Assembly: GCF_025143985.1 (NCBI RefSeq)
Contig: NZ_CP083564.1
Location: forward strand, 310,001-374,000
Direction of reading: 5' to 3'
Length of the DNA: 64,000 nucleotides
Source: Sulfitobacter sp. W027
GTDB taxonomy: Bacteria > Pseudomonadota > Alphaproteobacteria > Rhodobacterales > Rhodobacteraceae
Position 1 is the stretch's first letter. Each line of letters begins with the position of its first letter. The notes under the pieces were generated by a model. That model made no database searches, was not told the origin of the DNA, and worked only from the letters and a program-made list of their open reading frames with translations. A program made the translations under genes and the position numbers. This document shows positions 1-64,000 of the stretch, in pieces.

Positions 1-307
1 CCCCCACGACCGGCTGGAGCGGTGTATCTTCCAACACCTGATTGATGCCATTAAGCACTTCGGGAAACACCATATTCCCCAAGGACGGGATCACTACGGC
101 TACAAGGTTGACCCGCTGGCTGGCCAGCGATCCGGCGATCTGGTTGGGCACATAGCCAAGCGCCTTGGCGGCGGCCAGCACACGGTTTCGGGTGGCTTCC
201 GATACGTCGCCGCGTTTGCGCAGGACACGGCTGACCGTCATCTCGGAAACGCCACAAGCATCGGACACATCGCGCAGGGTCAACGGGCGTTTGGGGGGTG
301 TGGTCAA
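1..307 (-). CDS. LacI-family transcriptional regulator (N-terminal part)
   Basis: This is the amino-terminal 102 or so residues of a LacI/GalR-type repressor; the rest lies beyond the left edge. Residues 10-60 form the LacI helix-turn-helix (LRDVSDACGVSEMTVSRVLR) followed by the hinge-helix region (LGYVPNQIAGSLAS), and then the start of the periplasmic-binding-like sugar-sensing domain (VAVVIPSLGNMVF). The family binds DNA as a dimer and is usually released by a sugar or sugar acid. The start is taken as TTG at 307, because the frame has a stop shortly upstream with no ATG or GTG between, and AGGA lies about 8 bases before it. The N-terminus resembles gluconate-type (GntR of LacI type) repressors, but the ligand cannot be told from this fragment. 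Confidence 0.88.
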   Translation of the reverse strand, partial: MTTPPKRPLTLRDVSDACGVSEMTVSRVLRKRGDVSEATRNRVLAAAKALGYVPNQIAGSLASQRVNLVAVVIPSLGNMVFPEVLNGINQVLEDTPLQPVVG

Positions 308-453
308 TTTGGTGTTCCTGTTTGCCTTTCACCTAGTTTGCGCGAAGCGCGTCGCACGATCAAGCACTGCCGCCGACTTGCCGCGTCACCGCGCAGATCG
401 GTTGCCATTCTGCCGATGACATCGCCCCTCGTTTGCGCTAAACCGCCCCGGTC

Positions 454-530
454 GGCCCCGTGGCTCAACTGGATAGAGCAGCCCCCTCCTAAGGGGCAGG
501 TTGCAGGTTCGAATCCTGCCGGGGTCACCA
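454..530 (+). tRNA. tRNA-Arg (CCT)
   Basis: A complete cloverleaf with a 7-bp acceptor stem (GGCCCCG with CGGGGTC, one G-U pair), a GGTTCGAATCC T-arm and an encoded CCA end. The anticodon stem GCCCC/GGGGC encloses the loop CTCCTAA, giving anticodon CCT, which reads AGG. It lies between the divergent LacI gene and a small lipoprotein gene. Confidence 0.95.
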
Positions 531-640
531 TTCTCATTTTGCCAGCCGAACCAATCGCCTCAAAAGCCCCCTTGCTGCTTGAAATCCTCACCCGGTCTGT
601 CAGATTGCCCGCGATATAATCAGGAATGGCAGAGGCTTTG

Positions 641-913
641 ATGAAAACAGGAACTTTTGTGGTCGGAGCGGCTTTGCTGGCCGTGGCTGGCTGTGCGGTA
701 CCCGCGACAGGGCCGCAGGGCGCGTCAGCGCGGGTTGGCAATCTGCCCGAGTCGGTGGTGAGCCTTGCCGCGCCGAACCAAGACTTGTCCACAGCGCGTT
801 TGCTGCCCGAGGATGGCTGCTATTGGTATCAGCATAGCGGTCCGGTTGAGACGACGCTGGTGCCGCTGCGCGCGGTGGGCGGCAATCCGATCTGCACCAA
901 ACGCCAAGCCTAA
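641..913 (+). CDS. Small secreted lipoprotein, unknown function
   Basis: A 90-residue protein with a typical lipoprotein signal: a short basic start (MKTG), a hydrophobic core and a lipobox ending AVAG-C with the lipidated cysteine at residue 18. The mature part is about 70 residues and has a C-terminal segment with DGCYWYQHSGP and a second cysteine near NPICTKR, so a disulphide is possible. I chose the second ATG (641) over the one at 626 because AGAGG sits 5 bases upstream and the signal peptide then begins properly. I do not recognise the family; small lipoproteins of this shape are common in Rhodobacteraceae envelopes. Confidence 0.75.
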   Translation: MKTGTFVVGAALLAVAGCAVPATGPQGASARVGNLPESVVSLAAPNQDLSTARLLPEDGCYWYQHSGPVETTLVPLRAVGGNPICTKRQA

Positions 914-920
914 AATCAAA

Positions 921-948
921 ACGGGGACCGCTGATTGGCGGTCCCCGT
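921..948 (-). terminator. Hairpin terminator for the L,D-transpeptidase gene
   Basis: An 11-bp perfect stem (ACGGGGACCGC with GCGGTCCCCGT) and a 6-base loop. On the minus strand it is followed by TTTTGATTTTA, a usable U-rich tail for the gene ending at 962. It may also stop transcription of the lipoprotein from the other side. Confidence 0.75.
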
Positions 949-961
949 CTTACGTCGCGGC

Positions 962-1627
962 TTAGCTGCGCGCGACGACGCTTTCTTCTGCCGAATAGAG
1001 ATAGGCTGTCGAGCCAGTCCGCACATTCGGATATAGTTGGTTAATATGCGCCATGATCATCCGCACACAGCCAGAGCTGGCCCGGCCCCCGATGCTCCGC
1101 GGTTCGGGTGTGCCGTGGATGCGCAAATAGGTGTCGCGGTTGCCTTCGAATAGATAAAGCGCCCGCGAGCCGAGCGGGTTTTCCGGGCCGGGGGGCACAC
1201 CGTCTTCCAGACCCGCGTAAAGCTCAGGATCGCGCTTGATCATGTTTTGCGTGGGCGTCCAATGCGGCCATTCGGCTTTGCGTTTGATCGTGTAAGTGCC
1301 GGGCTCATAAAGATTGCCGCGCGCAATCGCGACGCCGTAGCGCATCGCGGTGCCGCCCTCTTCGATGTGGTAGACATAGCGTGCGACGGCATCCACATGC
1401 ACATCGCCGACGCGCAGATTGTCGTTTGCCACAACGCGCTGCGGCAAGAACCGCGGGTGTACGCCCCAAGGGTTGCTGGTCGCCGGATCAAAGCCCGCAG
1501 GCGTGACCCGCGCATCCCATGCGGCTTTTTCTGCCGCGGTTGGGCGGGTGCGTGCCATCAGCGGTGTGGCGATTGCGCCGGAAAACAGCGCCGTGGTTGT
1601 TTGGATGAAATGACGTCTTGTCAGCAT
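962..1627 (-). CDS. L,D-transpeptidase (YkuD family), Tat-like export signal
   Basis: A 221-residue exported YkuD-domain enzyme, expected to make 3-3 peptidoglycan cross-links or to attach proteins to peptidoglycan in the periplasm. The N-terminus has a twin-arginine-like signal (TRRHF, hydrophobic stretch, cleavage near LMARTRP). The catalytic motif is clear: HGTPEP at residues 171-176 followed by SSGCVRM, with H171 and the nucleophile C187. The YkuD domain covers roughly residues 70-215, and the length is normal for roseobacter members of the family. It is transcribed alone and ends at a strong hairpin. The exact cell-wall role (cross-linking, lipoprotein anchoring or carboxypeptidase-like) cannot be decided from sequence. 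Confidence 0.9.
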   Translation of the reverse strand: MLTRRHFIQTTTALFSGAIATPLMARTRPTAAEKAAWDARVTPAGFDPATSNPWGVHPRFLPQRVVANDNLRVGDVHVDAVARYVYHIEEGGTAMRYGVAIARGNLYEPGTYTIKRKAEWPHWTPTQNMIKRDPELYAGLEDGVPPGPENPLGSRALYLFEGNRDTYLRIHGTPEPRSIGGRASSGCVRMIMAHINQLYPNVRTGSTAYLYSAEESVVARS

Positions 1628-1838
1628 GTGGTCGCTCCGTGGTTGACCTGTCTGCGCAAGGCAGGGTCGTATGCGTGTATGAGAGACTAACGGCCTCTCC
1701 CCGCTTGAGGTTCAAGGAAGAAGGCACTTGCTGAAGAGATTGTGATCTAAAACACACGGTTTTCCTGCGGGTCAGGGGCACGACCGCAATGGTGCGCGCC
1801 CCGAATGCTGTGGGTTTGGGCGATTTGCAGTGACTGCG

Positions 1839-2303
1839 TTAGCCACGGCCCCGGTAGGGGGGCACACCTTGGTCGGGGATCCAGATCCCCTCGGGCAGGG
1901 GGCCGGTTTGCCAAAAGACATCGATCGGGATACCGCCGCGCGGATACCAATAGCCGCCGATCCGAAGCCATTGCGGATCAAGGAAATCGGCCAAGCGGCG
2001 TGCGATTGAGATCGTGCAATCCTCGTGGAAAGCCCCGTGATTGCGGAACGAGGTCAAAAACAGCTTGAGCGATTTGGATTCCACTAACCACGGGCCGGGC
2101 ACATAGTCGATCACCAGATGGGCAAAGTCCGGTTGGCCGGTCATCGGGCAGAGCGAGGTGAACTCCGGCGCGGTAAAGCGCACGTTGTAGGCCACATCGG
2201 CCTGTGGGTTCGGCACCCGCTCCAACTCGGCCTCTTCGGGGCTGGTGGGGATGCGGGTCTCACCGCCGAGTTGTTTGAGATTGCTGTAAATGTCTTCGGA
2301 CAT
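1839..2303 (-). CDS. queF: NADPH-dependent 7-cyano-7-deazaguanine reductase
   Basis: A 154-residue type I (unimodular) QueF that reduces preQ0 to preQ1, the last step before the base is inserted into tRNA. The nucleophile C52 lies in [11 protein letters not shown], the signature ESKSLKLF is at residues 75-82, and the FHED segment near 92-95 carries the conserved H/E pair. I use the ATG at 2303, which is preceded by GGAG with good spacing; an upstream ATG at 2315 has no ribosome site. It is the last gene of queC-queD-queE-queF and follows queE by 15 bases. Confidence 0.95.
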
Positions 2304-2318
2304 AGGTGTCTCCATCGG

Positions 2319-3026
2319 TCAGACGCCGCGTTTGTTGCCCCAGATCAGGACATGAAGCTGCGGCAGGATACGGGGGGCAAACCAGCCATCGGCCATCGCC
2401 ATTTCAGTGAGCCAGCCCAATCGGTCGGCCAGTGCCTGCGGATCAACCGGGGTGGCAGGGTCGACTTCCGGGTTGCCGGGCTGCAGGTAGAGAGGAATAT
2501 CAAGGTGGTGGGCATGCACTTCGCGCGCCCATTGGTAGTCGATCTCATCGAAAATTACGATCTTCATCACCTGTTGCCGCGCCTTTGCACCGATGGTGCA
2601 GCAGGCCTCAAAGGCGTCCCAATCGACCTCCTCACCGCTCGAGGGCGGCTTGGGGGACAGCACCAGCGTATCAAGATCGGCAAACCACGGGCGTGCGATA
2701 GAGCCTTGCGTTTCGCAGGCGAAACGGTAGCCCGCAGCCTTGCCCAATTGGATCAACGGGCCGAAATCCTGAATGGCCGGGTTGCCGCCCGACAGGGAAA
2801 CCGTCAGCGGTTGGTCGTTCGAGAGCCTGCGTACCTTGCGCCACACATCCTCAGAACTTAGGGGTGCCCAACTGTGACGGTATTGACTATCAACCGCATG
2901 CAGGCTGTCGCACCAGCTGCACCGATAGTCACAACCGCCCGCGCGGACGAATACCGTCGGCTCCCCGATCAGCGCGCCTTCGCCCTGAATGGTGGGGCCG
3001 AAAATCTCGGCGATGCGCAGGGTCAT
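2319..3026 (-). CDS. queE: 7-carboxy-7-deazaguanine synthase, radical SAM
   Basis: A 235-residue radical-SAM enzyme that converts 6-carboxytetrahydropterin to 7-carboxy-7-deazaguanine. The cluster-binding cysteines are C32, C36 and C39 in CDYRCSWC, the spacing typical of QueE, and the substrate-loop start TIQGEG is present near residue 12. The start ATG at 3026 overlaps the queD stop as ATGA, so translation is probably coupled. An in-frame ATG at 3044 lies inside queD and is less likely. The protein acts in the cytoplasm between QueD and QueC. Confidence 0.95.
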
Positions 3027-3376
3027 GGCCGGTATTCCGCCCATGTCTTGGGGGTCTCGCTCACCAATACGGCACTGGTCTCAGGCCAGCGCGCGGCGCA
3101 CCAATCATGGAAATGCTTCGCCATATTCTCGGCAGTGGAGGGGCCATCGAGAACATCGTTCAGATGCCTGTGGTCAAAGTGGTCGTCGATATAGGTCTTG
3201 AGTGCCTTCAGGTCATGATAATCGCGCACGAAGCCATCGGTATTGAGCGTCTCGGCCGCCAGTTCAACCACAACGATATAGTTGTGCCCATGCAGCCGCG
3301 CGCATTTGTGGTCGTCGGGCAGGTGGGTCAGTTGATGACTGGCGGAGAAGTGGAACTCTTTGCGAATGCGAAACAT
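3023..3376 (-). CDS. queD: 6-carboxytetrahydropterin synthase
   Basis: A 117-residue QueD/PTPS-family enzyme that converts dihydroneopterin triphosphate to 6-carboxytetrahydropterin. The zinc ligands are H14 (FSASHQL) and H29/H31 (LHGHNY), and the catalytic C25 lies just before (KCARLHG). The start ATG at 3376 shares one base with the queC stop (TGATG), and the end overlaps queE by 4 bases. The length is normal for the bacterial QueD group. Confidence 0.95.
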
Positions 3377-4077
3377 CAGCCTTCCCCCCGTGTGGCGAGG
3401 GCCGTGGTCCAATAGTCCGGGTCGGCGTAGACTGTGGGGTCGGTGACCTCGGCCAAATGGAAGGCTTCGCGCCGTTCCACACAGGTGCCGCAACGCCCAC
3501 AATGGACATCGCCGCCTTTGTAGCACGACCAAGTCTCGGCAAAGGGCGTGCCCTGCCGCGCGCCTTGGCGGACGATCTCGGCCTTGCTTTGCTCCACAAA
3601 CGGCGTGTGCAGGCGCACATCGGCATAGCCGTCGAGGGCAGCTTGCTGCATCGCGTCAAAAGCGCGGGTAAAGCCGGGGCGGCAATCGGGATAGATGAAG
3701 TGGTCGCCGCCATGCACGGCAGTGGCGACAGCCTCGTCGCCCTGCGCTGCCGCTATGCCAAAGCCGATCGACAGCATAATCGCATTGCGGTTCGGCACAA
3801 CGGTGATCTTCATCGTGTCTTCGGCGTAATGCCCGTCAGGCACGTCGATATCGTCGGTCAGGGCAGAGCCTGACAGCGCAGCACCAATGCCGCGCATGTC
3901 GATCAGGTGGAACGGCACAGCTAGCCGCTTGGCGGCGGCTTCGGCGAAGTCGACCTCCTTGCGGTGGCGCTGTCCATAGTCAAAGGAGACAAGCCGGGTG
4001 AGCTGATGCTCATTAGCGGTGATATGCGCAAGCGACACGGAATCGAGTCCGCCAGAGCAGATGACAAGTGTTTTCAT
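3376..4077 (-). CDS. queC: 7-cyano-7-deazaguanine (preQ0) synthase
   Basis: A 233-residue ATP-dependent enzyme that turns 7-carboxy-7-deazaguanine into preQ0. The PP-loop SGGLDS is at residues 8-13, and the zinc site is formed by C185, C193, C196 and C199 (CYKGGDVHCGRCGTC). It is the first gene of the four-gene que operon on the minus strand, which supplies preQ1 for queuosine in tRNA. The tRNA guanine transglycosylase and later genes are not in this window. I looked for a preQ1 riboswitch in the 218 bases upstream and found no convincing match. Confidence 0.96.
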   Translation of the reverse strand: MKTLVICSGGLDSVSLAHITANEHQLTRLVSFDYGQRHRKEVDFAEAAAKRLAVPFHLIDMRGIGAALSGSALTDDIDVPDGHYAEDTMKITVVPNRNAIMLSIGFGIAAAQGDEAVATAVHGGDHFIYPDCRPGFTRAFDAMQQAALDGYADVRLHTPFVEQSKAEIVRQGARQGTPFAETWSCYKGGDVHCGRCGTCVERREAFHLAEVTDPTVYADPDYWTTALATRGEG

Positions 4078-4244
4078 TTTGGGGCCCTTGTTTTGATGTC
4101 CGGGTAGGCTGCGACCGGATGGCGGGGCTTATTCCAGAATTCGCGGGGATTGCAAGCCCTGCTGGCTGTGGCAATGGGCAGCAGGCGAAGCTGCGCGAAC
4201 AGGGTCGCCGATGACCGATAAAATAAGGACTTTGGCCTTAACAA

Positions 4245-4260
4245 TTAAACCTAAGTTAAC
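4245..4260 (+). promoter_or_regulatory. CtrA-type binding site
   Basis: The sequence TTAA-N7-TTAAC (N7 is ACCTAAG) is a perfect match to the consensus full site of the alphaproteobacterial cell-cycle/motility regulator CtrA. A further TTAAC half-site sits at 4238-4242. It lies 36 bases before the HWE kinase start, in a locally AT-rich stretch, where a promoter would be. Binding is inferred from the motif only. Confidence 0.55.
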
Positions 4261-4295
4261 TTTAGCCAGCCTCAGAACTGCGCTATGCTGCTCAT

Positions 4296-5693
4296 ATGTT
4301 GAAAAGCCCTCAGAGCGTAACGCTCGACGCCAGCCATTTTGAATTGATTGAGGCGATGACCGACGAAGTGGTCGTCCTTGACGCCACAGGAAAGATTGTG
4401 GCGGTTAATATGGCATGGAAGCTCTTTTGCGAAGAGAACGACGGTGACGCCGGGACGCATTATGTGGGGGCCAATTACTTCGACATCTGCAAAGCGGCGG
4501 TGATGGATTCCGTGGTGCAGGCCGAAGCTGTTCTGGACGGGCTGAGGCAAGCTTTGAAAACTGGCACGTCTTTTGAGGGGGAGTATCCCTGTGACGGGCC
4601 GGGCGTGCGGCGCTGGTTTCAATTGAATGCCAACCGCATGACGATCCAGGGTGCGCCCTGTTTGCTGCTGCAACACCGGAATGTGACGACGCGGCGCATG
4701 GCCCATGATGATGTTGAGCGCGCCCATGTACAGGCTGAGACCTTCGCCGCGCTGGTTGCCACCACGGGCGAGGCGATCCTGACCTACGATCTTGAGGGCC
4801 GCATCATCAGCTGGAACCCGGCGGCCGAACGGCTTTATGGCTATACTGAAGCAGAGGCTTTGGGTCAGTCAGTAGAACTGCTTTTTCCGGCGGACTGGCC
4901 AACAAGCGTGCTTGAGTATCGCGATCAGATCATGTCAGGCAGCCTGCGTCAGTTCGATGCGGTGCGCATCGCCAAGGATGGCACAAAGCGCCACGTGACC
5001 ATTGCCTGCACGCCGATCCGAACGCTTTCCGGCGATATCGTTTCAATCTCGAACATTCACCATGATGTAACGGCCACTCGGCGCGCCGAAGAGGTGCGTG
5101 ATCTTGTCTCGCGGGAGGTTATTCACCGCGCAAAGAACATGCTGTCCCTGGTGACGGCGATGCAGCGGCAGACTGCGAACTCCGCTTCGTCGCTGGCAGA
5201 GTTCAACAAATCTTTCGGGGATCGCATTCAGGCGCTGGCCCGTTCGACCGACTTGTTGGTCGATGGTGGTTGGTCATCGGTGGACCTTGGGCAATTGGTC
5301 CGCGCGCAGTTGGACCCATTTTTGCATGAGCATACCAAGGTCGTGGATGTGGCTGGCCCCTCCGTGGCACTTGGTCCGCAGGCGTTGCAATTGATCGGTA
5401 TGGCGCTGCACGAACTGGCGACCAATTCCACCAAATATGGCGTGATGAGCGACGGGCGCGGGCATATCCAATGTCACTGGTCGCACACCAAAGAGGGTGG
5501 GCTGCGGTTTCAATGGGCCGAGACGGGGATCACCCTTGATCCATCCGTCAAAAGAACATCAGGGTTTGGCAGCAAGGTTCTTTCGGTGCTGGCCCCTGCT
5601 ATGGTCAACGGGTCGGCGGATACGGTCACTAGTGACGACGCGCTGACCTGGACGGTCACCATCCCTCCTAGCCATTTGGGTAAAACCAACTAG
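4296..5693 (+). CDS. Sensor histidine kinase, HWE family, two PAS domains
   Basis: A 465-residue soluble kinase with no membrane segment. Two PAS domains cover about residues 12-130 and 145-265 (the second contains RIISWNPAAERLYGYTEAEALG). The HWE-type transmitter follows: the phospho-acceptor H277 in REVIHRAKNMLSL, the N-box H372/N377 in LHELATNSTKYG, and the WAE triplet at 407-409 that marks the HWE subfamily. Such kinases often feed the general stress response (PhyR/EcfG) or light and redox control in alphaproteobacteria. No response regulator is adjacent, so the partner is unknown. A CtrA-type site lies directly upstream. Confidence 0.9.
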   Translation: MLKSPQSVTLDASHFELIEAMTDEVVVLDATGKIVAVNMAWKLFCEENDGDAGTHYVGANYFDICKAAVMDSVVQAEAVLDGLRQALKTGTSFEGEYPCDGPGVRRWFQLNANRMTIQGAPCLLLQHRNVTTRRMAHDDVERAHVQAETFAALVATTGEAILTYDLEGRIISWNPAAERLYGYTEAEALGQSVELLFPADWPTSVLEYRDQIMSGSLRQFDAVRIAKDGTKRHVTIACTPIRTLSGDIVSISNIHHDVTATRRAEEVRDLVSREVIHRAKNMLSLVTAMQRQTANSASSLAEFNKSFGDRIQALARSTDLLVDGGWSSVDLGQLVRAQLDPFLHEHTKVVDVAGPSVALGPQALQLIGMALHELATNSTKYGVMSDGRGHIQCHWSHTKEGGLRFQWAETGITLDPSVKRTSGFGSKVLSVLAPAMVNGSADTVTSDDALTWTVTIPPSHLGKTN

Positions 5694-5777
5694 GGCAATC
5701 CCTGCGCCCCTGTGTCCCCGCGCTGAACCGTTTGCGGCGGCGCTGTATCTTGATGTGCACCTAAATCCACCTTTTGC

Positions 5778-5804
5778 GGAACTTTCCCGCGCTGGAAGCT
5801 CGTT
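5778..5804 (+). promoter_or_regulatory. Possible EcfG-type stress promoter
   Basis: GGAAC at 5778-5782 and CGTT at 5801-5804 match the two halves of the alphaproteobacterial general-stress sigma factor promoter, but the spacer is 18 bases, one longer than the usual 16-17. It lies 45 bases before the glutaredoxin fusion gene. This is a weak prediction. Confidence 0.25.
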
Positions 5805-5848
5805 TCCTCTTTAGCAGCGTCGTTTGAACAGATGATGAGGAGGGCATA

Positions 5849-6607
5849 ATGGCTGAGGCACAGGGCAAAACCGCAACGCTTTACCGGATGGTGATGAAGC
5901 AACATCTTTGCCCCTACGGGTTGAAGTCGAAAGACCTGTTGGAACGGCGGGGCTATATCGTTGAGGACCATCACCTGACGACGCGCAAAGAGACTGACGC
6001 CTTCATGGCGCAAGAGGGCGTCGATACCACCCCACAGACCTATATCGACGGGGAGCGGATCGGGGGGTATGACGATCTGCGCGTGTATTTTGGCGTGAAT
6101 CGACCTAAAGACGAACAATCTGACACGAGCTATCAGCCGGTCATTGCGATCTTCGGAGTGGCCTTTCTGATGGCACTGGCCCTGTCGTGGTATGCCTTTG
6201 GCGACATCCTCACCCTGCGGGCGTTTGAGTGGTTCATCTCGATCTCTATGTGCTTCCTTGCGGTGCAAAAGCTGCAGGACATCGAGAGCTTTTCGACAAT
6301 GTTTCTCAACTACGATCTGCTGGCGCAGCGTTGGGTGCCCTATGGTAAGGTTTACCCTTTTGGCGAGGCTCTGGCCGGTATACTCATGACAGCGGGCGCG
6401 CTGACCTGGCTCTCGGCCCCCGTGGCGATCGTCATCGGCGCGATCGGCGCGACTTCGGTGATCAAGGCGGTTTATATCGACAAGCGCGAATTGAAATGTG
6501 CTTGCGTCGGCGGGTCGAGCAATGTGCCGCTGGGGTTTGTTTCGTTGACCGAGAACGTCATGATGCTGGGAATGGGGATCTGGATGTTGATCAAAGTCTA
6601 CGGTTGA
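5849..6607 (+). CDS. Glutaredoxin fused to a MauE/DoxX-like membrane domain
   Basis: A 252-residue fusion. Residues 8-85 are a glutaredoxin with the monothiol-type active site CPYG (C21) and the glutathione-site segment DTTPQTYIDGERIGGYDDL region. Residues 97-250 contain four hydrophobic segments of the MauE/DoxX-type membrane family, with a cysteine pair in KCACVGGSS followed by VPLGFVSLTEN, the conserved end of MauE-like proteins. MauE-like domains are thought to take part in disulphide formation or quinone-linked thiol redox, so the fusion may link cytoplasmic glutathione to membrane redox chemistry. That role is inference. It is a single gene, downstream of the HWE kinase. Confidence 0.82.
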   Translation: MAEAQGKTATLYRMVMKQHLCPYGLKSKDLLERRGYIVEDHHLTTRKETDAFMAQEGVDTTPQTYIDGERIGGYDDLRVYFGVNRPKDEQSDTSYQPVIAIFGVAFLMALALSWYAFGDILTLRAFEWFISISMCFLAVQKLQDIESFSTMFLNYDLLAQRWVPYGKVYPFGEALAGILMTAGALTWLSAPVAIVIGAIGATSVIKAVYIDKRELKCACVGGSSNVPLGFVSLTENVMMLGMGIWMLIKVYG

Positions 6608-6658
6608 GCAGATTGGCGATCTGAGAGGGCAGCACGAACTTTGATCAGGGGGGATATC

Positions 6659-6735
6659 TGGTCGGGCTGAGAGGATTCGAACCTCCGACCCCCTGCTCCC
6701 GAAGCAGGTGCGCTACCAGGCTGCGCTACAGCCCG
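6659..6735 (-). tRNA. tRNA-Pro (CGG)
   Basis: A complete cloverleaf on the minus strand with a perfect acceptor stem (CGGGCTG with CAGCCCG), an encoded CCA end and a GGTTCGAATCC T-arm. The anticodon stem CCTGC/GCAGG encloses TTCGGGA, so the anticodon is CGG. Confidence 0.95.
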
Positions 6736-6825
6736 ACCGATGTGCTGCGCATAGCGCAGCTTGGGGTGTTTGGCAATTGGTCAGTTCTATGGATTTAGAG
6801 GGTGCGCGTTGAATTCAAAGAGGAG

Positions 6826-6862
6826 GGGGCGCTGCCCCCGCAGCCTTCGGCTGCTCCCCCGC
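6826..6862 (-). terminator. GC-rich hairpin region after leuB
   Basis: Two adjacent short stem-loops (GGGGGCGCTGCCCCC and GCAGCCTTCGGCTGC) lie beyond the leuB stop, immediately past the repeated motif at 6864-6883. They have no clear U-tract, so they may be a gene-end element rather than a classical terminator. Confidence 0.4.
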
Positions 6863-6863
6863 G

Positions 6864-6883
6864 GGTATTTAAGAAAGGATGAA
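6864..6883 (-). repeat. Gene-end repeat motif, copy 1
   Basis: Read on the minus strand this is TTCATCCTTTCTTAAATACC, located 36 bases after the leuB stop and just before a GC-rich hairpin. It matches the copy at 27916-27935 in 18 of 20 positions, and that copy also lies after the end of a minus-strand gene. Similar gene-end sequences are, from memory, common in Rhodobacteraceae. Confidence 0.55.
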
Positions 6884-6918
6884 GGGGAAGGGGCGGGGCG
6901 CGAACCCCGCCGTGGTTT

Positions 6919-8025
6919 TTAAAGGCTTGCGTCGAGCGATTTGAGGATCGCGTCGCCCATCTCCTCGGTCGTAATGGGGGTGCCGCCTTCGGGGCCCATC
7001 AGGTCGGGGGTGCGGGCACCGTCGGCCAGCGCCTGTTCGACGGCTTTTTCCAAACGGGCGGCCTCTTCGCCTTGATCGAAGGAGTAGCGCAGCGCCATGG
7101 CGAAGCTGAGGATACAGGCGATCGGGTTGGCTTTGCCTTGGCCCGCGATGTCGGGGGCGGAGCCGTGAACGGGCTCGTAGAGGGCTTTGGGCCGGCCATC
7201 GGTATTGGGCGCGCCGAGGCTGGCGGAGGGCAGCATGCCGAGGCTGCCGGTCAGCATGGCGGCGCAGTCGCTGAGGATGTCGCCGAAGAGGTTGTCGGTG
7301 ACGATGACGTCGAATTGTTTGGGGGCGCGGACCAGTTGCATGGCGCCGTTGTCGGCGTACATGTGGCTGAGTTCGACATCCGGGTATTCGGCGTCGCGCA
7401 CCCGCTGGGTGACTTCGCGCCACAGGATGCCGCTTTCCATGACATTGGCTTTTTCCATGGAGCAGACTTTGTTGCCCCGTCGGCGGGCGAGCTCAAAAGC
7501 GGAGCGGGCGACGCGCTCGATCTCGCTTTCGGTGTAGCGTTGCGTGTTGATGCCGACGCGTTCGTTGCCTTCCTCGAAGATGCCGCGCGGTTCGCCGAAA
7601 TAGACGCCTGAGGTCAGTTCGCGCACGATCATGATGTCGAGACCGGCGACGATGTCTTTTTTCAGCGAGGAGAAATCGGCCAGCGCGTCAAAGCATTGTG
7701 CCGGGCGCAGGTTGGAGAAAAGGTCCATCTCTTTGCGCAGACGCAAAAGGCCACGTTCGGGTTTCACGGAGAAATCGAGGTCGTCGTATTGTGGACCGCC
7801 CACCGCGCCTAAGAGCACCGCGTCGACTTCGAGAGCCCGGGCCATCGTGTCGTCATGCAGGGGCGTGCCGTGTTTGTCATAGGCGGCACCGCCGACCAGA
7901 TCATGCTCTACATCGAAGGCCAGATCGCGCTTTTCGCCGAACCAGTCGATGATGCGCGTGACCTGCGCCATAACCTCGGGGCCGATGCCGTCGCCGGGGA
8001 GGATGAGCAAGGATGGGTTGGCCAT
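6919..8025 (-). CDS. leuB: 3-isopropylmalate dehydrogenase
   Basis: A 368-residue NAD-dependent dehydrogenase of leucine biosynthesis that oxidises and decarboxylates 3-isopropylmalate to 2-oxoisocaproate. Visible features are [10 protein letters not shown] at the N-terminus, the substrate arginines in the [14 protein letters not shown] region, the metal and NAD motif [10 protein letters not shown] and the NLFGDILSD stretch, and [14 protein letters not shown] near the end. The start ATG at 8025 has AGGAG at ideal distance. It belongs to the same pathway as leuD and leuC upstream on the same strand, but two unrelated genes separate them. Confidence 0.97.
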
Positions 8026-8093
8026 GGGAAACTCCTGAAAATACGGTTGCTGATGGGTAGCCTGCGGGTTCCGGAGGGTCAAGCTAGCGGGGC

Positions 8094-9089
8094 TTAGCGG
8101 GTGAGATCGACCCAGACGAGGGCATGACGGCTTGCGGCGTCACCCTGGGGCCAGATGAGGCCTGCGTCGACCACCTGCCAGTGGCGGGAGGGCAGGATGT
8201 AGCCGACGCGCATCGGGCCGGTTTGTGGCCAGTTGACCGTGGGCTGGTCGGGCTGCGGGTCTTGCAGTGCGGGGTGGGACAGGAGGGCGGCAATGGCGTC
8301 TCCGCGCCCGTCGCCGCCGGTCGGGTCTAGGTTGGCATCGCCCAGTAGAATGAAGGGATGTGTAGGCGGGGTGCCGATCACTCCGGCAAGGTGGTGGACC
8401 CAGAAGATGGTTTCGTCGTGGTTGCGGCGGCCATTGCGGTCTTCGGGGCCGTCGAACACGGGCGGGGTGGCATGGTAGGTCAGCAGTGTGATGGGGCCAT
8501 CGGATGTCTGGATGGGCAAAGACCAATGACTGTTGGACGACAGGCGCTGCGTGGCGTGGGCCTCGGCTCCAGCAAAGGGGGCGCCATCGATAATCGGGTA
8601 AAGTGAGCCTGGAAGGTCGCGCCAGAGAAGGGCGCTGAAGTCTTGGAGCTGCGCCGTCATGATCGGGTGGCGCGAGAGGATGGCCATGGCGCCTTGGCCA
8701 AAGAAACGGCCGTAGCCTTGGGCGTCGCGGGGGCCGCCGCGCTTGCCGTCTCCTTCGAGATCGACACCGCTATGACGACCCGCATTGGGCGGCGCGGCGA
8801 AGCGGTGGGGGTAGGGCGCACCAGCAGCGGTGAGGGCATCGGCGAGGGCATCGAGGGTGCTGAGTTCGAGATCGTAGTCGATGCCTTGGAGGGCGATGAT
8901 ATCGGGATTGGCAGCGGTGATGGTTTGCACCACGGAAGACACGCTTAGGTCATCGTCGCGCAGGATATCGCGCAGCAGAAGGCCCGGACCTTTGCGCGAA
9001 AGTTCGGTGTTGAAGGTGGCGATGCGCAGCGGGTCGGCCTGCGCGAAACCCGCCAGCAGCACCAGCGCTGGCAGCAGCAGCCGGATCAG
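8094..9089 (-). CDS. Exported endonuclease/exonuclease/phosphatase-family protein
   Basis: A roughly 330-residue EEP-fold protein with an N-terminal secretion signal (hydrophobic [15 protein letters not shown]). Family motifs run in order: [19 protein letters not shown] (Glu replaced by Gly-Ile-Asp in the usual QE motif), [19 protein letters not shown] and a C-terminal [10 protein letters not shown]. It is probably a metal-dependent nuclease or phosphodiesterase acting in the periplasm or outside the cell, but the usual LQE glutamate is not obvious, so activity is uncertain. The start is unclear: the frame has no ATG, GTG or TTG near the signal peptide. CTG at 9089, overlapping the stop of the upstream gene, fits best; ATG at 9203 would overlap that gene by over 110 bases. 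Confidence 0.72.
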
Positions 9090-9916
9090 GCGGCCTGCAT
9101 ATGCGCTTCGGCGTAGGCGCGGCGGCGTTTGTCGTGGATCATCTCGGCCACGCGCCCCATGGCGATGCCCCGCATGATCATACTGGCCGGAAGGAAAGCC
9201 CATGCGCTTATTGTCCAGATCATGGTTTGCGGATTGCTCAGTGAGATTGGATCTATCAGATCGGCCGTGGCTTTGACCACTGCGGGGATGATGAAGGGCA
9301 ACAGGAACCCAAGCGCGATGTTGATCCGCGCATCTCGTTGCAGGCGGTAGAGCACGTCGCCGCCAGCGGTTGGATCAAAGAGCGGCAGGTTCACCCAGAC
9401 GTTAAAAGCGCCATGGCGGGCGGGCCAGCCCATGACGCGCACCAACACGACAAAGGTCGCCAGAGCTATGAGCGAAACGAGATAGGCCAGCCCTGCCGCT
9501 GTGCGGATGAGATTGACGGCCTCATATGGGGCGTCGGCGGGCATCATCAGCACCACCAGTCGGACCGGAGAATAGGGAAAATCGAGCGAATTTCCTAAAA
9601 TTGTACCTAAGGAGGTCAGTGCGGCAGTCAGCAGGGTAGGGGTCGCCTGACCTCTTGCGATGAGTGACAGCACGAGAATGGTAAAAAGCAGGCTGATAAA
9701 CCGTAAACGGTTGAACGGCGGCGCATCGCGGAATTCGACAATGCTGGGCTGGCGGGAGTTATATTCCATGAAGGTCAGGATCGCTGCGACGCAAGCGAGA
9801 AGCACGGTGATTTGACTCGATTCCGCATCGGCACCCGGCAGGAGGAGCGCAGGTGTGGCTATCAATAGCGCCACCAGTAGGCCACGCGTCGCCGCGCCTG
9901 TCATACGTCCGATCAC
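9086..9916 (-). CDS. Conserved polytopic membrane protein, unknown function
   Basis: A 276-residue integral membrane protein with about six hydrophobic segments (near residues 10-30, 35-50, 70-90, 135-160, 195-215 and 230-250). No catalytic or transport motif is recognised. It starts at GTG 9916, which is preceded by GGAAGG 8 bases away, and it ends overlapping the presumed start of the EEP-family gene, so the two are probably co-transcribed. The charged C-terminal tail (KRRRAYAEAH) is likely cytoplasmic. Similar proteins occur next to EEP-type genes in related bacteria only as far as I recall, so I assign no function. Confidence 0.72.
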   Translation of the reverse strand: MIGRMTGAATRGLLVALLIATPALLLPGADAESSQITVLLACVAAILTFMEYNSRQPSIVEFRDAPPFNRLRFISLLFTILVLSLIARGQATPTLLTAALTSLGTILGNSLDFPYSPVRLVVLMMPADAPYEAVNLIRTAAGLAYLVSLIALATFVVLVRVMGWPARHGAFNVWVNLPLFDPTAGGDVLYRLQRDARINIALGFLLPFIIPAVVKATADLIDPISLSNPQTMIWTISAWAFLPASMIMRGIAMGRVAEMIHDKRRRAYAEAHMQAA

Positions 9917-10145
9917 TGTTCTGCCCTTCCAAACTGGTCAGCCGCGGTACATTGCCGCGTGCTTGTCCCAACTTGATGGCCCCGATTGCTGGAGCTTGCC
10001 TCATTCTTGTCCAATTTTTGCCTTCTTTCCGCACATGCCTCAAGGCTCCGCATGAAGATGAGCAAAGTTCTGGGGTATTTTGAGGGAAAGGGTGGTGCCT
10101 TCTTGCATCAATTCCGTGGCGGATTGATGGCAGGCCGCAACATCT

Positions 10146-10170
10146 TGTGGGCGCTGGATTTGCGCCCACA
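10146..10170 (-). terminator. Hairpin after leuD
   Basis: A perfect 9-bp inverted repeat (TGTGGGCGC with GCGCCCACA) with a 7-base loop, 22 bases past the leuD stop. There is no strong U-tract in either direction, so termination is plausible but not certain. Confidence 0.5.
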
Positions 10171-10191
10171 GGTTAAATTAAAAGCAAATAC

Positions 10192-10797
10192 TTAGACCCA
10201 AGGGCGGCTCTGGCCAAGCGAATCCTCGTAGCTGTCGATCGCCGCGCCTTTCTCAAGTGTCAGACCGATGTCGTCCAGACCGTTGAGCAGGCAATGCTTT
10301 TTAAATGCGTCGACTTCGAAGGGAAATTTCTCACCGTCCGAAGTGGTCACGGTTTGGCCTTCGAGGTCGATGGTCATCCGCGCGTTCGATCCTTTTTCGG
10401 CGTCCTTCATCAGCACGTCGACCTGCTCTTGCGGCAGGACGATGGGCAGGATGCCGTTCTTGAAGCAGTTGTTATGAAAGATGTCGGCAAAGCTGGGCGC
10501 TATGACGCAGCGAATGCCGAAATCCTTGATCGCCCAAGGGGCGTGTTCGCGCGAGGAGCCGCAGCCGAAGTTGTCGCCCGCCACCAGGATCTGCGCGTCG
10601 CGGTATTGCGGTTGGTTCAGCACAAAATCGGGGATCTCGTTGCCTTCGCGGTCATAGCGCATTTCGTCGAACAGGTTCACGCCAAGGCCGGAGCGTTTGA
10701 TCGTTTTGAGAAAGACCTTGGGGATGATCATGTCGGTGTCGATGTTCACCAGCGGCATGGGGGCCGCGGTGCCGGTGATTTCTGTAAACTTTTCCAT
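10192..10797 (-). CDS. leuD: 3-isopropylmalate dehydratase, small subunit
   Basis: A 201-residue small subunit of isopropylmalate isomerase, the aconitase swivel domain. It shows [16 protein letters not shown] near the start and the conserved [14 protein letters not shown] loop around residues 70-83. It pairs with LeuC to interconvert 2- and 3-isopropylmalate. The start at 10797 is preceded by AAGGA. The partner leuC lies upstream on the same strand, with a small opposite-strand gene (10878-11093) between them, so leuD probably has its own promoter or is transcribed through that gene. Confidence 0.96.
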
Positions 10798-10877
10798 CGG
10801 GGTATCCTTCGGAGAGTGCGGGAACCGCGCTGCTGAGCGGCGCGTTCTAAGCAAATGGAGTATCAGGAGGGCATGGC

Positions 10878-11093
10878 ATGTCGTACCAAACCGGCACGAA
10901 AGTAGAGTGGGACTGGGGCAATGGCACCGGGACCGGCAAGATCGTCAAAAAATACACGCAGAAGATCACGCTTAAGCTGCAGGGCAGCGAGGTGACCCGC
11001 AAAGCGAGTGATGACGAACCGGCCTATAAGATCGAACAGGACGACGGCAGCGAAGTGCTGAAGTCCGGCAGCGAGTTGCGCAAGGCCGACTGA
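10878..11093 (+). CDS. DUF2945 (HVA1/TUDOR-like) small protein
   Basis: A 71-residue highly charged cytoplasmic protein. The sequence pattern ([21 protein letters not shown], then a [17 protein letters not shown] region and [19 protein letters not shown]) is that of the DUF2945/HVA1 TUDOR-like family, whose function in bacteria is not established. AGGAGG with good spacing precedes the ATG. It is encoded on the plus strand between leuC and leuD, which both run on the minus strand, so it interrupts the leuCD unit. Confidence 0.85.
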
Positions 11094-11131
11094 GCCCTGC
11101 GCAACGCGCCCGGTATCCACGCCCCGGTCGG

Positions 11132-12538
11132 TCACGCCAATTCGCGCACGTCGGTCAGGTGACCAGTGAGAGCCGCCGCCGCGGCCATGCCGGGCGATAC
11201 GAGGTGCGTGCGGCCTTTATAGCCCTGACGCCCCTCAAAGTTGCGGTTTGACGTGGCCGCGCAGCGTTCGCCGGGGGCGAGCTGATCGGGGTTCATCGCC
11301 AGACACATCGAACAACCCGCCAGACGCCATTCGAAACCGGCCTCGCGGAAGATGTCCGCCAGTCCTTCTTCCTCGGCCTGCGCACGCACGAGGCCTGAGC
11401 CGGGCACGACCATGGCACGCAGCCCGTCCTTGATCTTCTTGCCCTTCAGCACCGCGGCCGCGGCGCGCAAGTCTTCGATGCGGCCATTGGTGCAGGAGCC
11501 GATAAAGACCGTGTCGATCTGGATGTCGGTCAGTTTTTGGCCGGGCTTCAGGTCCATATACTCCAGCGCGCGTTTCACCGCGTCGACCTTGCCGCCTTTG
11601 AAATCCTCGGGCGCAGGGACGACCGAAGTGATTGGCAGCACGTCTTCGGGCGAGGTGCCCCAAGTGACGACCGGCGCGATGTCTTCGCCCTTCAGCGTGA
11701 CGACCTTGTCCCAATGAGCGTCTTCGTCAGAGAAAAGCGTCTTCCACCAGTCCATCGCTGCTTCCCACTGGGCACCCTTCGGCGCATGGGGGCGGCCTTT
11801 GCAATACTCGAACGTCTTTTCGTCCGGCGCGATGAGGCCCGCGCGTGCGCCGCCTTCAATCGCCATGTTGCAGACGGTCATGCGGCCTTCCATCGACAGG
11901 TCGCGGATCGCTTCGCCGCAATATTCGATGACATAGCCGGTGCCGCCCGCCGTACCGGTGGCGCCGATGACCGACAGGGTGATGTCCTTGGCCGTGACGC
12001 CGGGGCGCAGCTTGCCGGTGATCTCGACCTTCATGTTCTTGCCCTTGCGCTGGATCAGCGTCTGGGTGGCAAGCACGTGCTCAACCTCCGATGTGCCGAT
12101 GCCATGCGCCAGCGCGCCGAAAGCGCCGTGGGTCGCGGTGTGGCTGTCGCCACAGACGACGGTCATGCCGGGCAGGGTCCAGCCCTGCTCGGGGCCGACG
12201 ATATGCACGATGCCTTGGCGCACGTCCGAGACGGGATAGTAATGCACGCCGAACTCGCGCGCGTTCTTATCCAACGCAGAGACCTGAATGCGGCTGTCTT
12301 CGGTCATCGCGGCGGGGTCTTCGCGGCCCTCGGTGGTCGGCACGTTGTGGTCCGGCACGGCGATGGTCTTGTCCGGTGCGCGGACGGTGCGGCCCGACAT
12401 GCGCAGCCCCTCAAAGGCCTGCGGACTGGTCACTTCGTGGACGAGGTGACGGTCGATATACAGCAAGCAAGTGCCGTCATCGGCTTCGTGGACGACATGG
12501 GCGTCCCAGATTTTATCGTAAAGCGTCTTGGGGGACAT
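11132..12538 (-). CDS. leuC: 3-isopropylmalate dehydratase, large subunit
   Basis: A 468-residue aconitase-family large subunit carrying a 4Fe-4S cluster. The cluster cysteines lie in [16 protein letters not shown] and in the [13 protein letters not shown] motif; [19 protein letters not shown] and the RNFEGRQG segment are also present. It starts at ATG 12538 after GAGAGGA. With LeuD it forms the leucine-pathway isomerase. The 277 bases upstream show no recognisable leucine leader peptide or riboswitch. Confidence 0.97.
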
Positions 12539-12815
12539 GATGGTCCTCTCCCGTGGTTTGGAATGGCTAAGGGTCTGGCTAAGAGGGCTGGCTTATAGTC
12601 GAGCCAGAACGCTATGCGTCGCGCCGAAAAAGCGTTCGCGCAGACGCGCACGGTCGCAAAGATCAAACACCAGTATCATGGGACCTTGGATATAGACCCT
12701 GAGTGAGTCTCGCAAGGTGGCATCGTGGGGGATGAGGGGGGTAGGCTTTGCAGCGGTTCTTGCCCTGAGGGGGAGGCTGTGTAACCGTGATCTTCCTTAA
12801 GTGCGAAGGCTATAT

Positions 12816-14171
12816 ATGATCCCTGAAACTCACCCCTTCTCGAACTTCCTTCTTTCGCTACAGGCTTTGTTCGACGGTGTTCTGGGCTTTGGCGAAAGTG
12901 TCCTGAGCCCCGGGTGGCGGCAAAACCAGATTTTGATCCTGCTGGCCTTGGTGGCGCTGGCGTGGATTTTGCACCGGGTCACCGGCGTGATGCTGCAAAA
13001 CTGGGTCCGTTCGCGCGAAGGCTGGTCAAAATGGCAGCTTCGTGTGGTGGTGCAGGTCAAGCGGCGGCTGGGGCTGATGTGGTTCGCGCTGCTGGCCGGG
13101 CTTTTGTATCAGGTGATGCAGAATGTCACTTGGCCATCGCGGTCTTATCTCATCGGTTTGGCGGCGACACTTGCGGCGATCTATGTCGGTATCGCCTTTG
13201 CCGCGCGGCTGGTGCGCAACCGCCCGCTGCGACGCATGGTGACATGGGGGCTGTGGATCTACGCCACGCTCTACATGCTTAATGTCGCCGATGATGTGGC
13301 GGTGTTTCTGGATGGCGTGGCGCTGACCATCGGTGAATTCCGGCTTTCGGTGCTGACCGTTCTCACCGCGCTGGTCGTGGTGGGCGCGTTGTTGACCATG
13401 GCGCGGCTGGTGAGCACCACCACCGCCGCGACGATCCGCAAGAATGAGGACATCAGCCCCTCCATGCAGGTGCTGGCCGTGAAGGGGGTGCAGATCCTAC
13501 TCTACGGTCTGGCGTTCTTCATCGGGGTGCGAGCCGTGGGGATCGACCTGACCGGGCTTGCAGTGCTGTCAGGTGCGATCGGTGTAGGCCTTGGCTTTGG
13601 TCTGCAAAAGGTTGTGTCGAACCTCGTCTCGGGCGTGATCATTCTGCTGGACAAGTCGATCAAACCGGGCGACGTGATCAGTCTGGGCGAGACCTTTGGC
13701 TGGATCCAAACCCTCGGCGCGCGCTATGCCTCTGTGGTCACGCGGGACGGCAAAGAATATCTGATCCCGAACGAAGACCTCATTACGGGGCAGGTGGTGA
13801 ACTGGTCGCACTCCAACGACTTTGTGCGGCTTGATATCTATTTCGGCACAGCCTATTCCGACGATCCGCATGTGGTGCGCAAACTGGCCGTTGATGCGGC
13901 CAAGGGCGTCGACCGGGTGTTGAGCTATAAGGCGCCGGTCTGCCACATCGTAGGCTTTGGCGATTCGTCGGTGGATTACATCCTGCGCTTTTGGATCAAG
14001 GATCCGACCGGCGGGCTGACCAATATTCGTGGCAATGTCTACCTGGCGCTTTGGGACGCGTTCAAGGAAAACGACATCTCGATCCCCTTCCCGCAGCGCG
14101 AAGTGAAGATCATCGAAGACAGTCAATTGGCGCTCTCGCGGGCCGCAGCGACGCAGAATTTGCCTGACTAA
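12816..14171 (+). CDS. Mechanosensitive channel, MscS family (large)
   Basis: A 451-residue inner-membrane channel. Several hydrophobic segments precede the conserved MscS core. The pore-lining helix is in the stretch AVLSGAIGVGLGFGLQKVVSN, followed by the beta domain (KPGDVISLGETFGWIQTLGARYASVVTRDGKEYLIPN) and the alpha/beta C-terminal domain ending near SIPFPQRE. It should act as an osmotic safety valve. The ATG at 12816 is preferred because AAGG lies just upstream; a GTG at 12801 has no ribosome site. The extra N-terminal helices make it larger than the minimal MscS encoded at 42863-43708. Confidence 0.92.
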   Translation: MIPETHPFSNFLLSLQALFDGVLGFGESVLSPGWRQNQILILLALVALAWILHRVTGVMLQNWVRSREGWSKWQLRVVVQVKRRLGLMWFALLAGLLYQVMQNVTWPSRSYLIGLAATLAAIYVGIAFAARLVRNRPLRRMVTWGLWIYATLYMLNVADDVAVFLDGVALTIGEFRLSVLTVLTALVVVGALLTMARLVSTTTAATIRKNEDISPSMQVLAVKGVQILLYGLAFFIGVRAVGIDLTGLAVLSGAIGVGLGFGLQKVVSNLVSGVIILLDKSIKPGDVISLGETFGWIQTLGARYASVVTRDGKEYLIPNEDLITGQVVNWSHSNDFVRLDIYFGTAYSDDPHVVRKLAVDAAKGVDRVLSYKAPVCHIVGFGDSSVDYILRFWIKDPTGGLTNIRGNVYLALWDAFKENDISIPFPQREVKIIEDSQLALSRAAATQNLPD

Positions 14172-14302
14172 GCGGGGATTTGCGCCACGGTTGGCGCGGA
14201 ACGCATAGGGTCCATTGAAAAATCTGGCCTATATCGCTAAATTAGGGGGGCTCGGCACCGGGGCAAGCGTTCAGCATTGGCGGTGCATTACGAAGGAGGA
14301 CA

Positions 14303-14359
14303 ATGTCCTGTCTCTTAACGTTGACGCAGCGCAGGCTGCTGACCATGGGGCCGCAATGA
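14303..14359 (+). CDS. Possible 18-codon leader ORF ahead of rsfS
   Basis: A short frame (begins MSCLLTLTQ, 18 residues) that starts 6 bases after a very strong ribosome site (AAGGAGG at 14293-14299) and whose TGA stop overlaps the likely rsfS ATG as ATGA. The rsfS ATG itself has only a weak site. The leader could therefore load ribosomes for rsfS by translational coupling. Whether the peptide is made is unknown. Confidence 0.4.
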   Translation: MSCLLTLTQRRLLTMGPQ

Positions 14360-14727
14360 CTGCCGCCTCGCAAATCGCAACCAGCGACGACCTGCTGGCG
14401 CTTATCCTTTCCTCGCTGAATGACGACAAGGCCGAAGACATCGTGCAGATCGATCTGCGCGGCAAAACGGCCATCGGCGACTATATGGTGATCTGCTCGG
14501 GCCGCTCCACGCGACAGGTTTCGGCGATCTCGGAAAAGCTGGCACAGGCCGTCAAAGACGCCACCGGACGCACGTCCAAGATGGAAGGCCGCGAAACCGG
14601 CGACTGGGTCTTGATCGACACAGGCGACGTTGTTGTGCATGTCTTCCGCCCCGAAGTCCGCGAGTTCTATCAGCTCGAAAAGATGTGGCTGGGCGGCGAA
14701 GACGCGGCTGCGGTCATGCCGCACTGA
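14356..14727 (+). CDS. rsfS: Ribosome silencing factor
   Basis: A 123-residue protein of the RsfS/Iojap family, which binds ribosomal protein L14 and blocks subunit joining during starvation. Family features include LNDDKAEDIVQIDLRGKTAIGDYMVICSG, SRQ-type RSTRQVSAI, GDWVLIDTGDVVVHVFRPEVREFYQLEKMW split across the C-terminal half. ATG 14356 gives the normal family length; the frame stays open upstream to 14215 but that extension does not resemble the family. It lies 23 bases before rlmH, the usual neighbour in many bacteria, so the two are probably co-transcribed. Confidence 0.93.
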   Translation: MTAASQIATSDDLLALILSSLNDDKAEDIVQIDLRGKTAIGDYMVICSGRSTRQVSAISEKLAQAVKDATGRTSKMEGRETGDWVLIDTGDVVVHVFRPEVREFYQLEKMWLGGEDAAAVMPH

Positions 14728-14750
14728 TCCTGCTTTTGCGGGACTAAGCC

Positions 14751-15221
14751 ATGCGGGTACATATCTGCGCTATGGGCCGGCTTCGCGCCGGTCCCGAAAA
14801 ATCTCTTGTCGATGACTATCTCACCCGGTTTGACCGGACCGGGCGCGGGCTGGGCCTTGGCCCCGCGCGCGTGGTTGAGATGGAAGATAAGAAAAACGGC
14901 GGCATGGCTGCCGAGGCCGTTTTGCTGCGGCGCGCTATCCCCCAAGGGGCGGTGATCTGCGTGTTGGATGAGCGCGGCAAGGTCGAAACCTCCCCCACTT
15001 TCGCCGAACGTCTTGGCACATGGCGTGATGCCGGGCGAGGCGATTTGGCCTTTGTCATTGGCGGTGCGGATGGCATTGATTCCAGTCTTCGCGCAGAGGC
15101 GGATCACGCGCTCTCCTTTGGCAAGATGGTTTGGCCGCATATGCTGGTGCGGGTCATGCTGGCCGAACAGCTCTACCGCGCGGCGGCGATTCTATCGGGC
15201 GGCCCTTACCACCGGGTCTGA
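14751..15221 (+). CDS. rlmH: 23S rRNA pseudouridine-1915 N3-methyltransferase
   Basis: A 156-residue SPOUT methyltransferase that methylates pseudouridine 1915 in helix 69 of 23S rRNA, using SAM. The knot region is recognised by [13 protein letters not shown] and the C-terminal stretch [20 protein letters not shown] with its [13 protein letters not shown] end. The length is exactly that of the family. It follows rsfS in a conserved pair. Confidence 0.96.
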
Positions 15222-15232
15222 CGGGATCGCGG

Positions 15233-15589
15233 TTAGGGCAGCGGAATGGTCACGACGTCGGAAGACCAGCCACTGATACTGTCGCGCGCTTGGATGCTCA
15301 CCTCAGTCACTCCATCAGGGACGCGCACGCCTGACAACGAGCGGGTGAAGGGCTGCTCTTTAATATGGGGGTGGGCCAGGTTGCGCGTGCCCAGTGGCGC
15401 CCCATCCGGATCGAGGATGCGCCAAGCGTCGGCGTAATGGTCCCAGCCGGTGTCGTTGTGGCGAATGGTGACGTCAAACTTCCAAAGGTCACCAAGCTGC
15501 TCAACCGTGACATTCAATATAGATGGCGGATCGGCCAAAGCCGGCGTGGCAAAGGCCAGCGAGGCGAGGATGAGGCTGCGTTTGAACAT
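15233..15589 (-). CDS. Secreted protein of unknown function
   Basis: A 118-residue protein with a Sec signal peptide (MFKRSLILASLAFATPALA, cleavage before DPPSI). The mature domain of about 99 residues has alternating hydrophobic strands (ILNVTVEQLGDLWKFDVTIRH region) and no cysteine, suggesting a beta-sandwich. Family members that I cannot name precisely occur in many roseobacters. ATG 15589 was chosen because it begins the signal peptide. The gene is convergent with rlmH, with only 11 bases between the two ends. Confidence 0.75.
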   Translation of the reverse strand: MFKRSLILASLAFATPALADPPSILNVTVEQLGDLWKFDVTIRHNDTGWDHYADAWRILDPDGAPLGTRNLAHPHIKEQPFTRSLSGVRVPDGVTEVSIQARDSISGWSSDVVTIPLP

Positions 15590-15694
15590 GTGAGACCACC
15601 TAAAATAACAGACTGAATATAGCGCATATTGCGGCGGTTCCAAGGTGAGCAAATAGGGGTGTTGCGCAATTCACCGTGATGCTGCGAATTAGTG

Positions 15695-15733
15695 GTGCAA
15701 TTGCACAAGTGGCACGGCAAACTGGTCAAACCC
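15695..15733 (+). promoter_or_regulatory. Possible operator of the glcDEF operon
   Basis: A perfect 12-bp palindrome GTGCAATTGCAC lies at 15695-15706, and 17 bases further TGGTCAAACCC resembles half of the TGGT-N3-ACCA sites used by GntR/FadR-type regulators such as GlcC. Both are within 85 bases of the glcD start. No regulator gene is adjacent, so this is only a motif-based suggestion. Confidence 0.35.
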
Positions 15734-15774
15734 GCAGCACTAGGCCTATGCTGCACGGTAAGAGGAGGACTGTG

Positions 15775-17226
15775 ATGGAGATGCCAACACCCGACGCCGG
15801 GATCATTGCGCGCAAGGCGCATGTCGTCGCACGGCTGCGCGCGGCATTGCCACAGAATGCCGTGATTGACGATGTGCATGAGACTCGCGCCTATGAATGC
15901 GACGCATTGACTGCATACAAATGTCCGCCCCTCGCCGTGACCCTGCCTGCCAGCACCGAAGAAGTCTCGACCGTGCTGCGCATTTGCCATGAGGAGGGCG
16001 TTCCGATCGTGCCGCGCGGGTCGGGCACGTCGCTTGCCGGTGGGGCGCTGCCGACGGCGGATAGCGTGGTGCTGGGCGTGGCGCGAATGGCTGAAGTGCT
16101 AGAGGTCGATTATGACAACCGCCTGATGCGGGTGCAGACCGGGCGCACCAATCTCAGCGTGACCGGCGCGGTGGAGGAGGACGGTTTTTTCTACGCGCCC
16201 GACCCGTCCAGCCAGCTGGCCTGCGCCATCGCGGGCAATATCGCGATGAACTCCGGCGGGGCGCATTGTCTGAAATACGGGGTCACCACGAACAACCTGC
16301 TGGGCGTCACGATGGTGATGATGGATGGCGAAGTGGTCGAGATCGGCGGCGGCTATATGGATGCAGGCGGGCTGGACCTTCTGGGGCTGGTCTGCGGCTC
16401 CGAAGGGCAGTTGGGCGTGGTGACCGAAGCCACCCTGCGCATCCTGCCCAAACCCGAAGGCGCGCGGCCCGTGTTAATGGGCTTTGACGACAATGCCGTG
16501 GCCGGTGCCTGTGTCAGTGACATCATCAAGGCCGGGGTGCTGCCGGTTGCGATCGAATTCATGGACCGCCCCTGTATCGAGGCGACAGAGGCTTTCGCCC
16601 ATGCAGACTACCCGATGTGCGAGGCGCTGCTGATCGTCGAGGTCGAAGGCTCCGACGCCGAGATCGATCACCAGCTTGCCTTGATCACCGAGATCGCCCG
16701 CCGCCACAACCCGGTGGAACTGCGCGAAAGCACCAGCGCCGAAGAAAGCGCGGCGATCTGGCTGGGGCGCAAATCGGCCTTCGGTGCGATGGGGCAGATC
16801 AACGACTACATGTGTCTGGATGGCACGATCCCGGTGAACGAGCTGCCGATGGTGCTGCGGCGCATTGGCGAGATGTCGGACAGCTATGGCCTTAAAGTCG
16901 GCAACGTCTTTCACGCAGGCGACGGCAATATGCACCCGCTGATCCTGTTTGACGCTAACAAACCCGGTGATCTGGAAAAGTGCGAAGCCTTCGGCGCGGA
17001 TATCCTGCGGCTTTGTGTCGAGGCGGGCGGCTGTCTGACCGGGGAGCACGGCGTGGGCATCGAAAAGCGCGATCTGATGCATGTGCAATATGCCCCGGCG
17101 GATCTTGAGGCGCAGCTGGCGGTGAAAGATGTGTTTGACCCGGCGTGGCTGTTGAACCCGGCCAAGGTCTTTCCTTTGGATGTCACGGAAGGGCGGCGCG
17201 GCAGCGGCACATCGGTGGCCGCGTGA
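15775..17226 (+). CDS. glcD: Glycolate oxidase, FAD-binding subunit
   Basis: A 483-residue FAD-linked oxidase of the VAO/FAD_binding_4 type, subunit D of the membrane-associated glycolate dehydrogenase that makes glyoxylate and passes electrons to the respiratory chain. The FAD-binding motif VPRGSGTSLAGGALP is near residue 80, the Gly-rich CAIAGNIAMNSGG region follows, and the C-terminal GNVFHAGDGNMHP and GCLTGEHGVGIEKR motifs are typical of GlcD. The start ATG 15775 follows GGAGG. It overlaps glcE by 4 bases. Confidence 0.95.
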   Translation: MEMPTPDAGIIARKAHVVARLRAALPQNAVIDDVHETRAYECDALTAYKCPPLAVTLPASTEEVSTVLRICHEEGVPIVPRGSGTSLAGGALPTADSVVLGVARMAEVLEVDYDNRLMRVQTGRTNLSVTGAVEEDGFFYAPDPSSQLACAIAGNIAMNSGGAHCLKYGVTTNNLLGVTMVMMDGEVVEIGGGYMDAGGLDLLGLVCGSEGQLGVVTEATLRILPKPEGARPVLMGFDDNAVAGACVSDIIKAGVLPVAIEFMDRPCIEATEAFAHADYPMCEALLIVEVEGSDAEIDHQLALITEIARRHNPVELRESTSAEESAAIWLGRKSAFGAMGQINDYMCLDGTIPVNELPMVLRRIGEMSDSYGLKVGNVFHAGDGNMHPLILFDANKPGDLEKCEAFGADILRLCVEAGGCLTGEHGVGIEKRDLMHVQYAPADLEAQLAVKDVFDPAWLLNPAKVFPLDVTEGRRGSGTSVAA

Positions 17227-18338
17227 CGGTAACCTCTGAGGCAGAATTGGTCGATGCGATCCGAGCCGCGCAGGCGCCATTGTCCTTGCGGGGCGGCAAT
17301 ACGCGCGGCATGGCCGGGCCGGGGGCGGACCTGTCGCTTGCGGGATTGCGAGGCATCAGCCTCTATGAGCCGGGCGCGCTGACGCTGGTGGCGCAGGCAG
17401 GTACGCCGGTCTCCGAGATTGAGACGACATTGGCCGCCGAAGGCCAGCGGCTGGCCTTTGAGCCAATGGACCACCGCGCGCTTATGGGCGGCAGCGGCAC
17501 GCCGACCATCGGTGGGGTCTTTGCCGCCAACGTTAGCGGGCCGCGACGGCTCGCCGTTGGGGCCGCGCGAGATTTCCTATTGGGCGTGCGCTTTGTCGAT
17601 GGGCAAGGGAACGTCATCAAAAACGGGGGCCGGGTGATGAAAAACGTCACTGGCTATGATTTGGTCAAGCTGATTGCCGGGTCGCGCGGAACATTGGGCG
17701 CGCTGACCGAGGTGTCGCTAAAGGTACTGCCCGAACCAGAAACCAGCGCGACGCTTATGCTCTCGGGCCTGGATGATCGTGCCGCCATCGCCGCCATGGC
17801 ACTTGCCATGCGCAGCCCTTTCGAGGTTACCGCCGCGGCCCATGACCCGGCGCAGGGTCGGACGTCTTTGCGGCTGGAGGGGTTTGAGAGTTCCGTCACT
17901 TACAGGCTCGGAAGGCTGAAAGATCTGCTCTCGCCAACCGGTGCCGAGCTTGCAGACATCGCGGCAGAGCCTTCCGCCACGCTTTGGCGTGACCTGTGTG
18001 ATGTGGCGGCTTTTCATGGGGCGCCGGGGGATGTCTGGCGGGTGCATTGCCGTCCGACTGAGGCACCGGCGCTCGCGGCAAAGGCCGGAGCCGAAGCGCA
18101 TCTTTATGACTGGGCCGGGGGGCTGATCTGGCTGCGCATGGCCCCCGGCACCGACCTGCGCGCGCGGTTGGGGCGGTATGACGGTCACGCGACCCTATTG
18201 CGGGCCGAAGGCGCGGCGCAGACGCTGCCCCGGCAGGAACCCGAAGCACCGGGCGTGGCGCGTTTGACGGCGGGACTGAGGGCCAAGTTCGACCCGCGCG
18301 GCCTGTTCAATGCCCCAGCCTTGGCCCACAGCGCATAA
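17223..18338 (+). CDS. glcE: Glycolate oxidase, FAD-binding subunit GlcE
   Basis: A 371-residue second flavin-type subunit of glycolate oxidase. LSLRGGNTRGMAG is the FAD-binding loop, and GSGTPTIGGVFAANVSGPRR and GRVMKNVTGYDLVKL are signatures of GlcE. It starts at GTG 17223, overlapping the glcD stop (GTGA), with no other reasonable start inside the expected length. It lies between glcD and glcF in the standard order, which supports the assignment. Confidence 0.94.
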   Translation: MTVTSEAELVDAIRAAQAPLSLRGGNTRGMAGPGADLSLAGLRGISLYEPGALTLVAQAGTPVSEIETTLAAEGQRLAFEPMDHRALMGGSGTPTIGGVFAANVSGPRRLAVGAARDFLLGVRFVDGQGNVIKNGGRVMKNVTGYDLVKLIAGSRGTLGALTEVSLKVLPEPETSATLMLSGLDDRAAIAAMALAMRSPFEVTAAAHDPAQGRTSLRLEGFESSVTYRLGRLKDLLSPTGAELADIAAEPSATLWRDLCDVAAFHGAPGDVWRVHCRPTEAPALAAKAGAEAHLYDWAGGLIWLRMAPGTDLRARLGRYDGHATLLRAEGAAQTLPRQEPEAPGVARLTAGLRAKFDPRGLFNAPALAHSA

Positions 18339-18351
18339 TTTCGGAGCCTTC

Positions 18352-19680
18352 ATGCAAACCACCTTCACCCCCGAGCAATTGCAGGACCCCGACACGCAGC
18401 GCAGCAACGAGATCCTGCGCGCCTGTGTGCACTGCGGTTTTTGCACGGCGACTTGCCCGACCTATCAGGTCTTGGGCGATGAGTTGGACAGCCCGCGCGG
18501 GCGTATCTACCTGATCAAGGATATGCTTGAGAACGACCGCGACCCGGACCCAAAGACGGTGCTGCACATTGACCGCTGCCTCTCTTGCCTCGCCTGTATG
18601 ACGACCTGCCCCTCGGGCGTGCATTACATGCATCTGGTCGACCACGCGCGCAGCTACATCGAAGAGCGGTACAAGCGGCCAATGGGGGAACGCGCGCTGC
18701 GTTGGATGCTGGCGCGGATCCTGCCCTATCCGACACGCTTTCGACTGGCGCTTTTAGGGGCCAAGATCGGGCGGCCCTTCGCGCGGCTGATGCCCGACGC
18801 CCGGCTGCGCGCCATGCTTGAGATGGCCCCCAAAACGATCCCCCCGGTCAGCCGCAATGACGATCCGCAGAGCTTCCCCGCCAAGGGCCAGCCGCTGCGC
18901 CGGGTCGCCCTGATGACCGGCTGCGCGCAGAAAGCGCTGAACACCGATATCAACGACGCCACAATCCGGCTGCTGACCCGTGCAGGCTGCGAGGTGGTGG
19001 TCGCCGAAGGCGCGGGCTGTTGTGGGGCTCTGACCCATCATATGGGCAAGACCGATGAAAGCCACGCCCACGCCGCCCGCAACATCCGCGCGTGGTGTGC
19101 GGAGATGGACGGCAATGGGCTGGATGCGATCGTGATCAACACCTCGGGCTGCGGCACTACGGTAAAGGATTACGGCCATATGTTCCGCAATGATCCGCTG
19201 GCCGAAGATGCCGCACGGGTCTCGGCCCTCGCGAAGGATGTGACGGAGTTGCTGGCGGAGCTGGACCTGCCTTTTGCTGAACCGGCTGAGCCGGGCATGG
19301 TCGTCGCCTATCACGCGGCTTGTTCACTGCAACATGGGCAGCAGATCAAGGCCACGCCGAAAACGCTGCTGAAACAGGCGGGGTTCACTGTGGTAGAGCC
19401 TGCCGATAGCCACCTCTGCTGTGGCTCGGCAGGGACGTATAACCTCATGCAACCCGAGATTTCGGCCAAGCTGAAAGAGCGCAAGATCAAGACCTTGGAG
19501 GCGAAATCGCCAGATGTCATTGCGGCGGGCAACATCGGCTGCATGATGCAGATCGGCTCGGGCACGGGGGTGCCTGTGGTGCATAGCGTCGAACTGCTCG
19601 ATTGGGCCTGCGGAGGGCCAAAACCGCCGGCGCTCAGCCGTGATCCCGACGCGCCCGCGCAGGTGCCGCGTTTGCGTTAA
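18352..19680 (+). CDS. glcF: Glycolate oxidase, iron-sulphur subunit
   Basis: A 442-residue electron-transfer subunit. Two 4Fe-4S motifs are visible: C25/C28/C31/C35 (CVHCGFCTATC) and C76/C79/C82/C86 (CLSCLACMTTC). Two CCG domains follow (GAGCCGALTHH and HLCCGSAGTYN regions), typical of membrane-facing oxidoreductase subunits. The ATG 18352 is preceded by GGAGCC. It completes the glcDEF operon, which lets the cell use glycolate released by phytoplankton. Confidence 0.95.
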   Translation: MQTTFTPEQLQDPDTQRSNEILRACVHCGFCTATCPTYQVLGDELDSPRGRIYLIKDMLENDRDPDPKTVLHIDRCLSCLACMTTCPSGVHYMHLVDHARSYIEERYKRPMGERALRWMLARILPYPTRFRLALLGAKIGRPFARLMPDARLRAMLEMAPKTIPPVSRNDDPQSFPAKGQPLRRVALMTGCAQKALNTDINDATIRLLTRAGCEVVVAEGAGCCGALTHHMGKTDESHAHAARNIRAWCAEMDGNGLDAIVINTSGCGTTVKDYGHMFRNDPLAEDAARVSALAKDVTELLAELDLPFAEPAEPGMVVAYHAACSLQHGQQIKATPKTLLKQAGFTVVEPADSHLCCGSAGTYNLMQPEISAKLKERKIKTLEAKSPDVIAAGNIGCMMQIGSGTGVPVVHSVELLDWACGGPKPPALSRDPDAPAQVPRLR

Positions 19681-19747
19681 GCCTGCGCCGTATTTTCGCC
19701 GCAACTCCCCTATATCCGCCAAAGTTGACATGGTTTTGAGGTGCATT

Positions 19748-20560
19748 TTGCGACAATTGTTGGCGGCTATTCTCGGGGTCTTTACCTTCGCCACGGCGGC
19801 GATGGCCCAAGACAGCGCGCTCAAGGCGCTCGACAACGGTGTTGACGCCGCCGCTTGGGAGGCCGTGGGCCGTCTCGACATCGGCGGCACCGGCTTTTGC
19901 ACCGGCACCCTGATCGCCCCGCGTCTGGTGCTGACCGCCGCGCATTGCCTGTTTGACCGCGAAACCAAAGCCCGGATTGATCATGGTGAGGTGCAGTTCC
20001 TCGCCGGTTGGCGCAATGGCCGCGCAGGGGCCTACCGCGATATCCGCCGCGCCGTGGTGCACCCCGACTACGTCTATGACGGAGAAGTATCCTCGGGTCG
20101 GGTGCGCAATGATCTGGCGCTCTTGGAACTGTCCCGCCCCATCCGCAACACGACGATCCGCCCCTTTGGCACCGCCGCGCGTCCGCGTCCCGGCGACAGC
20201 GTCGGCGTGGTCAGCTATGCCCGCGACCGGGCCGAAGCGCCGTCCCTGCAGGAGGTCTGCAAGGTGCTGGCACAGCAGGAGGGGGTTCTGGTGACCTCCT
20301 GCGCGGTCGATTTCGGCTCCAGTGGCGCGCCGATCTTTAGCATTGTCGCGGGCGAGGCGCATATCGTCTCGGTTGTTTCGGCCAAGGCGGAGGTCGAAGG
20401 CACGCAGGTCTCGCTCGGCACCGCTTTGGGCGCGCCCTTGGCGCTGCTGCAAGCGGAATTGGTGGCGGGCAAAGGTGTGTTTCTGGATTCCAACCCCGCG
20501 GGCAAGCGCATCCGGGTCGGAGAAGAGCGCGGCACCGGGGCGAAATTTATCCGGCCCTAA
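19748..20560 (+). CDS. Secreted trypsin-like serine protease
   Basis: A protein of about 270 residues with a signal peptide (LLAAILGVFTFATAAMAQ) and a chymotrypsin-fold S1 domain. All three catalytic residues are recognisable: His in VLTAAHC, Asp in RNDLALLEL and Ser in VDFGSSGAPIF (GSSGAP in place of GDSGGP). The cysteines in GFCTGTL/AAHC and EVCKVL/TSCAV suggest two disulphides. The start is probably TTG 19748, with GAGG 7 bases upstream; an ATG at 19730 is also possible. It is likely a periplasmic or extracellular protease. It is followed by the heat-shock gene but has no clear link to it. Confidence 0.85.
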   Translation: MRQLLAAILGVFTFATAAMAQDSALKALDNGVDAAAWEAVGRLDIGGTGFCTGTLIAPRLVLTAAHCLFDRETKARIDHGEVQFLAGWRNGRAGAYRDIRRAVVHPDYVYDGEVSSGRVRNDLALLELSRPIRNTTIRPFGTAARPRPGDSVGVVSYARDRAEAPSLQEVCKVLAQQEGVLVTSCAVDFGSSGAPIFSIVAGEAHIVSVVSAKAEVEGTQVSLGTALGAPLALLQAELVAGKGVFLDSNPAGKRIRVGEERGTGAKFIRP

Positions 20561-20575
20561 ATCTGCGACTCAAGA

Positions 20576-20604
20576 CTTGAAAGCGCCCAAAACCCTTCCC
20601 ACAT
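20576..20604 (+). promoter_or_regulatory. Probable RpoH (sigma-32) promoter of hsp20
   Basis: CTTGAAA at 20576-20582, a 15-base spacer and CCCACAT at 20598-20604 match the heat-shock sigma-32 consensus (CTTGAAA, 11-16 bases, CCCATNT) at 13 of 14 positions. It is 106 bases upstream of the small heat-shock gene, in the right direction. A second CTTGAAA at 20640-20646 has a poorer -10. Confidence 0.55.
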
Positions 20605-20709
20605 GAGCTTTGCCGAGGTGCCTCTATAGGGCTTCGGCGCTTGAAAAACCGGGTCTGTCCAATGGTGGAAGGCCCGATATGTCAATCGCTCAAAGATGAG
20701 GATGAACAC

Positions 20710-21180
20710 ATGCGTAGCTTTGATTTCGCACCCCTTTACCGCTCCAGCGTTGGTTTTGACCAGATCGCCAATATGATGGACCGGGTTCTGACAAATGATG
20801 GGGCCACCCCCAGCTATCCCCCGTATAATATTGAGAAGCTCGACAACGATGCCTACCGCATCTCCATCGCAGTCGCTGGCTTCTCTGATAGCGATCTGAG
20901 CGTTGAAGTGCGTGAGAAGGCGCTGATCGTTTCGGCCCGAAAAGCAGATGGGGATGAGGCCAAATCCTATCTGCACCGTGGCATCGCCACCCGCGCCTTC
21001 GAGCGTCGCTTCCATCTGGCGGACCACGTTCAAGTGACAGGTGCGGCCCATGCCAACGGCATGCTGCATATCGAGCTTGAGCGTCAGGTGCCCGAAGCCC
21101 TGAAACCGCGCCAGATTGCGATTTCTTCTGAGGTGAAGGCGATCGAAAAAGACGTGGTCGACGCCAAATCCGTGAACTAA
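20710..21180 (+). CDS. Small heat-shock protein, Hsp20 family
   Basis: A 156-residue IbpA-like chaperone that holds unfolding proteins. The alpha-crystallin domain spans about residues 38-135, including YNIEKLDNDAYRISIAVAGF and the FERRFHLADHVQVTGA stretch with GMLHIELER. The N-terminal RSFDFAPLYRSSVGFD is the classic IbpA-type start. ATG 20710 follows GAGGATGAACAC. A likely RpoH promoter lies upstream and a strong intrinsic terminator follows, so it is a single-gene unit. Confidence 0.94.
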   Translation: MRSFDFAPLYRSSVGFDQIANMMDRVLTNDGATPSYPPYNIEKLDNDAYRISIAVAGFSDSDLSVEVREKALIVSARKADGDEAKSYLHRGIATRAFERRFHLADHVQVTGAAHANGMLHIELERQVPEALKPRQIAISSEVKAIEKDVVDAKSVN

Positions 21181-21205
21181 GCGCCGACCAAATTCGAACT
21201 TTACG

Positions 21206-21232
21206 AAGGCCCGCTTTTTGCGGGCCTTTTTT
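21206..21232 (+). terminator. Rho-independent terminator after hsp20
   Basis: A 9-bp stem AAGGCCCGC/GCGGGCCTT with a TTTTT loop, followed by a run of T. A textbook intrinsic terminator. Confidence 0.9.
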
Positions 21233-21425
21233 GTTGGCGATGGCGGTTGGAGGTGCCCCCGCGTGGGAGAATATCTGCCGAGGATCAGGCCGAAAAACGG
21301 CGGCTTTCTGCTGCGCAGCACAAGCGGCGAAACCTTGGTCAGACTGCCGGGTTGAGTGGGGGACCGGGCAGGCGTGCCCGGGCAACAGCGTGCAAAGTTC
21401 CGCACGCGTAATGAAAGGAAGAACC

Positions 21426-21968
21426 ATGACTAACTATGCAAATTCCCTACGCAAGCTGACCATGACCACGGCTGTCACAGCCTTCATGGCCGCACCGATT
21501 GCCGCAATGGCACAGACTGCTGACGTGGGCGCTGGCGCCGATGTGAATGCAGGTGTCAGCGCCGATGTGGCAGGCTCTGCCACCGGCGCTAATGTCGCGG
21601 TGGGTGCGGACAGCACCGTTTCGACCGACACCGGTCTCAGCGTCGAAGATCAAGTGGCTGAAACCATCCCGGCAGAGACCGAGACCGACGTCGATATCGC
21701 GCTGGATGGCAGCACCGTTGCTGTTGCTTCGGATGACACCGTGATCGGCACAATCTCTGACGCGGAACCGCAGGCCGACGGCTCTGTGCGTTATTCCATC
21801 GATCTTGCCGAAGACTTTGCCGTCGATAGCGACCGTGCAGTCGTCCAGATTGAGCAAGAGGTCGACGCCCAAGGGCAGCTTGTCATCGGTATGACAGGCG
21901 ATGAATTCGCCGCAGCCCTGACCCAGCAGATCAATGCGGGCGGCGCAGCGCAGACCCAGACCAACTAA
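21426..21968 (+). CDS. Secreted acidic Ala/Val/Asp-rich protein, unknown
   Basis: A 180-residue exported protein. After a Sec signal (hydrophobic TAVTAFMAAPIAAMAQ), residues 30-70 form a low-complexity stretch with repeated DVxAG/ADV units (VGAGADVNAGVSADVAG). The remainder is acidic and Gln-rich at the end (QTQTN). No known domain is recognised. The start ATG has AAAGGA upstream, and the gene ends at a strong terminator, so it forms its own unit. Roseobacter genomes often encode similar small acidic periplasmic proteins, but I assign no role. Confidence 0.75.
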   Translation: MTNYANSLRKLTMTTAVTAFMAAPIAAMAQTADVGAGADVNAGVSADVAGSATGANVAVGADSTVSTDTGLSVEDQVAETIPAETETDVDIALDGSTVAVASDDTVIGTISDAEPQADGSVRYSIDLAEDFAVDSDRAVVQIEQEVDAQGQLVIGMTGDEFAAALTQQINAGGAAQTQTN

Positions 21969-22008
21969 GACGGGTCACCCCAAGGGCGTTTCTCTCCCCC
22001 GCCCGGAG

Positions 22009-22041
22009 GCCGGCAGCGTGAAAGCGCTGTCGGCTTTTTTG
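22009..22041 (+). terminator. Rho-independent terminator of the 21426 gene
   Basis: A 10-bp stem (GCCGGCAGCG with CGCTGTCGGC, one G-U) with a 6-base loop and a T6 tail. Confidence 0.9.
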
Positions 22042-22105
22042 TATGGTTTGCCAATGTCCCTAAGCCGAAGCTCAGATCGTGGGGTAAAATCGCCATTGCG
22101 TCTTT

Positions 22106-22140
22106 GAAAAGGGCCGCGCGGGGTGTTCCCCGGCGGCCCT
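22106..22140 (-). terminator. Terminator of the SSADH gene
   Basis: On the minus strand a 12-bp stem with one bulged C (GGGCCGCCGGGG with CCCCGCGCGGCCC) and loop AACA is followed by TTTTC, about 26 bases after the gene end. Confidence 0.8.
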
Positions 22141-22165
22141 CAATCGCCCTTTTGGTCTTTAGGCG

Positions 22166-23641
22166 TTAGACAGACAGGCAGACGTATTTCATCTCAAGGT
22201 AATCTTCGATCCCGTGGTGAGACCCTTCGCGGCCAAGGCCGGACTGTTTAACCCCACCAAAGGGGGCAAGCTCGGTTGAGATGATGCCGGTGTTGACGCC
22301 GACGATGCCATATTCCAGCGCCTCGGCTACTTTGTAGACGCGGCTGAGATCCTTGGCATAGAAGTAGGACGCAAGGCCAAATATCGTGTCATTGGCCATC
22401 GCGATCACATCATCCACGCCATCAAATTTGAACAGCGGGGCGAGCGGGCCAAAGGTCTCTTCCTTAGCGACCTTCATGTCCTGCGTCACACCGGTGACGA
22501 TGGTCGGGCCGAAGAAGTTGCCGCCCATGTCGTCCTTAGCGTTGCCCAGAATGATCTCGGCACCGTTGTCGACCGCGTCCTTGATGTGCTCGCGCACTTT
22601 GTCGGAGGCTTCGGGGTTGATGAGCGGGCCAAGGTCTGTGCCCTCTTCAAGGCCGTCGCCAACCTTCATCTTGCTCACCCGGTCCTTCAGCTTGGCCGCG
22701 AATGCGTCATAGACGCCTGCCTGCACATAGATCCGGTTGGCGCAGACACAGGTCTGGCCGTTGTTGCGGAACTTGCACATGATGGCACCTTCGACCGCCG
22801 CATCGAGATCGGCGTCATCGAAGACGATGAAAGGCGCGTTGCCGCCCAGTTCCATGGAGCATTTCATCACCTGATCGGCAGCCTGTTTCAGCAGGATGCG
22901 CCCCACTTCGGTGGAGCCGGTAAAGGTCAGCTTGCGCACGGCGGGGTTCTCGCAGAACTCTTTGCCCACGGCAGACGACGACGACGATGGCAGCACGTTA
23001 AACACACCTGCAGGGATGCCCGCACGTTCCGCCAGCACGCCCATGACGATGGCCGAGAGCGGTGTCTCAGCCGCCGGACGCGCCACGAAGGAACAGCCCG
23101 CCGCCAGCGCCGGAGCCGCCTTGCGGGTGATCATCGCGTTGGGGAAGTTCCACGGTGTGATCGAGGCTGCCACACCGATGGGCTGCTTCATCACCATTAT
23201 GCGCTTGTCGCGCTGGTGGCCGGGGATCATCTCGCCGTAGACGCGCTTGGCTTCTTCGCCGAAGAACTCGATGAAGGACGCGCCATAGGCGATCTCGCCC
23301 TTGGCCTCGGCCAGCGGTTTGCCCTGCTCGGCGGTCAGGATGGTGCCCAGATCGTCTTGGTTCTCCATCATCAGGTCGAACCATTTGCGCATCACGGCGG
23401 CACGTTCCTTGCCGGTCCAGCTGGCCCAGTCCTTCTGCGCCTTTTCCGCCTGTGCAATAGCACCCGCGACCTGCGCGCGGCTCAGGTCAGCAACCTGTGC
23501 GATGACATCGCCCCGCGCGGGGTTGGTCACGTCGAATGTGCCGTCGTCGCCATCGACCCATTGGCCGCCGATATAGGCGCGTGTTTCCAGCAGGCTGGGG
23601 TCTTTGAGTAGTGATTTCAGATCCGTCTTAGCATCAGTCAT
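22166..23641 (-). CDS. gabD: Succinate-semialdehyde dehydrogenase
   Basis: A 491-residue ALDH-superfamily enzyme oxidising succinate semialdehyde (or a related aldehyde) with NAD(P). The general base E264 lies in MELGGNAPF, the nucleophile C298 in NGQTCVCANR, and the glycine motif FTGSTEVGRIL is at 240-250. WVDGDDGTFDVTNPA near the start and the C-terminal GVKQSGLGREGSHHGIEDY fit GabD. Two oddities: the usual cofactor-binding KPA motif is RPA (R188), and a run of five serines (219-223, encoded by TCG repeats) precedes the Rossmann loop. Gene context gives no pathway partner such as GabT. Confidence 0.93.
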   Translation of the reverse strand: MTDAKTDLKSLLKDPSLLETRAYIGGQWVDGDDGTFDVTNPARGDVIAQVADLSRAQVAGAIAQAEKAQKDWASWTGKERAAVMRKWFDLMMENQDDLGTILTAEQGKPLAEAKGEIAYGASFIEFFGEEAKRVYGEMIPGHQRDKRIMVMKQPIGVAASITPWNFPNAMITRKAAPALAAGCSFVARPAAETPLSAIVMGVLAERAGIPAGVFNVLPSSSSSAVGKEFCENPAVRKLTFTGSTEVGRILLKQAADQVMKCSMELGGNAPFIVFDDADLDAAVEGAIMCKFRNNGQTCVCANRIYVQAGVYDAFAAKLKDRVSKMKVGDGLEEGTDLGPLINPEASDKVREHIKDAVDNGAEIILGNAKDDMGGNFFGPTIVTGVTQDMKVAKEETFGPLAPLFKFDGVDDVIAMANDTIFGLASYFYAKDLSRVYKVAEALEYGIVGVNTGIISTELAPFGGVKQSGLGREGSHHGIEDYLEMKYVCLSV

Positions 23642-23732
23642 GTCATCTCTCCGCTATTCTCTCTAGCCTCCAAAGCAACAACGAGTATGATTGTCCAGTT
23701 CAGTTTGATCAAATCCGGGGTGGGAGACCCAA

Positions 23733-24521
23733 ATGATGCTTGATGACGCCTACGCAAACGCTGCCTATATCGACGGGGCCGACAGCTTTCCGCCCCGCTG
23801 GAAGAAGGAGGCAGAGGCGTTTCGCGCAAACTTGGGTGCGCGGGCGCAGTTGAATGTGCGCTATGGCCCTTCGGACCGGCAGAAATTCGATCTCTTCCAG
23901 CCTGAGGGCGTGTCGCGCGGGACAGCCGTCTTTGTGCATGGCGGCTATTGGAAGGCGTTCGACAAGAGCTATTGGTCGCATCTGGCCGCTGGGCCATTGG
24001 CGCGGGGATATGCCGTGGCGATGCCGTCTTATGATCTTTGTCCCGATGTGCGCATTTCGGAGATTTCCACACAGATCGCCGCCGCGCTGACTGAGGTGGC
24101 GAACCGCACGCAGGGCACCATCGTGCTGTCGGGCCATTCGGCGGGCGGGCATCTGGTGGCGCGGATGACCGACCCCCTGCTGCTGGGGGCGGAGGTGCGG
24201 GACCGGATCACACGGATCGTGCCGATCTCTCCCGTGGCCGATCTGACCCCGCTGATTCAGACCGAAATGAACGACACCCTGCGTCTGGATGAGGCCGAAG
24301 CTGCCGCTGAAAGCCCGATGAACATGACCCCGCCCCATGGCGTAGAGGTGACGGTTTGGGTCGGCGCGGATGAGCGCCCGGTCTTCCTTGAGCAGGCCGA
24401 AAATTTCGCCCGCAGTTGGGGCGCGAAACAGGTGGTGGCCGAGGGCAAACACCATTTCGATGTGATTGATCCGCTGGCCAAGCCCGACAGTGACCTGACT
24501 AAAGCGCTTCTCGGTAGCTAA
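23733..24521 (+). CDS. Alpha/beta hydrolase, kynurenine-formamidase-like
   Basis: A 262-residue hydrolase with the oxyanion motif HGGYW, the nucleophile elbow GHSAGGHL and a C-terminal HHFDVID carrying the catalytic histidine. HGGYW followed by GHSAGG is typical of AFMID-type arylformamidases and of esterases in the hormone-sensitive-lipase neighbourhood. The substrate is not certain, and no tryptophan-catabolism genes are nearby. Two adjacent ATG codons (23733 and 23736) could each be used. It is divergent from the SSADH gene. Confidence 0.82.
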   Translation: MMLDDAYANAAYIDGADSFPPRWKKEAEAFRANLGARAQLNVRYGPSDRQKFDLFQPEGVSRGTAVFVHGGYWKAFDKSYWSHLAAGPLARGYAVAMPSYDLCPDVRISEISTQIAAALTEVANRTQGTIVLSGHSAGGHLVARMTDPLLLGAEVRDRITRIVPISPVADLTPLIQTEMNDTLRLDEAEAAAESPMNMTPPHGVEVTVWVGADERPVFLEQAENFARSWGAKQVVAEGKHHFDVIDPLAKPDSDLTKALLGS

Positions 24522-24532
24522 GGCCCGCATCT

Positions 24533-24576
24533 TGCGGCAAATGTCTTGTGTTAAAGCGCGTAAGGCATTTGCCGCA
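24533..24576 (+). repeat. 15-bp inverted repeat between two genes
   Basis: TGCGGCAAATGTCTT at 24533-24547 pairs with AAGGCATTTGCCGCA at 24562-24576 (one T-G pair), with a 14-base loop. It starts 12 bases after the hydrolase stop. There is no U-tract, so it is either a terminator-like hairpin or a protein-binding dyad ahead of the DUF1523 gene. Confidence 0.6.
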
Positions 24577-24649
24577 GTGCCGCGGAAACACTATGTCAGA
24601 AGGGCAAGGGCCCCTGTTCGGCCGCGCGACCTAATTGAAAGGGCCGAAG

Positions 24650-25279
24650 ATGAGAATCGTTAAATGGGTGTTCTGGGTGACCATCTGGGTGCTGGTGGGG
24701 GCGTTCTTCCACTATACCCTGCCGCAGACCGATATCGTCCGCGTTACTGACACCTATGAAAAGCGGATCGACTTCGGCAACAGCTCGATCTTCTGGGCGG
24801 GGTCGTCGACCGACAGCGCCGGGCAGGCGGTCAACCGCGATGTCTTTTTCATTCAGACCCGCCGCGCCAAGGGCGATGTCATGGTTTATCGCAACGAAGA
24901 CACTGGCTGGGGCTGGCCGCCCTATTTCAAATTCGACACTGCCAATCTTCAGGCCGAAGCGGCAGACGCACGCAGCACCACCGGCGCGCCGCAGTATTAC
25001 GCGCTGAAACACTATGGTTGGCGTAGTGAGCTTTTGTCGATCTACCCCAATGCCATCTCGCTCCGTGCGGTCGAAGGGCCTGGGGCGAGCAAAGGTATTC
25101 CCTTTACGAACATCATCATCCTGACGCTCCTTGCGGCGTTGGTCTATGCCATCTGGGTCCGGTGGCGTCGCTTCCGGCGGGCCCGGCTGGATCCGAGGAT
25201 CGAGGCGATCGAAGACGATATCGCCGTGCGCCGGGGCCGCTTTGCCCGCTGGCGTGCTGAGCGCCGCGCGCGGAAGTAA
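24650..25279 (+). CDS. DUF1523 membrane-anchored protein
   Basis: A 209-residue protein of the DUF1523 family seen mainly in Rhodobacteraceae. It has an N-terminal membrane helix (residues 6-22, preceded by MRIVKW) and a second helix near residues 150-168 (IIILTLLAALVYAIW), with a periplasmic domain of about 120 residues between them and a strongly basic, arginine-rich cytoplasmic tail (RRFRRARLD...RWRAERRARK). Function is unknown. ATG 24650 was chosen because AAAGGG lies upstream, and it precedes the first helix with only a few residues. Confidence 0.85.
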   Translation: MRIVKWVFWVTIWVLVGAFFHYTLPQTDIVRVTDTYEKRIDFGNSSIFWAGSSTDSAGQAVNRDVFFIQTRRAKGDVMVYRNEDTGWGWPPYFKFDTANLQAEAADARSTTGAPQYYALKHYGWRSELLSIYPNAISLRAVEGPGASKGIPFTNIIILTLLAALVYAIWVRWRRFRRARLDPRIEAIEDDIAVRRGRFARWRAERRARK

Positions 25280-25355
25280 ACTTCGGCAGGCGGCAAGCGA
25301 TGCGCGGGGCAAGAAGTGCCCCGCCTTGAGATAATTTTCTGGTATTCCATCCTAT

Positions 25356-27866
25356 ATGGACATCATTCTCGTCACCACGATCATCGCGTCGCTCTTTGTG
25401 GTTATCGGCTTGGCCGAACCCTTGGCCGCGCGGTTGCGGCTGCCGTTCAGCGTGATCCTAGCGGTCGTGGGTATCCTCATCGGCGCGTCGGCGATCTTTC
25501 TGCTGCGCACCGATCTGACGGATGCATTGAACCCGATGGCGGCGGCGATTCTGGGGCTGCCGATCCGGTCGAACGTCTTCCTCTATGTCTTCCTGCCGAC
25601 GCTTTTGTTTCAGGCCACCTTGGGGATGAACCTGCGGCGCATGGTCGATGACTGGGTGCCGATCTTGGTTCTGGCCGTGGTGGCAGTGGTGGTGGCCACG
25701 GTCAGCATTGGCTACGCGCTTTTCTGGGTCAGCGCCATTCCTCTGGCCGCCTGTCTATTGATTGGCGCGATTGTCTCCACCACGGACCCTTCGGCGGTGG
25801 TCTCGATCTTTCGCTCGATCTCGGCCCCGCGGCGGTTGGCGCGGATCATCGAGGGCGAGAGCCTGCTGAACGACGCAGCCGCCATCGCATTGTTCGGGCT
25901 GTTCATGGGCTTCGTGATGCTGGGCATCCCCGACCCGGAGCTGGGGAGTGCTCTTGCACAGTTTCCCGTTCTGATCGCGGGCGGGGCGCTGGTGGGATGG
26001 CTTGGCGCGCGGATCGCTGTTTGGGTCATGGCGCTTTTCGCGCGGCACGAACTGGCGCAGCAATCGATCTCGGTCGCGCTGCCCTATCTGGCCTATATCG
26101 TGGCCGAACAAAGCGTCGGGGCCTCGGGGGTGATCGCGGTGGTCGCAGCGGGGCTGACGCTAAACCTCACCGCGCCGGGGCGGCTGCCGCCGCAAGCACT
26201 GACCAACCTGCGCGAGCTTTGGGATGTGCTGGCCCATTGGGCCGGGGCGCTGATCTTTATCCTTGCCGCGCTGCTGATTCCGCGCTTGTTGGAAGAAGTC
26301 CGGTTGGAAGATTTCTTCCTCATTGCCGTGGTCGTGCTCGCCGCCATTTTCGCGCGGGCGGTGATCCTGTTCGTGCTCTTGCCCCTGCTCACCGCCGTTA
26401 AGCTTTCACCAATGGTCGAGCGGCCCTACCGCGTCGCGATCCTTTGGGGGGGCTTGCGCGGGGCCGTGACGCTGGCGCTGGCGCTGGCGGTAACGGAAAG
26501 CGTACGGGTGCCGGATGACATCCAGCGGATCGTTGGTATTCTGGCCACTGGTTTCACGCTGTTTACGCTGCTGGCCCAAGGTACGACGCTGCGCTGGATC
26601 ATCGGGCGGCTGGGGCTTGATCAGCTTTCGCCCATCGACCACGCGCTGTCGCGGCAGGTGATCGCCGTCGCCCTGCAGACTGTGCGTGAAGATGTGGCCC
26701 AAACGACCGAGAACTACGATCTGAACCGCGACATCGTGCGCTCTGAGGCGAAACGCTTTGGGGAACGGCTTGAGTCGGCGGTCAAGACGGCGGAGGAGGC
26801 GACCGATATCCTCGACCGGGACCGCATCGCGCTTGGCCTGATCGCACTGGCGGGCCATGAGCGCGATACGATTCTTGCCCGCGTGCGAGAGCGGACGATC
26901 TCGGCCCGGATGGCGGATCTGGTGCTGTCTGACGCGGACCGGTTGATTGAAGGGGCGCGCACCCAAGGCCGCAGCGGCTATCAACGCGCGGCGCGGCGCA
27001 GCGTGGCCTATGGGCGCACCTTCCGCGCGGCGGCGGTGCTGCACGGGCGCTACGGCGTTTCGGGGCCGCTGGCCAGAATGACAGCGGACCGCTTTGAAAT
27101 GTTGCTGTCGCAGCGGTTGATCTTGCGCGACCTGGGGACATTCATCGACGGGCGCATTCGCCGTATTCACGGGCGGCGAGTGGCCGAATTGCTGCACGAC
27201 CTGCTGACGCGCCGCATCGAGGGCATTGAAACCGCGCTTGAGGGGCTGCGACTGCAGTACCCCGGCTATGCCGAAGAACTGGAACGCCGCTTTATCCGCC
27301 GCACGGCGCTGCGTCTGGAAGAGCGCGAATACACGTTGATGCGCGAAGACGGCCTGTTCGGGGCCGAGGTTCATACCGCGCTGATGCAGGAACTAGCGAC
27401 GCGGCGCACGGCGGCAGAGGGGCGCCCGGGGCTTGATCTTGCCGTGCGACGCGGCGCGTTTATTGAGCAATTTCCGCTGTTCACGGATCTGGAAGATGGT
27501 GCGCTTAAGCGGCTCAGCCGGTCGCTTAAAACCCGCTATGTCGATATTGGCGATGTGGTGCTGCATAAGGAAAGCCCAGCACGCAGTGTGTTCTTCATCG
27601 CCTCTGGCGCGGTCGAGCTGGAAAGTGCGGGCCAGACATGGCGGCTTGGTCGGGGTGAGATGTTCGGTCAGATGGCGATCCTGACAAACCGGGTGCGCCG
27701 GGTGGATGTCCGCGCCATCGCGCCGACCACGCTTTTGGTGCTGGATGAAGATCGTTTTCGCCGCCTGCTGGAGCGGAGTGCCGCCCTGCGAGAGGCGGTG
27801 CGAGCAAGCGCGGAGAAGCGGGGGATCGATCCGGTGGATCTCGTGTCGGGGGGTGGCGTCGATTGA
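25356..27866 (+). CDS. Na+/H+ antiporter (CPA1 type) with C-terminal cNMP-binding domain
   Basis: An 836-residue transporter. Residues 1-400 form 11-13 membrane helices of the NhaP/NHE group, with the ion-site motifs STTDPSAVVS (D144) and GESLLNDAAAI (N172/D173). Residues 400-690 are a long charged cytoplasmic region, and residues about 705-830 are a cyclic-nucleotide-binding-like beta-barrel (PLFTDLEDGALKRLS, GEMFGQMAILT), with the RRVDVRA pocket. It probably exports Na+ (or K+) in exchange for H+, gated by the cytoplasmic regulatory part. Whether a nucleotide binds is uncertain. The start follows a short spacer after the DUF1523 gene. Confidence 0.9.
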   Translation: MDIILVTTIIASLFVVIGLAEPLAARLRLPFSVILAVVGILIGASAIFLLRTDLTDALNPMAAAILGLPIRSNVFLYVFLPTLLFQATLGMNLRRMVDDWVPILVLAVVAVVVATVSIGYALFWVSAIPLAACLLIGAIVSTTDPSAVVSIFRSISAPRRLARIIEGESLLNDAAAIALFGLFMGFVMLGIPDPELGSALAQFPVLIAGGALVGWLGARIAVWVMALFARHELAQQSISVALPYLAYIVAEQSVGASGVIAVVAAGLTLNLTAPGRLPPQALTNLRELWDVLAHWAGALIFILAALLIPRLLEEVRLEDFFLIAVVVLAAIFARAVILFVLLPLLTAVKLSPMVERPYRVAILWGGLRGAVTLALALAVTESVRVPDDIQRIVGILATGFTLFTLLAQGTTLRWIIGRLGLDQLSPIDHALSRQVIAVALQTVREDVAQTTENYDLNRDIVRSEAKRFGERLESAVKTAEEATDILDRDRIALGLIALAGHERDTILARVRERTISARMADLVLSDADRLIEGARTQGRSGYQRAARRSVAYGRTFRAAAVLHGRYGVSGPLARMTADRFEMLLSQRLILRDLGTFIDGRIRRIHGRRVAELLHDLLTRRIEGIETALEGLRLQYPGYAEELERRFIRRTALRLEEREYTLMREDGLFGAEVHTALMQELATRRTAAEGRPGLDLAVRRGAFIEQFPLFTDLEDGALKRLSRSLKTRYVDIGDVVLHKESPARSVFFIASGAVELESAGQTWRLGRGEMFGQMAILTNRVRRVDVRAIAPTTLLVLDEDRFRRLLERSAALREAVRASAEKRGIDPVDLVSGGGVD

Positions 27867-27915
27867 GGGGTGTCGATTACTGCTGACGCCGTGTTTGGGG
27901 TTGGTGCTGCGCAGC

Positions 27916-27935
27916 GGTATTTGAAAAAGGATGAA
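27916..27935 (-). repeat. Gene-end repeat motif, copy 2
   Basis: On the minus strand: TTCATCCTTTTTCAAATACC, 51 bases past the stop of the PepSY gene and next to a short GC hairpin (GCTGCGCAGC). It matches copy 1 (6864-6883) in 18 of 20 positions and has the same orientation relative to the preceding gene. Confidence 0.55.
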
Positions 27936-27985
27936 AATGGGTGGGGTGGTGCGGCCAACGGCTGGCCGCACCTAGTTGAGAGGGA

Positions 27986-28498
27986 TTAGTCGTCGTTGGT
28001 AATTTCGCCAGTGTTGGCGTCTATCAGCACTTCACGTTCGCCTGAGGCGTCGATCAGCTCGACTTCATAGACCATGCGGTCATTCTCTTCGTCGAGCGAC
28101 AACTCCTCGACCTGCGTGCCCTCTTGGCCTTCGAGGTCGGCCAAAGCCTTCATCAGCATCTCGCGGGATGCGTCGGCGGCGCGCAACTCATCTTCTTGGA
28201 AGAGACCGCTGAGGAAGCTGGTCAGCTGCTCTTCGGATTGCGAGATCACTTCGCCGGTGGCGGCGTTGACGGTGACTTCGTAGACGGCCTCGCCACGAAC
28301 GAGGTCGATCTCATAGACCAGCGCGTCGCCTTCGGTTTCGATCTCGGCCTCGAGCACGCCGCCGTCGATGCTGCCTTGGGCGGCCTTAATCGCTTGGGAC
28401 ATGCTGATGCGCTCGGCCTGTAGGGCGGTTTCTTGGGCAAAGAGGGCCGCCGGGGCAAGCAGGAGGGAAGTGGCGATGGCGGTGAATTTATGTGGCAT
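27986..28498 (-). CDS. Secreted protein with two PepSY domains
   Basis: A 170-residue exported protein with a Sec signal (TAIATSLLLAPAALFAQE) and two repeats of the PepSY fold. Each repeat ends in a typical strand-turn: VYEVTVNAATGEVIS and EREVLIDANTGEITND. PepSY domains often act as chaperone or protease-inhibitor modules at the cell surface. The mature protein is very acidic. ATG 28498 was chosen because it gives a clean signal peptide; upstream in-frame codons would add an unlikely extension. Confidence 0.87.
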   Translation of the reverse strand: MPHKFTAIATSLLLAPAALFAQETALQAERISMSQAIKAAQGSIDGGVLEAEIETEGDALVYEIDLVRGEAVYEVTVNAATGEVISQSEEQLTSFLSGLFQEDELRAADASREMLMKALADLEGQEGTQVEELSLDEENDRMVYEVELIDASGEREVLIDANTGEITNDD

Positions 28499-28605
28499 GG
28501 GTACCTCATTGGTTGCGTTGTGGGGTTGCCGGACCGGAGCGGGCATCGGCGTTCCCGGACCAACGCGTGGCCATCGGGGCTGTTCCATGCGGTTTTGGCG
28601 GCGCG

Positions 28606-30183
28606 CTAATCCGCGAACAGACTCTCGGTCTGCGCTATCGCACGGGCCTTATCCTCGCTCACGGTAAGGAAACGCGCGAGAGCCACGGCATTCGCATCGG
28701 TGTCGGCGTATTCGGATAGGCGGGTGTAGTTTTCAAACTGGGCGTCCCGGATTTGGTCGACCTCATGCAGCATGTCGGCCCTGATCGTCGGCAGCAGGCG
28801 CGACAGGGTTTCCTGCGACGTCTGATCCCCAGCGAGGCCAATGCGCAGGGCATGTCCAGTGAGGTATTCATCCGTTAGCTTGCCCTCGACCTCCAGCATG
28901 CGCACCTGAGCGCGGTCAGTGGCGAAATCATTCAGCAGGTCGAGGTTGGACGTGTCCATACAGACGATCAGCCGCCCACTGTCGTAATAGTCATAAAGCA
29001 TCCGCATCAAGGCTCGCCGGTGTCGGGTGCGTTTTTCCAGCGTCGTTTGGATGCCGCCGAGGTCGGGCAGGGGTGTGTCTTCTTCGTTGAAGAGAAAGTC
29101 GATGGCGGGCAGGTTTGTCTCTTGCCGCATCCGCTCCAGCACCCGTTTGGCCACATGCCATTTCTTGGCAATGACGATCAGCAGTTCCCGCTCGCGTCCA
29201 AGGCTGGCTTCGGTCTCCCAAAACCGCGTGGCGAAGCGGCGGCCGATGCGGCCCCGCGCGGTGAGGAATTCGAATAAATTGCGGCCTTCGTTGCTGATCT
29301 GAAACTGCACCCCTCGGGCGGAATAGAGCAGGCCGAGGCGGCGTTTGAGGTCCAGCGCTTCGGGGCTGATCTTGCGGGCAAAGAGGTAATCTTGGCTTAA
29401 CAGCAGATCGTAGTGATCGTTGTAGAAGGTCACCGGCATGCCGTAGTCGGTGAAGAGCAGGAAGGTCAGGCTGCGGTTCGAGATCTCCGCCTCGGGGACC
29501 AGATGGCGCACGAGGGTTTGGAAGAAGGTCTCATCCGGAATCCATGTGCTGCGGAAAAAGCGCATCACGTCGCGGCGTTTGTGGGTGAACGCCATCACCG
29601 CCTCAACGGTGCGGCGGCGCAGGCACCACCATTGGCTGCCGATCTGCACCTGAAGGTCAGCGGGGATCTTGCGGGTCAGGCCAAGGCGCTTTTGTACCTC
29701 GAACATCGCGTAGAATCGCTTGCGCTGTGTGCGTTCGTTGAACCAGTGACGGTAGATCAGCCGCTCTTCTTTCCAGCCGGTTTTAATCCAATCGCTTTCG
29801 AAATAGTCCACGCTTTCGATGAAGTCGGTGTCGTTCTCATCAAGAAACTGGTGTGCGTATTCTGCTGATTTGATCGCCATGCAGTCGCCGGAGAGCAGGT
29901 AGAAATGCGTGGCGCGCGGGAAGCATTCCATCGCGGCGCTGAGCGTGTCCAGCGTGGCCTGTACCAAAGACCATTCGCCCCAACCGCAACGGATGCGTTT
30001 GCGCGGAAAGGTGACGTTGGCGTTGTCGCCCAAGGCGGCAGTGATTTGGGCGTAATCGGCGGCACTGGCTGAGGCGTCAAAATGGATCGCCATATAATCG
30101 CCCGCCGCAGTCAGCCGCTCCGCCTGCCGGATGACGGCCTCCGGATCTTTGTGGCACAGCAGGATATAGGCAATTTTCGCCAT
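28606..30183 (-). CDS. Core-2/I-branching-type glycosyltransferase (GT14) with C-terminal DUF5927
   Basis: A 525-residue protein. Residues 1-280 are a beta-1,6-N-acetylglucosaminyltransferase-like GT14 domain: AYILLCHKDPEAV at the N-terminus, HFDASASAADY, THFYLLSGDCMAIKS and the STWIPDETFFQT motif. The C-terminal 240 residues match a region (DUF5927-type) often attached to bacterial GT14 proteins and of unknown role. No signal peptide or membrane segment is present, so it acts in the cytoplasm on an oligosaccharide or polysaccharide precursor. It is divergent from a sulfotransferase gene, which suggests a shared role in surface polysaccharide modification. Confidence 0.87.
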   Translation of the reverse strand: MAKIAYILLCHKDPEAVIRQAERLTAAGDYMAIHFDASASAADYAQITAALGDNANVTFPRKRIRCGWGEWSLVQATLDTLSAAMECFPRATHFYLLSGDCMAIKSAEYAHQFLDENDTDFIESVDYFESDWIKTGWKEERLIYRHWFNERTQRKRFYAMFEVQKRLGLTRKIPADLQVQIGSQWWCLRRRTVEAVMAFTHKRRDVMRFFRSTWIPDETFFQTLVRHLVPEAEISNRSLTFLLFTDYGMPVTFYNDHYDLLLSQDYLFARKISPEALDLKRRLGLLYSARGVQFQISNEGRNLFEFLTARGRIGRRFATRFWETEASLGRERELLIVIAKKWHVAKRVLERMRQETNLPAIDFLFNEEDTPLPDLGGIQTTLEKRTRHRRALMRMLYDYYDSGRLIVCMDTSNLDLLNDFATDRAQVRMLEVEGKLTDEYLTGHALRIGLAGDQTSQETLSRLLPTIRADMLHEVDQIRDAQFENYTRLSEYADTDANAVALARFLTVSEDKARAIAQTESLFAD

Positions 30184-30353
30184 GCAGGATACCGAATGTC
30201 CTTGTCGCGGCCCGCTTGCATCGGCCTTTTGTCGTGGGTCATTTACCTAGTTAATCGTGAAGACCGATTGAATAAACAGCATTTCTTTGCTTTTTTGCAG
30301 CAAGGCCAGATTGTTGCTCAAAACAGTCAGCGCCAGCAGGAGGCAGAACGCGC

Positions 30354-31172
30354 ATGGGTTTTCCCGGAACATGGATGACGGAAAGTGAGAGCATGGTGTA
30401 CCGGGTGGTGCCCAAATGCGCCTGTTCGACCATCGGCCAGATCATGTATTACTCCGATCATGGCGAATTCTTTGACGGGGACATCCATGATGCCAAGGCG
30501 GGCATTCACAAATGGGCCTTGGATGCATCGCAGGGGCCGATCACCGAGAATGTCACGGCGCGCAAGTCCTATGCCTTTACCTGCGTGCGCAATCCCTACA
30601 CGCGGGTTCTATCGTCCTTCTTTGACAAGATTTGCGGCATCCAGCGCAATGGGCGGCGGTATCGCGGCAATTTGGTGCCGCTGCTGGTGCAGAAATACGG
30701 GATCGACGTGGGGGGCGATGACGGCAAGCAGGAGTTTGACCAGATCGCCAGCTTCCGGCGCTTCTTGCTGTTTGCGCGCGATACCATTCGTTGGCGGCGG
30801 CCGATGGACCCGGACATTCACTGGTCTGCGGTGTCGGGCCATGTCAGCACCTTCATCATCAATGGCGGCACCTACGATAATATCATTTGGACCGAGCAGT
30901 TTAACGAGGGCATGCAACAAGTGCTCAACGCGGTGGAGACGCCGCATAAGGTCGATCTTGCAGCAATCCCGCGCTTTAACGAAAGCGAAGGTCACGGCCC
31001 CAAGCGGGCGCATCCGGTTGAAGATTACTTTGACGATCTGTCGATGCATCTGATGCGCGAGATCTACAAACGCGACTTCGATCTGTTCAAATATGACTTC
31101 GACAATCCGGGGAACAAGCAGCCTGTGGGCGAGATCGATCTGGATGAGGTACACGCCAAACTGGGTGACTGA
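30354..31172 (+). CDS. Sulfotransferase family 2-like protein
   Basis: A 272-residue cytoplasmic sulfotransferase that would move sulfate from PAPS to a sugar or glycolipid. The PAPS 5'-phosphosulfate loop is [10 protein letters not shown] (residues 20-29) and the 3'-phosphate motif is [13 protein letters not shown] (around 77-89), as in carbohydrate sulfotransferases. The start at 30354 is preceded by GGAGG 10 bases away. The divergent neighbour is a GT14 glycosyltransferase, so a sulfated or branched exopolysaccharide or capsule is a reasonable guess. Confidence 0.85.
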
Positions 31173-31219
31173 GCGGCAGCATCTTGCACCGGGGCGGGTC
31201 GCGCTCTACATGCTTTGGC

Positions 31220-31708
31220 ATGTCACAGGTCAAAACCAGCTCCAAATCCGATCCAAACTATAAGGTGATCGCCGAAAACCGCCGCGCGCGGTTTGATTAT
31301 GCTATCGAAGAAGACATCGAATGCGGCATCATCCTTGAAGGGTCCGAGGTGAAATCTCTGCGCGAAGGCGGGGCGAATATCGCCGAGAGTTACGCCGCCG
31401 TGGAGGATGGTGAGCTGTGGCTGGTGAACTCCTATGTGGCGCCCTACCGGCAAGCCAAGACCTTTCAGCATGAGGAACGCCGCCGTCGTAAGCTGCTGGT
31501 GAGCCGCAAGCAATTGGCCGACCTGTGGAACGCGACGCAGCGCAAGGGCATGACGTTGGTGCCACTGGTAATGTATTTCAACCATCGCGGCATGGCGAAG
31601 ATCAAGATCGGTGTGGCCAAGGGTAAGAAGCTGCACGACAAGCGCGAGACAGCGGCCAAGCGCGATTGGTCGCGTCAGAAGCAGCGTCTGTTGAAGGATC
31701 ACGGGTAA
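31220..31708 (+). CDS. smpB: tmRNA-binding protein SmpB
   Basis: A 162-residue trans-translation factor that carries tmRNA to stalled ribosomes. Recognised by [14 protein letters not shown] at the start, the [11 protein letters not shown] and NSYVAPYRQ region, and the basic tail with [17 protein letters not shown] followed by LLKDHG. ATG 31220 gives the usual N-terminus (MSQVKTSSK), although the ribosome site is weak. The tmRNA gene itself is not in the window. Confidence 0.96.
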
Positions 31709-31959
31709 GATTGCCGACCGTGCCCGGAATCAAGCCGCAGGCGCCGGGCCATCGCCAGCCCGCCCCACCGGGTAGGCGATCTGGTGAGGCTGGGCTAAAC
31801 TTTGAGAGCGCACATCAAACCTGAACCATAAAGTGGCACGAGGGAACGTCGTATCGCCAACCCGCGGCCAGGCGATGACCCTCACCACTACCCCTTCCAC
31901 TTGCCAGCATCCCTCGCCGGTTATAGTCAGAGGCAACGCCCGCGACGAAGGAGGCCCCA

Positions 31960-32814
31960 ATGGCCGACGATCCCAAGACATTGGTTTCAACCGACTGGTT
32001 GGCTCAGCACCTGAAAGACCCCGATCTGCGCATCCTTGATGCTTCGTGGTATCTGCCCGACGCCGGGCGCGATCCGAAGGCCGAGTATGACGCAGCGCAC
32101 ATTCCCGGCGCACGGTTCTTTGATATTGACGACATCTCTGACGCGCGGTCGGACCTGCCGCATATGGCCCCCCCGATTGAAAAATTCATGTCGCGCCTGC
32201 GCGCGATGGGCGTGGGTGATGGGCATCAAGTGGTGGTCTATGACGGCGCGGGGCTGATGTCGGCAGCGCGTGTCTGGTGGCTCTTCCGCCTGATGGGTCA
32301 AGAGAACGTCGCCGTGCTCGACGGTGGTCTGCCGAAATGGCAGGCCGAGGGGCGCGAGACGGAAGACATGCCGCCCGTCCCCCGTGACCGGCATATGACC
32401 GTGCGTTTCCAGAACCAGCTGGTGCGCGATGTGACGCAGGTCGCCCATGCCTCCAAGCTCGGGGATCCGCAGATTGTTGACGCCCGTGCCACCGCCCGCT
32501 TCCGTGGTGATGCGCCCGAGCCGCGGGCGGGGCTGCGCGCGGGCCATATCCCCGGGGCGCGTAACGTGCCCTTCACCGAATTGCTGAACGACGACAAGAC
32601 GATGAAGACCCCCGATCAGACCCGCGCGATTTTCGAAGCTGCGGGCGTCGACCTGTCCAAACCGGTCATCACCTCCTGCGGCTCTGGCATCACCGCCGCC
32701 GTGCTGGCTCTGGCGCTGGAACGGATGGGGCACCGCAAATGGTCGCTCTATGATGGCTCTTGGGCGGAGTGGGGCATGTTCCCCACCGTACCCGTTGCCA
32801 CTGGCGCGGCTTAA
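31960..32814 (+). CDS. sseA: 3-mercaptopyruvate sulfurtransferase
   Basis: A 284-residue two-rhodanese-domain enzyme. The C-terminal active-site loop is SCGSGITA, the CGSG form typical of mercaptopyruvate rather than thiosulfate sulfurtransferases. The N-terminal rhodanese domain (residues 8-140) is inactive; AHIPGARFFDID and GHIPGARNVPF mark the two domains. It probably transfers sulphur from 3-mercaptopyruvate in cysteine catabolism. AAGGAGG lies upstream of the start. It is 33 bases before an aminotransferase gene, whose product could generate mercaptopyruvate, so the two may work together. Confidence 0.92.
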   Translation: MADDPKTLVSTDWLAQHLKDPDLRILDASWYLPDAGRDPKAEYDAAHIPGARFFDIDDISDARSDLPHMAPPIEKFMSRLRAMGVGDGHQVVVYDGAGLMSAARVWWLFRLMGQENVAVLDGGLPKWQAEGRETEDMPPVPRDRHMTVRFQNQLVRDVTQVAHASKLGDPQIVDARATARFRGDAPEPRAGLRAGHIPGARNVPFTELLNDDKTMKTPDQTRAIFEAAGVDLSKPVITSCGSGITAAVLALALERMGHRKWSLYDGSWAEWGMFPTVPVATGAA

Positions 32815-32847
32815 CCCTTTTTAGTTACCTTCCAACCGGAGAACCCC

Positions 32848-34029
32848 ATGTTCGAGACGCTCAAGGCCCAGCCCGCTGACAAGATCCTCGCCCTTGTACA
32901 GGCCTACCGCGAAGACCCGCGTGACACGAAGATCGACCTCGGCGTCGGTGTCTACAAAGACGCCAGCGGCAACACGCCGGTAATGCGCGCCGTGAAAGCC
33001 GCCGAGCAGCGCATCTGGGAAAGCCAAGATACCAAGGTCTACACCGGTCTGGCGGGTGATCCGGCCTATGCCGATGCTATGGCGGCCCTTGTGTTGGGTG
33101 ATGCCGTGCCGCGCGGTTCCGTGGCAGCCGCCGCCACCCCCGGGGGCACAGGCGCGGTGCGTCAGGCCTTTGAACTGGTGCGTATGGCCAATCCCAAAGC
33201 CCGCGTTTTCGTCTCTGACCCGACATGGCCGAACCACCTGTCGATCCTGTCCTATCTGGGCATGGAAGTGGTCAACTACCGCTATTTCGACAGCGACACC
33301 GGTGGCGTGGACTTCGATGGCATGATCGAAGACCTCAAGACCGCCAAGAAAGGCGATGTGGTGCTGCTGCATGGCTGCTGCCACAACCCGACAGGCGCGA
33401 ACCTGAACAGCGCCGAGTGGGACGCGGTAATCGAAGTGCTGCAAAGCACCGGTGCCGTGCCGATGATCGACATCGCCTATCAGGGCTTTGGCGACGGGCT
33501 GGAAGCCGATGCCGCGGCGACGCGCAAGGTGGCCTCTTCGGTGCCGGAATGCCTGATCGCGGCAAGCTGTTCCAAGAACTTCGGCATCTACCGTGAGCGG
33601 ACCGGCATCCTGATGATGGTGGCCTCCGAGGCGGCCCAAGGTCTGAACCAAGCCACGCTGGCCTTCCTCAATCGCCAGAACTACAGCTTCCCGCCTGACC
33701 ACGGCGCCCGGATCGTGTCGACCATCCTCACCGATAACGAACTCAAGGCTGATTGGATGGCTGAGTTGGAAGACGTCCGTAACGCCATGCTGGCCCTGCG
33801 CGAGCAACTGGCCGGTGAATTGCAGCGCCTGTCTGGCTCGGACCGTTTTGGCTTTCTCGCCCAGCACCGTGGCATGTTCTCGCGACTTGGCACCACGCCG
33901 GACAAGGTAGAGGCGCTGCGCGAAAAGCATGGCATCTATATGGTTGGTGACAGCCGTATGAACATCGCAGGGTTGAACCAGAACAGTGTGCCAATTCTGG
34001 CCCGCGCGATCATTGACGTAGGCATTTAA
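32848..34029 (+). CDS. Aspartate/aromatic aminotransferase (class I PLP)
   Basis: A 393-residue class I aminotransferase of the aspartate/tyrosine (AspC/TyrB-like) subgroup. The N-terminal KIDLGVGVYKD, the cofactor-stacking HNPTGANL, IDIAYQGFGDGL and the PLP lysine in SCSKNFGIYRERTG are all present. It transfers amino groups between aspartate or aromatic amino acids (or cysteine) and 2-oxoglutarate. Being just downstream of sseA, one possible job is cysteine transamination to mercaptopyruvate; this is inference. The start follows ACCGGAGAACCCC. Confidence 0.92.
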   Translation: MFETLKAQPADKILALVQAYREDPRDTKIDLGVGVYKDASGNTPVMRAVKAAEQRIWESQDTKVYTGLAGDPAYADAMAALVLGDAVPRGSVAAAATPGGTGAVRQAFELVRMANPKARVFVSDPTWPNHLSILSYLGMEVVNYRYFDSDTGGVDFDGMIEDLKTAKKGDVVLLHGCCHNPTGANLNSAEWDAVIEVLQSTGAVPMIDIAYQGFGDGLEADAAATRKVASSVPECLIAASCSKNFGIYRERTGILMMVASEAAQGLNQATLAFLNRQNYSFPPDHGARIVSTILTDNELKADWMAELEDVRNAMLALREQLAGELQRLSGSDRFGFLAQHRGMFSRLGTTPDKVEALREKHGIYMVGDSRMNIAGLNQNSVPILARAIIDVGI

Positions 34030-34035
34030 CGCCGT

Positions 34036-34062
34036 TTCGGGCCGCGCCTGGCGCGGCCCGAA
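34036..34062 (+). terminator. Hairpin after the aminotransferase gene
   Basis: A perfect 12-bp stem (TTCGGGCCGCGC/GCGCGGCCCGAA) with a 3-base loop, 6 bases after the stop. No T-run follows, so it is a probable but incomplete terminator. Confidence 0.55.
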
Positions 34063-34113
34063 CACCCTGCCGCGCAGGGCATCGATAGGACATACGGCCG
34101 CTATGCCCCCGTA

Positions 34114-35953
34114 ATGTCTATATTAAAACAGAACTTGGTCGGATTGCCCGGATTGAGTACCTTGAGTGAAAAACTCAGGGTCAGGCAAATTTTAGAATCA
34201 ATTTTTCAGTGCATTCGTTTGGATGTGGGCACGCCAGCCGTACAGCTCGTGATTGTGACAGCCTCGCTCGTCACCGTGCTGGGCTATTGGGTGCGTGGAC
34301 ACAGCAGCCTGCCGGGCAAACATTGGTTTCTGCTCGCCATCGTGGCGATGGACCTCTGGCTTCTCTCAGTAGGGGTGGAGCTTTCTGCCATTTCCGCCGC
34401 CTGCGCCTTTGGGGTGAGCCGTTGGGCTTGGATCGGCTTCGTGCTGCTGCCAACCTTCTGGGCTTTCTTTCTTTACGAATACGCGCTTGGGGCCAAGGTG
34501 CCGCGGCGGTTGGTACCTGTGTGCGCGCTTGTCGCGCCCGCGCTGATCACCCTCGCGGCGGTGACAAGTGGTTGGCATGAGAAGTTTTACGGGCCGGAAA
34601 CCAAATGGCTTCTAGGCGAAGATGGCGCCTATGTCCTGTCAGACCATGGGCCGCTGTTCTACATTGCCATCGCCTATCTCTATATGGTCATCATGGCCGC
34701 GGCGGTTGTCGCGGGCCGCGCTGTGGGGACAGCCAACCCGGCGGTGCGCAGTTTCTTTCTCAAACTTTTTGCGGCGACGCTCATCCCGATGGTGGCCAAT
34801 CTGGCCTATATCTTGGGTGGGGTCACGCTGTTTAATACCGACCCTACGCCGTTCTCTTTTGCGCTTTCGCTGACGCTGGTGGTGTGGCTGGTCGCCGATA
34901 ACCGCTGGATCGACGTCAATGCGATCGCGCGGGAACTGTTGTTTTACAACAGCACAGACCCGGTGTTTGTCATCGACCCCGATGGCGAAGCGATTGAGAC
35001 GAACCCGGCAGCGGCAGAGCTGCTGCGCCTAGAGGCGAAGCCTGAAACGCGCCTGCGCCATTTCGGCGAAATGGGACCGATCATCCGCCATCTCGCAGCC
35101 CAAGGCAGCCTACCGGATGTGACCGATATTCAATTGGGCCACCGCCATTTTGCCGTGCGCGCCCATGCGATTTCATTGGGTGTCGGGCAAAAGCAAGTCG
35201 GTTGGGCCGTGGCGCTCGTGGATGTGACGGTGCAAAAGATCGCCGCCCAAAAAGCGATTGCCGCTGAGCAGATGCAAAAGCAGTTCCTTGTCACGGTCAG
35301 CCACGAATTGCGCACCCCTTTGACGGTCATCAACGGCGCGCTTGGCCTGCTGTCCCAAGGCGGCACTAAGGTGAACGACGCGCAAAAGGCCCGCCTTATC
35401 GCGAAGGCCACCAGCAACTCCGAAACGCTGACGAAGCTGGTAAACGATCTGATTGATACCCAAAGTCTGAGTAGTGCTGAGTTCAGTATAGACCTAGAGC
35501 GCTGCGCCCTTGCTCCGATGGTCCAAAGTGCTGTGGCGCGTGCAGAAAGCCTACAGCCCGATAAACACATCCGCTTTGCCTGCGATATTTCTGACAACGC
35601 GCTTATGGTTGAGGCTGATGCCCAGGTTGGACCAAGTGCTTTGCAATGTGCTGTCGAACGCGGTGAAATTCTCTTTGCCCGGCGGGATGGTGGACGTCAG
35701 TTTGCAGCAGGAAGAGGGCATGGCGTTGGTGAGTGTAAGCGACAGCGGCTGTGGCATTCCACCGGGCGCCGAAGAGCAGGTCTTCGCGCCCTTTTCGCAG
35801 CTTGATAGCTCAGACACGAAAACCGCCTATGGCAGCGGTTTGGGTCTGCATATTACCCGGCAGATACTGGACCGCCACGGGGGCAGCATCCGCTACGTCA
35901 GCGCGCCCGGTGTCGGCACGACCTTTACGATCTCTTTACCCTTGGTTGCCTAA
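34114..35953 (+). pseudogene. 7TM sensor histidine kinase, disrupted by a frameshift
   Basis: One kinase gene read in two frames. The first frame (34114-35805) encodes a seven-helix N-terminal sensor like the HisKA_7TM group (residues 40-270), a PAS domain (275-390) and the HisKA dimerisation domain with the phospho-acceptor in VTVSHELRTPLTV. At about 35620-35628 the frame is lost. The ATP-binding part continues in the +1 frame to 35953: RLDQVLCNVLSNAVKFS (N box), DSGCGIPPGAE (G1), FAPFSQL (F) and GSGLGLHI (G2). Without repair the kinase lacks its catalytic domain. No slippery sequence is seen. It is either a true pseudogene, a strain-specific mutation or a sequencing error. There is no adjacent response regulator. 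Confidence 0.85.
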
Positions 35954-35958
35954 CGCAA

Positions 35959-35993
35959 ACCGCCCGGCCTTTACGGGCCGGGCGGTCAATTTT
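35959..35993 (+). terminator. Bidirectional terminator between kinase and amtB
   Basis: An 11-bp perfect stem (ACCGCCCGGCC with GGCCGGGCGGT) and a short loop, followed by CAATTTT. It lies between two converging genes and can serve both. Confidence 0.8.
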
Positions 35994-36012
35994 GAGCCGA
36001 TGTCGCTAGGGC

Positions 36013-37320
36013 TTAGCCCTTGGCGAACTCGGGGTAGGCTTCCATACCCAATTCGGACATATCCAGACCGGTGATCTCAGCCTCTTCGCTGACGCGGATG
36101 CCGCCAGCGGCTTTCAGGATCAGCCAGACGACGAAGCTGACCACGAAGACAAAGAGGCCCACAGCGGCAAAGCCGATGATCTGTGTGACGAAGGACGTGC
36201 CCTCGGTATAGACCGGCACGACCAGCGTGCCCCAGAAACCGGCGATCAGGTGAACCGGGATCGCACCGACCACGTCGTCGATCTTGAACTTATCGAGCAT
36301 CGGCACGGTCAGCACCACGATGATACCACCCACGGCACCGATCCAAAGCGCGCCGAACAATGTCGGGTCAAGCGGACCTGCGGTGATCGAGACGAGGCCC
36401 GCCAGCGCCCCGTTGAGCACCATGGTCAGGTCGACCTTTTTATAGAGCACCTGTGTCAGGATCAGCGCGGCAACGGCACCGGCGGCAGCGGCCATGTTGG
36501 TGTTGGCAAAGATCTGCGCCACGGCGTCAACGTCTTCGATGGTGCCCATGGCAAGCTGCGAGGCGCCATTGAAGCCGAACCAGCCCATCCACAGGATGAA
36601 TGTGCCCAAGGTGGCAAGGGCAAGGTTGGAACCCGGCATTGGCACAACGCGGCCATCTTTGCCGTATTTGCCCAAGCGCGGCCCCAGTACGATGGCCCCG
36701 GCGAGTGCGGCAAAGCCACCAGCAGCGTGCACGAGGGTCGACCCGGCAAAGTCGCTAAAGCCCATTGCGGAAAGGAAACCGCCGCCCCACTGCCAAGATG
36801 CTTCGATCGGGTAGATAAATCCGGTCAGCACGACCACGAAGATCAGGAAGGGCCAGAGTTTGATCCGCTCGGCCAGCGCGCCGGACACGATGGAGGCGGT
36901 GGTGGCGCAGAACATCAACTGAAAGAAGAAGTCGGAAGCGTTGGAATAGCCGCCTGCGTCAATCTCGGTCTTGATGTCTTTGGTAGCGAAGGTGCCAAAG
37001 ACGCCTTCCATGATCCAATTGCCGTCACCGGGGTACATGATGTTGTAGCCCACCAGCCAATACATGACTGCCGCGATGGCAAAGAGGCCCATGTTCTTGG
37101 TCAACTGTGTTGTGACGTTCTTGGAGCGGACAAGCCCGGCTTCCAGCATGGCGAAACCCGCCGCCATCCAAAAGACGAGGAAACCGCCGATCAGGAAAAG
37201 CAGGGTGTTAAAGATGAAGGTCGTATCCGCCAGCGTCGCGTATTCCGCGTCCTGTGCCAGCGCCAGCCCGGGCAGGGCGATGACCGCCGCTGCGAGGGGA
37301 AGTATTAGGTTGGGTTTCAT
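36013..37320 (-). CDS. amtB: Ammonium transporter
   Basis: A 435-residue Amt/Rh-family inner-membrane protein with a signal-peptide-like start (LILPLAAAVIALPGLALAQ) and 11 membrane helices. The pore histidine pair is seen in STLVHAAGG and AIPVHLIAGFWG, and FGFNGASQLA and NTNMAAAAGA are typical. It takes up ammonium. The start was placed at ATG 37320, preceded by AGGAAACGACC, since the longer frame to 37431 has no matching signal peptide. No PII gene (glnK) is adjacent, unlike the common glnK-amtB pair, and I could not find a clear sigma-54 promoter upstream. Confidence 0.95.
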   Translation of the reverse strand: MKPNLILPLAAAVIALPGLALAQDAEYATLADTTFIFNTLLFLIGGFLVFWMAAGFAMLEAGLVRSKNVTTQLTKNMGLFAIAAVMYWLVGYNIMYPGDGNWIMEGVFGTFATKDIKTEIDAGGYSNASDFFFQLMFCATTASIVSGALAERIKLWPFLIFVVVLTGFIYPIEASWQWGGGFLSAMGFSDFAGSTLVHAAGGFAALAGAIVLGPRLGKYGKDGRVVPMPGSNLALATLGTFILWMGWFGFNGASQLAMGTIEDVDAVAQIFANTNMAAAAGAVAALILTQVLYKKVDLTMVLNGALAGLVSITAGPLDPTLFGALWIGAVGGIIVVLTVPMLDKFKIDDVVGAIPVHLIAGFWGTLVVPVYTEGTSFVTQIIGFAAVGLFVFVVSFVVWLILKAAGGIRVSEEAEITGLDMSELGMEAYPEFAKG

Positions 37321-37591
37321 ATGGTCGTTTCCTGTCTGCGGGTCCGAATGCGTGCTTACCGATGCGGGCGGCTGCCCGTGCAGCATGAGAAAACCGGATA
37401 TCGGGCGCTCTTGGACAGGTTTGCCTGCCATATTTGCGCCATTGCCTGGCAGTGCTGCCTAAAAAGCGGGCGCAGGCTGGATTCTGCTTATAAATTAATC
37501 AGACATTTGACGCCGATTGCGCCTTGCAGCGCTAAACAATCCGCTGCAGGCAGGCTAGAGTGTCGAAAAATCAGGCCGGGCAGGCAATCAT

Positions 37592-39844
37592 ATGACTGAC
37601 AAAAACAAGCGCAAACGCCCTTTGGTGGCTGACAAGCGGTATTCTGGCAAAGCGAAGCCGAAGCCAAAAGCGAGCGCGCAGGCCAAACCTGTTGCGCGTA
37701 AGGGGGCACCTGCACGTCGCAAGGCGACCCGCGCTAAACGGCCCCGGCGCGGCGGGATCGTCGGCTTCTTTGCTGGCCTCGCCCGTTGGATTTGGCGCTT
37801 GATCTGGACGATAACCTGGCGCGTGAGCCTTGTGGCCTTCCTCGCGCTTGGCTTGGCTATTGGCTATATCTACACCACGATCCCGCCCCTTGAGGCGCTG
37901 CTTGATGGCCGTGCGCGCGGATCTGTCACCATGCTGGACCGCGAAGGCGATGTCTTTGCTTGGCGCGGGGACCAGTTTGGCGGCGTGGTCACGGCGGAAT
38001 CGGTTTCCAAACACCTGAAGAACGCGGTCATCGCCACCGAAGATCGGCGATTCTACCGTCACTTTGGGGTCAGCCCGCGCGGGATCGCCTCGGCGGTGCG
38101 CATCAACCTCAGCGAAGGGCGCGGTCCGTTGCAGGGCCACGGCGGTTCGACCATCACCCAACAAACGGCCAAGCTGCTCTGTCTGGGTGAACCCTATGAC
38201 GCCAGCTCGGGCATGACCGAAAAAGAGTATGAAGCCGATTGCCGTCGCTCCTCCTTGGGCCGGAAAGCCAAGGAAGCGCTCTTTGCCATGGCGATGGAGT
38301 TAAAATACTCCAAGAACGACATTCTTTCGATCTATCTCAACCGCGCCTATATGGGCGGCGGTGCCTTTGGTGCAGAGGCTGCCGCGCAGCGCTTTTTCGG
38401 CAAACCCTCGGCGGCGCTTTCCGCCTCTGAAGGGGCGATGCTGGCGGGTTTGCTTACAGCGCCTACCACGCTATCGCCCACCAACAACCTTGACCGCTCG
38501 CAAAGCCGCGCCGCTACGGTGATCCGGCTGATGGAAGAGCAGGGTTATCTGTCTGCCGCAGAGGCCGATCAGGCCATCGCCAACCCTGCGCAACTGTCCG
38601 AGGCCGCAGAGGCCGAAGCGGGCGGTTACTTTGCCGATTGGGTCATGTCCTCGGGGCCAGAATTCTTTACCCGCAACACCACCGAAGACGTCATCATCAA
38701 AACCACCCTCGACCAGCGCATCCAGCGCGCCGCTGAGGACGGGCTGAAATGGATCTTCGAGAATAAGGTCCGCGACACCTCCAAAGCGCAGGCGGCGATT
38801 GTCGTGATGTCTTCTGATGGGGCAGTGCGCGCGCTGGTGGGGGGGCGCAAGACCAAGGTCGCGGGCGCATTCAACCGTGCCACACAAGCGATGCGTCAGA
38901 CCGGCTCGGCCTTCAAACCCTTCATCTATGCCGCGGCGCTTGATCTGGGTTATTCGCCCGAAGACATCATCGTGGACGAACCCTACTGTCTTAATATCCC
39001 CGGTTCGGGTGAGTGGTGCCCCAAGAACTACACCAAAAATTTCAAAGGGCCCGTAACTCTGACAGGCGCGCTGAAAGACTCGCTGAACATCCCGGCGGTC
39101 AAAGTCTCGGAAAGCGTAGGTCGCGAGACGGTGAGTGCGGTCGCCACGCAGTTCGGCATCAAAAGCGATCTGGCCGCAGGCCCGGCGCTGGCACTTGGCG
39201 CATCGGAAAGCACCCTGCTTGAGATGACCGGTGCCTATGCGGGCATCCTGAACGGCGGCTCTTCGGTGACGCCCTACGGGCTGGTCGATCTGCGCCTGCT
39301 GGGCGAGACGGAGCCGTTGATGGGCACCGGCGGCGGTATCAACGAGCGTGTGATCCAAGAAGACGCCGCGCGCCAATTGGTCTATATGATGGAGAAGGTG
39401 ATCTCCGAAGGGACCGGCCAGCGCGCTCAGTTTGGCGGGCGTCAACTGGCAGGCAAGACCGGCACAACCTCGGCCAACAAGGACGCATGGTTCGTCGGCT
39501 TCTCGGCAGATTATGTGGCCGGCGTCTGGATGGGCTATGACGACAACACGCCGCTCACAGGGGTCACGGGTGGTGGCCTGCCTGCGGAAATTTGGCGAGA
39601 AACCATGAGCCGTGTGCATGAGGGGATGCCCCTCACCGAACTGCCGATGCTGGCCCCAGCACCGCCCAGCAATTTTGGTGAAGCGCAGCCGGAACCGCAG
39701 CCCCAGCCGCAGCAACCGCAGGGCGGCGGCAACCGAGGGGGCGGCGCAGACAACGTGATCGACCGCGTTTTGCGTGACATCTTTGGCGGCAGCAGCAGTG
39801 GCAGCGGCGCCAGCGCGCCTGCGCCAACCTTTCTCGACCGCTAA
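37592..39844 (+). CDS. Bifunctional penicillin-binding protein 1A (class A PBP)
   Basis: A 750-residue peptidoglycan synthase. A very basic cytoplasmic N-terminus (residues 1-60, many Lys/Arg/Ala/Pro) precedes a membrane helix at about 78-97. The glycosyltransferase domain has the catalytic E150 in ATEDRRFYRHFG and GGSTITQQTAKLL. The transpeptidase domain has the active serine in GSAFKPF and KTGTTSANKD. The tail after residue 680 is Pro/Gln/Gly-rich and disordered. Between the two domain motifs there is an insertion with two cysteines (C197 and C217) that may form a disulphide. It polymerises and cross-links the cell wall. Confidence 0.93.
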   Translation: MTDKNKRKRPLVADKRYSGKAKPKPKASAQAKPVARKGAPARRKATRAKRPRRGGIVGFFAGLARWIWRLIWTITWRVSLVAFLALGLAIGYIYTTIPPLEALLDGRARGSVTMLDREGDVFAWRGDQFGGVVTAESVSKHLKNAVIATEDRRFYRHFGVSPRGIASAVRINLSEGRGPLQGHGGSTITQQTAKLLCLGEPYDASSGMTEKEYEADCRRSSLGRKAKEALFAMAMELKYSKNDILSIYLNRAYMGGGAFGAEAAAQRFFGKPSAALSASEGAMLAGLLTAPTTLSPTNNLDRSQSRAATVIRLMEEQGYLSAAEADQAIANPAQLSEAAEAEAGGYFADWVMSSGPEFFTRNTTEDVIIKTTLDQRIQRAAEDGLKWIFENKVRDTSKAQAAIVVMSSDGAVRALVGGRKTKVAGAFNRATQAMRQTGSAFKPFIYAAALDLGYSPEDIIVDEPYCLNIPGSGEWCPKNYTKNFKGPVTLTGALKDSLNIPAVKVSESVGRETVSAVATQFGIKSDLAAGPALALGASESTLLEMTGAYAGILNGGSSVTPYGLVDLRLLGETEPLMGTGGGINERVIQEDAARQLVYMMEKVISEGTGQRAQFGGRQLAGKTGTTSANKDAWFVGFSADYVAGVWMGYDDNTPLTGVTGGGLPAEIWRETMSRVHEGMPLTELPMLAPAPPSNFGEAQPEPQPQPQQPQGGGNRGGGADNVIDRVLRDIFGGSSSGSGASAPAPTFLDR

Positions 39845-39882
39845 GGCGGTCGGGGCGGCGGCCCGAGAAAAAAATGGCGCTA

Positions 39883-39901
39883 GGTTATCAAAATCATTAT
39901 C
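39883..39901 (+). promoter_or_regulatory. Fur-box-like sequence upstream of ridA
   Basis: The 19 bases GGTTATCAAAATCATTATC match the classical Fur box (GATAATGATAATCATTATC) at 15 of 19 positions, including the complete right half. In Rhodobacteraceae the Fur homologue often acts as Mur and iron is handled by Irr/RirA, so the true regulator is uncertain. It lies 192 bases before ridA. Confidence 0.35.
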
Positions 39902-39944
39902 AATTCCCCATAAGCGGGAAGCGCGCCGTGTTGTGTATGGGCGG

Positions 39945-40085
39945 CTTTGACCTGCTGGTATCACCGGGTGACTGAACCCGGAATGGGATAGCCAAAGCTG
40001 CGCTTCCCAATTCGGAAGAGGTGGCAAAGGGGCTTTTCCTCTGTGCAGCGGGCCGTTAGCGTCCGACTGACTCCAACCAAAGGAA
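39945..40085 (+). ncRNA. Possible structured leader RNA or sRNA before ridA
   Basis: Three consecutive stem-loops can be drawn: CCGGGT/ACCCGG at 39964-39981 (6 bp, loop GACTGA), TGGGA-T-AGC/GCT-TCCCA at 39984-40009 (8 bp with a bulge), and an AGAGG/CCTCT stem near 40016-40044. The region is non-coding and ends at the ridA ribosome site. It matches no riboswitch class that I can recognise. Expression is not demonstrated. Confidence 0.3.
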
Positions 40086-40092
40086 GCCCGCC

Positions 40093-40551
40093 ATGTCCCT
40101 GACTGCCCGCCTCGCCGATCTCGGTATTACCCTGCCCGACGCGCCCGCACCTGCCGCGAACTACGTGCCCTTCGTGGTCACCGGCAATACTATCTATGTC
40201 TCGGGCCAGATCTCTAATGGGCCTGATGGGTTGATCACCGGGCGTTTGGGCGATGGCATGGATGTCGAGGCCGGAGCCGCCGCTGCGCGCAGTTGTGCCC
40301 TGAGCCTTTTGGCGCAGGTTCGTGCAGCCTGTGACGGCGATCTGGATCGGCTCAAGCGGGTGGTGAAGCTGACCGGCTTCGTGAACTCAACCGCCGATTT
40401 CACCGAGCAGCCTAAGGTCATCAACGGCGCATCCGATTTCATGGTTGAGGCTCTGGGCGACGCGGGCCGTCATGCCCGCTCGGCGGTTTCCGCCGCCTCG
40501 CTGCCACTGGGAGTCGCCGTTGAGATCGAAGGCATTTTCGAGATCGAATGA
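40093..40551 (+). CDS. RidA/YjgF family enamine-imine deaminase-like protein
   Basis: A 152-residue RidA-superfamily protein of the slightly longer subgroup. Members remove reactive 2-aminoacrylate-type imines or process related intermediates. Visible features are GNTIYVSGQIS near residue 33, DRLKRVVKLTGFVNS in the middle and the end ASLPLGVAVEIEGIFEI. The arginine usually found before the C-terminal ELP motif in RidA proper is not clear here, so deaminase activity is uncertain. It overlaps the following gdpD gene by 4 bases (ATGA). Confidence 0.88.
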   Translation: MSLTARLADLGITLPDAPAPAANYVPFVVTGNTIYVSGQISNGPDGLITGRLGDGMDVEAGAAAARSCALSLLAQVRAACDGDLDRLKRVVKLTGFVNSTADFTEQPKVINGASDFMVEALGDAGRHARSAVSAASLPLGVAVEIEGIFEIE

Positions 40552-41309
40552 CCCTTCCGGCCGCATTCCTAGAGGTTCCGCTCGCGCATCGCGCACTGCA
40601 CGATGTAACCGCTGGACGGCCCGAAAACAGCCGCGCCGCCGTGCGGGCGGCTGTTAAGGCGGGCGTCGGGATCGAGATTGATCTGCAACTCAGTGCCGAT
40701 GGCAAGGCGATGGTGTTTCATGACTATGCGTTGGAGCGGCTGACACCAGAGCGCGGCGCGGTCCGGCTGCGCGAGGCCAGTGCCCTTGCGGCTATCCCGC
40801 TGGAAGGCAGCGATGAGGGGATCCCGTCGCTTGAGGAGATCCTTGACCTCGTTGCAGGACGGGTGCCGCTGCTGGTGGAATTCAAGGATCAGGATGGTGG
40901 CATGGGGTCGGACGTGGGCCCGCTTGAGGCCGCCGCCGCCGAAAGGCTTGGCCGTTATCGCGGTGATCTGGCGGTAATGTCTTTCAACCCGCATTCGGTG
41001 CGCGAACTCGCGCGCCTGCTGCCCGACGTGCCGCGCGGATTGACCACCAGTGCTTACCGCCCCGACGAATGGCCGCTGCCCGCAGCGACCTGCGACCGGC
41101 TGCGCGGGATTCCCGATTACGCCGAGAGTGGTTCCTGTTTCATCAGCCATGAAGCCAATGACCTGAACCGCCCTCGCGTGGCGGAACTAACGGCCGCAGG
41201 GGCAGCGGTGCTCTGCTGGACGGTCCGCAGCCAAGCCGAAGAGGACATCGCGCGTCAGGTGGCCCAGAACGTAACCTTTGAGGGCTATCTGCCACGCCCG
41301 CGCCCTTGA
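40548..41309 (+). CDS. Glycerophosphodiester phosphodiesterase
   Basis: A 253-residue GDPD TIM-barrel enzyme that splits glycerophosphodiesters to glycerol-3-phosphate. The catalytic HRALHDVTAG-RPENS region (His, Glu-Asn), EIDLQLSADG and VFHDYALERLT hold the metal and base residues (E, D, H), and LVEFKDQ is the next conserved strand. It has no signal peptide, so it is cytoplasmic. Its start overlaps the ridA stop, so the two genes are translationally coupled; the functional link is unclear. Confidence 0.92.
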   Translation: MTLPAAFLEVPLAHRALHDVTAGRPENSRAAVRAAVKAGVGIEIDLQLSADGKAMVFHDYALERLTPERGAVRLREASALAAIPLEGSDEGIPSLEEILDLVAGRVPLLVEFKDQDGGMGSDVGPLEAAAAERLGRYRGDLAVMSFNPHSVRELARLLPDVPRGLTTSAYRPDEWPLPAATCDRLRGIPDYAESGSCFISHEANDLNRPRVAELTAAGAAVLCWTVRSQAEEDIARQVAQNVTFEGYLPRPRP

Positions 41310-41357
41310 TCTGCGAGGCCAAGGCCACACATAGAACGCAAGGCAGGCAAGGCTCAG

Positions 41358-42545
41358 ATGAACGCGCAGGAAATCGAGATTACCGTGGTGCCGAAACTGG
41401 CACAGATCGGCCAAGAGGATTGGGACGCCTGCGCCTGTCCCGAGGCTGCGGATGGGGGCCGTCCGCGTGACCCTTTCACGACTTACCGTTTTCTTTCAGC
41501 ACTGGAGCGGAGCGGATCGGTGGGCCCCGGCACGGGCTGGCAGCCACAATATCTGATGGCGCGGATCGCAGGCCAAGTGATCGCCGTGGCGCCGATGTAT
41601 GCCAAATCGCACAGCCAAGGCGAATATATTTTCGACCATAACTGGGCCCATGCCTATGAGCGGGCGGGCGGGCGCTATTACCCGAAACTGCAGATCGCGG
41701 TGCCACATACGCCCGCCACCGGGCGGCGCTTTTTGGTGCGGCCCGAGTTTGAAGAGACAGGCACCGCCGCGCTGGTTCAGGGCGCGGTGCAGCTGACCGA
41801 TAACAACGCGCTGTCGTCGCTGCATGTGACCTTTTGCACCGAGCAGGAGGTCGCGCGGGCCGAAGCACTGGGTTTGATGAGCCGCAAAAGCCAGCAGTTC
41901 CATTGGCACAACCGGGATTATGCCGATTTCGACGGGTTCCTCGCCAGTCTCTCCTCGCGCAAGCGTAAGAATATTCGAAAGGAACGCGCGCAGGCGCAGG
42001 ATTTCGGCGGCACCATCCACACTTTTACAGGCGACCAGATCGCAACCGAGCATTGGGACGCCTTCTGGCAGTTCTACCAAGACACCGGCGCGCGGAAATG
42101 GGGCTCACCCTACCTCACGCGGGAATTCTTCGACTTTGCGCAGGAAGGCCTGCGCGATAATATTGCGCTGGTGTTGGCCGAACGGAACGGGCGTTGGGTT
42201 GCCGGGGCGTTGAACTTTATCGGGGCGGAGACGCTCTTTGGCCGCTACTGGGGCTGTACCGAGCATCATCCCTTTTTGCATTTCGAACTGTGCTATTATC
42301 GCGCCATGGATTTTGCCATCGCCCATGGGCTTTCCCGTGTCGAGGCGGGCGCACAGGGCGAACATAAGCTCGCGCGGGGGTATCTGCCGTCGCCCACATG
42401 GTCGCTGCATTGGATGCGCGATCCGGGCTTTGCTTCTGCCGTGGGCGAATATCTGCAGGCCGAGCGTGACGCCGTGGATCAGGAAATCAGCGTGCTGACC
42501 GACTACGGCCCCTTCAAAAAGACGACGATCGAGGAACAAGAATGA
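41358..42545 (+). CDS. FemAB-like GNAT-fold protein (peptidogalycan biosynthesis/recognition family)
   Basis: A 395-residue protein of the FemAB_like (PF04339) group. Features include [29 protein letters not shown] split around residues 180-215, [21 protein letters not shown] and the end [26 protein letters not shown]. These are related to acyl-tRNA- or acyl-CoA-dependent N-acyltransferases, but the substrate is unknown. It overlaps the next gene (phhB) by 4 bases as ATGA, and the two are probably one operon with mscS. Confidence 0.87.
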
Positions 42546-42850
42546 CCGAGAGATTAAGCATCGAGACCCGCAAGACGCTGCTGCAGCCGTTGTTCAATAC
42601 CGGCTGGGAGATGGTCGAAAGCCGGGATGCGATCCACAAGACGTTCAAGTTCAAGGATTTCGCCGACGCCTTTGGCTGGATGACAAGGGTGGCCATTTGG
42701 GCGGAAAAATGGAATCACCATCCCGAATGGAACAATGTTTACAACCGCGTGGAGGTGACGTTGATCACCCATGACGTGGATGGGCTAAGTTCGCTCGACG
42801 CGAAATTGGCACGCAAGATGGATGGTCTCTTTGGGGCCGGGAAAGACTGA
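42542..42850 (+). CDS. phhB: 4a-hydroxytetrahydrobiopterin dehydratase
   Basis: A 102-residue pterin-4a-carbinolamine dehydratase that recycles the pterin cofactor of aromatic hydroxylases. The family signature [18 protein letters not shown] followed by [11 protein letters not shown] is complete. It overlaps the preceding gene by 4 bases. No phenylalanine hydroxylase gene is in the window. Confidence 0.94.
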
Positions 42851-42862
42851 CGGAGAGACCGA

Positions 42863-43708
42863 ATGCAAGATTTGTTTGAAACCGAACTGTGGCAGGGAAA
42901 GACGATTGCCGATCTGCTGACACTGGAGTTCCTTGCCAGCGCGGCAGGCTCGGTGATCGGCGCGATTGTCATTTTGCTGCTGGGGTGGATCATCTCCAGT
43001 TGGCTGCAGCACCGGGTCGAGAACCTTGGCAAGCGGCACAAACATCTTGATGAAATGCTGTTCGAATTTCTGGCCTCGATCGTGCGCTATGTGGTGCTGG
43101 GCTTTACGGTTTTGTTTGTGCTTAACACTTTCGGGGTCAAGACGACCTCGGTCGTGGCGGTTATCGGTGCGGCGGGTCTGGCCATCGGTCTGGCCCTGCA
43201 GGGCACCCTGTCGAACGTGGCCGCCGGGGTCATGCTTATCCTCTTTCGCCCGATTAAAATCGGCGATTTCGTTGAGATTGCGGGTGAGATGGGCACTGTG
43301 AAGCAGATCAACCTGAACTACACGGTGCTTGCTGACCTTAGCAACGTGCAGGTGATTGTGCCGAACTCCGAAGTTTGGGGCAATGTCATCACCAACTATT
43401 CCGTCAACCCGACGCGCCGCGCGGAATGGACCTTTGGCGTAGGCTATGGCGCGAACCTCAAGACCGCCGAAGACATCATCCGCAGCACGATCATGGCGGA
43501 TGAGCGTGCGCATACTGACCCTGAGCCTTTCATTCAGGTCAATAATCTGAACGACAGTTCCGTCGATTTCCTTGTGCGGGTCTGGTGCAGCGCGGGCGAT
43601 TACTTTGCCTTCAAGGCCGATATGACCCGCAAGGTCAAAGAGGCGCTGGACGAGGGTGGCGTGGATATCCCGTTCCCAACCCGCACCATCGTGCAGGCGG
43701 CGGAGTAA
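42863..43708 (+). CDS. mscS: Small-conductance mechanosensitive channel, MscS family
   Basis: A 281-residue minimal MscS with three membrane helices. The pore helix AVIGAAGLAIGLALQGTLSNVAAG is characteristic, and the beta domain contains RPIKIGDFVEIAGEMGTV and VIVPNSEVWGNVI. It follows phhB by 12 bases with AGAGACC upstream, so it is probably in the same operon. It is the second MscS gene of the window. Confidence 0.94.
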   Translation: MQDLFETELWQGKTIADLLTLEFLASAAGSVIGAIVILLLGWIISSWLQHRVENLGKRHKHLDEMLFEFLASIVRYVVLGFTVLFVLNTFGVKTTSVVAVIGAAGLAIGLALQGTLSNVAAGVMLILFRPIKIGDFVEIAGEMGTVKQINLNYTVLADLSNVQVIVPNSEVWGNVITNYSVNPTRRAEWTFGVGYGANLKTAEDIIRSTIMADERAHTDPEPFIQVNNLNDSSVDFLVRVWCSAGDYFAFKADMTRKVKEALDEGGVDIPFPTRTIVQAAE

Positions 43709-43744
43709 CCTGTCCTCCGAACTACGATACCGGCTGAAATGATT

Positions 43745-43777
43745 GGCATCGCCCTCCTAGTGGGGGAGGGCGATGCC
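43745..43777 (-). terminator. 13-bp hairpin between mscS and peroxiredoxin
   Basis: GGCATCGCCCTCC (43745-43757) and GGAGGGCGATGCC (43765-43777) form a perfect 13-bp stem with a 7-base loop between two converging genes. T-runs are lacking on both sides; it probably still ends transcription. Confidence 0.6.
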
Positions 43778-43843
43778 CGGCGCCCCGCCGGACGATCCCT
43801 CGGCAAGGACAGCGTCTAGACTGGCCAGACGCCGGCCCTTCGC

Positions 43844-44332
43844 TCACATATTCGCCAGCAGCGCCTCGCCGCCGGACGTCTCGCATGTGCCACGCGCTTC
43901 TTCCGGCTGCCAGAGCGTCACCACCCCGTCCTCGGCCAGCATCGCGTAGCGCATTGAGCGCCCCATCAAGCCTGCGCCCTCGGCGTCGAATGCCATGCCG
44001 ATGGCGCGGGTGAACTCGCTGCTGGCGTCGGCAAGCATTGTGATCCCGGCCTCGGTCGCGCCAGTCACTTCGCCCCACGCCTTCATCACGAAGGGATCGT
44101 TGCAGGAGATGCAGATCACCTCATCCACGCCTTTAGCGTCGAACTGATCCTTGGTGCGCACGAAGCTCGGCACATGGGCAGAGTGGCAGGTGGGCGTGAA
44201 GGCACCCGGTACGGCAAAGATCACAACCTTACGGCCTTTAAGCTTGTCAGCCATCTGCACCGGCTCGGGCCCATCGGCGCCCATCTGAACCAGTTTCGCG
44301 TCCGGCAGTGTCGAACCTTGAGAAATTGTCAT
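43844..44332 (-). CDS. Peroxiredoxin (Prx5-like)
   Basis: A 162-residue thiol peroxidase. The active-site motif is AVPGAFTPTCHSAHVPSF with the peroxidatic cysteine in TPTC, and the sequence resembles the Prx5/AhpE-like redoxins (KGVDEVICISCNDPFVMKAW contains a second cysteine). It should reduce hydrogen peroxide and alkyl peroxides using glutathione or thioredoxin. GACAGGAGAGG precedes ATG 44332. It is divergent from a ferredoxin-reductase-type gene. Confidence 0.93.
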   Translation of the reverse strand: MTISQGSTLPDAKLVQMGADGPEPVQMADKLKGRKVVIFAVPGAFTPTCHSAHVPSFVRTKDQFDAKGVDEVICISCNDPFVMKAWGEVTGATEAGITMLADASSEFTRAIGMAFDAEGAGLMGRSMRYAMLAEDGVVTLWQPEEARGTCETSGGEALLANM

Positions 44333-44420
44333 GGGATAGCCTCTCCTGTCATTGCGGTTGTCTTGGGGCCAGATATAGGCTTTGACCGCGACTGAGACCA
44401 GATCAAACGGGGGTGGGCAG

Positions 44421-45626
44421 ATGCAGCATGTTATGGTGATTGGAGCCGGGCAGGCGGGAGCCTCTTGCGTGGCGAAACTGCGCAATGGTGGGTTTGACGG
44501 GAAAATCACCCTGATCGGCGCGGAGCCCTGCCCGCCCTACCAACGTCCGCCTCTCTCCAAAGGGTATCTGCTGGGGGAAATCACACTGGAGCGGCTGTTT
44601 CTGCGGCCCGAGGCGTTCTATGTCGACCAAGGGATCGCCCTGAAAACCAACTGCCGCGTTACGGCGATTGACCCCGAAGCGCGCGTTCTTACGACCACAG
44701 ATGGCGAGATCGCCTATGACGCGCTGGTGCTCGCCACCGGTTCAACCCCGCGCCGCTTGCCCGCCGCGATAGGCGGCGCGCTGGATGGCGTCTTTACCGT
44801 GCGCGATTTGGCCGATGTCGATGCGATGGCCCCGCGTTTCGTGAAAGGCGCGAAAGTGGTGATCGTCGGCGGCGGCTACATCGGGCTGGAGGCAGCGGCG
44901 GTGGCGGCCAAGCTGGGGCTTGAGGTTACGCTGGTGGAGATGGCCGACCGCATCCTGCAGCGCGTCGCAGCGCCCGAGACCAGTGACTATTTCCGTGCCC
45001 TGCATGAAGGCCACGGTGTCACGCTGCGCGAAGGCGTGGGGCTGGAACGGCTGTTGGGCGAAGGCCACGTTACCGGCGCACGGCTGAGCGACGGGACAGA
45101 GATCGCCGCCGATTTCGTCATCACCGGCGTGGGCATTGAGCCCGACATCGCGCTGGCCAAGGCAGCAGGGATCGAGATCGACAACGGCATCAAGGTCGAC
45201 GCACAGGGCCGCACGACTGTGCCGGGCATCTGGGCGGCGGGGGATTGCACCTCTTTCCCCTATCGCGGCGGGCGTATCCGTTTGGAAAGCGTGCCCAACG
45301 CCATCGATCAGGCCGAGGTGGTCGCTGAAAACATCCTCGGCGCGGGTAAGGAATACATTGCCAAACCGTGGTTCTGGTCGGACCAATATGATGTGAAGCT
45401 GCAAATCGCCGGGCTGAACGCAGGCTATGACCGCGTGGTCACCCGCCTTGGCGAAGGCAGCGCTTCCTTCTGGTACTACCTTGGTGACACCCTGCTGGCC
45501 GTGGATGCTGCGAACGACCCACGTGGTTACATGGTGGGTAAACGGTTGATCGAGGCGGGGAAATCGCCTGATCCCGCGCTGGTCGCGGACCCTGATACCG
45601 ACCTTAAGGCTCTGCTGAAAGCATGA
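44421..45626 (+). CDS. FAD-dependent ferredoxin/rhodocoxin-type reductase
   Basis: A 401-residue flavoprotein of the putidaredoxin/rhodocoxin reductase group. Two dinucleotide motifs are present: VIGAGQAGASC at the start (FAD) and VIVGGGYIGLEAAA in the middle (NADH), with GIWAAGDCTSFP binding FAD and the C-terminal reductase domain containing KPWFWSDQYDVKLQIAG. It would pass electrons from NADH to a 2Fe-2S ferredoxin for a cytochrome P450 or dioxygenase; no such partner is adjacent. ATG 44421 was chosen over an earlier frame start because the FAD motif then begins near residue 5. It overlaps rsmD by 4 bases. Confidence 0.92.
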   Translation: MQHVMVIGAGQAGASCVAKLRNGGFDGKITLIGAEPCPPYQRPPLSKGYLLGEITLERLFLRPEAFYVDQGIALKTNCRVTAIDPEARVLTTTDGEIAYDALVLATGSTPRRLPAAIGGALDGVFTVRDLADVDAMAPRFVKGAKVVIVGGGYIGLEAAAVAAKLGLEVTLVEMADRILQRVAAPETSDYFRALHEGHGVTLREGVGLERLLGEGHVTGARLSDGTEIAADFVITGVGIEPDIALAKAAGIEIDNGIKVDAQGRTTVPGIWAAGDCTSFPYRGGRIRLESVPNAIDQAEVVAENILGAGKEYIAKPWFWSDQYDVKLQIAGLNAGYDRVVTRLGEGSASFWYYLGDTLLAVDAANDPRGYMVGKRLIEAGKSPDPALVADPDTDLKALLKA

Positions 45627-46180
45627 GGATCATTGCCGGGAAATACCGTGGCCGACCGCTTGCCGCGCTTGGCAAGGGCGACGCCGGAGCGCATCTGCGC
45701 CCGACCTCGGACCGGGTGCGCGAGAGCCTTTTTTCGATGTTGACCCATCACGATGTGATCGAGGGCGCGCGGGTGTTGGACCTGTTCGCAGGCACCGGCG
45801 CGCTTGGGTTTGAGGCCTTGTCGCGCGGAGCCGTGTCGGTCTGCTTTGTTGAGAATGGCCGGACAGGCCAACAGTTGATCGGAGAGAACATGCGCAAACT
45901 AGAGGCAGAGGCGGAAACGCGGCTGCTGCGCAATGACGCGACGCGGCTGGGGCCATGCGCACAGGACCCTTTCGATCTGGTCTTCCTTGACCCGCCCTAT
46001 GGCAAATCCATGGGGCAAAAGGCGCTTGTTGCGGCAGCCGAAGGCGGTTGGTTTGCACCCGGCGCGATGATCGTTTGGGAGGAAAGCGCGCCCATGCACG
46101 CGCCCGAGGGATTCGCCCGGATCGACACGCGCAAATACGGCGATACCCATGTGACGCTGCTGCAAAGGGCTGCAAGCTAA
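45623..46180 (+). CDS. rsmD: 16S rRNA (guanine-966-N2)-methyltransferase
   Basis: A 185-residue SAM-dependent methyltransferase. RIIAGKYRGRPL at the N-terminus, RPTSDRVRESLFSML, the SAM motif LDLFAGTGALGFEALSRGA and the catalytic DPPYGK are all typical of RsmD. It overlaps the preceding reductase gene as ATGA. Confidence 0.96.
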   Translation: MRIIAGKYRGRPLAALGKGDAGAHLRPTSDRVRESLFSMLTHHDVIEGARVLDLFAGTGALGFEALSRGAVSVCFVENGRTGQQLIGENMRKLEAEAETRLLRNDATRLGPCAQDPFDLVFLDPPYGKSMGQKALVAAAEGGWFAPGAMIVWEESAPMHAPEGFARIDTRKYGDTHVTLLQRAAS

Positions 46181-46310
46181 GCGCTTTTTGCCGAGCGCTA
46201 TCCCCTCTCAGGTTGATCCTTGTCTTTTCCGACAGAATAAGTCACCTATTGCCCGAAGGCCCGGCGCGCTCTGCGTCGGGACCATGGTGATTTTCAAGGA
46301 AGGACATTCG

Positions 46311-47573
46311 ATGCGCCTCAAAGCGACCACGGCCATTGCGCTGATCACATGCGCCGCCGCTCCGGCATTTGCACAAGACAAGGCCGAGGTGCTTGGCACC
46401 TATGCCAACATCGCGCAGGCGGGCTACGAAGACAGCCTGGCTACTGCGCAGACGCTGCAAGCCGCCGTCGAGACGCTGATCGCCACACCCTCGGCCGAAG
46501 CGCTTCAGGCTGCGAAAACCGCATGGCTGGCCGCTCGCGTGCCCTACCAGCAGACCGAGGTGTTCCGCTTTGGCAATGCAATCGTCGATGATTGGGAAGG
46601 CAAGGTAAACGCATGGCCGCTGGACGAAGGTCTGATCGACTATGTCGACGCCTCCTATGGCGGTGAGACGGATGAGAACCAGCTCGCGGTGCTGAATGTC
46701 ATTGCCAACCCAACCTTCACGCTCGGCGGGGAAGAGGTGGACGCCACCGAGATCACGCCCGAACTGCTCGAAGGGCAGTTGCATGAGGCGGGAGCGGTCG
46801 AGGCCAATGTCGCCACCGGCTACCACGCCATCGAATTCCTGCTCTGGGGCCAAGACCTGAACGGCACCGACCACGGCGCGGGCGACCGTCCTTGGACCGA
46901 CTACGCAGCGGGCGACGACTGCTCCGGCGGCAATTGCGACCGCCGCGGGCAATACCTCAAGGCCGCCACCGATCTTTTGGTCAGCGATCTGGAATGGATG
47001 GCCGGGCAATGGGCCGAAGGCGGTGAGGCGCGCACTGCCGTGCTGGCCGACGAAGACGCCGGGATCGACGCGATCCTGACCGGCATGGGCTCGCTTTCCT
47101 ACGGCGAACAGGCCGGGGAGCGGATGAAGCTGGGCGTCATGCTGAACGACCCCGAGGAAGAGCATGATTGCTTTTCCGACAATACCCACAACAGCCACTA
47201 CTACGACGGTCTGGGCGTGCGGAACGTCTATCTGGGCGAATATCTGCGCGTTGATGGGCGTGTGGTCTCGGGCGCGTCGCTGTCCGATCTGGTGGCCAGT
47301 GCCGATGCCGGTGTCGACGAAGACCTGCGCGCCAAGCTGAACGCCTCCATGATGGAGCTAGGCCAGATCAAGACCGCCGCCGAAGCGGGGTTCAGCTATG
47401 ACATGATGCTTGAGCGCGGCAATGCCGAAGGCGAAGCGCTGATCATGGGCGCGGTCGATGCGCTGGTAAACCAGACCCGCGCGATCGAGCGCGCCGTGAC
47501 CGTTCTGGGCGGTGACCAGATCGCCTTCGAAGGGTCCGACAGCCTCGACGCGCCGGACGCGGTTTTCCAATAA
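46311..47573 (+). CDS. Imelysin-family periplasmic protein (first)
   Basis: A 420-residue exported protein of the imelysin/ICMP (insulin-cleaving metalloproteinase-like) family, known for iron-regulated expression. A Sec signal (TTAIALITCAAAPAFAQ) is followed by two four-helix-bundle halves. The signature GYHAIEFLLWGQDLNGTD contains GxHxxE (H172, E175), the proposed metal-binding motif. A cysteine pair is in DDCSGGNCDRRGQ, and HDCFSDNTHNSHYYDGLG is the other conserved family block. GGAAGG precedes ATG 46311. It heads a four-gene operon with a di-haem protein, a second imelysin and a DUF1513 protein. A role in periplasmic iron capture or transfer is inferred from context. Confidence 0.92.
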   Translation: MRLKATTAIALITCAAAPAFAQDKAEVLGTYANIAQAGYEDSLATAQTLQAAVETLIATPSAEALQAAKTAWLAARVPYQQTEVFRFGNAIVDDWEGKVNAWPLDEGLIDYVDASYGGETDENQLAVLNVIANPTFTLGGEEVDATEITPELLEGQLHEAGAVEANVATGYHAIEFLLWGQDLNGTDHGAGDRPWTDYAAGDDCSGGNCDRRGQYLKAATDLLVSDLEWMAGQWAEGGEARTAVLADEDAGIDAILTGMGSLSYGEQAGERMKLGVMLNDPEEEHDCFSDNTHNSHYYDGLGVRNVYLGEYLRVDGRVVSGASLSDLVASADAGVDEDLRAKLNASMMELGQIKTAAEAGFSYDMMLERGNAEGEALIMGAVDALVNQTRAIERAVTVLGGDQIAFEGSDSLDAPDAVFQ

Positions 47574-47672
47574 ATCCACCTGCCCCCCGCGCCGCATTTG
47601 GGGCCGAGGGGATACGGAACGACGGGCGCGCCGGATGCCGTGCCCGTCGCTCCAAGATCCAAGGCTGCCGCC

Positions 47673-49214
47673 ATGCGTTACTTAATCCAACTCTTTTTGG
47701 CCACCGCTGCCACGACTGTCTTCGCCGCTCCGTCGGACCTTGATGCGCCGCATCTGAATGTGATCCCCCGCACCGCCGAAGAGGCCGCCCGGATTGCCAA
47801 AGTGACGGCCCCCGCGACCGAATTCGACAAACCTGAACCCTTCGAGACGAACCCCGCAGGCGCTGCTACGGTCAGCCCGCGCGGCAATGCCGATGCGTTT
47901 TCGCTGCCTTCAGCCAACATCCCCTTTGAGCGGGAGTTGGACTTCAAGGTGGGCAACGGGCTGTTCAAAAAGCTCTGGGTGTCGTCGCCGTCCTCCACCC
48001 TTGCCTCTGACGGCTTGGGCCCGCTTTTCAACGCGCGCTCTTGTCAGCGCTGCCACCTGAAAGACGGGCGTGGCCATCCCCCCGAAGGGCCGGAGGATGA
48101 CGCGGTGTCGATGTTCCTACGCATCTCTGTCCCCATGCCGCCGGAAGAGGCGATGAGCGAGATCGAGGCGTTTCTGTTGTCGGTGGGCGATAGCACCCCA
48201 CGCACGCGGCCCGATCCGGTCTATGGCGGCCAATTGCAGGATTTCGGCGTGGCGGGGCATCCGGCGGAATATCGGCTGGATGTGCGCTATGAAGAGGTGG
48301 AAGTCAGCCTGTCGGAGGGTGAAACCGCTAGCCTGCGCCGCCCAACCTACCGCGCCGAAGACCTCGGCTATGGCCCCTTGGCCGAGGGCGCGATGCTCAG
48401 CCCGCGTGTGGCGTCGCCGATGATCGGCTTGGGCCTACTTGAGGCGATCCCAGCGGCAGACATATTGGCCCTCGCAGACCCCGAAGACGCTGATGGAGAC
48501 GGTATCTCGGGCCGCGTGCAAATCGTCTGGTCCTTTGAACACGCGCGCCCGATGTTGGGTCGTTTCGGTTGGAAAGCTGGCGCGCCGACGATCCGCGAGC
48601 AATCCGCTAGCGCCTTTGCGGGGGACATTGGCGTTTCATCCCCCATCTTCGACGCAGCTTGGGGCGATTGCACAACCGAACAGACCGCTTGCCGCGAGGC
48701 CCCGCATGGGGACGGTGACGCGCGCGGGACAGAGATTGACGCCGAGGGGCTGGATCTGGTGACCTTCTACAGCCGCAACCTTGCCGTGCCCGCCCGCCGC
48801 GATGTCGGCGCGCCCGAGGTGCTGCGCGGCAAGGCGGTGTTCCATGAGGTTGGCTGCACCTCCTGTCACCAGCCGAAATTCGTGACCGAACGGTTGGAGG
48901 ACCAGCCCGAGCAAAGTTTCCAGCTGATCTGGCCGATGACCGATCTTTTGCTCCATGACATGGGCGAAGGGCTGGCCGACAACCGTCCCGAGGGCCGCGC
49001 GAATGGGCGCGAATGGCGCACCGCGCCGCTCTGGGGCATCGGCTTGACCGAGCAGGTCAACGGCCATACCCAATTCCTGCACGACGGACGCGCGCGGTCG
49101 CTGCTCGAAGCGGTGCTCTGGCACGGCGGCGAAGCCCAGCCCGCCCGCGATGCCGTGGTCGACATGCCCAAAGCCGACCGTGACGCCCTGATCCGCTATC
49201 TGGAGAGCCTTTGA
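47673..49214 (+). CDS. Di-haem cytochrome c-type oxidoreductase, DUF1111 family
   Basis: A 513-residue exported c-type cytochrome with a signal peptide (MRYLIQLFLATAATTVFAA). Two haem motifs are visible: SCQRCH (C124/C127/H128) and GCTSCH (C395/C398/H399), giving two covalently bound haems as in DUF1111 thiol-oxidoreductase/peroxidase-like proteins. The DADGDGISGR stretch looks like a calcium-binding loop. It sits between the two imelysin genes and ends overlapping the second (TGATG). In the operon it may change the iron redox state (ferric/ferrous) for handling by the imelysins; this is inference. Confidence 0.92.
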   Translation: MRYLIQLFLATAATTVFAAPSDLDAPHLNVIPRTAEEAARIAKVTAPATEFDKPEPFETNPAGAATVSPRGNADAFSLPSANIPFERELDFKVGNGLFKKLWVSSPSSTLASDGLGPLFNARSCQRCHLKDGRGHPPEGPEDDAVSMFLRISVPMPPEEAMSEIEAFLLSVGDSTPRTRPDPVYGGQLQDFGVAGHPAEYRLDVRYEEVEVSLSEGETASLRRPTYRAEDLGYGPLAEGAMLSPRVASPMIGLGLLEAIPAADILALADPEDADGDGISGRVQIVWSFEHARPMLGRFGWKAGAPTIREQSASAFAGDIGVSSPIFDAAWGDCTTEQTACREAPHGDGDARGTEIDAEGLDLVTFYSRNLAVPARRDVGAPEVLRGKAVFHEVGCTSCHQPKFVTERLEDQPEQSFQLIWPMTDLLLHDMGEGLADNRPEGRANGREWRTAPLWGIGLTEQVNGHTQFLHDGRARSLLEAVLWHGGEAQPARDAVVDMPKADRDALIRYLESL

Positions 49215-50200
49215 TGCGCAGCTTACTGACCGCCACTTTCCTTCTGACCGCCGCCCCCGCCCTCGCCGGGGTAAACGACGTGATCCAAGATCACGCACTC
49301 CCGGGCACCGCGCGTTTCGCCTCTGCCACTGCGGCGCTCGACGCTGCAGCGCAGGCCGATTGCACCGACACGGCCTTGCGCCCGGCCTATCAAGAGGCTT
49401 TCGACGCATGGATGGGCATCGCACATCTGACCCTTGGACCGTTGGAGGAAGACGGGCGCGGGCTGGCCATCGCCTTTTGGCCTGACACGCGCGGCATGGT
49501 GGGGCGCAGCGTGGCGCGACTGGTGACCGAGGAAGACCCGATTGCGACAAGCGGGAAGTACGCCGAGGTCTCCATCGCCGCGCGCGGGCTCTTTGCGCTG
49601 GAACGGCTGCTTTATGACGAAGACTTCGCAGGCTACGGGGCCGATAGCTATAGCTGCGCATTGGCCCAAGCGATGGCGGCCGATCTGGCCGGGCTGGGGC
49701 GCGAGGTCGACACCGCATGGCGTGAGGATTTCGCCACGACGCTCAGCAGCGCCGGGGCGGCGGGGAACAGCCGTTTCCTCAGCCCGCGCGAGGCGTCACA
49801 GGCGCTTTACACCGCCCTCGCAACCGGGTTGGAGTTCATCGCCGACCAGCGTTTGGACCGTCCGATGGGCAGCTTTGACGCCCCCAAACCGCAGGTGGCC
49901 GAGGCGCGCCGCTCGGGCCGCAGCCTGCGCAACGTGGTGCTGTCGCTTGAAGCATTGCAGGAATTTGCGCGCGCCCTGTCGGACCAGCCCACGCCTGAAA
50001 CCGATGCCGCCTTTAACCGCGCGCTCACCGCCGCCCGCGCCTTGGAAGACCCGGTTCTAGCCGGAGTGGCCGACCCGATAAGCCGTATCCGGGTCGAGGC
50101 TCTGCAAAATGACGTGCTTGCCATTGCCGAGGCCGTGAGCGCTGAGATCGCCCCGGCGCTTGGCGTCACGGTCGGATTCAACTCGGCGGATGGCGATTGA
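49214..50200 (+). CDS. Imelysin-family periplasmic protein (second, shorter)
   Basis: A 328-residue exported imelysin-family protein, shorter and diverged from the one at 46311. The signal peptide is LLTATFLLTAAPALA. In place of the full GxHxxE motif it has RGLFALERLLYDEDF, so the metal site may be altered. It shows the same helical repeat structure with a late VLSLEALQEFARAL segment. The ATG shares a base with the stop of the di-haem gene, and its own stop overlaps the next start, so translation of the operon is tightly coupled. Confidence 0.87.
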   Translation: MRSLLTATFLLTAAPALAGVNDVIQDHALPGTARFASATAALDAAAQADCTDTALRPAYQEAFDAWMGIAHLTLGPLEEDGRGLAIAFWPDTRGMVGRSVARLVTEEDPIATSGKYAEVSIAARGLFALERLLYDEDFAGYGADSYSCALAQAMAADLAGLGREVDTAWREDFATTLSSAGAAGNSRFLSPREASQALYTALATGLEFIADQRLDRPMGSFDAPKPQVAEARRSGRSLRNVVLSLEALQEFARALSDQPTPETDAAFNRALTAARALEDPVLAGVADPISRIRVEALQNDVLAIAEAVSAEIAPALGVTVGFNSADGD

Positions 50201-51276
50201 TGCCCTCGCGCCGCCATTTCCTCGCCGGTTTGGCCGCTGCCACTGGCCTGCCGCGTATGGGCTGGGCCGCCGCTGGTAGCCCTGCCTACCTTGCCGCCGC
50301 GCGCGAACCTTCCGGGGCCTATGCGCTTTTCGGATTGGACTGGACCGGCCATGACATCTTTCGCATTCCGCTGCCCGACCGGGGCCATGCCGCCGCCGCC
50401 CATCCCACCGCGCCCGAAGCGGTCGCCTTTGCCCGCCGACCGGGGCGTTTCGCGCTGGTGATTGACTGTGTGCAGGGCCGTGTGTCCCATCGGCTCGACG
50501 CGCCGGAGGGGCGACATTTCTACGGACATGGGGCGTATCTTAAGGGCGGGGCCATCCTCGTCACCAGCGAAAATGACATCGACACGGGCGAAGGGCGCAT
50601 CGGACTGTGGTCCCGCGCAGAGGGCTATGCCCGGATCGGAGAGATCGCCTCAGGCGGGATCGGCCCGCATGAAATCCGCCGCTGGGCCGAGGATGTGCTG
50701 GTGGTGGCGAATGGCGGCATCCACACCCATCCCGACAGCGGGCGGGAAAAGCTGAACATCGACGATATGCGGCCTAACCTGTCCTATGTCACCCTCTCGG
50801 GCGAGATGCTGGAGCAGGTCGAACTGCCCGATGACCTGCACCTCAATTCGATCCGCCATCTGGCGCTGGCCCCTGACGGGCAGGTGGCTTTTGCCATGCA
50901 ATGGCAGGGGGAGCCGGGCGATGGCGTGCCGTTATTGGGGCTGCACCGGCGCGGGCAGTCAGCGATCCTAGCGGAGGCCGATCTGGCCGAGCAAATCGCC
51001 ATGGAAGGCTACGCAGGCAGCGTGGCATTTTCCGCAGATGGCGGGTCGGTCGGCATCACGTCACCGCGCGGCGGGCGGCTGCATCTGTTTGACAATGAAG
51101 GTGGTTTCCTCGCCAGCCACCGCCGCGCCGATGTCTGCGGGCTGGCGCCGGGCCGGGGCGGGTTCGTCGCAACGGATGGGCTGGGCGGTATTCTGTCGCT
51201 GCAAGAGGCCGCGCTGTCACGGCTCACTACCGCCGCGCGGGCGTGGGACAATCATCTGGTTGCCATCGACGCATAG
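50200..51276 (+). CDS. DUF1513 protein, Tat-exported, beta-propeller-like
   Basis: A 358-residue protein with a twin-arginine signal (SRRHFLAGLAAATGLPRMGWA) and the DUF1513 domain. Repeated blades such as GIGPHEIRRW, NLSYVTLSGEMLEQVELP and HLALAPDGQVAFAMQWQG suggest a seven-bladed propeller similar to WD40/NHL folds. Its role is unknown, but it always seems to accompany imelysin and DUF1111 genes in such clusters as far as I recall. Tat export suggests folding, perhaps with a cofactor, before export. It is the last gene of the operon. Confidence 0.88.
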   Translation: MPSRRHFLAGLAAATGLPRMGWAAAGSPAYLAAAREPSGAYALFGLDWTGHDIFRIPLPDRGHAAAAHPTAPEAVAFARRPGRFALVIDCVQGRVSHRLDAPEGRHFYGHGAYLKGGAILVTSENDIDTGEGRIGLWSRAEGYARIGEIASGGIGPHEIRRWAEDVLVVANGGIHTHPDSGREKLNIDDMRPNLSYVTLSGEMLEQVELPDDLHLNSIRHLALAPDGQVAFAMQWQGEPGDGVPLLGLHRRGQSAILAEADLAEQIAMEGYAGSVAFSADGGSVGITSPRGGRLHLFDNEGGFLASHRRADVCGLAPGRGGFVATDGLGGILSLQEAALSRLTTAARAWDNHLVAIDA

Positions 51277-51281
51277 GCGGG

Positions 51282-51308
51282 CGGGGGCACTGCCCCCACC
51301 GCATTTTA
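51282..51308 (+). terminator. Hairpin after the imelysin operon
   Basis: A GC stem (GGGGGC/GCCCCC, extendable by flanking GCGG/CCGC pairs) followed by ATTTT, between two converging genes (DUF1513 and map). A modest terminator candidate. Confidence 0.5.
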
Positions 51309-52124
51309 GTCGGTCTTGTACGTCGGGTGGAACAATCCGCCGGGCGATAGGGTGAAGATCTCAACCCCATCTTCTGTCACGCCGACCGAATGTTCGAACT
51401 GCGCCGAGAGGGATTTGTCGCGGGTCACCGCTGTCCAATCGTCGGCCAAGGTCTTGGTCTCCGCCCGGCCAAGGTTCACCATCGGCTCAATGGTAAAGAA
51501 CATGCCCGGCTCAAGCACAGCACCCGTACCGGGGCGGCCATAGTGCAACACGTTAGGCGGCGCGTGAAAGACCTGCCCCAACCCGTGACCGCAGAAGTCG
51601 GTCACGACCGACATGCGGTGGCCTTCGACAAATGTCTGGATGGCATGGCCGATATCGCCAAAGGTATTGCCCGGTTTCACCGCCTCGATACCGCGCATCA
51701 GGCTGTCGTGGGTCACGTTGATCAAACGCTCGGCCTTGCGTGAAAGCTTGCCTGCCACATACATGCGGCTGGTGTCGCCGAACCAGCCATCGACGATCAC
51801 GGTCACGTCGATGTTCAGGATGTCGCCGTCTTTTAATTTCTTGTCGCTCGGGATGCCGTGGCAAACCACATGGTTCACCGAGATGCAGCTGGCGTGCTGG
51901 TAGCCCTTATAGCCAATGGTCGCGGATTTCGCGCCAGCGGCGTTGACCTTCTCTTCGATCATGCGGTCCAGTTCCCCGGTGGTTTGACCGGGGAAGACAT
52001 GTTCCGCAATCTCGTCGAGGATCGTGGCGGCCAGACGGCCCGCCGCTTGCATCCCGGCGTGATCCGAAGGCTCGTAAATGCGAATGCCGTCGCGCGTCTG
52101 GCGGCCTCGGTGTGCGTTGTTCAC
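51306..52124 (-). CDS. map: Methionine aminopeptidase type I
   Basis: A 272-residue dinuclear-metal peptidase that removes the initiator methionine. The metal ligands are seen in DILNIDVTVIVDGWFGDTSR (two Asp), CGHGLGQVFH (His), TIEPMV (Glu) and AQFEHSVGV (Glu). The start is taken as GTG 52124, with GGAGAGAGCG upstream giving N-terminus VNNAHRGRQ; an ATG four codons earlier has no ribosome site. It is convergent with the DUF1513 gene. Confidence 0.95.
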   Translation of the reverse strand: MNNAHRGRQTRDGIRIYEPSDHAGMQAAGRLAATILDEIAEHVFPGQTTGELDRMIEEKVNAAGAKSATIGYKGYQHASCISVNHVVCHGIPSDKKLKDGDILNIDVTVIVDGWFGDTSRMYVAGKLSRKAERLINVTHDSLMRGIEAVKPGNTFGDIGHAIQTFVEGHRMSVVTDFCGHGLGQVFHAPPNVLHYGRPGTGAVLEPGMFFTIEPMVNLGRAETKTLADDWTAVTRDKSLSAQFEHSVGVTEDGVEIFTLSPGGLFHPTYKTD

Positions 52125-52187
52125 CGCTCTCTCCATCCTTGTGTTCGCTCCTATTTAGCGTGGCTTTCCGGCAAGGGCCAGTGCAGC

Positions 52188-52895
52188 TCAGCCCGCAAAG
52201 GGGATCGGTTGCGCCAGTGTGACGGCTTGGGGCGTGATATGGGTGCCGATGGCGTAGATTTCCAGCCCCGCCGCACGGGCAGCCTGAGATGCGGCGGCAT
52301 AGGTCGGGTCGATATCTGCGGCAAGCTGCATCTGCGTGCAATCGGTGCGTTGCACCAGATAGAGCAGCACGGCGCGGTGCCCGGCTTGTGCGACCTTCGC
52401 CAATTCCCCAAGGTGCTTCGCCCCGCGCGCGGTCACGCTGTCGGGAAACTCCGCCAGACCCGTTTGGCGCGAAAGGGTGACTGATTTCACCTCAACATAG
52501 GCTTCAGGCAGCCCATCGCCACGCAGCAGGAAGTCGATCCGGGAGTTCTCGCCGTATTTCATCTCGGGCCGCACCTCGGTGTAAGCCGCGAGCGGAGCCA
52601 CTTCGCCCGCAATGAGCGCCGCCTTCATCGCGCGGTTGGGCAGGGCGGTGTCGACACCCGTGAAATGCCCATTCTCGTGGTCAACTAGCCGCCAGCCATA
52701 GTTCAGCTTTTTCTTCGGATCATCGTTCGGCTCCAGCCAGATGCGGCTGCCCGGTTCCGCCAGCCCCATCATAGAGCCGGGGTTGGCGCAATGGGCGATC
52801 ACTTCCTCGCCCGTCTCCTCTAGCCTGCAATCAGCCAGAAAGCGTTTGTAGCGGCGGATCAGCCGGGCGGGAACAAGTTGGGTTTGAAAGCGCAT
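52188..52895 (-). CDS. sfsA: SfsA family DNA/RNA nuclease
   Basis: A 235-residue SfsA (sugar fermentation stimulation) protein. Family features include the OB-fold start RFQTQLVPARLIRRYKRFLAD, the CANPGSMMGL motif and the nuclease-like IDFLLRGDGLPEAYVEVKSVTL. ATG 52895 gives the normal N-terminus. The family has been described as a sugar-gene regulator and more recently as a nuclease; its cell role remains debated. Confidence 0.93.
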   Translation of the reverse strand: MRFQTQLVPARLIRRYKRFLADCRLEETGEEVIAHCANPGSMMGLAEPGSRIWLEPNDDPKKKLNYGWRLVDHENGHFTGVDTALPNRAMKAALIAGEVAPLAAYTEVRPEMKYGENSRIDFLLRGDGLPEAYVEVKSVTLSRQTGLAEFPDSVTARGAKHLGELAKVAQAGHRAVLLYLVQRTDCTQMQLAADIDPTYAAASQAARAAGLEIYAIGTHITPQAVTLAQPIPFAG

Positions 52896-52942
52896 GGCAC
52901 GCGGCCTATACCGAAGGGACGCCATCCTCAAGGAGCCGCCCC

Positions 52943-53662
52943 ATGTCAAACCCCACCGCCGCGATGATCGTGATCGGCGACGAAATCCTTTCGGGCCGGA
53001 CCCGCGACAGCAATATGCATCACCTTGCGGGGGAGTTGACGAAAGTGGGGATTGATCTGAAAGAGGTGCGCGTGGTGTCGGATGATCATGGTGCGATCAT
53101 CGCCGCCGTGCAGGCACTTTCGGCGGTTTATACGCATGTGTTTACCTCGGGCGGCATCGGGCCGACCCATGATGACATCACTGCCGACTGCATCGCCGCC
53201 GCCTTTAACCGCGACATCGACGTGCGCGAGGATGCCCGCGAGATACTGGCCGAACACTACACCCGCGCGGGCACTCAGATGAACGAGGCCCGCCTGCGCA
53301 TGGCGCGTATCCCCGAGGGCGCCGCGCTGATCGACAACCCGGTCTCTGCCGCGCCCGGTTTCGTGGTTGAGAATGTGCATGTCATGGCCGGGGTGCCCAC
53401 GGTCTTTCAGGCGATGGTCGCAAGCGTTTTGCCGGGGCTGACAGGCGGCCAACCCCTGATCAGTGAGACCCTGCGCATCGACCGGGGCGAGGGGGATATT
53501 GCCGGACCCTTGGGCGCATTGGCCGAGGAATACCCGCACCTGTCGATGGGCAGCTACCCGTTCCAAAAAGACGGTATCTATGGCGCGCATGTGGTGATCC
53601 GGGGCAGCGATCCGGGAATGGTCGAAGCGGCGATGGTCAAGCTCAAGGCCGCCTTCGCATGA
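52943..53662 (+). CDS. Molybdopterin-binding domain protein (CinA N-terminal type)
   Basis: A 239-residue protein consisting only of the MoCF_biosynth/CinA N-terminal domain. IGDEILSGRTRDSN and TSGGIGPTHDDIT are the conserved ligand-binding motifs. The C-terminal amidase domain of full CinA is absent, as often in alphaproteobacteria, where it may be encoded separately. Its function is perhaps nucleotide or cofactor pyrophosphatase-like. It overlaps the next gene by 4 bases. Confidence 0.9.
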   Translation: MSNPTAAMIVIGDEILSGRTRDSNMHHLAGELTKVGIDLKEVRVVSDDHGAIIAAVQALSAVYTHVFTSGGIGPTHDDITADCIAAAFNRDIDVREDAREILAEHYTRAGTQMNEARLRMARIPEGAALIDNPVSAAPGFVVENVHVMAGVPTVFQAMVASVLPGLTGGQPLISETLRIDRGEGDIAGPLGALAEEYPHLSMGSYPFQKDGIYGAHVVIRGSDPGMVEAAMVKLKAAFA

Positions 53663-54375
53663 GCGAAGCGCAGGCGTTTTTCGACGCGGGCGACGCGACT
53701 TGGCCCGCCGCGCGGCGGTTTGATCATGGGCCATGGACCCTGCGCGAAGGGCAGGGTGGCGGCAAACGCGTCTCGGCGGCGACAGCGCGTGGGGCGATCT
53801 CCGATGCCGACATTCCGGCTGCCGAAGCGGCGATGCGCGAGATGGACCAGCGCCCGCTGTTCATGGTTCGCGCGGGGGAAGATGACCTCGACGCGCTGCT
53901 GGCCGCGCGGGGCTACGACGTGGTCGACCCGGTCATCGTGCTGAGCCTGCCGATCACCCGCCTCACCGATATACCAATGCCCCCGGTCACCGCCTTTTGC
54001 ATTTGGGAGCCGCTGGCGATCATGGCCGAGGTCTGGGCCGCCGGAGGGGTCGGCCCTGCGCGTCTTGCCGTGATGGACCGCGCCGCGACCAAAACAGGCA
54101 TCCTTGCCCGCTGGAACGAGAAACCCGCGGGCGTGGCCTTTGCCGGGGTGCACGAAGACATCTGCATGGTCCACGCCGTCGAAGTGCTGCCGCATCAACA
54201 GCGCCAAGGCGTGGCCACTTGGATCATGCGGGCCGCCGCCCATTGGGGGCAGGCGCAAGGGGCCACGCGCCTGTCGGTGCTCTGCGTCGATACCAACACC
54301 CGCGCGCAGGCGCTTTACGCCAAACTGGGCTTTGCCCCGGTCGGGCACTATCATTACCGTCAAAGCACTGAGTAA
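53659..54375 (+). CDS. GNAT-family N-acetyltransferase
   Basis: A 238-residue protein with a GNAT fold in its C-terminal half. VHAVEVLPHQQRQGVATWIMRAA carries the acetyl-CoA pyrophosphate-binding loop (Q/RxxGxA/G), and LSVLCVDTNTRAQALYAKLGF is the last conserved strand-helix. The N-terminal half is less conserved and may be a degenerate second GNAT. The substrate is unknown. It starts inside the stop of the CinA-like gene (ATGA). Confidence 0.85.
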   Translation: MSEAQAFFDAGDATWPAARRFDHGPWTLREGQGGGKRVSAATARGAISDADIPAAEAAMREMDQRPLFMVRAGEDDLDALLAARGYDVVDPVIVLSLPITRLTDIPMPPVTAFCIWEPLAIMAEVWAAGGVGPARLAVMDRAATKTGILARWNEKPAGVAFAGVHEDICMVHAVEVLPHQQRQGVATWIMRAAAHWGQAQGATRLSVLCVDTNTRAQALYAKLGFAPVGHYHYRQSTE

Positions 54376-54386
54376 AGGACAAGACC

Positions 54387-54956
54387 ATGGCCAACGACAT
54401 GCCCACCGCCCTTGATCTGCCGATGGTCGATCCGCTGCCCGAGGCGACGCAGAAGTATTTCGACGTCTGTCAGGAAAAGCTCGGAATGGTGCCGAATGTC
54501 CTGCGGGCCTATGCCTTTGACATCGACAAGCTGAACGCTTTTGCGGGCATGTATAACGATCTGATGCTGGGCGATAGCGCGCTGGCCAAACTTGAGCGTG
54601 AGATGATCGCGGTAGCGGTGTCCTCGGTCAACAAATGCTACTACTGCCTCGTGGCCCATGGCGCGGCGGTGCGCGAGCTTTCCGGTGATCCGCAATTGGG
54701 CGAAGCGCTGGTAATGAACTACCGCGTGGCCAAGATCAGTGCCAAACAACGCGCCATGCTGGATTTCGCGGTCAAGCTGACCGAGGCCAGCGCCAAGGTC
54801 GAGGAGGCCGACCGTCAGGCACTGCGCAATGCAGGTTTCACCGACCGGGATATCTTTGACATCGCCAGCGTGGCAGGGTTCTTCAATATGACCAACCGGG
54901 TGGCCAGCGCCACTGACATGCGGCCAAACGACGATTACCACGCGCAGGCGCGATGA
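54387..54956 (+). CDS. Peroxidase-related AhpD/CMD-family protein
   Basis: A 189-residue alpha-helical protein of the carboxymuconolactone decarboxylase/AhpD superfamily, peroxidase-related (YciW-like) subgroup. The redox motif is CYYCLVAHG with C-x-x-C and the catalytic histidine, and the N-terminal KLGMVPNVLRAY region is typical. It probably reduces alkyl hydroperoxides or takes part in thiol redox. It overlaps the next OmpA-like gene by 4 bases. Confidence 0.9.
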   Translation: MANDMPTALDLPMVDPLPEATQKYFDVCQEKLGMVPNVLRAYAFDIDKLNAFAGMYNDLMLGDSALAKLEREMIAVAVSSVNKCYYCLVAHGAAVRELSGDPQLGEALVMNYRVAKISAKQRAMLDFAVKLTEASAKVEEADRQALRNAGFTDRDIFDIASVAGFFNMTNRVASATDMRPNDDYHAQAR

Positions 54957-55906
54957 GCCGGGCGGGCGTCGCTGCGGCTTTGCTTGGGTTGCTGCTGGCG
55001 GCCCCGGCTGCGGCGCTTGACCTGGTGCTGCCCAGCACCGCGCGCCTGACGGCAGAGCGTAACACCGCGCCGGATCGCTATGCGGCACCGGTCGGGGTCT
55101 ATGCCGAGGGGCAGGTAGCGCGGGTCAATGTGGACGGCCCCGTGCGCCGCGCCGCTTGGCGGATGGACACGCCGGGGCTGACCGCCTTGCAGGTGATGCG
55201 CCCGCTGCGGCGGCAGCTTAATGAAGCGGGCTTTGACATCGTGCTCGACTGTGCTGCGCGGGAATGCGGCGGCTTTGATTTCCGCTTTGCAGTGGAGGTG
55301 CTGCCGGGGCCGAACATGTACGTCAACCTGCGCGCTTTCCACTTCATCACCGCCCTGCGCAGGGCGGACGATGGAACGCCGACCGAGGCGATCAGCATCG
55401 TTGCCAGCACGGCTGCGACCTCGGCCTATGTCCAGATCATCCAAGCCCGAAGCGGTGAAGCGTCGGAGGAAGAGAGCACGCCGATTGCGCCCGAAGCAAC
55501 CGCTGAGGTGCCACTTGCCACGGCAACGGGCGACCTCGCGGCGACGCTAAAGGCTGAGGGGCATGTGGTGCTCACCCGGCTGGAGTTCGAAACCGGCACC
55601 TCGGCGCTTGGTCCCGGCCCCTTTGCCACCTTGGAGCGTTTGGCCGAGCTGCTAAAGGCAGACCCCGGCCTGCGCGTGGCGCTGGTGGGGCATACCGATG
55701 CGGTGGGTAGTTTGGAGGCGAACACCGTCCTCTCGCGCAAGCGCGCAGAGGCGGTGCGGGAACGGTTGGTGCAGAGCTATGATGTCGACCCTGACCGGCT
55801 GGAGGCGCGGGGGGCCGGCTATCTCGCGCCCCGCGGTAGCAACCTGACCGAAGCAGGCCGCGAACGAAACCGGCGGGTCGAAGTGGTGGTGCTATCTGCC
55901 GAATAG
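54953..55906 (+). CDS. OmpA-family envelope protein
   Basis: A 317-residue exported protein. The signal peptide is AALLGLLLAAPAAA; a domain of about 150 residues of unknown type (two cysteines, DCAARECGGFD) is followed by an acidic Pro/Ala linker and a C-terminal OmpA peptidoglycan-binding domain (residues 205-315) with ALVGHTDAVGSLEANTVLSRKRAEAV and GAGYLAP. It probably anchors the outer membrane or periplasmic complex to the cell wall. Translation is coupled to the AhpD-like gene. Confidence 0.88.
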   Translation: MSRAGVAAALLGLLLAAPAAALDLVLPSTARLTAERNTAPDRYAAPVGVYAEGQVARVNVDGPVRRAAWRMDTPGLTALQVMRPLRRQLNEAGFDIVLDCAARECGGFDFRFAVEVLPGPNMYVNLRAFHFITALRRADDGTPTEAISIVASTAATSAYVQIIQARSGEASEEESTPIAPEATAEVPLATATGDLAATLKAEGHVVLTRLEFETGTSALGPGPFATLERLAELLKADPGLRVALVGHTDAVGSLEANTVLSRKRAEAVRERLVQSYDVDPDRLEARGAGYLAPRGSNLTEAGRERNRRVEVVVLSAE

Positions 55907-55907
55907 G

Positions 55908-56339
55908 TTATTTCGTGACCGTCATCTGCGTGGCCAAGAGCAAGTTCGTCTCGCTTGAGCTTACCCCCTGAATGCGCCGAATTTGTCCCAGCACGCTGTC
56001 CAACTCTTCGACGGTCTCGGTCCCCGTCTCGACAATCAAATCCCATTTACCATTGGTCGAATGGATCGCCTGTACCGCGGGCATGCCCGCAAGGATGCGT
56101 TTGATCCGGTCGGTGCCCGCCCCTTCGATGGCCAAGAGGGTATGACCCCGGATTGGGCTGTGGCGCATGTCTTCTTTCAGGATCAGCGTGAAGCCCAAAA
56201 TTGCACCGGAACTGACCAGCCGCTCCACCCGCGCCCGCACCGTCACCCGCGACAGACCGGTGGTGGCCGCCAGCGCGGAATAGGACATGCGTGCGTCGCG
56301 GCGCAGTTCTGCGATGATCTTGTTGTCGATCTCGTCCAT
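55908..56339 (-). CDS. Lrp/AsnC-family transcriptional regulator
   Basis: A 143-residue regulator with an N-terminal winged helix-turn-helix (DEIDNKIIAELRRDARMSYSALA, then SRVTVRARVERL) and a C-terminal RAM (AsnC) effector domain (LLAIEGAGTDRIKRILAGMPAVQAIHSTNGKWDLIVE). Such proteins sense amino acids and often regulate a divergent gene. Here the divergent gene is an MFS transporter (56469), and an ornithine cyclodeaminase-family gene follows it, so control of amino-acid use or export is a fair guess. Confidence 0.92.
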   Translation of the reverse strand: MDEIDNKIIAELRRDARMSYSALAATTGLSRVTVRARVERLVSSGAILGFTLILKEDMRHSPIRGHTLLAIEGAGTDRIKRILAGMPAVQAIHSTNGKWDLIVETGTETVEELDSVLGQIRRIQGVSSSETNLLLATQMTVTK

Positions 56340-56468
56340 GGGGATCCCGTTTGCTTTGTTAGGCAGGGTTTACGTCAGCGCGGGCGGGCTGGCCAGTCTT
56401 TGGCCTTACGGATGCGCAATTGACGGCGGCGGGGAAACTCATAATCTGCCGCGGAAAGGATTTCCTCC

Positions 56469-57710
56469 ATGCAAAGCCGCGCGCCCCTGTTCACCCCGGT
56501 CCTGATGGTCGGATGTATCATCATCATGGTCAGCTTTGCCGTGCGGGCCTCCTTCGGTGTTTTCCAAATCCCGATTGCCGAGGAATTCGCATGGGCGCGG
56601 AGCGAATTCTCCCTCGCCATCGCGATCCAGAACCTTGCCTGGGGCATCGGCCAGCCGATCTTTGGGGCGCTGGCGGAAAAGATTGGCGACCGAAAGGCGA
56701 TCATCATCGGAGCGGTCGTCTATGCCGTGGGTCTGCTGCTCTCGGCCAATTCCGCCACACCGATTGAGCATCAGACCTATGCGTGGCTGGTGGGTTTTGG
56801 CATCGCGGGGACCGGGTTCGGCGTGATCTTGGCCGTGGTGGGCCGCGCCGCGTCGGATGACAATCGCTCCATGTCGCTGGCGATTGCCACGGCGGCGGGG
56901 AGTGCGGGACAGGTCTTTGGCGCGCCGGTGGCGGAGTGGATGCTCAGCTTCATGTCTTGGCAGATGACCTTTGTCAGTTTCGCGGGTGTGATCCTTGCGA
57001 TGCTGCTGACCCTGCCGATGATGCGCGCGCCTGCGATGGCCAGCCGGGCAGAGCTGGAAGAGTCGATGGGCCAGATCCTCGGCAAAGCCTTCCGCGATCC
57101 GTCCTATACGCTGATCTTTCTTGGCTTCTTCTCCTGCGGCTACCAGCTTGCCTTTATCACCGCGCATTTCCCGGCTTTCGTGACCGAGATGTGCGGTCCG
57201 ATTTTGGCCGGTGGCGTGCTGCATAACATCGGAATCACGACCACCTCGGCGCTCGGTGCGGTGGCGATTTCGCTGATTGGCCTCGCAAATATTGCGGGCA
57301 CTTTGCTCGCCGGGTGGGCGGGCAAACGTTATTCCAAGAAATACCTGCTGGCGGGGATTTACGTGGGGCGCACGGTGATCGCAGCGGCCTTTATCATGTT
57401 TCCGATCACGCCGATGACGGTGATCTTATTCTCTGTCGGTATGGGGGCGCTTTGGCTTGCCACAGTGCCGCTGACCAGCGGATTGGTCGCGCATATCTAC
57501 GGGCTGCGCTACATGGGCACGCTTTATGGGATCGTCTTTTTCAGCCACCAGTTGGGCAGCTTCCTCGGCGTGTGGCTGGGCGGGCGGATGTATGACATCT
57601 ATGGCAGCTACACCGGCGTCTGGTGGGTCGGCGTGGCCGTGGGGGCGTTCAGCGCCGTGGTGCATCTGCCGATCCGCGAGAAACGGCTTGAGGGGCTGGT
57701 GACCGCTTAG
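56469..57710 (+). CDS. MFS transporter
   Basis: A 413-residue major facilitator protein with 12 predicted helices. The family loop between helices 2 and 3 is seen as GALAEKIGDRKAII, and the TM pattern resembles the OFA/monocarboxylate-like (MCT) group (FGVFQIPIAEEFAWARSEFS near the start). The substrate is unknown. GGAAAGGATTTCCTCC lies before the start. The end overlaps the end of the opposite-strand ornithine cyclodeaminase gene by 4 bases (TTAG). Confidence 0.9.
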   Translation: MQSRAPLFTPVLMVGCIIIMVSFAVRASFGVFQIPIAEEFAWARSEFSLAIAIQNLAWGIGQPIFGALAEKIGDRKAIIIGAVVYAVGLLLSANSATPIEHQTYAWLVGFGIAGTGFGVILAVVGRAASDDNRSMSLAIATAAGSAGQVFGAPVAEWMLSFMSWQMTFVSFAGVILAMLLTLPMMRAPAMASRAELEESMGQILGKAFRDPSYTLIFLGFFSCGYQLAFITAHFPAFVTEMCGPILAGGVLHNIGITTTSALGAVAISLIGLANIAGTLLAGWAGKRYSKKYLLAGIYVGRTVIAAAFIMFPITPMTVILFSVGMGALWLATVPLTSGLVAHIYGLRYMGTLYGIVFFSHQLGSFLGVWLGGRMYDIYGSYTGVWWVGVAVGAFSAVVHLPIREKRLEGLVTA

Positions 57711-58621
57711 CGCGCGCGCCAGCGTTCGAGGATGTGCCGCGCGGTCATCAGGTCCAGATGCGCGCCGCCGCCGTTTTTGAACAGGGTGATTTCGTCATCG
57801 CTTTGGCGGGTGAAGACCCCGAGGTCGTAGTAATCCGCGATCAGGTGGTCGCGGGGGATGGTGCCTGCCTCCAGCGGGATGTTGATTTCACCGATATGGC
57901 CGATCGTGGTGTCGAAACTATCGACGAAGACCCGCGCGCGCAGCAGCGCCGTGTCGTCCACCTCACGCATGTCGGGGCGGTAGGCACCGATGAGGTCGAT
58001 GTGCTGGCCAGGTTGCAGCCAGTCGCCCATGATCAGCGGGTCAGTCGACATGGTAGCAGAGGTGACGATATCGGCGGCGCGTACAGCTTGTTCGAGGTCG
58101 GTGGCCACGTTGATCTTAAGCTCGGCCGCCATGGCTTCTGCGTTCTTGGGCGTCCGGTTCCAGACGGTGAAACGCGCCTTTGGGAAGGCTGCGGAATAGG
58201 CGGCGTGCAGCGCACGGCCTTGGGTGCCCGCACCGACGATCAGGATGTTTTCACTGTTGGGGCGCGCCAGTCGGCGGGCGGCGAGCAGGCTGTCTCCGGC
58301 GGTTTTCCATTTGGTGACGAGGTGGAAGTCGACAATGGCGGCAAGCGTGCCGGTCTCGTCATCAAAGAGGGACACGCCACCATTGACCATCGGCACTTCG
58401 CGGTCGGGATTGCCGGGGAAGATCGTGGCGGATTTCACCGCAATGCCCAGCCCGTCGATCCATGCCGCGCGGCTGAGAAGCGTGTCCTTGCCGCGATAGA
58501 GGAAGGTATCACCAATCTCGGCCTTTGGCAGGTCATGGCCCGCCGCCAATGCGTCGGTGAGCGCGATCCAGTCCAGTAGCGCTTCGCCTTCGTCGAAAGA
58601 GATATTGGGGATCACGGTCAT
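57707..58621 (-). CDS. Ornithine cyclodeaminase/mu-crystallin family protein
   Basis: A 304-residue NAD(P)-binding protein of the OCD/mu-crystallin family. The Rossmann motif is ILIVGAGTQGRALHAAY; KSATIFPGNPDREVPMVNGGVSLFD holds the conserved substrate-binding stretch. Members include ornithine cyclodeaminase, alanine dehydrogenase and ketimine reductases, and the exact substrate is not clear. Its start overlaps the HAD gene stop as ATGA, so the two are co-translated. Confidence 0.9.
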   Translation of the reverse strand: MTVIPNISFDEGEALLDWIALTDALAAGHDLPKAEIGDTFLYRGKDTLLSRAAWIDGLGIAVKSATIFPGNPDREVPMVNGGVSLFDDETGTLAAIVDFHLVTKWKTAGDSLLAARRLARPNSENILIVGAGTQGRALHAAYSAAFPKARFTVWNRTPKNAEAMAAELKINVATDLEQAVRAADIVTSATMSTDPLIMGDWLQPGQHIDLIGAYRPDMREVDDTALLRARVFVDSFDTTIGHIGEINIPLEAGTIPRDHLIADYYDLGVFTRQSDDEITLFKNGGGAHLDLMTARHILERWRAR

Positions 58622-59238
58622 GCGGCTTCCTCCCGGCTCAGTAGCCCGGCGTGAACGAGCCGGTCGGCCCAGCCCTGCGGCCCGGTGAAGTGATGCGTCT
58701 GCCAGCCGCGTGCGGCGGCGGCGGCGATGTTGTCGGCGCGGTCATCGGTGAAGATGAGCGCTTCGGGCGGCAGGCCGCTGCCCTGCTCCACCGCCTCGTA
58801 GATGGCAGGCCCTGGCTTGATCATGCCCAGATGGCCCGAGATGAAATCGCGGTCAAATTCGCGCAGGAAAGGATAGTGCGTCGCCGCGTGGTCATAGCTC
58901 TGGATGCCAAAATTAGTGAGCGAGAAGACCGGCACGCCACGCGCCTGAAGCGCTTTCATCAGCCGCAAGGAGTGGTCGATCACCGGGGCGGCCATCTCAA
59001 TCCAGCGGTCGTGCCAGAGGCGGATTTCATCTCGCCAATCGGCGTATTCCTCAGCCGTGGCATAGATCGTGTCGCGGAAGTTTTCGCCGCTGTCGACGCG
59101 GTCGTTCATGCCGTGCAGGTCCACCGCGTCGAACATGGCGCGGCGGCGGTCGGGGCCGATGACGCTGTCGTAAAAGCGTTCCGGTTGCCATTCGATCAGC
59201 ACATTGCCGATGTCGAAAACGACTGCCTGTGGTGTCAT
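58618..59238 (-). CDS. HAD-family hydrolase (subfamily IA)
   Basis: A 206-residue phosphatase-like HAD protein. Motif I is VVFDIGNVLIEWQPERFY (nucleophile Asp, but Gly-Asn in the +2 region as in YihX-type HADs), motif II is FSLTNFG and motif IV is IFTDDRADNIAAA. It probably acts on a sugar phosphate. It is upstream of, and coupled to, the OCD-family gene. Confidence 0.9.
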   Translation of the reverse strand: MTPQAVVFDIGNVLIEWQPERFYDSVIGPDRRRAMFDAVDLHGMNDRVDSGENFRDTIYATAEEYADWRDEIRLWHDRWIEMAAPVIDHSLRLMKALQARGVPVFSLTNFGIQSYDHAATHYPFLREFDRDFISGHLGMIKPGPAIYEAVEQGSGLPPEALIFTDDRADNIAAAAARGWQTHHFTGPQGWADRLVHAGLLSREEAA

Positions 59239-59269
59239 ATCACTTGCCCTAACAATTCTTTAACGCAGG

Positions 59270-59722
59270 CTAACCCCGCGCCGCTGCGCGCAACTCCCGC
59301 TCCAATGCCTCGAGAAAGCGGGAGCGGTCGGCCTTTGTAAACCCCTTGCCGCCGCCTTGGCGGAAAGGGTCGGCGGCACGCAGGTCTGTCATCAGATCAC
59401 GGGTCGCCAGCACATTGCCGATATTGGCCTGCGTCAGCGCTTCGCCGTTGTGTTTCAGCACCCGCGCCCCCGCCTCGACGCATTTCGCGGCCAGTGGGAT
59501 GTCCCCGGTCACCACCACATCGCCCTTGCCGCAGCGGTCGGCGATCCACATGTCGGCAATGTCGGGCCCGTCAGGCACGATCACCACTTCCACCAGCGGG
59601 TTCTGCGACATGCGCAAGCCGCCGTTGGAGACGAGGTACATCTTGACCTTGTGACGCGTTGCGACCCGCTCGGCCTCGGCTTTGACCGGGCAGGCGTCGG
59701 CGTCGATATAAAGTGCGGTCAT
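59270..59722 (-). CDS. YaiI/YqxD family (DUF188) protein
   Basis: A 150-residue protein of the UPF0178 family. The N-terminal [18 protein letters not shown] and [20 protein letters not shown] segments hold conserved aspartates that suggest a PIN-like, metal-dependent nuclease fold; activity has not been shown for the family as far as I know. It lies 3 bases after fghA on the same strand. Confidence 0.92.
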
Positions 59723-59725
59723 CGT

Positions 59726-60559
59726 TTAGCCCGCATAGAGCGCATCGGCGTGGAAGGCGATGTGGTCTTCCATGAAGCTCGCCACGAAGAAGTAGCTGTG
59801 GTCATAGCCCGGTTGCATCCGGAAGGTGCCTTGTTGCCGCTTGGCGGTCATGGCTTCGGCCAGTGCTTCGGGTTTCAGCAGATCAAGGAACTGATCGCTG
59901 CTGCCTTGGTCGATCAGGATCGGGCCATCGAAGCCTTTTTCGCGCATCAGCAGAGTGCTGTCATGCTTGGCCCATGTGGTTTCATCCGTGCCGAGATAGG
60001 CGCTGAGTTGTTTCTTGCCCCAATCGCTCGACGTCGGATGGGTGATCGGCGCGAAGGCGGAGACCGACAGGAAGCGCCCCGGTAGGTTCATCGCCAAGGT
60101 CAACGCGCCGTGGCCGCCCATGGAGTGCCCGGTGATGCCCTGCCGCTCCATATCAATGGCGAAGTTTTCGCCGATCAGGCCGGGCAGTTCATCGGCGAGG
60201 TAGTCCCACATCTGATAGTTTTTCGCCCACGGCTGCTGCGTCGCGTTCACATAGAACCCCGCGCCCTTGCCGAGGTCGTAGGCCTCATCATCCGCCACAT
60301 CCTCGCCGCGTGGGGAGGTGTCAGGGAAGACCACCGCGATGCCGTGCTCGGCTGCCCAAAGCTGCGCGCCCGCTTTGGTCATGGCGTTCTCATGGGTGCA
60401 GGTCAGGCCCGAGAGATACCACAGCACCGGCACCGGGCCATCCTGCGCCTCGGCGGGGAGGAAGAGGCCAAAGGTCATGTCGCAGCCGCAGGCGTCGGAC
60501 GCATGAGAATAGACCCCCTGCGTGCCACCGAAACAGGCGTTTTCCGAGATGGTCTTCAT
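59726..60559 (-). CDS. fghA: S-formylglutathione hydrolase
   Basis: A 277-residue esterase-D-type hydrolase that releases formate from S-formylglutathione in formaldehyde detoxification. The nucleophile elbow is GHSMGGHGAL, the N-terminal WYLSGLTCTHENAMTKAG is diagnostic, and the catalytic histidine is in YDHSYFF. The glutathione-dependent formaldehyde dehydrogenase gene usually found with it is not in this window. GAAAGGAACGCTGCC precedes the start. Confidence 0.95.
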   Translation of the reverse strand: MKTISENACFGGTQGVYSHASDACGCDMTFGLFLPAEAQDGPVPVLWYLSGLTCTHENAMTKAGAQLWAAEHGIAVVFPDTSPRGEDVADDEAYDLGKGAGFYVNATQQPWAKNYQMWDYLADELPGLIGENFAIDMERQGITGHSMGGHGALTLAMNLPGRFLSVSAFAPITHPTSSDWGKKQLSAYLGTDETTWAKHDSTLLMREKGFDGPILIDQGSSDQFLDLLKPEALAEAMTAKRQQGTFRMQPGYDHSYFFVASFMEDHIAFHADALYAG

Positions 60560-60587
60560 GGCAGCGTTCCTTTCGAAATTGGGTATG

Positions 60588-61517
60588 TCACAGGGCCGAG
60601 ACCCAGCCTACGACAAGGCTGACGGTAACGATACTGACTGTGGTTGAGACGAGAATGGCGGCAGAGACCCGCTGAGGGGCGACGCCGTAGTGTTGGGCAA
60701 GCATATAGACATTGCCCGCGACCGGGAGAGAGGCCGTGGCGATGATAACCCCGGCTTTGTACGGGTCGACGCCGAAGAGGAACAGCGCGCCAAAGGCCAC
60801 GAACAGCGGGTGCAGCACGAGCTTGCAAAAGGTCAGCCAGCCCGCGATCTCGATCCGTTCGGCGGATTTAGAGGCAAGCGAGGCACCAATGGCAAAGAGC
60901 GCCCCGGGGGTGGCGGCCCCGCCTAGGATGGCCAGAAATTCGTTCAGCGGCACCGGGATCGGGATGCCGAAGCCGGACCAAAGGAACCCCAGTGTGATGG
61001 CGACGATCATTGGGTTTTTCAGCAGGCCGAGCCCGACGATCTTGAAGGTCGCCAGCCGCAACTGCCCCTCGCGGGAGCCGGTGATGAGGATCACGATCAG
61101 GCTGGAGAAAATGATCATGTCGACGGTCAGCGCCAGCAGCACCGGGCCAATCGCCTCTGGCCCCAAGAGCAGCGTCAGCATCGGCACGCCCAGAAACCCG
61201 GTGTTGCCGATCACGGCACATTGCGCCTCGATCCCGTTGGTCGCCACGTCGAGCCCGCGCAGGAAGCCAATGAGGCTCGCGATGGCATAGACGAAAGCCG
61301 TCCCCCAAAGGTAGGCAGCGACAAGGCGGCTGTCCCAAACCTCGGCCAGTGACAGGTTGGCAGAAAAGCGAAACAGCATCGCCGAAAGGGCGAAGTAGAA
61401 GACGAATTTGGTGAGATAGGCCGTCGCTTCGGCTGAGAAAAACCGCGTGCGCCCGGCCCAGTAGCCAAGGCCGATCAGCGCAAAGAACGGCAGGGTTTTC
61501 AGGAAGATCGCGACCAT
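60588..61517 (-). CDS. AEC-family transporter (auxin efflux carrier type)
   Basis: A 309-residue membrane protein with about 10 helices, of the AEC family (malate/malonate or other organic-acid permeases). Conserved stretches include GNTGFLGVPMLTLLLG and the second-half repeat ATPGALFAIGASLA. It is 28 bases upstream of fghA on the same strand, so it may be co-transcribed. The substrate is unknown. Confidence 0.88.
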   Translation of the reverse strand: MVAIFLKTLPFFALIGLGYWAGRTRFFSAEATAYLTKFVFYFALSAMLFRFSANLSLAEVWDSRLVAAYLWGTAFVYAIASLIGFLRGLDVATNGIEAQCAVIGNTGFLGVPMLTLLLGPEAIGPVLLALTVDMIIFSSLIVILITGSREGQLRLATFKIVGLGLLKNPMIVAITLGFLWSGFGIPIPVPLNEFLAILGGAATPGALFAIGASLASKSAERIEIAGWLTFCKLVLHPLFVAFGALFLFGVDPYKAGVIIATASLPVAGNVYMLAQHYGVAPQRVSAAILVSTTVSIVTVSLVVGWVSAL

Positions 61518-61571
61518 GGGTCAAGCATTATCCAGCCCGCTCGCGGGGTGCAATGGGGCAGGGAGCATTGC

Positions 61572-62546
61572 TTAGCCCGAGCCGATCAGCACCCCGGCAG
61601 CAAAGACCAGCGCGCCGCCCAGCACCACTTGGAAAGCGGCGCGGAAAAAGGGTGTTTCCATGAACTTGTTCTGGATCCATGCAATCGCCCAAAGCTCAAC
61701 AAAGACGACGATGATCGCGACCACGGTGGCGGTCCAGAAATCGGTGATGAGGTAGGGCAGGGCGTGGCCCAGCCCACCCACAGTGGTCATCACGCCCGAC
61801 GCCAACCCGCGTTTTATGGGGGAGCCACGACCCGACAACTCGCCGTCATCCGACGCGGCCTCAGTAAACCCCATCGAGATGCCGGCGCCCACACTGGCGG
61901 CAAGGCCCACAAGGAAGGTCGTCCAAGTGTTATGGGTGGCAAAGGCCGTGGCGAAGATTGGGGCGAGGGTAGAGACAGAGCCGTCCATCAGCCCCGCCAG
62001 ACCCGGTTGCACCCAAGTCAGCAGGAATTGCCGATGCGCACGGCTGTCCTCGTCGCTGCGGCTGTCGTCATCAAGGTGCCGTTCTGTCAGATCCTGTGCG
62101 TTGCCTTGGTGGCCTGCCTCGGCTGCGGCCAGATCACCCAAAAGCTGCCGGGTCGCGGCGTCGCTGGTGCGGGCCGCGGCGGCGAGGTAGAACTTCTCGG
62201 CATCCTGCTCCATTGCGGCGGCCTCTTGCCGGATGCGCTCCAGCGACAGGTTTTCGATCAGCCAGACCGGGCGCCGGGCGTAATAGCCAGAAACATGCTC
62301 GCGCCGGATGAGGGGGATGACCTCTCCAAAACGGCTGCGGTGCAGATCAATGAGGCGGCGGCGGTGTTCATTTTCCTCCTCGGCCATCCCGTCAAAGATT
62401 GCGGCGCTGTCGGGGTATTCGTCACGCAGCCGTTCGGCATAGTCACGATAGATGCGCGCGTCGTCCTCTTCGGAGGAAATAGCAAGCGCCAGCACCTCTT
62501 GTTCGCTGAGGTCTTTGAAACGTTTGCGGTTGAACGAAAATCGCAT
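61572..62546 (-). CDS. mbfA: Membrane-bound ferritin-like iron exporter (Er-VIT1 type)
   Basis: A 324-residue fusion of an N-terminal erythrin/ferritin-like di-iron domain (residues 10-165) and a C-terminal VIT1/CCC1-type membrane transporter (about 185-324). Iron ligands appear in ISSEEDDARIYRDYAE and MAEEENEHRRRLI, with a second set in EQDAEKFYLAAA and AAAEAGHQGN. The membrane part has GLMDGSVSTLAPIFATAF and GAGISMGFTEAASDDGE. MbfA exports Fe(II) and protects against iron and peroxide stress in other alphaproteobacteria, under Irr control; I did not find a clear Irr box here. ATG 62546 is preceded by GGAG. Confidence 0.92.
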   Translation of the reverse strand: MRFSFNRKRFKDLSEQEVLALAISSEEDDARIYRDYAERLRDEYPDSAAIFDGMAEEENEHRRRLIDLHRSRFGEVIPLIRREHVSGYYARRPVWLIENLSLERIRQEAAAMEQDAEKFYLAAAARTSDAATRQLLGDLAAAEAGHQGNAQDLTERHLDDDSRSDEDSRAHRQFLLTWVQPGLAGLMDGSVSTLAPIFATAFATHNTWTTFLVGLAASVGAGISMGFTEAASDDGELSGRGSPIKRGLASGVMTTVGGLGHALPYLITDFWTATVVAIIVVFVELWAIAWIQNKFMETPFFRAAFQVVLGGALVFAAGVLIGSG

Positions 62547-62700
62547 GGGAGAACTCCGTAATCTGGCGCTTACCGTAGTGCCATCGGCGGGTTCCAGCAA
62601 ATGCAAAGCGCCTTGCCCTTGGCGACGCGCGGGATGGACCTACCTGTTGCGAGATGGTCGGCCCTTGCTCCGACGCCACGCGAATAACGAGGTTTGGAAC

Positions 62701-63180
62701 ATGAGATTAGTTTTCTTGGCACCCCTATTGGTGGCAGGCTGCGCCGAAGTGGCGACTGCACCGGTGCAAAACCCCATTCCGGCCCCTACGGTGCCGACCG
62801 GGCAGATCACCCCACCGAGTGCCACGGCGACACCGCCCGCCCGCACAGCGCCCCGTCCGTCACGGGTAGAAGCGCGCGCCTCCACGACCAAGCCCAAGCC
62901 CTTGCCCAATTCGGTGATCGACGCGGTGAATGAGCCGTCTAGTAACTCCAGCAGTTCCAGCACGCCTACCGCGCCCACGCCTGCCAAGCCCTTGGCGGAA
63001 TCCTGCAAAGAAGGCAGCTGGTGGGGTCTGATTGGCCGTCCCCGCGCGGCGGCAAACATCGTGTCCGAGCCCAAGCGCGTCTATACCGAAGGCGACCCGG
63101 TGACCATGGATGCCAATCCCAACCGCACCAACATTGTGTTGGACGCGGAAGGGAAGATCGCCAAGGTCACCTGCGGCTAG
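62701..63180 (+). CDS. Lipoprotein with an I78-type peptidase-inhibitor domain
   Basis: A 159-residue lipoprotein. The signal MRLVFLAPLLVAGC ends in the lipobox LVAG-C (C14). A Pro/Thr/Ser-rich linker (residues 20-100, including a serine run) separates it from a C-terminal domain of about 58 residues resembling the potato-inhibitor-like I78 family: CKEGSWWGLIG, RVYTEGDPVTMDANPNRTNI and the end GKIAKVTCG, with two cysteines likely disulphide-bonded. It probably protects the periplasm from serine proteases. It is divergent from mbfA. Confidence 0.82.
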   Translation: MRLVFLAPLLVAGCAEVATAPVQNPIPAPTVPTGQITPPSATATPPARTAPRPSRVEARASTTKPKPLPNSVIDAVNEPSSNSSSSSTPTAPTPAKPLAESCKEGSWWGLIGRPRAAANIVSEPKRVYTEGDPVTMDANPNRTNIVLDAEGKIAKVTCG

Positions 63181-63190
63181 GCTCGACCCC

Positions 63191-64000
63191 CTAGCCCTTT
63201 GGCCGCTTGTCGAGAATGCGCACGGCTTTGCCCTCTGACCGGGCAACGCCGCCGACATCCATGACCTCAACCTTGACCGAGATGCCGATCGTCTGCTTGA
63301 TCTGTGCCGAGAGCGCTTTGATCGCCGCTTGCCGGGCGTCGGTGCTGATGCTGGCATCCGCGCATTCGCATAGCACACGCATCTGATCCATCCGGTCGGG
63401 CCGTGTGAGTTCGATCTGAAAATGCGGCGCAAGGCCCGGCGTGGCCATCAGCGCCTCTTCGATCTGGGTGGGGAAGACATTGACGCCGCGCAGGATAATC
63501 ATGTCGTCGCTGCGGCCCGTCACCTTCTCCATCCGCCGCATGGAGCGGGCGGTGCCAGCCAGCAGGCGTGTCAGATCGCGGGTGCGGTAGCGGATGATCG
63601 GAAAGGCTTGTTTGGTGAGGGAGGTGAACACCAGCTCGCCCATCTCGCCATCTTCGACCGGAGCACCCGTTTCGGGGTCAATAATCTCGGGGTAGAAGTG
63701 ATCCTCCCAGATGTGCAGCCCGTCTTTGGTCTCCACACATTCCATCGACACGCCCGGCCCCATGACTTCGCTGAGGCCGTAGATATCGACGGCATGCATG
63801 TCAAAGGCCTGTTCAATTTCCAGCCGCATGGCGTTGGTCCAGGGCTCTGCGCCGAAGATGCCGACCTCTAGCGAGGATTGGCGCGGGTCGATGCCTTGTT
63901 TGGCGTATTCATCCACGATCGACAGCGCATAGGACGGGGTGACTGTGATGCCCTTGGGCTGGAAATCCTCGATCAGCCGCACTTGGCGTGGGGTCATCCC
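63191..64000 (-). CDS. paaK: Phenylacetate-CoA ligase (C-terminal part)
   Basis: The C-terminal 269 or so residues of an ANL-superfamily acyl-CoA synthetase; the start lies beyond the right edge. Visible features are ITVTPSYALS, VDIYGLSEVMGPG (the adenylation Y/G-E motif), IIRYRTRDLTRLL and the C-terminal domain RSDDMIILRGVNVFPTQIEEAL, all typical of PaaK. It activates phenylacetate to phenylacetyl-CoA for the paa pathway, whose other genes would be to the right. It ends 11 bases from the lipoprotein gene, convergently. Confidence 0.92.
   Translation of the reverse strand, partial: GMTPRQVRLIEDFQPKGITVTPSYALSIVDEYAKQGIDPRQSSLEVGIFGAEPWTNAMRLEIEQAFDMHAVDIYGLSEVMGPGVSMECVETKDGLHIWEDHFYPEIIDPETGAPVEDGEMGELVFTSLTKQAFPIIRYRTRDLTRLLAGTARSMRRMEKVTGRSDDMIILRGVNVFPTQIEEALMATPGLAPHFQIELTRPDRMDQMRVLCECADASISTDARQAAIKALSAQIKQTIGISVKVEVMDVGGVARSEGKAVRILDKRPKG

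Follow-up and report, generated by a model that had tools for sequence, protein, structure and literature searches.

What might four exported proteins do together when no transporter is encoded among them? The question is raised by a forward-strand operon at 46311-51276 of the window, our term for the whole 64,000-nt stretch of Sulfitobacter sp. W027 DNA that was analysed. Related operons have been known for more than a decade in widespread bacteria. The original prediction called the mechanism of the module poorly described, and we found no established one in the literature for the imelysin operon; it missed that the operon was already described in 2011 and 2015. We consider it about an even chance that the window carries a Sulfitobacter-type version of the conserved IrpA/ICMP iron-starvation imelysin operon and that it acts as proposed below. 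There are now specific residues and metals to look at: a predicted five-histidine site, a possible bis-His haem, and a near-invariant acidic end of the second imelysin take the place of 'iron-regulated, function unknown'.

Composition and conservation of the operon

The operon, whose boundaries had been placed correctly in the original prediction, encodes in order imelysin-1 (IrpA/ICMP family; 46311..47573; PF09375, E 7e-92), the di-haem c-type cytochrome DHOR/DUF1111 (47673..49214; PF06537, 1e-95), imelysin-2 (IPPA/PA4372-like, GxxxxE; 49214..50200; PF09375, 4e-43), and a DUF1513 protein (50200..51276; PF07433, 2e-111). These profile matches bear out the four families first named, and all four proteins carry export signals as read from the sequence: Sec-type without a lipobox Cys on imelysin-1, DHOR, and imelysin-2, and a twin-Arg (Tat-type) signal on DUF1513. 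TGATG overlaps are confined to the last three genes, as had been noted, linking DHOR to imelysin-2 at 49212-49216 and imelysin-2 to DUF1513 at 50198-50202; a 99-nt spacer (47574..47672) with no overlap separates imelysin-1 from DHOR. The flanks, read by eye from ORF translations, are housekeeping-like (rsmD-like upstream, methionine aminopeptidase-like downstream), and the earlier statement that the operon holds no transporter gene was upheld for its four genes. The two imelysins are the sole M75 proteins of the genome.

Among 58 loci with both imelysin-1 and DHOR, the gap between these genes contains bfd in 24 (bfr lies beside it in 23 of them) and a reverse-strand Dps-like gene in 4, so that Bfd, Bfr, or Dps-like genes occur there in 28 loci in total. 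The window operon has neither bfd nor bfr, and ferritin is represented in the genome by one weak, stop-interrupted match. When the window spacer was tested as the scar of a lost bfd-bfr pair, its match to two other loci (L010 and L050) was confined to the final bases ahead of DHOR.

The architecture was described by Xu et al. (2011, PMC3143127), in the parts of that paper available to us, as P. aeruginosa PA4370-4373, an iron-regulated operon with an ICMP-type imelysin, a DUF1111 protein, a GxxxxE imelysin, and a fourth gene. Two features of the known operon are present in the window: a GxHxxE imelysin adjoining DUF1111, and another imelysin in the same operon, IPPA/PA4372-like and with GxxxxE. 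P. aeruginosa ICMP is an outer-membrane lipoprotein, whereas imelysin-1 lacks a lipobox, and the regulator is Fur in P. aeruginosa but probably of the IscR/RirA type in the window. The R. sphaeroides operon hemP-irpA-bfd-bfr-RSP_1545-1544-1543 is alike in encoding IrpA, a thiol oxidoreductase that has a pair of haem c sites, and two later genes, of which RSP_1544 is annotated as a signal-peptide protein (PMC4618611, in part); from the gene order we infer that RSP_1544 is imelysin-2 and RSP_1543 is DUF1513. It differs in that hemP, bfd, and bfr belong to it, whereas the window operon is without bfd or bfr.

EfeUOB/EfeM likewise pairs a periplasmic imelysin (M75) protein with a haem redox protein. 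That system has the FTR1-type permease EfeU, whereas this genome has no match to FTR1 (PF03239); unlike EfeUOB/EfeM, the window operon has no cupredoxin domain by Pfam scan; and EfeB is of the DyP type (PMC3577903, in part), whereas DHOR has PF06537, two CxxCH motifs, and a CCP/MauG fold. Membership of EfeUOB was rejected on the missing FTR1 and the wrong peroxidase type, and the fold (DyP-type vs di-haem CCP/MauG) contradicts the name 'EfeB homolog' given to DUF1111 in 2011.

Co-occurrence of the four genes, a check proposed with the original prediction, was counted across 299 genomes. DUF1513 and DHOR occur together in 70 of 70 DUF1513 genomes and lie no more than 8 kb apart in 69; a strong imelysin match and DHOR occur together in 78 of 78 genomes, no more than 8 kb apart in 72. 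The 70 were reached from 76 genomes with a DUF1513 match by excluding six with only weak matches (E above 1e-6). The counts also excluded DHOR rows with E above about 1e-39, imelysin rows above about 4e-62 among the matches listed, and the second-copy imelysin rows of two genomes (G164 and G168); the 78 are thus defined by profile match and not by the GxHxxE motif. All 70 DUF1513 genomes carry at least two imelysin matches in the genome table, and a strong DHOR occurs in 9 of the 221 genomes without a strong imelysin match. DHOR is the hub of the module, being present in each genome that has a strong imelysin match. Among 114 alphaproteobacteria, all 15 DUF1513 genomes have at least two M75 matches plus DHOR, and five of the six other M75 genomes have one full-length imelysin no more than 2 kb from DHOR.

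When DNA was fetched around 67 DUF1513 loci, all four genes were present in 56, and in 54 they followed the window order on a single strand; the grouping is therefore not due to chance. Exceptions were two Tropicimonas loci (L048 and L049), where DUF1513 is present and imelysin-2 is missing; four loci (L028, L043, L044, and L053) with no imelysin-1 within the DNA fetched; and L066-L068, where DUF1513 lies on short contigs without other module genes, so that its role need not be iron uptake. The module is accessory: all three families are missing from G187, the sole further genome sampled within the genus, and DUF1513 is absent from 10 of the 23 sampled genomes of the family, one of which (G292) has imelysins and DHOR.

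The fixed transporter or TonB receptor that was also to be sought did not emerge. FTR1 occurs in 4 of 15 module genomes, always on a contig other than the module's, and in 20 module loci from 19 families each neighbour cluster was seen in four loci at most. The longest-ORF rule of this test loses genes in GC-rich DNA and also missed module genes, which makes the absence of a fixed TonB receptor or permease, by FTR1 search and neighbour test in these 20 loci, a weak negative. Eleven non-module clusters were found in at least two loci; of the five scanned, two had no match in Pfam and the others were EAL/GGDEF, an ABC transporter, and a FadL-type porin.

Candidate operator and regulation

The prediction of an iron-regulated exported module with a redox protein is borne out, in the available portions of the published work, by data on relatives from an R. 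sphaeroides iscR mutant and P. aeruginosa Fur. RSP_1548-1543 was raised in the iscR mutant, and iron starvation induces most R. sphaeroides genes bearing an Iron-Rhodo-box (PMC4618611); PA4370-4373 is under Fur control (Xu et al. 2011, PMC3143127). V. cholerae VC1264-1267 shows positive changes, listed beside iron-uptake genes, in a regulator-study table whose condition is not given in the available passage.

A 19-bp imperfect palindrome, TCCGACAGAATAAGTCACC (46228..46246, forward strand), lies 64 bp before imelysin-1 and is an Iron-Rhodo-box-like (IscR/RirA-type) operator candidate. The name is taken from PMC4618611, which we consulted in part, and the window site is likened to that box by description and not by consensus letters. 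The R. sphaeroides operon has an Iron-Rhodo-box and IscR repression, whereas the window has an IscR-motif-like site. The palindrome motif was found by EM in 47 upstream regions; in the 39 regions left after removal of near-duplicates, and with 80 seeds for the real set as for each shuffle, its log-likelihood (LL) was 164.2, while 19 shuffles gave 44.7-55.7. A PWM trained on 35 regions, excluding the window and L003-L005, ranked the window site 6th of 63,982 window positions, and the window copy is weak, with three mismatches to the consensus. TGA-N9-TCA occurs in 12 of 57 upstream regions, and the strict ICE and Fur consensus patterns and two more variants in none of the 57. Genome-wide enrichment was absent (30 sites vs 61 for a backward control), so the palindrome defines no regulon. 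The regulator of the window operon is probably of the IscR/RirA type, as judged from this candidate site.

Conserved sites in the four proteins

Imelysin-1 matches P. aeruginosa ICMP (PDB 7xrx) at E 5.6e-126. Its motif, G170-Y-H-A-I-E175 (46818..46835), has G, H, and E unchanged across 28 aligned imelysin-1s, and W179, just after the motif, is also invariant in these. Imelysin-2 matches PDB 3pf0 (E 1.8e-13), and its motif, G125-LFAL-E130 (49586..49603), has no His. The third position in 29 aligned imelysin-2s is F in 11, P in 8, Y in 5, G in 4, A in 1, and His in none, while the motif Glu is retained in 27; the inequality of the two imelysins noted from the window alone thus extends across both alignments, whereas the division of roles suggested with it, binding versus scaffold, was put too strongly. 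Imelysin-2 ends in Asp-Gly-Asp-COOH (50189..50197), and the terminus F[NS]xxDGD is near-invariant, occurring in 88 of 91 imelysin-2 ORFs; the other three come from L008 and L060, where module genes are split into several ORFs. Cu, Fe, and Zn are the preferred metals of the imelysin domain in EfeM (PMC9174327). The suggestion that the imelysins bind haem is unsupported by thermofluor on two solved imelysins, for which Zn, Fe(III), and haem were all unbound in the portion of Xu et al. (2011, PMC3143127) that we consulted.

The haem-c motifs of DHOR, CQRCH (C124-H128; 48042..48056) and CTSCH (C395-H399; 48855..48869), have Cys and His invariant in 39 sequences. Its model (pLDDT 88.1) has the CCP/MauG/HZS-gamma superfamily fold, with scores of 15.9 for HZS-gamma and up to 15.5 for CCPs, somewhat above those for MauG/MbnH. 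The fold and the two CxxCH motifs are common to MauG/MbnH, bacterial di-haem CCPs, and DHOR, which is longer. A profile search of the PDB found no full-length relative; one match was significant, limited to the CxxCH segment in a small cytochrome. In bacterial di-haem CCPs the sixth ligand of the second haem is Met; in DHOR, H484 (49122..49124), invariant in 39, occupies that place at offset +12 after HDG/HSG in a gap-free reading by eye, though HMMER put gaps there. The second haem of DHOR is thus possibly bis-His, with H484 as its predicted sixth ligand in place of the CCP methionine.

By its fold model, DUF1513 is the clearest new candidate for a metal site in the module, a point missing from the original prediction. 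The protein is modelled as a seven-bladed beta-propeller (pLDDT 94), with no Pfam domain besides PF07433, and its twin Arg (R4/R5) is kept in 91-92 of 96 proteins. Five His, H63 (50386..50388), H110 (50527..50529), H157 (50668..50670), H220 (50857..50859), and H352 (51253..51255, on the propeller closing strand), sit on inner strands of five consecutive blades by model and alignment. H63 is conserved in 95 of 96 proteins (one gap) and the other four in 96 of 96, L069, a partial gene, having dropped out of the alignment. A distant clade retains each of the five in 120 of 120 proteins though adjacent residues differ. E124 and S274 are conserved along with them. On the model, we predict that the five His form a metal site; their offsets from DSSP strand starts are unequal, which counts against a shared one. 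That DUF1513 represents an undescribed class of propeller metalloprotein, holding a catalytic metal with one His from each of five consecutive blades, seems to us possible but doubtful.

A profile search found no full-length DUF1513 relative in the PDB. The propeller matches HZS-beta (HZS gamma/beta, 5c2v), and many WD40 proteins score similarly; the match alone is therefore no evidence. HZS-beta is described without a known active site, whereas DUF1513 has five invariant His, and the four-gene operon, whose single cytochrome is DHOR, contains no gene for the hydrazine synthase alpha subunit, which bears the active-site haem. Nitrous oxide reductase combines a CuA cupredoxin domain with a seven-bladed propeller whose CuZ site has seven His. 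DUF1513 differs in having five, not seven, invariant inner-strand His and no second Pfam domain. No mention of DUF1513 was found in the literature among the matches listed, nor any of a five-His site, though exactly that claim was never the query; as far as the literature looked at shows, the site is new.

Proposed mechanism and competing readings

The mechanism that we infer would begin when iron is short and an IscR/RirA-type repressor leaves the upstream box, so that the four periplasmic proteins are produced. Imelysin-1 would bind iron at its GxHxxE interface site, and DHOR, as redox hub, would shift the captured iron to another oxidation state through electron exchange with periplasmic carriers or peroxide. 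The second half of the module would consist of imelysin-2 and DUF1513, the latter as a metalloprotein with its metal held by the five inner-strand His, for which imelysin-2 would provide a partner or delivery arm in its acidic C-terminal tail. Iron would then be handed on to the host's own inner-membrane importer, none being fixed to the module. If this is true, DUF1513 gains a first function and the contribution of the second half is revealed.

Much of the competition turns on DHOR. It might be a MauG/MbnH-like di-haem maturase that, instead of acting on iron itself, oxidises a partner protein at Trp or Tyr to build the metal site there; W179 in imelysin-1 would be one example, a DUF1513 residue another. 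Against that reading, which we think unlikely, HZS-gamma and CCPs outscore MauG/MbnH somewhat, W179 adjoins GxHxxE in sequence only, and the predicted second-haem ligand is His484, whereas that of MauG is Tyr. The same histidine, invariant and replacing the CCP Met by the offset reading, also counts against DHOR as a periplasmic peroxidase, a reading in which the module would protect cells from peroxide during iron starvation or after an iron shift. The Pfam label for PF06537 (putative peroxidase) and the di-haem cytochrome c peroxidase fold favour a peroxidase, as does a D. shibae DUF1111 protein that is peroxide-induced and RirA-dependent (PMC8007024). That induction is, however, common to iron-metabolism proteins and can be derepression of the iron regulon, and two imelysins and DUF1513 are left unexplained; we regard a peroxidase role as rather improbable.

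Relative to capture of iron by the module, two further readings change the metal or the chemistry. Copper or another metal might be handled, with an indirect link to iron, in a copper-dependent ferroxidase-like or oxidase system induced by iron shortage. Iron is favoured by the iron-type regulators and by the ferritin-type genes that 28 of the 58 loci carry in the operon gap; the propeller matches are unspecific and at fold level, and we give copper a low probability. The imelysins might instead be metallopeptidases, as the M75 name, the ICMP label, and the original ICMP report cited by Xu et al. (PMC3143127) would have it. The available text of Xu et al. argues from structures that the motif is not arranged as in HxxE peptidases, and gives contamination as a possible source of the activity; on these published structural arguments we dropped the peptidase reading as highly improbable.

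An operon with published relatives

Four genes were confirmed on the forward strand at 46311..51276, as in the original prediction: imelysin-1 (46311-47573), a gene for a di-haem DUF1111 cytochrome (DHOR; 47673-49214), imelysin-2 (49214-50200), and DUF1513 (50200-51276). The TGATG overlaps claimed for the last three genes are present; the spacer between imelysin-1 and DHOR is 99 nt. Export of all four products, as originally proposed, is also indicated by our reading of their N-termini, with putative Sec-type signals and no lipobox in the first three and a Tat-type signal in DUF1513. No M75 proteins beyond the two imelysins were found in this genome. The nearest named relatives belong to Sulfitobacter (DUF1513 identity 90% in S. 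dubius and 91% in a Sulfitobacter MAG).

This locus adds a further member to a gene arrangement already described in the literature. Xu et al. (2011; PMC3143127) reported the Fur-regulated PA4370-PA4373 operon of P. aeruginosa, with two imelysins, the second carrying GxxxxE, and one DUF1111 protein; V. cholerae VC1264/VC1266 was likewise covered. In an R. sphaeroides iscR mutant, RSP_1548 (irpA), bfd, bfr, RSP_1544, and RSP_1543 were up, and RSP_1545, a thiol oxidoreductase carrying two haem c sites, reached 0.59 log2, slightly under the authors' cut-off. According to the same study, cotranscription of the irpA-RSP_1543 set with hemP is probable, one Iron-Rhodo-box lies upstream of hemP and a second within the operon, and iron starvation induces most Iron-Rhodo-box genes (PMC4618611).

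Co-occurrence of the four genes

The four genes go together. All were found in the DNA around 56 of 67 DUF1513 loci, 54 of the 56 sharing the window's order on a single strand (L055 and L063 are rearranged). Among the remainder, four loci had DHOR, imelysin-2, and DUF1513, with imelysin-1 absent from the locus DNA examined; two, from Tropicimonas (L048, L049), had imelysin-1, bfd, bfr, DHOR, and DUF1513 without imelysin-2; one had imelysin-2, DUF1513, and a DHOR fragment; and four, on contigs either short or cut, had DUF1513 and none of the other three genes. The fragment, in Sedimentimonas (L020), is a C-terminal piece, and imelysin-1 was absent from the locus DNA examined there. The Tropicimonas DUF1513 proteins retain all five His of the predicted metal site.

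Across 114 alphaproteobacterial genomes, DUF1513 occurred in 15, M75 in 21, and DHOR in 30; every DUF1513 genome had at least two M75 matches and DHOR. In five of the six M75 genomes lacking DUF1513, a single full-length imelysin was found no more than 2 kb from DHOR; the sixth had no DHOR. One of these five (G107) has an additional short, weak M75 match. In a phylum survey of 299 genomes, strong DUF1513 matches occurred in 70, all with DHOR (within 8 kb in 69) and all with an imelysin match strong by score (within 8 kb in 62). DHOR accompanied strong imelysins in 78/78 genomes, lying within 8 kb in all eight that lacked DUF1513, and was strong in 9 of the 221 others. By these counts, DHOR is the hub of the module, and DUF1513 together with imelysin-2 is an add-on. 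DHOR adjoins DUF1513 in genomes whose strong imelysin maps to another part of the genome (G269, G298, G299, G332, G356, G389), except in G371, where DHOR adjoins the imelysin.

Control region and iron-storage genes

EM motif discovery in 47 Rhodobacteraceae upstream regions found the palindrome TCcGACnAAAtnAGTCAG. With near-duplicates taken out (39 regions left) and equal seeds for real and shuffled sets, its likelihood was 164.2, compared with a range of 44.7-55.7 over 19 dinucleotide shuffles. Training on 35 regions, with the window and three other loci (L003-L005) excluded, gave nCtGActAAaTTagTCaGn and placed 46228-46246, which has three mismatches to the palindrome, at rank 6 among 63,982 positions. 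These mismatches count against the site, as does the lack of genome-wide enrichment of the pattern over a reversed control. The palindrome would correspond to the Iron-Rhodo-box, judging by length, palindromy, and operon and not by consensus letters.

Iron-storage type genes fill the imelysin-1/DHOR gap in 28 of 58 loci carrying both genes: bfd and bfr in 23 (L005, L009-L015, L017, L019, L022, L029-L031, L034, L038, L040, L041, L045, L048-L050, L052), among them the closest two Sulfitobacter relatives, L010 and L050; bfd alone in one; and a reverse-strand gene for a Dps-like ferritin in four (L016, L033, L035, L046). The gap of the window operon lacks bfd, bfr, and Dps-like genes, and a ferritin search of its genome returned a single weak, stop-interrupted match on contig C2. 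FTR1 permease was present in 4/15 module genomes vs 14/99 others (one of the 14 below the cut-off), on a different contig from the module in all four; the window's genome had no match.

Proposed function and variants

Most likely, imelysin-1 would capture iron and DHOR would alter its redox state, with imelysin-2 and DUF1513 forming an added second half that would bind metal and perhaps be catalytic. Published metal-binding data point both ways: EfeM favours Cu, Fe, and Zn (PMC9174327), whereas thermofluor assays of two solved imelysins showed no binding of Zn, Fe(III), or haem (PMC3143127). A copper-based role of the module is one rival to iron capture; peroxide defence is another, and a D. 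shibae DUF1111 protein is induced by peroxide in a RirA-dependent manner (PMC8007024). A third rival makes DHOR, the hub, a maturase.

What this analysis adds are residue-level predictions, foremost the predicted five-His site of DUF1513 (H63, H110, H157, H220, H352). Imelysin-2 ends exactly in F[NS]xxDGD in 88 of 91 ORFs; the three exceptions, one terminating GFNALDVD, are fragments of broken genes at L008 and L060. The solved relative 3pf0 aligns with the same ending as the window protein. This near-invariant C-terminal carboxylate suggests a role in docking or chelation.

A DUF1513 clade (loci L066-L068, proteins P0241-P0360), with names including Myxococcota and Thiolapillus, keeps the five His in all 120 proteins and a Tat-like twin-Arg pattern in just 10; L066-L068 are on short contigs that carry neither imelysin nor DHOR. 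Two loci (L137, L146) have a tandem DHOR pair between the imelysins. The DHORs at G285:C1:901938-903434 (E 9e-274) and G376:C28:339081-340577 (E 9e-271), each next to a single imelysin, resemble the Pfam model far more than the remaining DHORs do and are probably a separate subfamily.
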